40,665 nucleotides of DNA from an uncultured Cryomorphaceae bacterium (GCA_913060465.1 CAJXTR010000004.1:1-40665), one strand, 5' to 3'. Shown: positions 1 through 40,665, counted from the stretch's first letter. Program-made: numbers and translations. Notes: generated by a model not told the origin, from the sequence alone.

Positions 1-2
1 TA

Positions 3-590
3 GTGCTGTATTCTGCAACAAAAAATCTGGGAGGACATAGCGATGTCATTGCCGGTGCTGCGACCGGAAGTTCTTATTGGATGGGCCGGTTACGCATGGC
101 CCGCACTTTTATTGGTGGCATACTAGGTCCCATGGACAGTTGGCTGTTGTTGCGTTCATTGGAAACTTTCGAACTACGAACCAAAGCTCAGCAAGCAAAT
201 ACCCACAAAGTAGCAGAGGCCTTAGCTAATCACCCGGCCGTTGAAGCTGTAAAATACCTCGGTAATCTCGAAAAATGGGCGCCTCATATGCTTGAAACCT
301 TCGAATCTGAGTATTCAGGAACGGGTTCAATGATCGCCCTACACATCAAAGGAGGTGAAAAGGAATCCTTTGAAGTCTTGGACCACCTGAAGGTGTTTAA
401 ATTAGGCGTAAGTCTTGGCAGTACCGAGAGTTTAGCAGAACACCCGTATAGCATGACCCACGCCAAAGTGGACGACGAACTCAAGCCAAAAATTGGCATC
501 ACAGAAAATTTAATTCGACTAAGCATAGGCGTTGAAGATGCCGAGGACTTGATCCAAGATCTTCATGCCGCCCTTAACCGTATCATTTAA
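3..590 (+). CDS. Cys/Met metabolism PLP-dependent enzyme (cystathionine gamma-synthase/lyase, methionine gamma-lyase family), C-terminal part; truncated at window start
   Basis: The translated start MLYSATKNLGGHSDVIAGA matches the Schiff-base lysine region (SATK-GGHSD) of the family; C-terminal LIRLSIGVEDAEDLIQDL is also typical. The ORF opens at the window edge, so the true start lies upstream. Confidence 0.9.
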   Translation: MLYSATKNLGGHSDVIAGAATGSSYWMGRLRMARTFIGGILGPMDSWLLLRSLETFELRTKAQQANTHKVAEALANHPAVEAVKYLGNLEKWAPHMLETFESEYSGTGSMIALHIKGGEKESFEVLDHLKVFKLGVSLGSTESLAEHPYSMTHAKVDDELKPKIGITENLIRLSIGVEDAEDLIQDLHAALNRII

Positions 591-618
591 TACTTTAGCA
601 ACCTAAACAAACAGCAAA

Positions 619-1749
619 ATGGACCAAAGCACCACCCTCCCAAAACAGTACGCTGATGCCCAAGATTTCCTCGAATTATGGGGAACAGATCACGTTGAGA
701 TGTATGTGGGAAATGCCAAGCAGAGTGCCTATTACTTTAAAACGGCTTTCGGATTCCAAGAAGTAGCCTATGCCGGACTAGAAACCGGAGTGCAAGACCG
801 TACCTCGTACGTGCTTCAACAAGATAAGATTCGATTGGTCATCACCTCTTCGATGGTAAAGGACAGCGACATTAATAGACACCTGAATGAACATGGTGAC
901 GGGGTGAAATTTGTGGCACTATGGGTACCGAATGCTACCAAAGCTTTTGAGGAAACCACCAAAAGAGGTGCGAAGCCTTATCAAGAACCGACAGTCCATG
1001 AAGATGCCAACGGCAAAGTAGTGACCTCGGGAATCTATACCTACGGAGAAACTGTACACATGTTCGTTGAACGAAATGACTACGACGGGCCTTTCCTTCC
1101 TGGCTATGTAGCGCGGGCACCGAAATACCAACCGAAGGATGTAGGGTTAAAATTCATTGACCACATGGTTGGAAATGTGGATTGGGGACAGATGAACACT
1201 TGGGTGAAGTTTTACGCTGAAGTGATGGGCTTCTCCCAGATTATATCTTTCGATGATAAGGATATTTCTACGGAATACACCGCATTGATGTCGAAGGTAA
1301 TGTCCAACGGGAACGGCCGCATTAAGTTCCCTATCAATGAACCTGCCGAAGGTAAAAAGCGCTCTCAAATTGAGGAGTACATTAACTTCTACAATGGCGC
1401 GGGCGTTCAACACTTGGCCCTTGCTACCGATAACATCATCTACACCATTCACGAATTGCGTGAGCGCGGCGTAGAATTCCTTGATGTGCCGGATACGTAC
1501 TACGATGATTTACAAGAGCGCGTAGGTGCTATCGATGAGGACATCGAGGTACTCAAGCGATATAAAATTTTGGTCGACCGTGATGATGAGGGGTATTTGC
1601 TCCAATTGTTCACGAAACCGCTCATGGACCGACCTACCGTATTCATTGAAATCATCCAGCGCAAAGGAGCGACAAGCTTTGGGAAAGGAAACTTTAAAGC
1701 TTTGTTTGAAGCCATTGAGCGCGAACAAGAAAACAGAGGAACCCTTTAA
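619..1749 (+). CDS. hppD: 4-hydroxyphenylpyruvate dioxygenase
   Basis: 376 aa with two vicinal-oxygen-chelate halves; motifs IDHMVGNV, GVQHLALATDNI, GYLLQLFTKPLMDRPTVFIEIIQRKG are characteristic of HPPD. Confidence 0.95.
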   Translation: MDQSTTLPKQYADAQDFLELWGTDHVEMYVGNAKQSAYYFKTAFGFQEVAYAGLETGVQDRTSYVLQQDKIRLVITSSMVKDSDINRHLNEHGDGVKFVALWVPNATKAFEETTKRGAKPYQEPTVHEDANGKVVTSGIYTYGETVHMFVERNDYDGPFLPGYVARAPKYQPKDVGLKFIDHMVGNVDWGQMNTWVKFYAEVMGFSQIISFDDKDISTEYTALMSKVMSNGNGRIKFPINEPAEGKKRSQIEEYINFYNGAGVQHLALATDNIIYTIHELRERGVEFLDVPDTYYDDLQERVGAIDEDIEVLKRYKILVDRDDEGYLLQLFTKPLMDRPTVFIEIIQRKGATSFGKGNFKALFEAIEREQENRGTL

Positions 1750-1772
1750 TACGATAACAGAACGAACCTATT

Positions 1773-3056
1773 ATGACTCAAAATCTTGCGAACGACCCGT
1801 CAAGAAAATCTTGGATTCCTGTCCCAGAAAACAGTGATTTCCCTATTCAAAACCTGCCTTTTGGTGTGTTCATCCCTGAGGACGATATCATCACTACGGG
1901 TACACGTATTGGCGACACCGCGATCGACTTAAGTGTATTACAACAATTGGGGTATTTCAAAGGAATTGACCTTCCGGACGATGTCTTTTTGCAGGATACA
2001 TTGAATGACTTCATTGCGCTTGGACGCTCTACTTGGCGCAAGGTTCGCAACAGATTAGCTGAACTTTTTGACGAGAGCAATACCGAGCTAAAGGAAAATG
2101 TCGACCACCAAAACAAGGCATTATTCCCGGTTGATCACGTTCAAATGCTCATGCCCGTTTTCATCCAAGACTACACGGATTTTTACAGCTCCATTGAGCA
2201 TGCTACAAACGTTGGTAAGATGTTCCGCGATCCGGATAATGCACTTTTACCTAACTGGAAACACATCCCGGTCGGCTACCATGGCCGCAGCTCTTCCATT
2301 GTGATTAGCGGAGAGCCGTTGCACCGTCCGAAAGGTCAACGCATGGCACCCGGTGCCGATGCACCTACTTTTGGTCCATCCGTTCGTATGGATTTCGAGT
2401 TGGAAATGGCATTCATCACTGGTGAAGGGAAGCCTTTGGGCCACCGCATCAAAGCAGACGAGGCAGAGGATTACATCTTTGGGATGGTGTTGTTTAATGA
2501 TTGGAGTGCACGTGATATCCAAAAGTGGGAGTATGTGCCATTAGGTCCGTTTTTGGGTAAAAACTTTGGCTCAAGCATAAGCCCTTGGGTAGTAACCATG
2601 GATGCCTTGGAACCGTTCAAGGTGGAAGGACCCAAGCAAGACCCGCCCGTATTACCTTACCTGCAAACCACTGGCGCCAATAACTATGATATTGCCCTAG
2701 AAGTAGGCTTGGCACCGGAAGGCAAGGCCGAAACGGTGATTAGCCGCTCGAACTATAAGTACATGTATTGGAACCAGCGCCAGCAATTGGCCCACCATAC
2801 TGTTAATGGGTGTAACATCAATGCCGGTGATATGATGGCATCTGGAACCATTTCTGGCCCCACAAAAGACAGTTACGGCTCCATGTTAGAGTTGAGCTGG
2901 GCCGGTAAAGAGCCTATTACCTTGGATACTGGCGATACCCGTACCTTTATTGAGGATGGGGATACCATCACCATGCGTGGACATTGCCAGAACGGTGCGG
3001 TTCGCATCGGTTTTGGTGAAGTGAGCACTAAGCTCTTGCCTGCCATCGAAGACTAA
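1773..3056 (+). CDS. fahA: Fumarylacetoacetase
   Basis: 427 aa; PVGYHGRSSSIVISG, FELEMAFITGEG, NDWSARDIQKWEYVPLGPFLGKNFGSSISPWVV are diagnostic FAH motifs. Confidence 0.95.
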   Translation: MTQNLANDPSRKSWIPVPENSDFPIQNLPFGVFIPEDDIITTGTRIGDTAIDLSVLQQLGYFKGIDLPDDVFLQDTLNDFIALGRSTWRKVRNRLAELFDESNTELKENVDHQNKALFPVDHVQMLMPVFIQDYTDFYSSIEHATNVGKMFRDPDNALLPNWKHIPVGYHGRSSSIVISGEPLHRPKGQRMAPGADAPTFGPSVRMDFELEMAFITGEGKPLGHRIKADEAEDYIFGMVLFNDWSARDIQKWEYVPLGPFLGKNFGSSISPWVVTMDALEPFKVEGPKQDPPVLPYLQTTGANNYDIALEVGLAPEGKAETVISRSNYKYMYWNQRQQLAHHTVNGCNINAGDMMASGTISGPTKDSYGSMLELSWAGKEPITLDTGDTRTFIEDGDTITMRGHCQNGAVRIGFGEVSTKLLPAIED

Positions 3057-3074
3057 CACAGAATAAAAGAACCT

Positions 3075-3794
3075 ATGTCAGCAACAAATTACATCTCCAA
3101 AGTGGTGCCCAATGCAGCGGCTGCCATTGAGGGATTGGAAAATGACATGACCGTAATGTTCGGCGGATTTGGGCTTTGTGGAATTCCTGAAAATTCCATC
3201 GCTGCAATCCGCGACAAAGGCATTACAGGCATTACTTGTATTTCCAACAACGCCGGGGTAGACGATTTCGGTTTAGGACTATTGCTTCAAACCCGTCAGA
3301 TTAAGAAGATGATTGCCTCTTATGTAGGCGAAAACGATGAATTTGAGCGCCAGATGTTGAGTGGTGAACTTGATGTTGAGCTTATTCCTCAGGGAACCTT
3401 GGCAGAGCGTTGTCGCGCTGCTGGAGCTGGTGTACCCGCCTTCTATACGCCGGCCGGCTATGGTACGGAGGTAGCTGAAGGAAAGGAAGTCCGAGTGTTT
3501 AATGGCAAGCCTCACATTTTAGAGCATGCCTTCGATGCGCCTTTTGCCTTCGTGAAAGCCTGGAAAGGCGACAAGGCTGGTAATCTGATTTTCAAGGGTA
3601 CCGCGCGCAACTTTAACCCCATGATGGCCATGGCAGGTAAAATCACCGTGGCTGAGGTGGAAGAGTTGGTTGAAGTTGGTGAACTCGATCCAAATAGCAT
3701 TCACATTCCAGGGATTTTCGTGCAACGAATTTTCCAAGGCGTGGATTACGAGAAGCGAATTGAACAACGCACCGTACGTGCAAAAAGCGAATAA
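3075..3794 (+). CDS. scoA: 3-oxoacid (succinyl-CoA:acetoacetate) CoA-transferase subunit A
   Basis: 239 aa; [18 protein letters not shown] and [23 protein letters not shown] motifs; paired with a subunit B ORF immediately downstream. Confidence 0.93.
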
Positions 3795-3796
3795 TT

Positions 3797-4456
3797 ATGG
3801 GATTGAGTAAAGATCAAATTGCACAGCGCATTGCCCAAGAACTTCGCGACGGTTGGTACGTAAATCTTGGGATAGGTATTCCAACCTTGGTGGCCAATCA
3901 TATTCCCACAGGCATCAATGTAGAATTTCAGAGTGAGAACGGTATTTTGGGTATGGGCCCCTTCCCTTTTGAAGGCGAAGAAGATGCCGACCTAATCAAC
4001 GCTGGAAAGCAAACCATCACGGCCATGCCGGGTGCAAGCTTCTTTTCTAGTGAACTAAGCTTCGCCATGATTCGTGGGCAGCACGTGCAACTCACTGTTT
4101 TGGGCGCTATGGAGGTCAGTGATAATGGAGATATTGCCAATTGGAAAATTCCAGGTCGAATGGTCAAAGGCATGGGCGGTGCCATGGATCTCGTAGCTTC
4201 GGCTGAGAATATCATTGTGGCCATGCAGCATACAAACCGTGCCGGAGAAAGCAAGCTCTTGGCAAAGTGTTCACTTCCGCTCACGGGGGTGAAATGTGTG
4301 AAGAAAATTGTCACAGATTTAGCTGTTTTGGAAGTGGATCCTGAGCGCGGCTTCATCCTTTTAGAACGCGCACCAGGAGTAACCGTTGAGGAAATTCAGT
4401 CCAAAACAGCCGGTCGTCTGGTGGTAGAAGGCGAAGTGCCTGAAATGGAGTTTTAA
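3797..4456 (+). CDS. scoB: 3-oxoacid CoA-transferase subunit B
   Basis: 219 aa; YVNLGIGIPTLVANHIP, SENGILGMGPFP and MVKGMGGAMDLV motifs of CoA-transferase B subunits. Confidence 0.93.
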   Translation: MGLSKDQIAQRIAQELRDGWYVNLGIGIPTLVANHIPTGINVEFQSENGILGMGPFPFEGEEDADLINAGKQTITAMPGASFFSSELSFAMIRGQHVQLTVLGAMEVSDNGDIANWKIPGRMVKGMGGAMDLVASAENIIVAMQHTNRAGESKLLAKCSLPLTGVKCVKKIVTDLAVLEVDPERGFILLERAPGVTVEEIQSKTAGRLVVEGEVPEMEF

Positions 4457-4466
4457 TTAACTAAAA

Positions 4467-4492
4467 AAAGGCGCCCCGGTAAGGGCGCCTTT
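4467..4492. terminator. Rho-independent terminator hairpin, potentially bidirectional
   Basis: AAAGGCGCCC-CGGTAA-GGGCGCCTTT: perfect 10-bp arms; A-run on one side and T-run on the other, just after the scoB stop. Confidence 0.85.
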
Positions 4493-4495
4493 CTC

Positions 4496-4634
4496 TTTTG
4501 CACCGGAACAAATCAGACAAAACCGGTTACAATTACCATGCGGTTTAGGCCTGGCGGTCTTTGAGTTAGATTAGGTTCATCTAAGGTAGGGAGGTACTTT
4601 CCCAAGGGCTGTGATATTTATCATAAGTGCAAAA
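4496..4634. ncRNA. Candidate structured non-coding RNA, family and strand unassigned
   Basis: Intergenic block between two intrinsic terminators. Ends are complementary: TTTTGCAC (4496-4503) with GTGCAAAA (4627-4634). Internal hairpins include TTAGAT-N7-ATCTAA, GGGA-N7-TCCC and TGAT-ATTT-ATCA. No convincing ORF was seen in the block. Confidence 0.4.
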
Positions 4635-4657
4635 AAAAGCGCCCTTGGGCGCTTTTT
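4634..4657. terminator. Rho-independent terminator, potentially bidirectional
   Basis: AAAAAGCGCCC-TT-GGGCGCTTTTT: perfect 11-bp arms directly after the stop of the minus-strand tolC-type gene. Confidence 0.85.
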
Positions 4658-5974
4658 CTAAAGTTCAAAAGATTGTACCAATTGCCACAAGGCGAGGTAG
4701 GCATTTCGGGCTTGGAACAAGGCCGAAGTTTTACCGTTTTGAGCATTGAGCAATGCCAGTTGGGCTTCGCGTAGTTGCAGGTAACTGAGCTGGCCCATAT
4801 CGTAGCGTTCCTTAGTCTTATCAAAATTTTGCTGCGCTACAGCAACACTTTTCTTCTCGAGCTCGTATTTCGCACGGGCATTCATGTACACCTCCGCAGC
4901 GTTGATCACTGCAGCTTGAATGGTTTCTTGAGTTTTGATGCGTTGGCGTTGTGCAATTTCTACATCCAGTGCTGCGTTTTGGCGTTGGGTTCTGCTTCGA
5001 CCGCCTCCAAAAAGATCATAGGTCAAAGACACCCCAGCGTTCAAACCCGTTTGCTGTGAAGACGTCAAAAATCCCGCTTCTGCTTGACTTTGGTTCAGGC
5101 CATAGCTCACTTGCGCGCTTAGCGACGGGAACAATGTACTCTGCGCCAATTTTTGCTGCATGATGGCCGTTTCTTCAGAGATTCTTGCCATTTGAAGCGT
5201 CGGATTGTTCTCAAAAGCAGCATTAATCAAAGACATAAGGTCGTCCACCGCTGAGAATTCGTCGTTAACCACCGGTGCTAATTCAAAGCTGCCCTCAATA
5301 CCAACAAAGGTTTTAAAGAGGGTCTTTGCATTGAGCAGCTGCGTGCGCGCATCCATCAAAGTGATTTTATCTCGGTTCAGATCAACCTCAGCCGCAAGCA
5401 ATTCAGTAGTATTGGATCCGCCCAATTCCTTTTTCAACTCCGCGCGCGCATAGCGGTCTGCACTGATTGCCACGTTCGTCTCTGCCGTTTGAACGGTTTC
5501 GCCGAGCAATACAATAGCGAAGTATTGACTCTGAGTCTGAACGATGGTTGAATTTAATTGCTGGAGTTCAGCAACGTCCGCCATTTGTGATGCAGATTTC
5601 AAGATGCTGTAGGTACGCTGAAGGGCACCACCGGCGAAGAGCACTTGGCTCAATCCTAAAGAAGCATTTTGCCCCGCACTTTGTGCGCCCGATACGTTTT
5701 GGGTTTGACCCGTGGCAAACTCCAAATCAGAGTTTTGATTGCTGTAGTTTGTACCAGCGGTGGCGCGAAGTGTAGGTAGCGCACCAGCATTTCCTAGGGT
5801 AGCACTGTTTTCTGCTTTGTCCGATTGCACTTTCGCAATAAACAGATCATGGTTGTTCTCTAGCGCCAGGGCAACAGCCTGATCCAGGTCTATTATTACT
5901 GGCTTAGATTCCTGCGCCCATACATTTGACGCAAGTAATAGGGTGGCGATGGCCAATAGGATGCTATTTTTCAT
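4658..5974 (-). CDS. TolC-family outer membrane efflux protein
   Basis: Signal-peptide start MKNSILLAIATLLLASNVWAQ (internal ATG at 5974 preferred over the ORF-track start at 6016); coiled-coil OEP repeats; C-terminal YLQLREAQLALLNAQN; downstream of an RND pump gene. Confidence 0.9.
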   Translation of the reverse strand: MKNSILLAIATLLLASNVWAQESKPVIIDLDQAVALALENNHDLFIAKVQSDKAENSATLGNAGALPTLRATAGTNYSNQNSDLEFATGQTQNVSGAQSAGQNASLGLSQVLFAGGALQRTYSILKSASQMADVAELQQLNSTIVQTQSQYFAIVLLGETVQTAETNVAISADRYARAELKKELGGSNTTELLAAEVDLNRDKITLMDARTQLLNAKTLFKTFVGIEGSFELAPVVNDEFSAVDDLMSLINAAFENNPTLQMARISEETAIMQQKLAQSTLFPSLSAQVSYGLNQSQAEAGFLTSSQQTGLNAGVSLTYDLFGGGRSRTQRQNAALDVEIAQRQRIKTQETIQAAVINAAEVYMNARAKYELEKKSVAVAQQNFDKTKERYDMGQLSYLQLREAQLALLNAQNGKTSALFQARNAYLALWQLVQSFEL

Positions 5975-8900
5975 CGTTCTCGTGTTTATGCATTTCATTA
6001 AAGTAGGCCTCACCATTCATTTCTTTAATCGCTGGCTCTACAGATTCGCGGCTCGGGCGTTCGAGTGTGCGTAAGTGTACGATGTTGACACGGGCGTCGT
6101 TCACAAGGGCCATGAGCGAAGGAAGTACCACCAGGGTAAGCATGGTCGCAAAACCAATACCGTAGGCGATGGATACCGCCATTGGAATGAGGAATTGAGC
6201 CTGGAAAGATGTTTCAAAAATCAATGGAGCCAAACCTGCTACGGTGGTAATGGTCGTGAGGAAAATGGCACGGAATCGGCTTAAACCGGCATTGTAAATA
6301 GCATCGTACACGGGCTGACCTGATTTCACATTAGCGTTGTATTTGCTTACCAAAACAAGCGAATCGTTCACGATAATTCCAATCAAGGCAACAACGCCGA
6401 GGAAACTCAAAATAGACATTGGCATACCGTGCAACCAGTGTCCCCATGCCACCCCTGTCATACTCAGCGGGATGAGAAGCATGATCACAATGGTTTGCAC
6501 CAAAGAGCGGAATGTGAAGGTGATCGTCAAGATGATCAAGAACAGGATGATCGGCATCACCGTTTTCGAACTTTCTTGCGTCTTCATACTCTGCTTTTGC
6601 TGTCCCTCATAGCGTGCGCTAACGGAAGGGTATTGCGCAAATATGGCCGGCAGAATGTCGGTTTGAATTTGCGAAAGAAGTGCAGGTGCCGATCCGTTTG
6701 GGCTCGCCAAATCACTTTCCACACGGAACTCACGTTGTCCGTCGAGGTGGTTGATGTTTACTGTACCACGCTCAATAGTATAGGTGGCCAATTCCCTTAG
6801 CGGAATAGCCCCTTGCGGAGTTGTGATCAAGAGTTCCTCAAGGTCCCAAACTTCGCGTCGGTCTTTTTCATCTAATCGGACCCAAACCTTCACCTCGTCC
6901 TCGCCGCGTTGCAAACGTTGAACCTGCGCACCAAAGAAATTCTCGCGAACTTGGGTCATGATACTCCCTGGCGTAAGGCCGAGGAATCTCGCTTTGTCCG
7001 TGAGGTGCAAGGTGATTTCACGTATTCCTTTTTGATCGTTGTCTACGACATCCGTCAACTCCTCCATGCCTTTGAGCTTGGACTTCAAAATCTCTTTCGC
7101 TGCGCGCAGCTCCTCAAGATCATAGCTAACCAAACTCACGGAGATGGGCTTACCAAAGGCCTGTGCCCCACCGAAGCTCACGTTATCTGCCCCAGGAATT
7201 TCACCCGCGGCCTTGCGGATATCATTTTGGATGAGGAACGACGGCGTGAGTCGGGTTTCGGAATCAAGCAGAATAACGTTCAAGCGTGCTTTGGAAGTCG
7301 ATGGGCCAATGTTCTTTTGAATAGCCACAACCACATCCAGACTATCATCGCGCTCCGCTTTGTATTGGTTGTTCACCTCCCACACTTTATTCTCGATATG
7401 GTCGATCCATTGTTGGGTAACGGCTTCATTGGTTCCTGCAGGCATATCGAGGCTAATATCCAAGTTATCGCGTTCAATGAACGGGAAGAATTGGCTTCGA
7501 ATAATGCCTCCGCCGATGGCCCCAAAAGTGACCAACATCAAGGCGATGAATAGGGAGATGGTGACCAATTTATTTTGCAGCGACCACTTTAGGAAAGGCG
7601 CATATACCTTGTCGCGGAATTTAAACAATACTCCCGTTGCGGCACTTTGTACAGGATTCATTTTCGCCTTGCGATCGAGTTTGCTGTGGCTCAAATGTGC
7701 AGGCAAGAACAAAAGTCCTTCGATCAAGGAGACGGCCAGGGTTGCAATAACAATGAAGGACATCTCCGAGAAGAAATCTCCAGCTCGACCGTCCAAGAAG
7801 AAGAAGCTTGAGAATGCAATGATGGTGGTAAGTACCGCACTGACTACCGATGGAATAACCTCAATAGTTCCATCTAGTGCCGCACGAAGCAATGGTTTTC
7901 CTTCCTCAAAATGGGCATAGATGTTCTCGGCAATGACGATCCCATCATCTACCAAGATCCCAATAACGACAATCATCCCAAATAGGGAGATTACGTTGAT
8001 GGTGATGCCAAAATAGTTGGCCAAGATGAACATACCCGCGAAGGATACCGGAATACCGATGGCCACCCAGAACGCTAAACGCATGTTCAAGAACAGGGTC
8101 AACAGGATCAATACCAAAACGAACCCTAAAAGCCCGTTTTCGAAGAGCAGGTCTTTACGTTGTTGCAAGGTCACAGAGAAATCTCGGATGACATCGAGCT
8201 GCATGTTGGTGGTCTTCGCGTTGTATTCCTCAATAAATTCATTGAGGTATTCACAAGTGGCCAAGAGGTCCTCTTGGTCGGTGTTGTTCACGGTGATTTC
8301 GACCGATGGAATGCTGTTGAAAGAGGCACGAGTTGGGTTATCTGCCCAGCGATCACGAACCTCGCCCAAATCCTTCAATCGAACGATCTGGCCCGTCGGA
8401 CTCGTGTAGACTATGATGTTTTGCAGTTCTTGCGCGTCGTAGTTTTTATTGCGCGAACGAATGAGCATTTCCTCGCGCGTTCCTTTGATGGTACCCCCGG
8501 TAATATCGAGGTTGGTCGTACGCAGCGCATTTGCGATTTGCGTCAAGGTGAGATTGTATTTACGTAAGGTATTCTTGTCCAACGCTATTTCAATCTCCTC
8601 TTCTGGGAACCCGCCCAAAGTAACTTTGGAGATGCCGTCTTTAAGGCGGAGGTCACGCTCTAATCGGCGTGCTTCCTGCTTCAAACTCACAAGATCCACT
8701 CCCTCGCCAGATAGTGCCATACTCATGGCCAAGGTGAGATTTTCTTGCTTAGACACACGAACCGGCTCTAGCCCAGTTGGAAAGGAAGGAACGCGTTCAA
8801 CGGCATTCTTGACATCTTCTAAAACGAGGTCTGCATCATATCCCTTAAACACTTCAACGCGAATGGTCGCGGCATTTTCACTAGAAACAGAGGTGTACTG

Positions 8901-9137
8901 TTCTACCCCAGTCAAGCCTTTGAGGTTTTGCTCAATCTTGTTTACAACACCTTCCTCTATTTCCTCTGGAGACGCCCCAGGGTAGACCGCCGTGATGGTA
9001 ATCAAGCGCGATTCAACCAACGGGAAGAAGGTCGTGTTCAAGCTAGAATAGCTAATCCAGCCAAAGAAGAAAAACCCGATTAGAAGGGTATCGACTCCGA
9101 CAGGATACTTAATAAAGAATTCTATCAGTCGTTTCAT
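5964..9137 (-). CDS. RND efflux permease, AcrB/HAE1 family
   Basis: 1057 aa; internally duplicated TM topology; VYPGASPEEIEEGV, GIPVSFAGMFILANYFGITINVISLFGMIVVIGILVDDGIVIAENI and the second-half equivalent. Confidence 0.95.
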   Translation of the reverse strand: MKRLIEFFIKYPVGVDTLLIGFFFFGWISYSSLNTTFFPLVESRLITITAVYPGASPEEIEEGVVNKIEQNLKGLTGVEQYTSVSSENAATIRVEVFKGYDADLVLEDVKNAVERVPSFPTGLEPVRVSKQENLTLAMSMALSGEGVDLVSLKQEARRLERDLRLKDGISKVTLGGFPEEEIEIALDKNTLRKYNLTLTQIANALRTTNLDITGGTIKGTREEMLIRSRNKNYDAQELQNIIVYTSPTGQIVRLKDLGEVRDRWADNPTRASFNSIPSVEITVNNTDQEDLLATCEYLNEFIEEYNAKTTNMQLDVIRDFSVTLQQRKDLLFENGLLGFVLVLILLTLFLNMRLAFWVAIGIPVSFAGMFILANYFGITINVISLFGMIVVIGILVDDGIVIAENIYAHFEEGKPLLRAALDGTIEVIPSVVSAVLTTIIAFSSFFFLDGRAGDFFSEMSFIVIATLAVSLIEGLLFLPAHLSHSKLDRKAKMNPVQSAATGVLFKFRDKVYAPFLKWSLQNKLVTISLFIALMLVTFGAIGGGIIRSQFFPFIERDNLDISLDMPAGTNEAVTQQWIDHIENKVWEVNNQYKAERDDSLDVVVAIQKNIGPSTSKARLNVILLDSETRLTPSFLIQNDIRKAAGEIPGADNVSFGGAQAFGKPISVSLVSYDLEELRAAKEILKSKLKGMEELTDVVDNDQKGIREITLHLTDKARFLGLTPGSIMTQVRENFFGAQVQRLQRGEDEVKVWVRLDEKDRREVWDLEELLITTPQGAIPLRELATYTIERGTVNINHLDGQREFRVESDLASPNGSAPALLSQIQTDILPAIFAQYPSVSARYEGQQKQSMKTQESSKTVMPIILFLIILTITFTFRSLVQTIVIMLLIPLSMTGVAWGHWLHGMPMSILSFLGVVALIGIIVNDSLVLVSKYNANVKSGQPVYDAIYNAGLSRFRAIFLTTITTVAGLAPLIFETSFQAQFLIPMAVSIAYGIGFATMLTLVVLPSLMALVNDARVNIVHLRTLERPSRESVEPAIKEMNGEAYFNEMHKHENDEK

Positions 9138-10255
9138 CTTTTACTGTCGATTGCGTTTACGATGGTTCCAGCCGCTGCCTTCAAGGTTGGTGAATCGACC
9201 ATCTTAGTCCCTTCTTCAACACCGGTTATAATGATGGAGTCGTCTAGCCATTCCACCACGTGAACCTGCTTCTTTTGGAGAACGCTGTCGCGCTCCACTG
9301 TGTATACATATTCGTTATCGAAAACCACGTACGCTGGAACCTGCATGGCGTTTTCCACGGCAAGCCCTTCAATGGTTCCAGTGAGGTACATTCCCTCGCG
9401 CAATTCCTTGCCACGTACGGTGGCAATAACGTTAATGCTTTGACTTGCGCCGTCCACAATAGGACTGATGCGATCAATGCGTCCGGTCCAATTCCCCTCG
9501 ATATCCGGGCTAGTAAAATGAACCGATTGGCCCACGGTCAAGTCGTCCGCATAGGCCAAGGTCACTGCACTTTTTACCTCATACGCGCCCGTGCCCACAA
9601 ATGTTCCCAGAGCACGTCCCGGGCTGACCAGGTTTCCACGTTTCACATTTGCCGCGGCAACCACACCACTGAAAGGTGCGCGAATGCTAAATTTCTCCAA
9701 GCGCTCCTCTGCACTTTTTACTTGGTAGTAAGAACTCTGGATGCCTCGTGCAATCAAGAACTTTTCCAAAGTACCCGTTGCCTCCGGAAGCTGTGGAAGC
9801 GGCTTTGAAAGACTCAACGCATTCAAGTAAGATTCGAAAGCTTCGTAAGCATCAGTGTAATCCATCTTGATGTCTGGAAGAATGCCAACGATGCTATTGA
9901 TAAAGTTGCCTTTCAAACTCATAACATTGGCTTTCGCCTCTGCATTGTCGAGCTGTATCATCACCTCGCCTTTACTAAAGGAAACTCCCTCTAGGAACGG
10001 TCGGTCACCCCCTACGAAAGAACCGCTCACTTCGGCGAGCAAGTCTACCCGGTTCTCAGCATTCAGTTTCCCGTACAGTTCTAACGGAAGCGCCACGGTT
10101 TGGGGCGTAAAAGTGAAGGTATTGACTACAGGCGCAGTCTTGCTCTCCTTTATCTCAGCCTTGGTCGCCATGCCGGATAAGGTTTTCTTTACGAAGACAC
10201 CCACCACTAGGATGAGGACCGCGATGATGATGTTGCGAATGACTTTAATGTTCAT
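9134..10255 (-). CDS. RND efflux periplasmic adaptor (membrane fusion protein)
   Basis: 373 aa; N-terminal TM; lipoyl/hairpin signature FSIRAPFSGVVAAANVKRGNLVSPG; 4-nt overlap with the RND gene. Confidence 0.92.
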   Translation of the reverse strand: MNIKVIRNIIIAVLILVVGVFVKKTLSGMATKAEIKESKTAPVVNTFTFTPQTVALPLELYGKLNAENRVDLLAEVSGSFVGGDRPFLEGVSFSKGEVMIQLDNAEAKANVMSLKGNFINSIVGILPDIKMDYTDAYEAFESYLNALSLSKPLPQLPEATGTLEKFLIARGIQSSYYQVKSAEERLEKFSIRAPFSGVVAAANVKRGNLVSPGRALGTFVGTGAYEVKSAVTLAYADDLTVGQSVHFTSPDIEGNWTGRIDRISPIVDGASQSINVIATVRGKELREGMYLTGTIEGLAVENAMQVPAYVVFDNEYVYTVERDSVLQKKQVHVVEWLDDSIIITGVEEGTKMVDSPTLKAAAGTIVNAIDSKR

Positions 10256-10746
10256 GATTCACTCAGGTTATTGATAATTCTTTTTAATGTTTTCTCTGTA
10301 ACTGCGCGTTCCTCTTCCGTACAACCGTCAAAGGCTCGCTCAATGACTTGGTAGGCGCATTGGCCGATGACTTTGAAGAGTTCGAAACCCGCCTCTGTCA
10401 TTTCTATAAGGTTCTCCCGCTTACTTTCAGGATTTGCACGGCAACGAATCCAGCCATGATTTTCTATATCCTTGACTATTCTGCTGACCCGGTGACGGTC
10501 AAAATCGAGCATTTCTACCACCTCCCGCTGAACCACAGGCTTAGGATGGTTCACGGCCATATATCCCAAAACCGGGATGAAGGTCGAACTGATTTCATAC
10601 CCACGCTTGACCAATTCAGCACTTACTGCATCACGAATAAAGCGATGGGAGCGGCCGGTCAAATAACCAATGCTGTGGGTGATATCTGTAGGTTCGAGAA
10701 TCAAGGAATTCAAATTTGTTGCATAGTTACAACAATTCGAAGACAT
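10252..10746 (-). CDS. MarR-family winged-helix transcriptional regulator
   Basis: Core VVEMLDFDRHRVSRIVKDIENHGWIRCRANPESKRENLIEMTEAG. Internal ATG at 10746 (MSSNCC...) preferred; the ORF track extends to 10848. Confidence 0.85.
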   Translation of the reverse strand: MSSNCCNYATNLNSLILEPTDITHSIGYLTGRSHRFIRDAVSAELVKRGYEISSTFIPVLGYMAVNHPKPVVQREVVEMLDFDRHRVSRIVKDIENHGWIRCRANPESKRENLIEMTEAGFELFKVIGQCAYQVIERAFDGCTEEERAVTEKTLKRIINNLSES

Positions 10747-10832
10747 CTTTAGTTCCCGCCATGTTAAAAATGCACCTGAGGTGATGAAAATAATTTGATA
10801 CCGAAACGAGTATTGTGGCGCACTTTGAGTTG

Positions 10833-10858
10833 AGATGAAGAACTTCAACTCTTCATCT
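10833..10858. promoter_or_regulatory. 9-bp perfect inverted repeat upstream of the marR-type gene
   Basis: AGATGAAGA-ACTTCAAC-TCTTCATCT. A second IR, GAGTTGA (10827-10833)/TCAACTC (10845-10851), interleaves with it. No T-tract follows on the minus strand. Confidence 0.5.
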
Positions 10859-10868
10859 ATTAGATAAA

Positions 10869-10884
10869 ATAAGTAATCACTTAC
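10869..10884. promoter_or_regulatory. Candidate TetR-type operator, copy 2
   Basis: ATAAGTAATCACTTAC matches 12/16 positions of the palindrome at the tetR-type start (GTAAGTGTTCACTCAC); lies at the tetR stop, upstream of the efflux operon. Confidence 0.4.
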
Positions 10885-11408
10885 TCATTTATAAGAACTT
10901 CGCGTAACCCTGCAATGAGTAATTCTCCCTGGTCTTTTTGGCCAGAATGCGCCAATAGAAGGGCACGATCGAGCGTGGAAATGAGTACGCGAGATACGGC
11001 ACCCGCGTTGGCGTGGCCTATTTCACCAACAGCCCAGCTCAAGCGCTCCACGATAAAACCGTCCTCGACAAAAAAACTTGGATCTTCATTTGCAATTCGA
11101 ATGGACGCAAGCCATGGTATAAACGTCGTAGGATCCGATAAATACTGGTCATACAACCCAAGATAGTCGCGAATGATGTGTTCAGGGTTGGGATCATTTA
11201 GTGCGGCATAAGCAAGTCCGGCTCGACACGTGTTCCCGTGCTTCACCACTGCACTTGCAAGCGCTTTCTTGCTCCCAAAGTGACGGAAAATCAATGCTTC
11301 GCTGGTACCTGCTAAACGACCAATCTTGGCAGTTGAAGCAGCCGCATAGCCCAAATCACAAAAGATCTTTTGAGCGCTTTTTAAGAGTATTTGTTGCTTT
11401 TCCGTCAT
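10881..11408 (-). CDS. TetR/AcrR-family transcriptional regulator
   Basis: 175 aa; N-terminal HTH LLKSAQKIFCDLGYAAASTAKIGRLAGTSEALIFRHFGSKKALASAVV. Confidence 0.9.
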   Translation of the reverse strand: MTEKQQILLKSAQKIFCDLGYAAASTAKIGRLAGTSEALIFRHFGSKKALASAVVKHGNTCRAGLAYAALNDPNPEHIIRDYLGLYDQYLSDPTTFIPWLASIRIANEDPSFFVEDGFIVERLSWAVGEIGHANAGAVSRVLISTLDRALLLAHSGQKDQGELLIAGLREVLINE

Positions 11409-11427
11409 TGTAAGTGTTCACTCACAA
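11408..11427. promoter_or_regulatory. Candidate TetR-type autoregulatory operator, copy 1
   Basis: TTGTAAGTGTTCACTCACAA: 20-bp near-perfect palindrome (TTGTnAGTG-TT-CACTnACAA) touching the tetR-type start codon. Confidence 0.55.
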
Positions 11428-11452
11428 TGCTACGATAAAATATCAAATGATT

Positions 11453-14293
11453 TTAATGCGCTTGCAACCAGTTATCACCAGTGCCGACCTCAGCGACCAT
11501 TGGAACCGCTAGATCAACCGCTGCCTCCATCTTTTCTACGACCAAAGACTTCAGTGCTTCAAGTTCATCTTGTACAGCATCAAACACCAATTCATCGTGC
11601 ACCTGCAACAACATTCTAGATTTCATATTCGCAGCACGCATGGCTCGGTCAACCTCAATCATAGCGAGCTTAATGATATCGGCAGCTGATCCTTGAATAG
11701 GGGCATTTACTGCATTACGCTCACTGTGACCGCGGACCACCGCATTTCTACTATCAATATCTTTCAGGTAGCGGCGACGACCCGTGATGGTTTCTACATA
11801 ACCATGCTCACGCGCGAAAGCGACCTGATCGTCCATGTATTTCTTAATGCCTGGGTACGTACGGAAATATCCGTCGATAGCAGCCTTTGCCTCTTTTCGG
11901 CTCATATCTGTCTGCTGGCTCAAACCAAAAGCACTGACGCCATAAACAATACCAAAGTTCACCGTTTTGGCGTTCGAACGTTGCTCTCGGGTAACCTCCT
12001 CCGGTGCCACTTCAAAAACCTTAGCCGCTGTAGCACGGTGGATATCTTCCCCGTTTTGGAAGGCTTGGATCATAGCTTCATCTTTTGCCAACGCAGCTAT
12101 AACACGAAGTTCGATCTGGCTGTAATCCGCAGCCATGAGTACGTGGTTTTCATCGGCCGGCACAAACATGGCGCGAACCTTGCGGCCATTTTCTGTTCGG
12201 ATCGGGATGTTTTGAAGGTTCGGGTTGGTAGAAGAAAGACGTCCGGTGGCCGCAACGGTTTGATTGAAGCTAGTGTGTATACGCCCTGTTTTGCCGTGGA
12301 CTAGCTCTGGCAGTGCATCCACGTAAGTGCTTTTGAGTTTTTTCAACTCGCGGTAATCCAAAATCTTGTTGATGATAGGATGCGTTTTCTTTAGCCCTTC
12401 AAGAATCGCTTCGGAGGTCGCGTATTGACCCGTTTTCGTCTTTTTGGGTTTGTCCATGAGTTTGAGTTCATCGAAAAGCACCTCGCCTAATTGGCGCGGA
12501 GAACCCACATTAAATGGTCTTCCAGCGATCTCAACAATTTCTGCTTCGAGCTGGTCGATGAGTGTGCCCAATTCCTCACTGTAACTATTCAAAGACGGAA
12601 CGTCTACGGCAATCCCCTCGCGCTCCATACGGGCCAAGACATGGACTAAGGGCATCTCAATGTTGCGGAATACACTTTCAACGCCTGTTTCGTGCAGCAT
12701 CGGCTCAAACAAAGCTTTTAACTGTAGGGTAATGTCCGCATCTTCGGCCGCATAATCTAAAATTTCAGCAGGCGACAGGTCCCGCATGTTCTTTTGATTC
12801 TTTCCCTTGCCTATAAGCGATTCGATGGAAATGCACTGGTAGTTCAAATAGGTTTCCGCAAGGATGTCCATGCCGTGGCGCATGTCCGGCTGGATCAAAT
12901 AATGAGCGATCATGGTGTCGAAAATTGGACCCGCGACTTCAACGCCGTAGTTCATCAAAACGCTGATATCATATTTGATGTTTTGTCCAATTTTTTCAAT
13001 GCCCGTATGCGTCCAAAATGGTGCAAAAGCGTTGATCATCTCCTCAGCCGCCGCGCGGTCCTCGGGAACCGCCACGTAGTAGGCCTTACCCTTGTCATAA
13101 GAGAAACTCATTCCTACAATTTCCGCATCCAATACATCCAGCGATGTGGTTTCTGTATCGAAAGCAACGGAAGATTTTTCAGAAAGTAAGGCGGCTAATT
13201 GACGGGCCTCCGGGAGTGTTTCTACCAGCTGGTAGAGGTGGTCTGTCGTTGCAACCGAATCCCGGCTCGAAAGGCTGACTGTTGCCTCGGGAGTTGGGGA
13301 ATCATCTCCACCAAAAAGACTCATTTGGTCGTTCGAGGTAAGATTCACCTTCGTGCTTGCCGCCTTAGGCGCAGCCGGTGCATCATCGCTAGATTCATTT
13401 TGCCCTAAACCTAATCGGCGTCCCAACGTGCGGAACTCAAGCTCCTCAAAAATGCCCAAAAGTGCATCTTGATCCCAAGGGTCACGGGTTAATGTGTGGG
13501 GTGCAAGATCAATGGGAACATCAACAATAATACGGGCCAATTTCTTCGACAACACCCCAAGCTCCGCATTATCACGAATCTTCTCGCCTAACTTTCCTTT
13601 GATCTCATCCGCATGCGCGAGTGTTTCCTCAAGCGACCCGTACTGTGCAAGCAATTTCTGAGCGGTCTTGGCCCCGACACCCGGCAATCCAGGAATATTG
13701 TCGACGCTATCCCCCATCATTCCAAGGTAGTCGATGACCTGCTCTACTCGGCTCAAACCGAACTTTTCACAAACCTCAGCCTCGCCCCAAACCTCTGGAG
13801 GATTGCCGCCTCGACCGGGTCGGTACATAAAAATGTTTGGGCTCACGAGCTGACCGAAATCCTTATCGGGGGTCATCATGTAGGTCGTAAATCCTTCTTG
13901 CTCCGCCTTCTTCGCCAAGGTGCCTATGACATCGTCTGCCTCAAAACCCGGCACACCAAGCGCAGGGATATTAAAGGCTTCTAGAATTTTATGGATGTAG
14001 GGTACTGCAATCTTGATCGCTTCAGGCGTAGCATCGCGGTTCGCCTTGTACTCTGGGAAGATTTCGTGGCGCTCCGTGGGCTGCGGTAGATCGAAACACA
14101 CAGCAATGTGCGTAGGGTTTTCCTTGGACAACAAATCCAGCAAGGCCGTTGTAAACCCATAGATGGCGCTCGTATCCATGCCCCCAGAAGTAATGCGTGG
14201 GTTTTTCGCGAAAGCGAAGTAGGCACGGAAAATCAATGCATAGGCATCGAGCAAAAAGAGTTTTTTATCGTGATCCGGGGTTTCTTGGCCCAT
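11453..14293 (-). CDS. polA: DNA polymerase I
   Basis: 946 aa; 5'-nuclease domain (LLDAYALIFRAYFAF), 3'-5' exonuclease with intact VAFDTETTS, polymerase motifs AADYSQIELRVIAALA, RSNAKTVNFGIVYG, LLQVHDELVFD. Confidence 0.98.
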   Translation of the reverse strand: MGQETPDHDKKLFLLDAYALIFRAYFAFAKNPRITSGGMDTSAIYGFTTALLDLLSKENPTHIAVCFDLPQPTERHEIFPEYKANRDATPEAIKIAVPYIHKILEAFNIPALGVPGFEADDVIGTLAKKAEQEGFTTYMMTPDKDFGQLVSPNIFMYRPGRGGNPPEVWGEAEVCEKFGLSRVEQVIDYLGMMGDSVDNIPGLPGVGAKTAQKLLAQYGSLEETLAHADEIKGKLGEKIRDNAELGVLSKKLARIIVDVPIDLAPHTLTRDPWDQDALLGIFEELEFRTLGRRLGLGQNESSDDAPAAPKAASTKVNLTSNDQMSLFGGDDSPTPEATVSLSSRDSVATTDHLYQLVETLPEARQLAALLSEKSSVAFDTETTSLDVLDAEIVGMSFSYDKGKAYYVAVPEDRAAAEEMINAFAPFWTHTGIEKIGQNIKYDISVLMNYGVEVAGPIFDTMIAHYLIQPDMRHGMDILAETYLNYQCISIESLIGKGKNQKNMRDLSPAEILDYAAEDADITLQLKALFEPMLHETGVESVFRNIEMPLVHVLARMEREGIAVDVPSLNSYSEELGTLIDQLEAEIVEIAGRPFNVGSPRQLGEVLFDELKLMDKPKKTKTGQYATSEAILEGLKKTHPIINKILDYRELKKLKSTYVDALPELVHGKTGRIHTSFNQTVAATGRLSSTNPNLQNIPIRTENGRKVRAMFVPADENHVLMAADYSQIELRVIAALAKDEAMIQAFQNGEDIHRATAAKVFEVAPEEVTREQRSNAKTVNFGIVYGVSAFGLSQQTDMSRKEAKAAIDGYFRTYPGIKKYMDDQVAFAREHGYVETITGRRRYLKDIDSRNAVVRGHSERNAVNAPIQGSAADIIKLAMIEVDRAMRAANMKSRMLLQVHDELVFDAVQDELEALKSLVVEKMEAAVDLAVPMVAEVGTGDNWLQAH

Positions 14294-14388
14294 ATATTGC
14301 TAGTTAGAATTGTCAGAAATTTAAAGCAGGTAAGTTAGGGACTTCGTATCAATTACCCATTTTTGTAGCCTAAAACAATCGGGCCAAA

Positions 14389-15645
14389 ATGGCGTTGTTC
14401 CTAAGCATACATACAGATATAATGATCTTCCGCATACTCTTTACTTTGGGTATGGTTCTCGCCATAGACCTTTACGCCTACCAAGCCTTCCGCACCGTTT
14501 TTAAAAGTCCCGCAACACCCTGGATTTACTGGGGCATCACAGCCGCCTATGTAGCACTGAGCCTTGTGGTTACTGCCATGATGATGAACGGCAAAGTAGA
14601 TTATAAGGTGGGCAGCATTCTTTTCGGTGCCTCCATTTTACTTGCTGTCCCTAAGCTAATCGCCATCATCCCTCTTCTTCTCGAAGATATCACGCGAATT
14701 ATTCAATATGCGGTCCGATTATTCACTGTGCAGCCCGCAATACTCCCCGAACGCAGAGCCTTCATTTCAAAGATCGCTCTAGGGCTTGCAGCCGTTCCCT
14801 TCTTGGGAATCCTAGACGGCATTTGGAAGGGTCGTTACCGCTACCGCGTTATCAGCCACACCCTTGAATACGAAGATTTACCAGACGCTTTCGACGGTTT
14901 CACCATTGCACAGATTTCAGACATCCACAGCGGCTCATTCGACAACCAAGAAAAGGTGCAATATGGGGTGGATATGGTTACTGAACTCGGCGCAGATGCC
15001 GTGGTGTTTACAGGCGATATGGTTAACAACATCGCTGATGAAGCAGAGCCATGGATCCCAACCTTCCAACGATTGAAAGGAAAATTGGGCATCTTCTCTA
15101 TTCTTGGAAACCACGACTACGGCGATTATTGGAAGTTTCCTTCTCCTGAAGCCAAGGTGGCAAACCTGGACCGACTCAAGGAGATTCACAAGGAGATGGG
15201 CATGGACCTTCTGTTGAATGAAAGCCGCTACTTCGAGCGCAACGGACAGCGTATTTACCTCGCAGGTGTCGAGAACTGGGGGCTACCTCCTTTTCCTCCT
15301 TATGGGGATTTGGATAAAGCACTGGAACAGATTCCGGAAGATGCGTTCACCGTATTGCTAAGCCACGACCCAAGCCACTTTGATGCGAAGGTCAAGCAAC
15401 ACCCGAACAAGGTGCACCTCACCTTAAGTGGCCATACCCACGGCATGCAGTTTGGTATTGAAATTCCTGGATGGATCAAATGGTCTCCGGTGAAATTCAA
15501 ATACCCAAAATGGGCGGGTGTGTACCGCGAAGAAGATGGTAAAGTCTTACACGTGAACCGTGGCTTTGGCTATTTAGCCTTCCCAGGTCGCGTTGGAATG
15601 TGGCCTGAAATCACCCACATTACGCTCAAAAAGAAATTGGCTTAA
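14389..15645 (+). CDS. Membrane-anchored metallophosphoesterase (YkuE-like)
   Basis: N-terminal TM helices, then calcineurin-like motifs IAQISDIHSGSFD, ADAVVFTGDMVNN, FSILGNHDYGDY, LSGHTHGMQFG. Confidence 0.9.
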   Translation: MALFLSIHTDIMIFRILFTLGMVLAIDLYAYQAFRTVFKSPATPWIYWGITAAYVALSLVVTAMMMNGKVDYKVGSILFGASILLAVPKLIAIIPLLLEDITRIIQYAVRLFTVQPAILPERRAFISKIALGLAAVPFLGILDGIWKGRYRYRVISHTLEYEDLPDAFDGFTIAQISDIHSGSFDNQEKVQYGVDMVTELGADAVVFTGDMVNNIADEAEPWIPTFQRLKGKLGIFSILGNHDYGDYWKFPSPEAKVANLDRLKEIHKEMGMDLLLNESRYFERNGQRIYLAGVENWGLPPFPPYGDLDKALEQIPEDAFTVLLSHDPSHFDAKVKQHPNKVHLTLSGHTHGMQFGIEIPGWIKWSPVKFKYPKWAGVYREEDGKVLHVNRGFGYLAFPGRVGMWPEITHITLKKKLA

Positions 15646-17624
15646 TCCTGCTTTTGGTAGAGTCGCGACATAAAATAAATGTGCGGCAGACTTAAGGCGC
15701 TGAGGAAAATCAAGAAGTAACTACTCCATTGGGAGAGGGAGTTACGGTCAAATTGGAAAATCACCAGGAATAAGGCAATTGCACCTAGCGTGAACGGCAA
15801 TGCCTTCATGAACATTTGAACATGGGACCAGCGGTGTGCCTTCTTCAAATGATCCCACCCCGAAGTGCTGTGTTGCAAAATAAAATACGTACCGAAGGCG
15901 ACGGCTAAGGATTGTTCGCCAAGCAGCACCAAGGTCAGAATAGAAACCAACCATGGTAAAGACCCAAACCAAAGCCCCCCGACAATTCCAACAGCTGCAG
16001 CCGAGCGATAAAACGTTGTACTGAAGTCAGCGGAAATGGCAACTTCCTGAATGCCCATTGAGGCGAGAACAATATTCACCTCTGACATATGGGGCAAAAG
16101 CAATAGCGCGAAAAGAATAATGCCCCAGGTAATAGACAGCACAGGACTAGGTAAGTTCCACTCCCGCATATCTGTTTCTCCAAAATGCCAAGCACTGTAT
16201 AAAACGAACGCTAACAAACCTGCTATAGGACTTGCCGCCCAAAACAGTAATACAAGTGCCATGATGCCACTGTAGCGTAAAATAAACTTTGGAAGTCGCA
16301 TACCATTGGCATGCCCATAACCGTCGAGCGCGCCATGAGGTATACCCACCAAAAACAGCATGAAAAGCAAAATACCCAATGAAATCGCCGAAGCCCATTG
16401 AGGAATAACGACTTGTAACCCAAAGGCGACTACCACAAATGCAATAGGCGCCCACCGCGCCGGCCTAGATTTCAAAAACGCGAAAAAGGAAGCCACCACT
16501 GCCCAAAGGAACTTCATGATGGGTAAACCCGAAAACATTCCTATTTCCCATCGCAACGAACTCTTTTCATCTAGGAAATCATAAATCCCTTCATGACTTT
16601 GATTCGTGAAGAGCTTTACAAATATCTCTTTTCCCCAATGCGGCTTCGTTTTAAGAATGTGTAATAAAAGGTGATCGTAGAAATAATGTCGACCTATTCC
16701 TGTACGCGGCCAACTCCACATAGAACGTGTGTTCGCCTTGATTTCATTGTTCCATTCGTTCGCAATGGCATATGCCTGGTCAAACATGTGCTTAAACCCA
16801 TAGCCTGTGGTTGCTTTTATAAGCCCCGCGCGCGTTCCCATGGAAACGACCCTAGAATCTGGAAAATGCTGTTTGGCATGTTGTGACATAGGAATGACGC
16901 CACGCTCTTCATGATGAACATCATAAGGCCCGTCCAAAGAGAACAGATAACTTCTCAAATGAGTATGGGCAAGATCTTCAGGCAAAACCTCGGCACCGAA
17001 CCTCGTGACCTCTACTAAAGCCTCATGCTCAGAAATAGGGAGGATGTACATGAACTGTGTGAAATCATTCTGTGGAATATCAAAATCCATCAATACCATT
17101 TCACTCGGATCCCAGTTGGGCCAATCTGTCTTTACACGCCAACCGGTAAAACTCTGTAGAACAAGATCACCTGTAGGCTCATTGATCTCCGGCATTCGAC
17201 TATCATAAACCTTTGAAGCGACCCAAAACTCATTATCTGAATAAACCGCCACACCCTCTGGTAAGCTTTTGTAGCCTGTGAACCGCGCCCGTATGTTAGT
17301 TATGTTGGAGTTCCTAGCCACTAAGTCCTTCGTGTAGCTATAAAGCGCGGTGCTCTCCAGCATGCCATAGCGCTTGCTTTGCATGTGCTCAGTTTCTCCT
17401 CCGAAATTCACCTTTCGCCACTCCTTTAATAATAGGGGACCTAAACTTGTCCGGATGGGATCATTTTTATCCGCCCAAAAACAAAATGTTTTATCGTTGC
17501 TAAGTTTTGCTTCGGATTCGATAATCAGAACACGCAAATTGGCCAAAACACCTCGCTCTTCTAATGCAAGAAGTAACAAACTGTTGGAGGCACCGAGACC
17601 AATTAATGCAATATCGAATTTCAT
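15642..17624 (-). CDS. crtY-blh: Bifunctional fusion: lycopene beta-cyclase (CrtY-type, N-terminal) + Brp/Blh-family beta-carotene 15,15'-dioxygenase (C-terminal)
   Basis: Single uninterrupted 660-aa ORF. N-terminus: IALIGLGASNSLLL (nucleotide-binding), VYDSRMP, LQSFTGWRV, MVLMDFDIPQ, FMYILPISEHEALVEVTRF, TGYGF = lycopene cyclase. C-terminus after ...FLKSRPARW (~nt 16460): polytopic membrane domain with VGIPHGALDGYGH, YSAWHFGETD, FILQHSTSGWDHLKK = Blh signatures with conserved His. Confidence 0.9.
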   Translation of the reverse strand: MKFDIALIGLGASNSLLLLALEERGVLANLRVLIIESEAKLSNDKTFCFWADKNDPIRTSLGPLLLKEWRKVNFGGETEHMQSKRYGMLESTALYSYTKDLVARNSNITNIRARFTGYKSLPEGVAVYSDNEFWVASKVYDSRMPEINEPTGDLVLQSFTGWRVKTDWPNWDPSEMVLMDFDIPQNDFTQFMYILPISEHEALVEVTRFGAEVLPEDLAHTHLRSYLFSLDGPYDVHHEERGVIPMSQHAKQHFPDSRVVSMGTRAGLIKATTGYGFKHMFDQAYAIANEWNNEIKANTRSMWSWPRTGIGRHYFYDHLLLHILKTKPHWGKEIFVKLFTNQSHEGIYDFLDEKSSLRWEIGMFSGLPIMKFLWAVVASFFAFLKSRPARWAPIAFVVVAFGLQVVIPQWASAISLGILLFMLFLVGIPHGALDGYGHANGMRLPKFILRYSGIMALVLLFWAASPIAGLLAFVLYSAWHFGETDMREWNLPSPVLSITWGIILFALLLLPHMSEVNIVLASMGIQEVAISADFSTTFYRSAAAVGIVGGLWFGSLPWLVSILTLVLLGEQSLAVAFGTYFILQHSTSGWDHLKKAHRWSHVQMFMKALPFTLGAIALFLVIFQFDRNSLSQWSSYFLIFLSALSLPHIYFMSRLYQKQD

Positions 17625-17739
17625 TATAAAATGTACATGTGACCTTTTATATTTACATAAACAAATAATATTCGCTTTTGTTCTAAGACATAGGCTTTTG
17701 CACTCTTTTAGCCCCTGAAAGCGTGTTTTTTAAGTATTT

Positions 17740-17759
17740 ATTGAGTGTTAATACTCAAT
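17740..17759. promoter_or_regulatory. 20-bp near-perfect palindrome in the crtY-blh / proteorhodopsin intergenic region
   Basis: ATTGAGT-g-TTAA-t-ACTCAAT: 7-bp perfect arms around a TTAA core; only the g/t pair breaks the symmetry. Confidence 0.55.
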
Positions 17760-17788
17760 TTTTAATCTGCGCTGAACAATTGCATTAG

Positions 17789-17817
17789 TTGTAAGTTAAG
17801 TGGTAGTTATAACCTTT
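17789..17817 (+). promoter_or_regulatory. Candidate Bacteroidota sigma-A-type promoter for the rhodopsin
   Basis: TTG (17789-17791), 18-bp spacer, TAACCTTT (17810-17817); resembles the TTG...TAnnTTTG consensus, 14 bp before the ATG. Confidence 0.55.
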
Positions 17818-17831
17818 AATTTTTTAACACC

Positions 17832-18566
17832 ATGTCACTATTTCTAGAGGTAATGAATGTTGATGCTGCAGATCCAGTATCATTTACATTCTTCACTGGC
17901 TACATGGCAATGTTTGCCGCGTCAGTATTCTTTTTCTTCGAGCGCAGTCGCGTATCGGATGAATGGAAAACATCGCTTCTTGTTAGTGGTTTGATTACGG
18001 GTATTGCAGCCGTACACTACTACTACATGCGCGATTACTATCAAGCAACTGGGGATAACCCAACTGCTTTACGTTACATTGATTGGACGTTGACCGTTCC
18101 GTTGATGTGTGTGGAATTCTATTTAATAACCAAGAAAGCGGGTGGTACCATGAACTTGCTATGGAAACTGATCATTGCATCAGTTGCTATGCTTGTTTTG
18201 GGTTACATCGGAGAAGCCTTCCACCAAGATGATACATCATCATGGATCTGGGGTGCTCTATCAGGTGCAGCTTACTTCTACATCGTATGGTTGGTTGTTG
18301 CTGGTGATGTTGCCAAATTGGCAAACAACGCTGGTGGACAGGTTGCGAAGGCAAACAGTATGTTGGCCAAGTTCGTAATCATTGGTTGGGCTATTTACCC
18401 AATCGGCTACATCCTAGGTACTAAAGGTGGTCTTTTCGGATACGATTTCGGAATGGACGCTGGATACATGGACCTATTGTACAACATCGCTGATGCGATT
18501 AACAAAATTGGATTTGGTCTTGTAGTGTACTCTTTGGCAATTAGCAAAGACAACGCTGCGGCTTAA
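17832..18566 (+). CDS. Proteorhodopsin, predicted outward proton pump, green-absorbing type, with candidate carotenoid-antenna fenestration glycine
   Basis: 244 aa, seven TM. RYIDWTLTVPLMCVEF gives D84/T88/E95 (DTE motif) and M92 at the spectral-tuning site; NIADAINKIGFGL gives Schiff-base K225; helix E is WIWGALSG with G141. Confidence 0.97.
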   Translation: MSLFLEVMNVDAADPVSFTFFTGYMAMFAASVFFFFERSRVSDEWKTSLLVSGLITGIAAVHYYYMRDYYQATGDNPTALRYIDWTLTVPLMCVEFYLITKKAGGTMNLLWKLIIASVAMLVLGYIGEAFHQDDTSSWIWGALSGAAYFYIVWLVVAGDVAKLANNAGGQVAKANSMLAKFVIIGWAIYPIGYILGTKGGLFGYDFGMDAGYMDLLYNIADAINKIGFGLVVYSLAISKDNAAA

Positions 18567-18588
18567 TCATAGTTTCAGAGTGTTGGTT

Positions 18589-18613
18589 AGCCCCGCGACA
18601 ATGTCGCGGGGCT
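18589..18613 (+). terminator. Rho-independent terminator after proteorhodopsin
   Basis: AGCCCCGCGAC-AAT-GTCGCGGGGCT: 11-bp perfect stem followed by TCCTGTTTTTAT. Confidence 0.88.
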
Positions 18614-18702
18614 TCCTGTTTTTATACCCCTAGGCAACCCCTGCCTCACATCACTCGTCTATAGGAATGAAGGCTTATCTTTAATGCATCAATTCATTCC
18701 CA

Positions 18703-20577
18703 ATGACCACACGAATAAAACTACTCTTCCTCTTCATCCTCCCCCTCTTTGCCTTTGCTCAAAAAACTGGCGCGCATGTATATACCCTCGACCTCGTCAA
18801 TGTCGTGGATGATCGTGTCCGAGTAACTGTTGACGCTACAAAGATGAATTTCGGTGATTATGTTGCCGGAGTGGAATTCAATTTCCCGGCAACAATCCCG
18901 GGAACCTATGCAACCCTAGACTACGGGCGTTTTATCAAGGATTTCAAAGCCTTTGGCGCTGAAGGCAAATCCTTAAAAGTGAAAAAGAAGGGCAATACCT
19001 ATATAATTAAAGGTGAACCAAAAAAAATCGAATACTGGGTAGACGATTCCTTCGATGCAAAGGTGCGCAAGAACAAAATCTTTGAACCGGCCGGAACAAA
19101 CAATCAAGAGGGCCGTAACTTCTTGATTAATGCCGCTGGTTATCTAGGATTCTTCAAGGGAGCCGAAGAAATGCCAATCACACTAGAGGTCATCAAGAGC
19201 CCAACACTTTATGGCTTAAGTGCCATGGGTGGGTACTCTTACGGCAACACTCAAAATTTCTTTGCCAAGGATTACCACCAACTCTTGGATTGCCCCATCA
19301 TGTTTGCGAAGCCGGATACAACTTCGTTCAAATTGGGGGAGACGAAAGTGACCATAGGGGTATTCAGCGAAAGCGGAAGAGAATTATCCGCGGACATTTA
19401 TGATCAAGTAAAATTAAGCATGGGCGCTATTGAGTCCTTCCTGCACGGCGACCTGCCCGTGAAGAACTACGCCTTCCTATTTTACATCAAGGATTACAGT
19501 GAATTCCAAGGCCTCGTGGAAGGAACGGAAATAAAAGTTGGAACTATAATCAAAGCCATTAGAGAATTGGCCGGTCAGGGCTTTGGCGCCTTAGAGCACG
19601 GAAATAGCTCCGTGTATTATTTGCCCGATTTCGGTAATGATATGGTCCTCGACCAAATGGCCGACGTATGCATCCATGAGTTCTTTCATATCCTTACTCC
19701 GCTGGGTTTGCACAGTGAGGAAATCGGGAATTTTAACTACATCGACCCGCAGATGAGTAAACACTTGTGGCTGTATGAAGGCATCACAGAATATTTCGCG
19801 GGTATTAGCCAAGTCAAAGGCGGCGTGATCACGCGAGATGAATACATTCGTTCTGTATTGCGTCAAAAAATAGTTACCGCAGATCGTTATCCTACTGAAA
19901 AGATGCCGTTCACCGAGATGAGCGAAAACGTCTTGCACAAGCCTTACAAAAAACAATACATGCAGGTTTACCAACGCGGCGCGCTTATGGGAGCATTGCT
20001 TGATATCCGTATTATGGAACTCACTCAAGGTGAGAAAGACTTGCTAGATGTTGTCCTTGAACTGCGCGACAATTACGGTCCAGATAAAAGCTTCAAAGAC
20101 GATGCGTTTATTGAAGAGTTCGTTGCGCTAGTGCATCCAGATTTACAACAATTCTTTGACCACTACGTAAGCGGCACAAAGCCGCTCCCTATCAGTGAGT
20201 ATTTAGCCAAAGTTGGCGTGCTGTACGACCGTAGTTATGTTGGCCCCTTGGTAGTAGATCCCTTGAAAGATTACGGAATCAAGTACCGTCGTATTCGAGG
20301 AACAAACACTTTGGTCGTTAAAAAAATTGGGAAAGAAAATCCCTTAGAATTAGAAGAAGGCGACATCATAGAACTGTATAGTGATGAGCTACAAAATGAA
20401 TTTGGAGGGCCAGAGGCTGGCACCATCATCGAGCTCAAAATCACTCGTGGCACGAAAAATTTGGTTGTACCCTATGAGGTCACCTATAAAGAAGGAAGCA
20501 AAGGACACTTCATGCGGATGAGTCGCGAATCTAGCGCTTCGCAAGAGGAGTTATTGGAATTGTGGTTGACCAATTAA
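18703..20577 (+). CDS. M61-family peptidase (glycyl aminopeptidase-like) with PDZ domain, secreted
   Basis: Signal peptide MTTRIKLLFLFILPLFAFAQ; zinc motif HEFFHIL followed by LWLYEGITEYFAG; C-terminal PDZ-like segment. Confidence 0.88.
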   Translation: MTTRIKLLFLFILPLFAFAQKTGAHVYTLDLVNVVDDRVRVTVDATKMNFGDYVAGVEFNFPATIPGTYATLDYGRFIKDFKAFGAEGKSLKVKKKGNTYIIKGEPKKIEYWVDDSFDAKVRKNKIFEPAGTNNQEGRNFLINAAGYLGFFKGAEEMPITLEVIKSPTLYGLSAMGGYSYGNTQNFFAKDYHQLLDCPIMFAKPDTTSFKLGETKVTIGVFSESGRELSADIYDQVKLSMGAIESFLHGDLPVKNYAFLFYIKDYSEFQGLVEGTEIKVGTIIKAIRELAGQGFGALEHGNSSVYYLPDFGNDMVLDQMADVCIHEFFHILTPLGLHSEEIGNFNYIDPQMSKHLWLYEGITEYFAGISQVKGGVITRDEYIRSVLRQKIVTADRYPTEKMPFTEMSENVLHKPYKKQYMQVYQRGALMGALLDIRIMELTQGEKDLLDVVLELRDNYGPDKSFKDDAFIEEFVALVHPDLQQFFDHYVSGTKPLPISEYLAKVGVLYDRSYVGPLVVDPLKDYGIKYRRIRGTNTLVVKKIGKENPLELEEGDIIELYSDELQNEFGGPEAGTIIELKITRGTKNLVVPYEVTYKEGSKGHFMRMSRESSASQEELLELWLTN

Positions 20578-20578
20578 T

Positions 20579-20995
20579 TTATCGGCGTCTCCAAATCTCT
20601 TCGAAATAGGTACTGCCCACGTAGTGCTCTAGATAAATAACATCATAGCTCACCACCACATAGTTACGTGAGAAGGAACTGTTCTGGCTGTAAAACTGAA
20701 TATCACCTTCAACAGTGTCTACCACAAAGGTGCCCTCGTTTATTAACGTGTCGCCATCATCGTACACCCATTGTCCAGCTAAATCTGTACTTGTACTATC
20801 CCCGTCCAGCACTAAAAATTCACAACAATTTATAGTTAGATCTGTGATCCCATTGATTGTTCGTGAACTGATTTCCCAACGTCCCATAATACCCAACTCA
20901 TACAATAGATCCTCTTCGTCAATGGCGGCCCTTTCACATGATGGCAAGAGCAGCACTATAAAGAGTAATACCAAAATTTTCAGCGGATTTTGCAT
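20579..20995 (-). CDS. Small lipoprotein, lipocalin-like
   Basis: 138 aa; lipobox LVLLFIVLLLPSC; GRWEISSRTINGITDL...EEIWRRR resembles lipocalin-like proteins. Confidence 0.55.
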   Translation of the reverse strand: MQNPLKILVLLFIVLLLPSCERAAIDEEDLLYELGIMGRWEISSRTINGITDLTINCCEFLVLDGDSTSTDLAGQWVYDDGDTLINEGTFVVDTVEGDIQFYSQNSSFSRNYVVVSYDVIYLEHYVGSTYFEEIWRRR

Positions 20996-21058
20996 AGTAT
21001 AAATCTAGGCTACCGGAACTGTGCTACAAAGAGTGAAAGGAAAATTTGGGCAAAAGAA

Positions 21059-21084
21059 AACCGGCGCCTCTCCAGGCGCCGGTT
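21059..21084 (-). terminator. Intrinsic terminator-like hairpin downstream of the propeller regulator
   Basis: AACCGGCGCCT-CTCC-AGGCGCCGGTT: perfect 11-bp arms; minus-strand reading continues into TTTTCTTTTGCCC. Confidence 0.75.
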
Positions 21085-21170
21085 ATATAAGAAACCTACA
21101 AGTCGTGATTTCCGTCGTTAACTCAATACAAATGTGCATCAAGTCGCAGGAATGGCCATGCGTCCAAGGT

Positions 21171-21186
21171 GGACAAAGACCGGACA
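21171..21186. repeat. GGACA-N6-GGACA direct repeat, copy near the 3' end of the regulator
   Basis: tGGACAaagaccGGACA with 11-nt periodicity; same arrangement as at 32167-32182. Confidence 0.35.
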
Positions 21187-21189
21187 CTA

Positions 21190-24000
21190 TTAAAGTTCTT
21201 GCAGATATTGGTCCAGAGATTCCTCTTTATCCAATCCAATTTTCTTCTTTAATCGGTATTTCGCCTTCTCGACAGCCGCAGGACTTACGTTAAGCACCGT
21301 AGCGATTTCCTTATTGTTCATCTTCTGACGAACGAGATAACTCAATCGTATCTCACCTTTGGTTAGTTTGGGATGACGTTCCACCAAGGTGTCCGAGAAG
21401 GCATCGTGCAAATCGCGGTAGTTGCGCTCAAAATGATCCCAATAGTTTTCACTTTGAAGCTCTCTGTTCAAATCGCGGATTAGGCTTTGTAAGAAGGTTC
21501 CCACCTCGTTGGTCTTGCCACGCTCGCTGCGCTCTTTTTGAAGTCGATCGCGGAAGGACTGAAGGAGCTCAATACGCGAGGAAGTCTTAAGTAATTGGAA
21601 ATTCAATTCATCACTTTTTTGCTTTGCCTTGGCCTCCATCTCCCCCGCTTTGGCAGCCAACAATTCACGCTCAGTCTCCAAAAGTTTAACACGTGTGGCG
21701 CGTAGTTTTCTGTCTTGATAAACTGCGACACCAACACCAATCAAAACAAACAGAAGAATAAGCGCTAAGGCCCTAAACCAGCTTCGTTGCCAGATATAGG
21801 ATTCTACTACCCAAGGCATCGCCATACTCCGCTCAATCTCCCCAACTTCATTGATTAAACGCATCTCTAGGGTATACGACCCAGGCAGTAGGTTGTTGAA
21901 TGTAAGACTTCTCAAGTTTGAGGTCAACGGCAACCAATCTGAATGTATTCCCTTTACGTAGTATTCAACTTTTTTGCCGGAACGGTCTTGGAGCGACATG
22001 ATCTCAAAAAAGAATTGGACCGAACGCGTTCCTGGAGAAAGGCGAACCGCTTCCATATCACCAGTTTTGGTTATGGTAAACGGCAAGTCCGTGTTATCAG
22101 CCTTGAGGCCAACAATCAAAAGCTCTGAGGACGCAACCTCACGCTGCGCATTGAACTGAACCACCCCGCCGGCACCGCCTATCCATAAAGCATTACCTAT
22201 AGTTGATAGTGCCTTGCGATTAAACAAGGCCAACTGTGTCTCCGTTAATGTTGCGGCATTCGAAAAGCGCCAACCTTCTTCAGTTTTAACACCTTCGAGC
22301 AGTCCATTATTTGTGGTTGCAAAAATTCTTTCGGATTCTACGGTAATTCCGTAAACGGTCAATAACGGAATGTCTAAAATCTGGGTAATCTCACCATCAT
22401 TCATCTCATACATTCCGCCACCTTCTGTGCCTATTAAAAGTAACCCTGAATCATGCACCGCTAAATCTAGAATGGGATGCTCGAGGGTAAAATGCGAGAT
22501 CTCCTCACCCCGCACTTGGTATAAACCCATAAATTCTGAGCCTACCCATAAGGCATCACCATCGCGCTCAAGATCCATGATATTGCGACCTACGGCCCAT
22601 GGTTCCTGCCAAGGCTGAATGAATTTCGTGCCGTCCCAAAGCTGCAACCCTCCGAGCGTACCTACCCAAAGGCTATCTCCATCAGCTTCCGCTAATGACC
22701 AAATATTGTTGTTTGTTAGGCCTCTACTAAAATCCGTAAATGCCATGTACCGGTTGAGGATCCTTCCTTCGGAATCCAGTTCCAAAAGACCATCATTAAA
22801 AGTTCCTACCCAGAGTGTACCACGGCTTGATGCATGCAAACTCGTAACCACCTTTGGGTAGTCGTATTGTGCATTGTCGAGCATCGCTGTAGGACGCCAA
22901 GTACCGCCTTCTAAAGAGTAACGCACTAGCCCGTCTCCATCGAAGCCCACCCAAATATCCGCTCCAAGGCGCTCCATACAGAGTGCACTTTGTATACTGG
23001 TGTAGGTGAATGATTCAGGATTTCTAAGCTTTCCTACGGCCTTATCTTCACGCGGCAGAATACTGATTCCGTCGTTAAAAGTGCCTACCCAAAAGTCACT
23101 TCCTATGGCTTTGATGGAATAAAATTGGTCCGTAGCAATACCCAATTGCGGATCACGCTTCGTCCAATGTCGCCAAGATCCGTCGCCATTCTGAACATGA
23201 ATACCATCTCCATCTGTACTTACCCAAATTTCTTGACCGTTGAAAGCTACATCGCGAGGATTGTTTACCGGAGATGGGTACGCGGTAAATTCACCTTGAT
23301 TCAGCATCCACAATCCATGCTCAGCAATACCGTAAAGAACTTGACCTCCTTGGACATCGACGCTCTTGCTGTAAGATGCAAAATCTGCACTTTGCGCATA
23401 GGAATGTACGCGTCCATCTGAATAATCAAAGTAGAGAATATGCTCTCCAGAATTCCCGAGCCAAAGGGTATCGCCTTGCTCAGCAAAATCAAAGACAAAC
23501 ATGAGTTCTTCGGGCGCATAGGCAAAGGATTGGACCTTCCACTCTTCAGCACTCTCATCTAAATAGTATAACCCTTGACCGGCTGTACCCGCCCAAAGGC
23601 GACCACGTCCGTCTTCATACAATGCCTGGACACTGAGTCCCTCATCCAAGAGTGGATAGTCATCCATAGAGAGTGGCTGCATGGTTGGGATATCAAAAGC
23701 TACGGCACCAAGTTGTTGAACGCCGATCCAAAGTGTTGAATCGCTGCGGACACAAAGGCTTTGAATGTTTCTACTTTTAGCTAGTGCATTAGGCAGGAAA
23801 TCGATACCGGTTGCATTGCCTTCGTTATAACGAAACAGACCATCTCTCGTACCGATCCAAACGAACCCATAATCGTCCTGAGCAATATCATAAACAGTGG
23901 GATGGAGCAACCCTTGTGTGGGACCAATTCTTCGCGCCGTTTGGGCCACAACTGTCAAGCTGGACACACACAGGACAAAAAGCAGTAAAACCTTTCTCAT
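21190..24000 (-). CDS. Membrane-anchored propeller / Y_Y_Y sensor with cytoplasmic coiled coil and LuxR-type HTH (PUL regulator candidate)
   Basis: 936 aa; signal peptide; many WIGT/WVGT...G(L/D)xxY propeller repeats; triple-Tyr-like VQFFFEIMSL...YTLEMRLIN; TM ALALILLFVLIGVGVAVY; C-terminal HTH LTKGEIRLSYLVRQKMNNKEIATVLNVSPAAVEKAKYRLKKKI. No kinase or receiver motifs seen. Confidence 0.88.
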   Translation of the reverse strand: MRKVLLLFVLCVSSLTVVAQTARRIGPTQGLLHPTVYDIAQDDYGFVWIGTRDGLFRYNEGNATGIDFLPNALAKSRNIQSLCVRSDSTLWIGVQQLGAVAFDIPTMQPLSMDDYPLLDEGLSVQALYEDGRGRLWAGTAGQGLYYLDESAEEWKVQSFAYAPEELMFVFDFAEQGDTLWLGNSGEHILYFDYSDGRVHSYAQSADFASYSKSVDVQGGQVLYGIAEHGLWMLNQGEFTAYPSPVNNPRDVAFNGQEIWVSTDGDGIHVQNGDGSWRHWTKRDPQLGIATDQFYSIKAIGSDFWVGTFNDGISILPREDKAVGKLRNPESFTYTSIQSALCMERLGADIWVGFDGDGLVRYSLEGGTWRPTAMLDNAQYDYPKVVTSLHASSRGTLWVGTFNDGLLELDSEGRILNRYMAFTDFSRGLTNNNIWSLAEADGDSLWVGTLGGLQLWDGTKFIQPWQEPWAVGRNIMDLERDGDALWVGSEFMGLYQVRGEEISHFTLEHPILDLAVHDSGLLLIGTEGGGMYEMNDGEITQILDIPLLTVYGITVESERIFATTNNGLLEGVKTEEGWRFSNAATLTETQLALFNRKALSTIGNALWIGGAGGVVQFNAQREVASSELLIVGLKADNTDLPFTITKTGDMEAVRLSPGTRSVQFFFEIMSLQDRSGKKVEYYVKGIHSDWLPLTSNLRSLTFNNLLPGSYTLEMRLINEVGEIERSMAMPWVVESYIWQRSWFRALALILLFVLIGVGVAVYQDRKLRATRVKLLETERELLAAKAGEMEAKAKQKSDELNFQLLKTSSRIELLQSFRDRLQKERSERGKTNEVGTFLQSLIRDLNRELQSENYWDHFERNYRDLHDAFSDTLVERHPKLTKGEIRLSYLVRQKMNNKEIATVLNVSPAAVEKAKYRLKKKIGLDKEESLDQYLQEL

Positions 24001-24022
24001 AGCGGGAATTTACAATAAAAAA

Positions 24023-24044
24023 AGGGACCCCTCGCGGGGTCCCC
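24023..24044 (-). terminator. Rho-independent terminator after the T9SS multi-module gene
   Basis: GGGACCCC-TCGC-GGGGTCCC; minus-strand reading continues into a TTTTTTTATT tract. Confidence 0.85.
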
Positions 24045-24069
24045 TATACTTACTAACCAATTGTAAGCA

Positions 24070-25416
24070 TTATTTCAAAGCAACGCGTACAGTTGATTCA
24101 GTTGAACCGTTTTGTACACGTACGATGTACATACCGCGTGGCATAGCAGCAACATCAAGACGAGCCTCAGCATCGAAGCTTTGCTCCAATACTTTCGCAC
24201 CAGTGATGTTGTACATAACTACAGTTGAGCGAGTACCAGTAGTGTTCTCGATGATCAATAGATCAGAAGCTGGGTTTGGCTTCACAGAGAATTCTGCAGC
24301 AAACTCCTCAACACCGATACCTGAACAAGGACCACACTCTTCCCAACATTGTACATCCAAAGTAGTATCCGCTTGACCGATCGTGATGAAACGGTTAGTG
24401 AATGAACCTGTAGTCAATGTACATACAGAATCTGCAGTTGTTGGATCGAAGTTTTCTTGTACTGCCCAGTTATCAGCAGTGAACTTGAATTCGTAAGAAC
24501 CTGGCAACAATGAAAGTGTTACGTCGTATACACCGTCACCGTCAGCATCGCTCATCATATTCGCATCACCACTCCATCCGTTCATAGTACCTGAAATGTA
24601 GGCAGTAGTGAATGATGGGCTGTTTGAACGGTCAGACTGGAAAGTAACGTTAACCGGAGTTGCAGGAACTGGACAAGTACCGTCAGTAGTACACTCACCG
24701 AAACATGTACGGTAGTGGAAATCTGACATCAAGCCCATAGTTGCAGAGTAACCAACCATATCACGGTCACTGTATGTACCCGCAGCACAAGGCTTACCTA
24801 CGATGTTTTCTTTAGCACCCCACGATGGATCGTTTGCGCTCAAAAATGTAAACATACTGTAGAAACCTGTATCTGCAGGAAGCGTCTTAGAGTATACTGA
24901 ATCACCGATAGGGTACATTTCGTTTACCCCTGGAGTAGCGAAACCAGTACCACCTGCTAACCATACACCTGTAGTATCAACCGCAGTATACTCCATATTT
25001 ACTTGGAATGTCATGTACACTTGACCTGGCATTGCAGCACAAGATTCCCAAGCAACACCTGGAAGAATAGTATCGCCATTCAATACCGCGAAACGGTTAG
25101 TGTAGATACCAGTAGTTTTAGTACAAGAAGTACCAGAAGTCAAGTTTTCTTGACCTGTCCAACCGTCCAATGTAAACTTGTACTCGATAGAGTCAGCAGA
25201 AATTGGAAGAGTTGCCGTCCAAACGCTGTCCCCTTCAGGGTCAGACATTGGGTTACAAGAACCACACCAGCTGTTGTAGTCCCCGTTCACGTATACACCG
25301 TTGTAAGAACCAGTGTAACCGCGCATGTCAACGATAAACGTGACATCTTTCTGTGCGAAACCTAGCATAGGCAAGCACAACATCAATAAAGCGTAGATTT
25401 TTTTCATGTTAAGCAT
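24070..25416 (-). CDS. Secreted T9SS-sorted protein with tandem starch-/glycan-binding-like beta-sandwich modules
   Basis: Signal peptide MKKIYALLMLCLPMLGFAQ; repeated modules (YVNGDYNSWCGSCNPMSDPEGDSVW...YKFTLDGWTGQENL and YISGTMNGWSGDANMMSDADGDGVY...YEFKFTADNWAVQENF); C-terminal T9SS type-A signal FSVKPNPASDLLIIEN...GMYIVRVQNGSTESTVRVALK. Confidence 0.85.
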   Translation of the reverse strand: MLNMKKIYALLMLCLPMLGFAQKDVTFIVDMRGYTGSYNGVYVNGDYNSWCGSCNPMSDPEGDSVWTATLPISADSIEYKFTLDGWTGQENLTSGTSCTKTTGIYTNRFAVLNGDTILPGVAWESCAAMPGQVYMTFQVNMEYTAVDTTGVWLAGGTGFATPGVNEMYPIGDSVYSKTLPADTGFYSMFTFLSANDPSWGAKENIVGKPCAAGTYSDRDMVGYSATMGLMSDFHYRTCFGECTTDGTCPVPATPVNVTFQSDRSNSPSFTTAYISGTMNGWSGDANMMSDADGDGVYDVTLSLLPGSYEFKFTADNWAVQENFDPTTADSVCTLTTGSFTNRFITIGQADTTLDVQCWEECGPCSGIGVEEFAAEFSVKPNPASDLLIIENTTGTRSTVVMYNITGAKVLEQSFDAEARLDVAAMPRGMYIVRVQNGSTESTVRVALK

Positions 25417-25433
25417 TTATTTATGGTTAGTAA

Positions 25434-26585
25434 TTATTGAAATACACGTACATAGTCCACCGCCATGAATTGCGGGAAGATGGTGGATGAATTAATTGGT
25501 CCCGGCCAATCGCCTTCTACAGCTATGTTAAAGATGAAGAAGTGTTTGTTATGAAACGCTGAGAGCGTTGAGATGTTGAGATTGTGGTAAAGCACATCGT
25601 CGACATACCATTTAATGGAGCTTTGATCCCAGATCATAGAGAATACGTGGAATTGGTCCGCAAACTTGCCGTCGGGAAGGGTTTTACTTCCGGTATGGCT
25701 TGCCTGACCACCGGCATCCCAGTGCGCCGTTCCATGAACTGTTGCATCGTTGTTGCCGTCCCCACCGATAAGCTCCATGATATCCAACTCACCACATGCA
25801 GGCCATCCAACAGTAGTAATGTTGTCTCCAAGCATCCAGAGGGCAGGCCACAAACCTTGTCCAAAAGGCAAACGCGCGCGAATGTCGATACGTCCGTATT
25901 TGAACGATTGCTTTCCTTGTGTTGTGAGTCGAGCCGAAGTAAATGGCGCGCCGCCGTAGTTCTCTTGTTTCGCTGTAATGATCAAATAACCATCCGTAAC
26001 TTCCGCATTGTTTGTGCCTGAGCGGTAGTATTGACTTTCCTCATTTCCCCAGCCAGATGCACCGGTTTCATAGTTCCAATCCGATGTATTGAGCGCCGAA
26101 CCGTCAAATTCATCATTCCATACCAACGTAAAACCAGGATAGCTCAATGGTGTGGTGTAACCCGAATCCGATTGAGTGAATGAATTATCATCATTCTCTA
26201 ACGTAATTACGTTGAATGGGTTAGGGATATCCACGTTTTCACCATTCTGATAGCCGATCCAGAAGTTCTCGTTCATCTCAGCTTCGTCATCGCCCAAAAT
26301 TTCAATTGGAATGAGTGCTGAAGATTCACCTTTCTCGATGGTAATAGAACCCGAAGTAGCTGTAAAGTCTTCGCCTTCTACCGCGGTCAGTTCCGTTGTA
26401 GTATAATCAAAACTTAGCGCTCGTGGTGCAGGTTCGCTCAGCAACACCTCGTATTGGTAGGTATAGGTGTCGTCGCCCTCGGCGATAACGACATCACTAC
26501 CCTCCAGACGGGGATTCTCTGGCGTTTCACACGAGAAAAGTGCTAATGCCAATACTGGAAATAGTATGTAGCTGTTTTTAATCAT
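25434..26585 (-). CDS. GH16-family beta-glucanase (laminarinase-like) lipoprotein with N-terminal Calx-beta domain
   Basis: Lipobox ALALFSCE from ATG at 26585; Calx-beta-like region (VEGEDFTATSGSITIEKGESSALIPIEILGDDEAEMNENFWI); GH16 motifs LVWNDEFDGSALNTSDW, PFGQGLWPALWMLG, catalytic GELDIMELIG. Confidence 0.92.
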   Translation of the reverse strand: MIKNSYILFPVLALALFSCETPENPRLEGSDVVIAEGDDTYTYQYEVLLSEPAPRALSFDYTTTELTAVEGEDFTATSGSITIEKGESSALIPIEILGDDEAEMNENFWIGYQNGENVDIPNPFNVITLENDDNSFTQSDSGYTTPLSYPGFTLVWNDEFDGSALNTSDWNYETGASGWGNEESQYYRSGTNNAEVTDGYLIITAKQENYGGAPFTSARLTTQGKQSFKYGRIDIRARLPFGQGLWPALWMLGDNITTVGWPACGELDIMELIGGDGNNDATVHGTAHWDAGGQASHTGSKTLPDGKFADQFHVFSMIWDQSSIKWYVDDVLYHNLNISTLSAFHNKHFFIFNIAVEGDWPGPINSSTIFPQFMAVDYVRVFQ

Positions 26586-27466
26586 TATAGTTCGCTGTAC
26601 AAAGTGAAGCGCCACAATAGTGAAGTACAGTTACACTGAATCTCCATGTAACGAGCGGTACCATCGTCGGTCATGCTAAGGATGTCGTAAGTGATGCTTC
26701 CCACTGGAGAACTTACCTCACCCGCGTTGGCTGCCTTTGGCAAACCGATGAAACCTCCTAAGCCAGTTACTTTAATCTGATCTTCGCCGTTAGGACCTGC
26801 TGCAGGCAAGATTTCAAACTGGTGTGTTCCACTTGCCCAAGCTGCTTTAGGACCTGTAAGCACTGATTCTGGCTGACATCCGTCTGTTGCAACGCCCATG
26901 TAGGTTTCTGCCCAGATATCGCCTTGTGTATCGTAGATCATATCGCCATCAGAGTTGAACGTCCATTCGTCGTCGTAGGCACATGGACGGTCAGTAGCCG
27001 CTGTATTGCCGATAGCCCACCAAGTCGTTGATGCATCTGGTGGACCCACCCACAATGAACCCGCTTGTGGAGCGAGCTTCCATGTACGGTCGGTACAATC
27101 GGTCATGAATTCAGCAGCACCAGCACAAACGAAGTCTGCATCCTTGAAGATTTCAACTTGACCTTCAGCAGTCGCATGACCGCCTTGATTCACTACGGTG
27201 TGCTTGATATCGTATACCCCCATTTTAGGGATGAATACTTCTGCCACCTCACCTTCGTAGGTGCCTACACCATCCACTTCCCACTGGTAAAGGAATGGAT
27301 CTCCACCGCTTTGAGTGGTGAGCTCGATGGTGTTTGAATCGATGTACGTCATTGAGTAATCTGCTGTTGGCAGAGCGCCCAATTCCGTTTTTCCTGGTAC
27401 TGTTGGCTCACATGCTACGAGTGCAGCGGTTGCAGCCAGAACTGAAAATAGTTTGAATGCTTTCAT
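26585..27466 (-). CDS. PKD-domain lipoprotein, putative surface glycan-binding protein (SusE position)
   Basis: Lipobox AALVACEP; PKD-like QWEVDGVGTYEGEVAEVFIPKMGVYDIKHTVVNQGG; located between susD and GH16. Confidence 0.75.
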   Translation of the reverse strand: MKAFKLFSVLAATAALVACEPTVPGKTELGALPTADYSMTYIDSNTIELTTQSGGDPFLYQWEVDGVGTYEGEVAEVFIPKMGVYDIKHTVVNQGGHATAEGQVEIFKDADFVCAGAAEFMTDCTDRTWKLAPQAGSLWVGPPDASTTWWAIGNTAATDRPCAYDDEWTFNSDGDMIYDTQGDIWAETYMGVATDGCQPESVLTGPKAAWASGTHQFEILPAAGPNGEDQIKVTGLGGFIGLPKAANAGEVSSPVGSITYDILSMTDDGTARYMEIQCNCTSLLWRFTLYSEL

Positions 27467-28971
27467 TAGTAACCGGTATTTTGAGTTAATGCGCCTTGAG
27501 AGGCATCAATTTCGTTTTGAGGGATTGGCAAGTACTGGTTGTGGCTTTGCCATCCAGTTAACACGTTTGCAGCCTTTCCTGTTCTAACCAAGTCGAAGTA
27601 ACGGTGACCTTCTGTGGCCAATTCCATTCTACGCTCCTTGTAAATATCCTCCAACAACTGAGTACCTGAAGAACCCAATCCTTGAATACCTGCACGAGCA
27701 CGAACTTGGTTGAGGTAGCTGCGCGCTTGTGATTCAGAACCTCCGCTGCGCACAAGACCTTCTGCTGCCATTAAGAGCACATCCGCGTAGCGAATCTCAC
27801 GTACGTTGTTCCCCCAGTTCAATGCAGGCTCACCATCCGATGGGAATTGGCTCGCCAACGGAGCGTATTTCTTCATGAAGAAACCTGTATTCTGGTACCC
27901 TGGCGTGTATTCAGCACCTGCGATGTTATCTGCATCGATAATGGTGTACTGGTAACGTGGGTCGCCATCCATGAATGATTCTAGATCTTCAGTGATTGGA
28001 CAGAAGCCCCAACCTGGTGAGTAATCTGGACCATTGTAGTCGCGCATACCACAGAATTGGACACCTACGTTTCCTTCGCTGTGACCAGAACCGAATCGGC
28101 CCCAATCGCTCGTTGAATTCTCAGAGTAAGTAATTTCAAAAACACTTTCTGAGCTCCATTCGCCAGACTTGGTGAAGATATCACCGTAGTTAGGCAACAA
28201 TGAGTACACGCCTGAGTTGATCACCTCTTGACATAGGCTCGCCACCTCATCCATGTTGTCGTCATCATCCATCATTAGGTATACTCGAGCCAACATAGCT
28301 TGTGCTGCACCTTTTGTCACACGGCCCAATTCTGACCCTGGAACAGTCAATGGCAAATCTGGAATAGCTGCTTCCAATTCTGCTACGATGAATGGGTAAA
28401 CTACCTCAGGACCTACTTGAGTAATGGTGTAGTATTCTGATGGATCCAATGTGTTTGTGATCAATGGAATGTTTCCAAAAGAACGCACTAAATCAAAGTA
28501 GAACTTCGCACGCAAGAAGTGCACTTCGGCTTTAGTTCTAGTTTTAAATGCCGTTGACGCATCGTCGATACCGTCAATCTTCTCTAGGAAGAGATTCGCG
28601 CGGTAGATTCCCTTGTAGTTCTTGCGCCAAAAACCTGCTTGAGGACCCAAAGTTGGTGTCCAAGAGAAGTTGTTGGTTGCAACCCATGAAGGCTGATCCG
28701 AAGCATCTGAACCACCTGCGTAGGTATCATCCGAAGCTACGTTCATCAAGAAGCGGTACATGGTAAAACCGTACTGGTCGTTCCATTGCAATACGTCATA
28801 AACACTAACAAGTGCTTCAAACGCTTGCGCTTCAGTTTGGTAATAGTTGATTTCCAAATCTCTACCTACTGGCTGCGTGTTCAAGAAGTCCTTAGAACAT
28901 CCTACACTCACTACTGCAGCCGCTGCAATAGCGATGAGAGATTTAACTGTTGTTTTCATTGTATTCTTCAT
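27466..28971 (-). CDS. susD: SusD/RagB-family nutrient-binding outer membrane lipoprotein
   Basis: 501 aa; lipobox VVSVGCSKDFLNTQPVG; C-terminal EIRYADVLLMAAEGLVRSGG...YLNQVRARAG...ERRMELATEGHRYFDLVRTGKA. Confidence 0.96.
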   Translation of the reverse strand: MKNTMKTTVKSLIAIAAAAVVSVGCSKDFLNTQPVGRDLEINYYQTEAQAFEALVSVYDVLQWNDQYGFTMYRFLMNVASDDTYAGGSDASDQPSWVATNNFSWTPTLGPQAGFWRKNYKGIYRANLFLEKIDGIDDASTAFKTRTKAEVHFLRAKFYFDLVRSFGNIPLITNTLDPSEYYTITQVGPEVVYPFIVAELEAAIPDLPLTVPGSELGRVTKGAAQAMLARVYLMMDDDDNMDEVASLCQEVINSGVYSLLPNYGDIFTKSGEWSSESVFEITYSENSTSDWGRFGSGHSEGNVGVQFCGMRDYNGPDYSPGWGFCPITEDLESFMDGDPRYQYTIIDADNIAGAEYTPGYQNTGFFMKKYAPLASQFPSDGEPALNWGNNVREIRYADVLLMAAEGLVRSGGSESQARSYLNQVRARAGIQGLGSSGTQLLEDIYKERRMELATEGHRYFDLVRTGKAANVLTGWQSHNQYLPIPQNEIDASQGALTQNTGY

Positions 28972-28980
28972 CCTTCCCTA

Positions 28981-31900
28981 TTATTTGAAAGTGATATTTA
29001 AACCTACGCTGTGTACACGTGCTTGTGGGTAAATACCGCGGTCCACACCAAAACCAGCACCGATCTCTGGGTCGAAACCAGAGTACTTAGTGAAGGTCAA
29101 TAGGTTGGTTCCCGCGTAGTAGATACGCATCTTACGCAACATCATTTTTTCCGCTGCCGCTCCAGTTAGGTTGTAACCAATCTGAAGGTTTTTGATACGG
29201 AAGAAGCTACCGTCTTCTACGTAGAAATCAGAGCTACGTGCGAAGTTGGCGTTGTTGTCTTGGAAGGTTAGGCGTGGGTAGTCGTTTGACGTACCTGGAC
29301 CTGTCCAACGGTCTAATGCTGCACCTGTCATGTTTGCTGTCGGCAAATCGTAACGACGTGTTGCATTGTAAATCTGGTTGCCCCAAACCCCTTGTCCGAA
29401 GAGGTTCAAGTCCCAATTTTTGTATTGCATATCGATGGTAATACCCGCCGTCATATCTGGTGTTGGGTTACCAATGAACGTTCTATCATCAGCTGTGATT
29501 TGTCCATCGCCGTTAACATCGACAAACTTGAAGTCTCCAGGAACTGCACCTGGCTGCAACGTATCGCCTTCACCACCTGTGTGTGCATACACATCATCCA
29601 TGGTTTGGAAAATACCGTCGGTTTGATAGCCGTAGAAGTAGCCGATCGGCAAGCCTTCAGTGATACGAGTAATCTCTAGACCTTGAGGACCCCACTGCTG
29701 ACCCGTGATATATCCACTCTCATTTCCGAGCAACACAACTTCGTTTTTCAAGAAGCTCACGTTTGCGCTCGCTGAGAAGCGGAAATCTGGCGTGTACGTC
29801 TTATCGTAGCCCAATTCGAAATCTACCCCACGGTTCAACATCGAACCAATGTTTGCTGTAGGCGCATCGTTACCAATGTAATCTGGTAGTGGTGGACGCG
29901 TCTTCATGTCGTTCGTTACACGGTTAAAGAAGTCGATGTTCGCCGTCAACCAGTCAAATGCACGAATCTCTGTACCAATGTTGAACTGACTAACGCTTTC
30001 CCAACGCAAATCTGGGTTAGCCACCTGTGCTGGCGCGGTACCGTTCACCAAAACCTCGTTTGATCCGAAAGTGTACGAGCGGCCACCTACGATGGTCGAA
30101 GCATATTCCAATGAACCGGCAGCATCGTTACCGTTCAAACCGTAACCTGCTTTCAATTTCAAGGTGTTGATGTTATCGTATACCCAGAAGTTCTCTTTGT
30201 GAATGTTCCAACCCGCACTCACCGATGGGAAGTACCCCCAGCGGTAGTTCGAACCGAAGTTTGAAGATGCATCCGCACGAAGAATAGCAGTAGCAACGTA
30301 TTTTCCTTGGTAGTCGTAGTTCGCACGACCGAAGTAAGATTCGATAGCGTAACGCTCCCAGTACCCACCGTAAACTTGCTGCGAAGCAACATTACGCGCG
30401 TAGTCGATGGTAGCTCCTTCGTAGGTGTTCACCGGTACGTCGCGCTTGCTACCACCGATGTAACGGCCATTTACTTCCTGTGCACTGTGACCTACAAGAC
30501 CGTCGAAGTGGTGATCACCGAAATCTTTAGTGTAGGTCAATGTTTGATCCCAAATCCAAGTAAATGCACGGTTGAAGTTGCTAAATACAAGGTTGGTGTC
30601 CAATTGGTTGGTTGCGTTCAAGTAGTGTGAAGGACGGAAGCCGTTTCCACCGTAGAATGCAAGGTCAATACCCATGCTCGTGCGCGCTTTCAAACCCTCT
30701 GCAATCTCAAACTCAGCAAACGTGTTGTTTACAATCTTATCTGACCAACCGTAGTTGTTCTCAATAAGGTAAGCTGCAACTGGGTTGACAATCTCAGAAG
30801 TCACACGGCTCGAGATACCGTAGATACCACCTGCATCACGTACCAAGTTGTTACGCAATACGCCGCCTGAAGTGTAAGGCGTTTGAGAAAGTGCCGTTGG
30901 ATCTGTTTCGTACAATGGCGTGATTGGATCCATGTTCAACGCACGTCCTAGCGGAGATCCAAACTCAGTGTTCTCTGCAACGGACTGGCTTTCGTTGTGT
31001 GTATATGCAACGTTCCAACCCACGGTGAAGCGATCGTTCGCCTTTGTTGTAGTGTTCAAACGCGCAGAAAGTCTTGAGAAGTTCGATTTTCCTTCTGCAA
31101 CAATACCGTCTTGTTCAAAGTAGCTCACAGAAGAGAAGTAAGAACCTTTATCTGTTGCACCAGAGATGCTGAAGTCGGTATTGCGCATCACAGCATTCGG
31201 GTTGAATACGTGGTTTTGCCAATTCGTTCCTTCGCCGTAGCTCGCCGCATCAGGATAAGGCAATGACTGCCCAGCAGCTACCGCCATCTCGTTTTGAAGG
31301 GTCGCGTATTCACGAGCGTTCAATACCGGAAGTTGCTTCCAAGCATTCTGAACCCCCGTGTAGCTACTAACAGTAACTTCCATTCCTTTCGCGCGCGCAC
31401 CATTCTTAGTGGTAACGATGATTACACCGTTCGCACCACGTGCACCATAGATCGCTGCAGAAGCTGCATCTTTTAGTACTTCGATAGTTTCAATATCACC
31501 CGGGTTCAAATAATCGATACCACCACCGATCACTACACCATCTACTACATAAAGTGGGTTTGAACCATTGATAGAAGCTGTACCGCGAATACGAACCACC
31601 GATGCAGCACCTGGCTGACCTGAGTTCTGTAGTACTTGGACCCCTGAAGTACGTCCTTGAAGCGCTGTTTCCAAACGAGGCAACTGTAAATCTTCTAGAT
31701 CTTCAGCCTTAACGCTTGAAATAGCACCCGTAACGTTTGATTTTTTCTGAGTACCGTAACCTACTACTACAACCTCATCAAGTGTAGAGGCCGCTTTGTC
31801 GTATTTCAACGCGATGGATACTTCCTTTTGATCACCTAAAGTGATCTTTTTGTTTACGTAACCAACGAATGATGCGGTAACAGTACTTCCTGATGGGACA

Positions 31901-32082
31901 TCCAATGTCCAGCGGCCATCCATATCGGTCATTGCCGTTTGCGAACCTGATTTCACCACAGCCCCGGGCAATGGAGAATTATCAGCCGCATCAACAACAA
32001 CACCCTTGTACTGTGCTTGAGCTAGAGTAGCCAAGCCAAGGGCGATGGTCAAGAATAATCCTTTCGAGGTGATTTTTCTCAT
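28981..32082 (-). CDS. susC: SusC/RagA-family TonB-linked outer membrane protein
   Basis: 1033 aa; carboxypeptidase-like N-domain; LDEVVVVGYGTQKKSNVTGAISSV; plug domain VLKDAASAAIYGARGANGVIIVTTKNG; C-terminal beta-barrel. Confidence 0.97.
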   Translation of the reverse strand: MRKITSKGLFLTIALGLATLAQAQYKGVVVDAADNSPLPGAVVKSGSQTAMTDMDGRWTLDVPSGSTVTASFVGYVNKKITLGDQKEVSIALKYDKAASTLDEVVVVGYGTQKKSNVTGAISSVKAEDLEDLQLPRLETALQGRTSGVQVLQNSGQPGAASVVRIRGTASINGSNPLYVVDGVVIGGGIDYLNPGDIETIEVLKDAASAAIYGARGANGVIIVTTKNGARAKGMEVTVSSYTGVQNAWKQLPVLNAREYATLQNEMAVAAGQSLPYPDAASYGEGTNWQNHVFNPNAVMRNTDFSISGATDKGSYFSSVSYFEQDGIVAEGKSNFSRLSARLNTTTKANDRFTVGWNVAYTHNESQSVAENTEFGSPLGRALNMDPITPLYETDPTALSQTPYTSGGVLRNNLVRDAGGIYGISSRVTSEIVNPVAAYLIENNYGWSDKIVNNTFAEFEIAEGLKARTSMGIDLAFYGGNGFRPSHYLNATNQLDTNLVFSNFNRAFTWIWDQTLTYTKDFGDHHFDGLVGHSAQEVNGRYIGGSKRDVPVNTYEGATIDYARNVASQQVYGGYWERYAIESYFGRANYDYQGKYVATAILRADASSNFGSNYRWGYFPSVSAGWNIHKENFWVYDNINTLKLKAGYGLNGNDAAGSLEYASTIVGGRSYTFGSNEVLVNGTAPAQVANPDLRWESVSQFNIGTEIRAFDWLTANIDFFNRVTNDMKTRPPLPDYIGNDAPTANIGSMLNRGVDFELGYDKTYTPDFRFSASANVSFLKNEVVLLGNESGYITGQQWGPQGLEITRITEGLPIGYFYGYQTDGIFQTMDDVYAHTGGEGDTLQPGAVPGDFKFVDVNGDGQITADDRTFIGNPTPDMTAGITIDMQYKNWDLNLFGQGVWGNQIYNATRRYDLPTANMTGAALDRWTGPGTSNDYPRLTFQDNNANFARSSDFYVEDGSFFRIKNLQIGYNLTGAAAEKMMLRKMRIYYAGTNLLTFTKYSGFDPEIGAGFGVDRGIYPQARVHSVGLNITFK

Positions 32083-32164
32083 GATTGTGTTTGATGTGTT
32101 TTAAATAAGTGTACTTAGGACACTCAAAAGTGCATACTTAACATGCAACGACCAAGTAAGTATT

Positions 32165-32182
32165 CCGGACAAATGCCGGACA
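32165..32182. repeat. CCGGACA-N4-CCGGACA direct repeat upstream of susC
   Basis: CCGGACA at 32165-32171 and 32176-32182 (11-nt period), ~85 bp upstream of the susC start. Confidence 0.5.
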
Positions 32183-32245
32183 GAACAAGCCTATTGCAGT
32201 TATATAGTACGTTTGAGAGGGGTTTTTGTTCGCAGAATACGCGAA

Positions 32246-32608
32246 TTAATCCAAGAACTCGTCCATGTCGCGACGGTCCTTTTTCGTGGGTCTACCCAAC
32301 CCTTTTTGACGTGTCATGTTGCGGGCCAGTTTTAAGAAAGCCTCTTTATCAATCTCTTCTTGTGGCGTAACGTTGAGCACATATTCTTCAACAAGCTTGG
32401 CCCCAACTCGAGATTTTGGCAGGTCGAGAACTTTAAACTCTTGATCGAAACCATGACGTTTAATGCGAATAATGTCGCCAGGCTTTACTTCACGTGAGGC
32501 TTTGACTGGTGCATCATCGATTTCTACACGGTTAGCCTTGACCTGTTCACCTGAAAGGGAACGCGTCTTGAATAATCGGACACACCACAAGAATTTGTCT
32601 ATTCGCAT
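32246..32608 (-). CDS. S4-domain RNA-binding protein (Hsp15-like)
   Basis: MRIDKFLWCVRLFKTRSLSGEQVKANRVEIDDAPVKASREVKPGDIIRI is a canonical S4/Hsp15 start. Confidence 0.9.
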   Translation of the reverse strand: MRIDKFLWCVRLFKTRSLSGEQVKANRVEIDDAPVKASREVKPGDIIRIKRHGFDQEFKVLDLPKSRVGAKLVEEYVLNVTPQEEIDKEAFLKLARNMTRQKGLGRPTKKDRRDMDEFLD

Positions 32609-32667
32609 GGCTACAAATTTGGCGGTTTTCCCCTAATTTCAACCACTCAAGACTAAATTTCGTCGTA

Positions 32668-33591
32668 ATGAAAAACTCACTCCTCTTTGGCGCGTTATCG
32701 CTAAGCGTACTTTTTGCGTGCCAAACCCCAGCAGAACAACCCATGGAACAAGAACAAACGGTCGTGACCGCAAATCCCTACGATAAAGGATACCAACTGT
32801 ATACAATCCGTGAAGCATTGACAAGCCCGGAAGCCATTGCTGCTTCTTTAAAAGAAACCAAGGCGTTGGGATATAATAAAATGGAAAGCTTCGGCTTCAT
32901 GCAAGGAACATTCCTTGGCATGCCTTTAGCTGATTTTGAAAAAGCTGTTTTCGATGCAGAACTAGGCAGTCCTTCCGGTCATTACCTTCCTATGCAACTA
33001 GCAGGTGATGTTGTAGGCCCTATCGATACCGCGACTATTCCTGATTTTTTAGATGCCGCTGAAGCTTTGAACCAACATTGGGTGATCATTCCATGGATGA
33101 GTGAGGCGTGGCGCAATGCAGAGGGTTATGGCCACCTTGTGACATACCTAAAACTTCTCGGCGAGGCCGCAAAAGAGCGCGGTATGGTCGCAGCATGGCA
33201 CAACCACGACTTCGAATTTCAACCCTTGCACCCAGAAGATCCAGCATCGCCAAAAGCTTACGAATACCTATTGAGTGAACTTGAAGGAACCAATGTGGTA
33301 TTTGAAATGGATGTGCACTGGGTTGCCTTTGCTGGAGAGAATCCAGTTGAATGGATCAACAACTACCCTGGCCGCTTCCCATTGTGGCACGTCAAAGACT
33401 TCGCGGCAGATACCGCTACTCAAATTCCTGTAGGCCAAGGCGTCATTCCATGGGAGGAAATTTTTGCAGCGGCTGAAACTTCAGGTCTTCAGCACTACTT
33501 TATCGAGCAAGACTTTTGCGCTGCCGACCGCGGCATTGAGTGTTTGAAAGAAAGCATTGAATGGGCGGACCAACAAGCATACATGGACTAA
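32668..33591 (+). CDS. Sugar phosphate isomerase/epimerase-like TIM-barrel lipoprotein
   Basis: Lipobox SVLFACQT; GYQLYTIREAL, AWHNHDFEFQPL, VFEMDVHWVAFAG, PLWHVKDFA are AP-endonuclease-2/xylose-isomerase-like motifs. Confidence 0.85.
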   Translation: MKNSLLFGALSLSVLFACQTPAEQPMEQEQTVVTANPYDKGYQLYTIREALTSPEAIAASLKETKALGYNKMESFGFMQGTFLGMPLADFEKAVFDAELGSPSGHYLPMQLAGDVVGPIDTATIPDFLDAAEALNQHWVIIPWMSEAWRNAEGYGHLVTYLKLLGEAAKERGMVAAWHNHDFEFQPLHPEDPASPKAYEYLLSELEGTNVVFEMDVHWVAFAGENPVEWINNYPGRFPLWHVKDFAADTATQIPVGQGVIPWEEIFAAAETSGLQHYFIEQDFCAADRGIECLKESIEWADQQAYMD

Positions 33592-33612
33592 TCCTAAAAT
33601 ATAACCTATTAC

Positions 33613-34806
33613 ATGTACGGAACATTAAAAGATCACCTCAGCACCCAACTTCAAGAGATTGACGAGGCTGGCCTATTCAAAAGAGAACGCATTATCACCA
33701 CTGCACAAGATGCAGTCATTAAAACCACAGATGGTGAGGAAGTGTTGAACTTCTGTGCTAATAACTATTTGGGCTTAAGCTCGCATCCGCGCGTTCTAGA
33801 AGCGGCGCACAAAACCCTCGATACCCACGGTTTTGGGATGTCGTCAGTGCGTTTTATTTGTGGAACTCAGGATATTCACAAAGAATTGGAAGCTAAGATT
33901 GCTGAATTCTTGCACACAGAAGATACCATTCTATATGCAGCAGCCTTTGATGCTAATGGTGGGGTTTTTGAGCCGCTTTTGACCGCAGAGGACGCCATTA
34001 TTTCGGACAGCTTGAACCACGCTTCTATTATTGACGGGGTGCGCTTGTGTAAGGCACAACGTTTCCGTTATGCAAACAACGACATGGCGGATCTAGAAAC
34101 GCAACTTAAAGCTGCTGAAGGCGCGCGTTTCAAGATTATCGTTACCGACGGCGTATTCTCGATGGATGGGTATGTGGCCCAATTGGACAAAATCTGTGAC
34201 CTCGCCGATCAATACGGTGCCCTAGTCATGGTGGACGAATGTCATGCCACAGGTTTCATCGGTAAGACTGGACGAGGTACAGTCGAGCTTAAAAATGTGC
34301 TAGGTCGCGTTGATATCATCACTGGAACGCTCGGAAAAGCATTGGGCGGCGCCATGGGTGGATTCACTACTGGACGCAAAGAAATCATTGAAATGTTGCG
34401 CCAGAAATCGCGCCCGTATTTGTTCTCAAATTCACTTGCACCAGCCATCGTTGGTGCTTCTATCGAGGTCTTCAATCTTTTGAGCGAGACCACAGAACTG
34501 CGCGACCAACTAGAATGGAACGTGAACTACTTCAAAAAAGGAGTAGCCGCGGCTGGTTTTGATTTCAAAGACGGAGAAAGTGCTATCGTTCCTATCATGT
34601 TGTACGACGCGGCCTTGAGCCAAGAATTTGCAGACCGACTCCTAAAAGAAGGCATCTATGTTATTGGATTCTTCTACCCGGTGGTTCCGAAAGGACAGGC
34701 CCGAATCAGGGTTCAGCTTAGTGCTGCTCACACCCAAGCCCATCTCGACAAAGCCATCGCCGCCTTTACCAAGGTGGGCAAGGAATTAGGCGTACTTAAA
34801 GATTAA
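33613..34806 (+). CDS. kbl: Glycine C-acetyltransferase (2-amino-3-ketobutyrate CoA ligase)
   Basis: 397 aa; [69 protein letters not shown]. Confidence 0.95.
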
Positions 34807-34839
34807 CAACCTTTTGACGCTCGAACGGTTAGATCAATG

Positions 34840-34861
34840 CACTCCTTCTGCGGAAGGAGTG
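34840..34861. terminator. Hairpin between kbl and rseP, terminator or 5'UTR structure
   Basis: CACTCCTTC-TGCG-GAAGGAGTG: perfect 9-bp stem, followed by TTACTTTTG (weak T-tract). Confidence 0.5.
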
Positions 34862-34891
34862 TTACTTTTGACCCATATTTAAGTCATAGCT

Positions 34892-36220
34892 ATGCTCATT
34901 CAAATTGCCCAATTCATTCTTGGCCTCTCTATCCTCATCGTATTGCACGAGTTTGGTCATTACCTACCTGCAAAATGGTTTGATGTCCGAGTGTCCAAGT
35001 TCTACCTCTTCTTCGACTACAAATTCTCGTTGTTGAAGAAACAGATTGGTGAAACAGAATGGGGTATTGGATGGATTCCATTAGGTGGATACGTGAAGAT
35101 TGAGGGCATGGTGGACGAGAGCATGGACACTGAAAACCTCAGTGACGAGCCTGAAGAATGGGAATTCCGCGCAAAACCAGCATGGCAACGCCTCATCATT
35201 CTCACCGGTGGGGTCATCATGAACTTCATCACTGCCTACTTCATCTACGTTTTCTTATTGATGAGCTACGGCAAAGATTATTTGCCGAACGACAGTTTGA
35301 TCTACGGGATTTGGACCAACGAAACCGGTAAGGACATGGGTCTTGCGGACGGGGATAAAATATTGCGCATTGGCGACTTTGTGCCCGAAAGCTACAGCGA
35401 GACAGCAATGGAAATTCTACTCTCTGAAGGAGAAGATATTGTTGTAGATCGCAACGGCGAAGAGGTTCGCGTTCCTATTACCACAGCGGCATTGGCCGAT
35501 ATTGTAGCCAATAAAAGTTTGATGGGCATCATCAGACCACGCATGCCGTATGTCGTGGGTGGATTTACAGAAGAATCTGTGGGTCAGGCCGCAGGTATGC
35601 AGGCAGGCGATAGTTTGATCGCTTTGAATGGCCAAATGTTGGTCTTCTTTGACGAATATGTGAATGCAATTCCCGATCTAGCCGGTGAAGAAATTGAGCT
35701 CGCTTATTACCGCGAGGGTAAAGCCGACACGCTTTCGTTGACGGTACCAGAAGACGGAAAAATAGGCGTGTACAACACCGGAGAAGTCTTCAAATACTAC
35801 GAAATCAAAAACAAGCCGTACACCTTCGCTCAAGCTTTGGGCGGTGGGTTTGATGAAGTGGCCAACAAGCTTAGCGGCTACATTCGTCAATTCAAACTCA
35901 TTTTCAACTTTGAAACCAAAGCTTACAAAGAGGTGGGTGGTTTCTTGATGATTTTGCAGCAATATGATAGCAGCTGGAATTGGCGCGGATTCTGGGAATT
36001 CACAGCCTTCTTAAGCATCATGCTAGGCTTCTTGAACATCTTGCCTATCCCAGCCTTAGATGGAGGTCACGTTGTCTTCACCCTTGTTGAGATGGTTACC
36101 GGCAAAAAGCCTTCTATCAAGGTCTTGGAATACGCTCAAATGATAGGGTTCTTCCTGCTACTGGCGCTGCTAATCTTCGCAAACGGACAAGATATTTTAC
36201 GTACGTTCTTCGGCGGTTAA
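34892..36220 (+). CDS. rseP: Site-2 membrane metalloprotease RseP (M50)
   Basis: 442 aa; VLHEFGHYLPAKWF zinc motif, PDZ region, C-terminal NILPIPALDGGHVVF. Confidence 0.95.
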   Translation: MLIQIAQFILGLSILIVLHEFGHYLPAKWFDVRVSKFYLFFDYKFSLLKKQIGETEWGIGWIPLGGYVKIEGMVDESMDTENLSDEPEEWEFRAKPAWQRLIILTGGVIMNFITAYFIYVFLLMSYGKDYLPNDSLIYGIWTNETGKDMGLADGDKILRIGDFVPESYSETAMEILLSEGEDIVVDRNGEEVRVPITTAALADIVANKSLMGIIRPRMPYVVGGFTEESVGQAAGMQAGDSLIALNGQMLVFFDEYVNAIPDLAGEEIELAYYREGKADTLSLTVPEDGKIGVYNTGEVFKYYEIKNKPYTFAQALGGGFDEVANKLSGYIRQFKLIFNFETKAYKEVGGFLMILQQYDSSWNWRGFWEFTAFLSIMLGFLNILPIPALDGGHVVFTLVEMVTGKKPSIKVLEYAQMIGFFLLLALLIFANGQDILRTFFGG

Positions 36221-36221
36221 T

Positions 36222-36782
36222 ATGGATCAAAGCAAAGCCATATTCGAGTATTTAGGAAGGGTCAAGGATCCAGAAATACCCGTTATGAGCTTGCACGACA
36301 TGGGGATTTTACGCGGGGTCCAATTAGCCCCCGAAAACCACCCAAAGCGCGAAAAAGCCCTTAGCGACTTTCACCAACTGCACCCAGATGCGCAGGCCGA
36401 CCAGGGCCTTCAAGTGTATCAAATCATTATCAGCCCTACTTACGTGGGATGCCCAGCCATGGACCGCATGGCACAGGACATCAGCGAATCCATGTACGCC
36501 AAGCAACTCCCCTTTTTCATTGAAGAGCAAATCAAGCCTGCTTGGACCACCGACTGGATTACCCCTGAGGGCATAAAAAAGATGGAGGAATATGGAATCG
36601 CCCCGCCCATCAAAGGCTCCTCAGATAAGCGAACTCTTTTTGCGGCAGCACCAACAGTCAAATGTCCACGCTGCAAAAGCTCAAAAACAGCTTTGGTCAG
36701 TGCCCACGGTTCCACCGCATGCAAGAGCCTCTACAAATGCAATAGTTGCCTGGAGCCTTTTGAGTACTTTAAGTGCCTATAA
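36222..36782 (+). CDS. paaD: PaaD-like protein (phenylacetyl-CoA epoxidase assembly factor; DUF59 + zinc ribbon)
   Basis: LGRVKDPEIPVMSLHDMGILRGV (MIP18/DUF59) and CPRCKSSKTALVSAHGSTACKSLYKCNSCLEPFEYFKCL (PaaD C-terminal Cys cluster). Confidence 0.88.
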   Translation: MDQSKAIFEYLGRVKDPEIPVMSLHDMGILRGVQLAPENHPKREKALSDFHQLHPDAQADQGLQVYQIIISPTYVGCPAMDRMAQDISESMYAKQLPFFIEEQIKPAWTTDWITPEGIKKMEEYGIAPPIKGSSDKRTLFAAAPTVKCPRCKSSKTALVSAHGSTACKSLYKCNSCLEPFEYFKCL

Positions 36783-36826
36783 AGTCCGGCCCATGGCCTA
36801 ACTTTGAGGAGCCCAAAAACAGAAAC

Positions 36827-38884
36827 ATGCCCAAGAAGACCACCGTTCCTTTTGAAAAAGCGTTTAAACTCATGGCCACGGCAAAGCTGATGGCCGAGCT
36901 TTACGAGCGCGAAAAAGAAACCACGTCAAAATACGTTCACGCCACCAGCCGTGGCCATGAAGCCGCCCAGCTCGCCCTTGCCCTTCAGCTCGAAGCCAAG
37001 GACTATGTTGCTCCGTACTACCGTGACGATAGCATGCTTCTGGGAATTGGCATGACCCCAAAGGACCTCATGCTTCAGCTTTTAGCGAAGATTGACGACC
37101 CCTTCTCAGGCGGCCGCACCTACTACAGCCACCCCAGCTTGAACGACGCAGATAAGCCTAAAATTCCGCACCAAAGCTCCGCTACAGGGATGCAAGCCAT
37201 TCCCACCGCAGGGGTTGCCATGGGTATTCAGTACCGCGAGCAGCAAGGCATAGTTTCTGGAGATGATTTAGGCGCCATTGCTGTTTGTAGCATCGGTGAT
37301 AGCGCTATGACGGAAGGTGAAATTTCCGAAGCACTTCACATGGCCGCGCTTAAACAATTCCCGTTGCTCATGTTCGTTCAGGACAACGGCTGGGACATCA
37401 GCGCCAACCGTGCTGAGGTACACCACAGCAATGCCGTAGAGTATGCGAAAGGTTTCACGGGTATTGAAACGCGCGACCTCGATGGAACAGATTTCGAAAC
37501 CTGTTACAAAGAGCTTAAAAAGGTCATTAAGATCATGCGCAAAGAGCGTCGTCCTTTCTTGGTGCGTATGGATGTGCCGCTTTTGAACCACCACACCTCT
37601 GGCGTTCGCAAAGAATGGTACCGCGACGACCTGGAAGAAGCCGCAAAACGCGACCCATATCCAGTTCTGTGGAAGCAGTGTTTGGATGCCGGCATCGCTG
37701 AAAAAGAATTGAAACAATGGGAGGCGGAAGCCGAAAAGTTCGTCCAAGCACAATATGAAAGTGCACTGGCGATGCCGGACCCGCAACCCGAAGATTTATT
37801 CACCTACGACTACGCCCCAACGCCCATTACTGAAGAACGTGGTGAGCGTGCGCCGAAGGGTGCACAGCCGACCGTAATGGTCGATGCAGCATTGTTTGCG
37901 ATCAAGGAATTGATGGCGGAACATCCCGAAGCGCTTTTATACGGGCAAGATGTCGGTGGCAGATTAGGCGGTGTGTTCCGTGAAGCCGCCACCTTAGCAC
38001 AAAAGTTTGGCGATGGCCGTGTCTTTAACACACCTATTCAAGAGGCCTTTATCATTGGCTCTACGGTAGGCATGAGTGCGACCGGTTTGAAGCCAATTGT
38101 TGAAGTTCAGTTCGCCGACTACCTCTGGCCGGGAATGAACCAACTCTTCACGGAAGTAAGCCGCAGCTATTACCTCAGTAATGGGAAGTGGCCCGTAAGT
38201 ACCATCATTCGTGTACCGATCGGCGCCTATGGATCTGGTGGTCCATTCCATAGCTCGAGCGTGGAAAGCGTGGTCACCGCTATTCGTGGTGTGAAAGTGG
38301 CCTACCCTAGCACTGGGGCGGATTTGAAAGGCTTAATGAAAGCTGCGTTCTATGACCCAAATCCGGTAGTCATGTTCGAGCACAAAGGCCTTTACTGGAG
38401 CAAGATACCAGGCACCGAAGGCGCAAAAACACCAGAACCAAGTGCCGACTATGTCGTGCCATTCGGTAAGGCGCGTTTGGCGTTGGAGGCGGATGATGCG
38501 GAGATCAAAAACGGGCGTGCGGTGGTGGTCATCACCTACGGCATGGGCGTGTATTGGGCGTTGAAGGCGGCCAAAACCTTAGCTGGACGTGTGAGCGTGG
38601 TGGATTTACGAACGTTGAGTCCTTGGGATAAAGCCGAAGTGATGAAGCAGGTGAAATTGCATGGCCGTGCTTTGGTGTTGACGGAAGAGGCGAGCAGTCC
38701 AAGCTTTGCTCAAAGCATTCAGGGCGCCATTCAGGAATCTTGTTTTGAGGCATTGGACGCGCCAGTGGCGTTGATGGGGGCTGAGAATATGCCAGCCATT
38801 CCTTTGAACAGCACGCTAGAACAAGCCATGCTTCCAAACGCCGATAAAGTCGCTGCCAAGCTGGAGGAAATCCTCGCGTATTAA
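36827..38884 (+). CDS. 2-oxoacid (branched-chain type) dehydrogenase E1, fused alpha+beta subunits
   Basis: Start ATG 36827 (MPKKTTVPFEKAF) preferred over 36773. E1-alpha motifs (YVAPYYRDDSMLLGIG, GDSAMTEGEISEALHMAAL), then E1-beta (LLYGQDVGGRLGGVFREA, NTPIQEAFIIGSTVGMSATGLKPIVEVQFADYLWPGMNQL). Confidence 0.93.
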   Translation: MPKKTTVPFEKAFKLMATAKLMAELYEREKETTSKYVHATSRGHEAAQLALALQLEAKDYVAPYYRDDSMLLGIGMTPKDLMLQLLAKIDDPFSGGRTYYSHPSLNDADKPKIPHQSSATGMQAIPTAGVAMGIQYREQQGIVSGDDLGAIAVCSIGDSAMTEGEISEALHMAALKQFPLLMFVQDNGWDISANRAEVHHSNAVEYAKGFTGIETRDLDGTDFETCYKELKKVIKIMRKERRPFLVRMDVPLLNHHTSGVRKEWYRDDLEEAAKRDPYPVLWKQCLDAGIAEKELKQWEAEAEKFVQAQYESALAMPDPQPEDLFTYDYAPTPITEERGERAPKGAQPTVMVDAALFAIKELMAEHPEALLYGQDVGGRLGGVFREAATLAQKFGDGRVFNTPIQEAFIIGSTVGMSATGLKPIVEVQFADYLWPGMNQLFTEVSRSYYLSNGKWPVSTIIRVPIGAYGSGGPFHSSSVESVVTAIRGVKVAYPSTGADLKGLMKAAFYDPNPVVMFEHKGLYWSKIPGTEGAKTPEPSADYVVPFGKARLALEADDAEIKNGRAVVVITYGMGVYWALKAAKTLAGRVSVVDLRTLSPWDKAEVMKQVKLHGRALVLTEEASSPSFAQSIQGAIQESCFEALDAPVALMGAENMPAIPLNSTLEQAMLPNADKVAAKLEEILAY

Positions 38885-38937
38885 CCGCCCGGTAATCCGC
38901 AAAAAATCGGTACTTTAGTCGCTCAAAATCAGTAGTG

Positions 38938-39117
38938 ATGAATACAGTATTTCTAGGGATGATGGGTCCCAACCAAATGATTCTCATCTTGGTGGTGGTT
39001 TTGTTGCTTTTCGGAGGCCGCAAAATCCCAGAATTGATGCGTGGTCTTGGCCGTGGCGTGAAGGAATTCAAGGACGGCGTTGCTGACGACGAGAAAGCAT
39101 CTAACGACAAGGAGTAA
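38938..39117 (+). CDS. tatA: Sec-independent protein translocase TatA/E
   Basis: 59 aa; GPNQMILILVVVLLLFGGRKIPELMRGLGRGVKEFKDG. Confidence 0.93.
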   Translation: MNTVFLGMMGPNQMILILVVVLLLFGGRKIPELMRGLGRGVKEFKDGVADDEKASNDKE

Positions 39118-39139
39118 CCCTTCCCCAACCCCAACAACT

Positions 39140-40498
39140 ATGAGTACGACAGCCCAAGCGGTTGAGCAATTCCTATCGAAGATTGAAGCCACCCAAGATT
39201 TAAATATTTTCTTGGAAGTGTGGGCTGATGAAGCGCGCGAAAGTGCCAAGGTAGTGGATGAGAAAATAGCCAATGGCACTGCAGGTAAACTTGCAGGGAT
39301 GGTCATTGCGCTGAAGGATAACATCTGTTACAAAGGCCACAAAGTCAGTGCTGCTTCTAAAATTCTAGATGGGTTTGAGAGCCAATTCTCTGCCACTGTG
39401 GTGGACCGATTATTGGCGGAAGATGCCGTATTCATAGGGCGTACGAATTGTGATGAATTTGCCATGGGTTCGGGCAATGAAAACAGTGCTTTTGGTGCTG
39501 TAAAGAACCCATTGGACCCCACGAAAGTACCAGGCGGTTCTTCGGGAGGTTCGGCAGCAGCAGTTGCTGCAGGGTTGTGTCATGCAGCCCTAGGCTCAGA
39601 TACCGGTGGTTCGATTCGTCAACCGGCAAGTTTTACCGGAACCGTTGGTTTTAAACCGTCGTACGGCCGCGTGAGCCGTCATGGGTTGATTGCCTACGCG
39701 AGTAGCTTTGATCAAATAGGACCATTTACCGCAAATGTTGCGGACGCAGAAAAAATCATGGAGGTCATTGCAGGCCCTGATGCTTTTGATGCGACTGCGA
39801 TGCAAGAAGCGATGCCTGCCGCTGTGAAGACCGCTCCTAAAAAGGTAGCGTATTTGAAGACTGCGGTGGATAATCCTGCCGTGGATGAGCACGTGAAGAA
39901 GGCGTTCTTAGCGCAGCTTGAGTTGCTCGAGAATGCAGGTGTCGAAGTAGAGCCTGTAGAGTTCGACTTTTTAGATGCATTAGTGCCCATCTATTATATC
40001 CTGACCACTGCTGAGGCAAGCTCAAACCTTGCCCGTTTTGACGGTGTTCATGCCGGATACCGCCACCCAGAGAGCACGGATTTAGAGAGCGTGTACAAGA
40101 AGAGCCGCAGCGAAGGGTTTGGCGTTGAAGTGCAACGTAGAATCATGCTTGGGACCTTCGTATTGAGCTCAGGATATTACGATTCTTTCTTCGGAAAGGC
40201 GCAATCTGCACGTAGATTGGTACAAGAATGGACGGACAATACGCTCGAGCAATACGATGCGATATTGTGCCCTACCTCGCCGAGCACGGCATTTGAAATA
40301 GGCCGTGAAGTGAGCGATCCTACGGTCAACTATTTAGAAGATATTTTTACTGTACAAGCCAATATCGCTGGTGTTCCGGCCGTTAGTATTCCTATGGGAG
40401 TACATCCAAACGGCCTTCCTATGGGACTCCAATTGATGGGTAAGAACGGTGCGGATATGGATGTATTGGCCATGGCCAAATGGATCCAACAGCACTGA
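39140..40498 (+). CDS. gatA: Asp/Glu-tRNA amidotransferase subunit A
   Basis: Amidase signature GSSGGSAAAVAAGLCHAALGSDTGGSIRQPASFTGTVGFKPSYGRVSRHGL; start ATG 39140 preferred over 39080. Confidence 0.95.
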   Translation: MSTTAQAVEQFLSKIEATQDLNIFLEVWADEARESAKVVDEKIANGTAGKLAGMVIALKDNICYKGHKVSAASKILDGFESQFSATVVDRLLAEDAVFIGRTNCDEFAMGSGNENSAFGAVKNPLDPTKVPGGSSGGSAAAVAAGLCHAALGSDTGGSIRQPASFTGTVGFKPSYGRVSRHGLIAYASSFDQIGPFTANVADAEKIMEVIAGPDAFDATAMQEAMPAAVKTAPKKVAYLKTAVDNPAVDEHVKKAFLAQLELLENAGVEVEPVEFDFLDALVPIYYILTTAEASSNLARFDGVHAGYRHPESTDLESVYKKSRSEGFGVEVQRRIMLGTFVLSSGYYDSFFGKAQSARRLVQEWTDNTLEQYDAILCPTSPSTAFEIGREVSDPTVNYLEDIFTVQANIAGVPAVSIPMGVHPNGLPMGLQLMGKNGADMDVLAMAKWIQQH

Positions 40499-40508
40499 TT
40501 GCCCGGTT

Positions 40509-40665
40509 ATGAAGTACAGCATGCATAAACTTTTTATTCTCGCTTTTGCCTTGCCCCTTGGGCTTGTAGGGCAAGAGGTTGTATTGGACAGCGTTGAAGT
40601 GGTAAACGCTGAGGTTGCTGAGCAGGGCGCAGATTTGGATTCGGCTGCAATGGCATTGATTGATG
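40509..40665 (+). CDS. Secreted protein, N-terminal fragment (truncated at window end), function not assignable
   Basis: ATG at 40509 opens MKYSMHKLFILAFALPLGLVGQEVVLDSVEVVNAEV..., a clear signal peptide; continues past the window end. Confidence 0.6.
   Translation, partial: MKYSMHKLFILAFALPLGLVGQEVVLDSVEVVNAEVAEQGADLDSAAMALID

Follow-up and report, generated by a model that had tools for sequence, protein, structure and literature searches.

Fusion of two consecutive steps of a biosynthetic pathway in one polypeptide raises the question of whether the product of the first step is thereby reserved for the second. The question is posed here by a crtY-blh gene beside a rhodopsin gene in a 40,665-nucleotide stretch of DNA from an uncultured Cryomorphaceae bacterium (GCA_913060465.1 CAJXTR010000004.1:1-40665), referred to in full as the window. 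We consider it probable that the encoded protein is a bifunctional enzyme dedicated to retinal, the xanthophyll branch having a cyclase of its own. Both bifunctionality and dedication are strongly suggested by the sequence comparisons described below.

The fusion gene and its neighbors

An earlier note on the window had claimed a 660-residue open reading frame with a CrtY-like and a Blh-like half. The frame is intact, beginning with ATG and containing no internal stop codons (Table 1), and both halves exceed their Pfam cut-offs, Lycopene_cycl (PF05834) with 148.2 bits against 23.4 (E 4.5e-43) and BCD (PF15461) with 84.7 bits against 28 (E 1.1e-23). The motifs that the note had listed are all present in the protein, which also passes the NCBIfam model for Blh, TIGR03753 (105.7 bits, cut-off 95.25). 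The CrtY half misses the equivalog cut-off of TIGR01789 (63.3 vs 215.2 bits; NCBIfam) and matches TIGR01790, likewise below cut-off. A stand-alone CrtY from Aquimarina scores still lower on TIGR01789 (40.7 bits), and the shortfall is therefore general to Bacteroidota CrtY. At its 3' end, the fusion gene overlaps tail-to-tail by 4 bp (15642-15645) with a metallophosphoesterase gene on the plus strand (14389-15645).

Table 1. Features of the crtY-blh locus, with positions counted from the first nucleotide of the window
Feature	Positions	Strand	Remarks
crtY-blh fusion gene	15642..17624	-	660 aa, single open frame; same architecture in >70 other contigs
Lycopene beta-cyclase half (PF05834, FAD-type fold)	16515..17615	-	residues 4-370; invariant E205 in LPISEHEALVE
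Interdomain segment	16407..16520	-	residues 369-406; two predicted helices, high pLDDT
Brp/Blh beta-carotene 15,15'-dioxygenase half (PF15461)	15660..16361	-	residues 422-655; multi-helix membrane protein
Shared divergent regulatory region, 207 bp	17625..17831	.	dyad TTGAGTGTTAATACTCAA at 17741-17758, flanking TTGTTC/GAACAA
Divergent proteorhodopsin, 244 aa	17832..18566	+	DTE = D84/T88/E95; retinal lysine in DAINKIGFG

Residues G9, G11, E205, E240, and D317 of the CrtY half are conserved across fused and unfused proteins, the FAD-binding glycines G9 and G11 being nearly invariant and E205 present in 59/59 fused and 45/45 unfused sequences. In the Blh half, H430 and H648 are found in 61/61 fused and 61/61 unfused proteins and H480 and H585 in 61/61 and 59/61, respectively, making these four histidines putative iron ligands. 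Loss of catalytic residues from one of the halves, a concern of the earlier note, is thus not the case, the family-conserved residues being kept in both, and on this evidence both halves are apparently functional. An HxxE pair (H512/E515) in the Blh half is present in 61/61 fused rows and in only about a third of unfused Blh proteins, and constitutes a lineage-specific motif.

An AlphaFold2 model built from 47 fused sequences has a mean pLDDT of 88.7 and a pTM of 0.79, with helices at residues 369-386 and 388-406 bridging the domains. Foldseek matched the CrtY half to geranylgeranyl-reductase and flavin-monooxygenase folds, and no Blh relative was recognizable by name among the 50 PDB matches listed. 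A search by sequence for a solved structure of either half returned none.

The divergent rhodopsin gene that the note had placed next door is confirmed in the window, but such adjacency is not universal: of 84 fused loci, 44 have a rhodopsin in the stretch read, on the same strand in 25 and divergent in 19, while another 31 have none there, even though the flank on each side is 2.5 kb or longer. One locus (L140:1764-5864) has the fused gene between two rhodopsin genes, all on the same strand. The best PDB matches of the window rhodopsin are proteorhodopsins, and its DTE residues make up the motif of proton-pumping proteorhodopsins. Its W140-G141-A-L-S aligns with the W-G-x-L-S of xanthorhodopsin and Kin4B8, in which a glycine (Gly156 and Gly153, respectively) opens the carotenoid fenestration (PMC13093654); Kin4B8 and two proteorhodopsins bind lutein and zeaxanthin (PMC12308411). 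It is possible, judging from this alignment, that the window rhodopsin also binds a carotenoid antenna. The dyad in the intergenic region, with its flanking TTGTTC/GAACAA, is kept in degenerate form across the genus and is a possible shared operator. This region yielded no sigma-70 site, and the Bacteroidetes-type promoter pattern occurs there at chance level. A strongly conserved GTTAAGTGGTAGTTATAACCTTTAAT precedes the rhodopsin gene in the same region and is also kept across the genus.

Distribution and origin of the fusion

A scan of 84,980 species genomes for the window protein recovered 79 distinct loci in other assemblies, most of them covering residues ~1-660 in one frame; 46 fused proteins are 29-74% identical to that of the window. 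Within the GTDB family of the window (88 genomes), cyclase and dioxygenase occur in all 25 members of its own genus and are fused wherever the contig spans both domains (in G063 the locus is truncated by the end of a contig, and in G078 it is divided between contigs); fused members also occur in two further genera of the family. In an even draw of 393 genomes from the phylum, BCD was found in 60 and the fusion in five, including the window's own genome. Carriers are mostly aquatic Bacteroidota metagenome-assembled genomes, plus one genome each under the names Ignavibacteria, Chlorobiota, and Kapaibacterium, all names being taken as deposited. The architecture had been put forward as unusual, crtY and blh being normally separate genes. 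That view did not hold, as the fusion is genus-wide and extends to many aquatic Bacteroidota lineages and to Ignavibacteriota- and Chlorobiota-named genomes. We found no plasmid or viral carriage of the fusion, plasmid matches covering at most about half of the query.

The 59 fused rows in a tree of 104 CrtY domains fall on one side of a branch with an SH-aLRT of 98. The 61 fused rows of the Blh tree require four changes, unfused L066 and L078 and the long-branch L137 falling inside the group. We infer that the fusion arose once, since the fused CrtY halves form one clade and the fused Blh halves nearly so. Judged from these trees, both halves are retained together in almost all descendants of the single event. 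L066:3556-5666 is a fused gene whose cyclase C-terminus is apparently frameshifted, and it sits in the fused Blh clade, where L078:4635-5693, a Blh lacking the cyclase half, looks like a case of cyclase-half loss.

The likely precursor state of the fusion is seen in genus g6 of the window's family, where the crtY and blh genes share an ATGA overlap and a rhodopsin gene lies alongside. The spacing between FLDEK, the last motif of the cyclase, and PHG, the first of Blh, measures 79 residues in the window protein and 76-80 in 58 of the 59 fused proteins. Unfused CrtY proteins, of which few have a readable motif, carry 34-38 residues after FLDEK, and unfused Blh proteins mostly 44-47 before PHG. 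As the fused spacing is roughly the sum of these tails, the join lost almost nothing and its length has been held since. A separate and unrelated Blh fusion was seen in L167:3643-6513, a 956-aa frame with a C-terminal Blh and ~650 N-terminal residues without a Pfam match.

Lycopene cyclases of fused genomes

In the window's genome, which is 84% complete, PF05834 and BCD are each represented by a single gene, in both cases the fusion; no second stand-alone CrtY scored above the cut-off. The earlier note was correct that the window holds no other carotenoid genes, the rest of the pathway being located on other contigs. Contig C1 carries crtI, crtB, and idi, directly upstream of which lie a CarH-like MerR/B12-binding regulator and an ECF-type sigma factor (L130:4755-9112); light-controlled carotenogenesis is possible. 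A cluster on contig C37 encodes a CrtZ-like hydroxylase, a hydratase of the CruF family, CrtD (which passes its NCBI cut-off), and a lycopene cyclase of the CrtYcd type that is non-homologous to CrtY and exceeds the cut-offs of both PF18916 and TIGR03462. No Pfam model matches the hydroxylase, but it shares 42% identity with Pantoea plasmid loci, and one of the matches listed bears the annotation beta-carotene hydroxylase.

By analogy with Nonlabens, the C37 gene set predicts saproxanthin and/or zeaxanthin (PMC11855829). The myxol/zeaxanthin cluster of Nonlabens spongiae likewise groups crtZ, crtD, and cruF with a lycopene cyclase (PMC11855829), but there the cyclase is CrtY, whereas on C37 it is CrtYcd, CrtY being committed to the retinal fusion. 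CrtY co-expressed with CruF gives monocyclic products (PMC11855829), and CruF therefore competes for the second cyclization, which would provide a reason to shield a retinal line.

CrtYcd is present in 31 of 36 genomes of the family in which CrtY is fused or adjacent to blh, as opposed to 0 of 10 with an unlinked CrtY (Fisher p 7e-7, uncorrected for kinship). Outside the family, a second cyclase was found in 38 of 47 unique fused genomes, CrtYcd in 30 and a second stand-alone CrtY in eight, with no genome having both (p 8e-5, also uncorrected for kinship). Two of the 47 (via L031 and L033) appear to be assemblies already counted in the family set as G040 and G059, which makes the tallies less than fully independent, and as the counts ignore kinship we treat them as a strong association, not proof. 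The second CrtYs lie outside the fused clade of the CrtY tree and, where enough flank was read, adjoin crtZ, crtB, crtI, cruF, or crtD; CrtYcd is beside crtZ in 15 of the 16 fused genomes in which it was read with its surroundings. Neither CrtYcd nor a second CrtY was detected in nine of the 47, three of which are near-complete (G307, G516, and G522). The proposal that the fusion decouples retinal from the general carotenoid pool is supported by these frequencies and by the CrtYcd beside crtZ, crtD, and cruF in the window's own genome.

Adjacent unfused crtY|blh pairs often have a second cyclase too, indicating that dedication preceded fusion. Retinal does not depend on a private cyclase, as 13 genomes of genus g17 have a stand-alone Blh and CrtYcd with PF05834 absent and must use CrtYcd. 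Other genomes of g17 have the fusion. The stand-alone Blh proteins of g17 (L142, L143, L144, L185, L186, and L187) are very divergent, with a stem branch of 3.5 in the Blh tree.

Readings of the fusion and related systems

As a dedicated retinal enzyme, the fusion would act through an N-terminal FAD-dependent CrtY half that cyclizes both ends of lycopene to give beta-carotene, and a C-terminal Blh half in the same membrane that cleaves beta-carotene at the 15,15' bond into two retinals. A short helical linker, rigid and constant in length, would connect the halves, and beta-carotene may be transferred directly between them. Retinal would then charge the divergently transcribed proteorhodopsin, while other carotenoids, predicted to be of the saproxanthin/zeaxanthin type, would probably be cyclized by the CrtYcd from the other contig. 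In this way a cyclase would be reserved for retinal, at a fixed 1:1 ratio to the cleaving enzyme.

We lean only slightly against a bifunctional fusion that fixes just stoichiometry and co-location, beta-carotene being freely shared in the membrane with neither a private line nor channeling. Beta-carotene is lipophilic and both halves are at the same membrane, and co-expression is already provided by the overlapping but unfused crtY|blh pairs, often in the company of a second cyclase. The near-invariant spacing and confidently predicted helices, together with long retention of the fusion and hardly any splitting, nevertheless exceed what loose co-expression needs. Rather more tentative is a stronger form of dedication, in which the fusion would channel lycopene to retinal and hide gamma- and beta-carotene from CruF and CrtZ, while a parallel CrtYcd-CrtZ line would yield a 3-hydroxylated antenna that could dock at G141, both lines meeting at one rhodopsin.

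It seems improbable that the fusion is a general beta-carotene supplier as well as a retinal maker, with CrtYcd making only monocyclic carotenoids or being specialized elsewhere. The fusion is the sole CrtY-type cyclase in the window's genome, some fused genomes have no other detectable cyclase, and both CruF and CrtD act in the synthesis of monocyclic carotenoids (PMC11855829). The adjacency of CrtYcd to crtZ in nearly all fused genomes read and the location of second CrtYs in crtI-crtB-crtZ clusters argue against such a role. Degeneration of one half, leaving the cyclase half as an anchor or regulator of a Blh fed by CrtYcd, or the reverse, is very improbable: the CrtY half does fall under the NCBI equivalog cut-offs, but stand-alone Bacteroidota CrtY scores no better, and fused proteins retain E205, E240, D317, the FAD glycines, and all four histidines of Blh. 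An assembly or frameshift chimera joining two genes at the junction, about which the earlier note had worried, has nothing in the window to speak for it and a negligible probability, and was ruled out, as independently assembled contigs, more than 70 in all and including those of related genomes, encode the same full-length frame in sequences as little as 29% and at most 74% identical, and the fused halves are monophyletic.

The closest counterparts to the dedicated fusion are the stand-alone CrtY and Brp/Blh (PF15461/TIGR03753) pairs of rhodopsin loci in Bacteroidota and other bacteria, which belong to the same families, have the same expected reactions, and are often near a rhodopsin gene, the adjacency of blh to rhodopsin being well documented (PMC5932025). 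The window type differs in being one polypeptide of fixed spacing and single origin, usually with a second cyclase elsewhere. The CrtI-CrtB-CrtYc/d-Blh tetrafusion of Thecamonas trahens likewise unites a lycopene cyclase with Blh in one protein, and was tied to retinal production by its authors (PMC10016063). It is eukaryotic, uses the unrelated CrtYc/d cyclase family, and includes CrtI and CrtB, whereas PF05834 and PF15461 are the only domains found in the 660-aa chain, CrtYc/d, CrtI, and CrtB of the Thecamonas type being absent; the tetrafusion is an independent invention. Carotenoid steps are also fused in one chain in thraustochytrid CrtIBY and the fungal bifunctional lycopene cyclase/phytoene synthase, which have CrtYc/d-type cyclases, end at beta-carotene, and to our knowledge include no Blh.

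The earlier note had allowed that this might be an already catalogued common architecture. Common it is, but a full-text search found no paper on a bacterial CrtY-Blh fusion, which is weak evidence of novelty given that most subscription papers were outside its scope. The enzyme families are known, and what is apparently new is how they are arranged and that a second cyclase tends to accompany them. The fusion, which most carriers combine with a separate cyclase, makes the split between retinal and protective or antenna carotenoids testable via one gene and offers a natural lycopene-to-retinal enzyme for engineering. It will be miscounted in searches that take crtY and blh to be two genes.

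One copy, in L060 ('bacterium isolate LH_M94'), is intact only under genetic code 25, with 14 TGA codons read as glycine. The same stretch (L060:3352-10093) also encodes a divergent KR2/NDQ-like rhodopsin, CrtB, CrtI, and an Na/Ca exchanger, and the fusion protein nests among otherwise Bacteroidota- and Chlorobiota-named rows (bootstrap/SH-aLRT 99/97). If the contig is correctly binned, this compact lycopene-to-retinal-to-rhodopsin cassette was, from its placement in the tree, evidently acquired from Bacteroidota. Environmental Absconditabacteria have been reported to carry NDQ rhodopsins (PMC8406219), and we found no mention of retinal synthesis in that group in the literature searched. A single origin followed by movement between phyla, including into a recoded bacterium if the binning is correct, means that the two steps travel as a unit.
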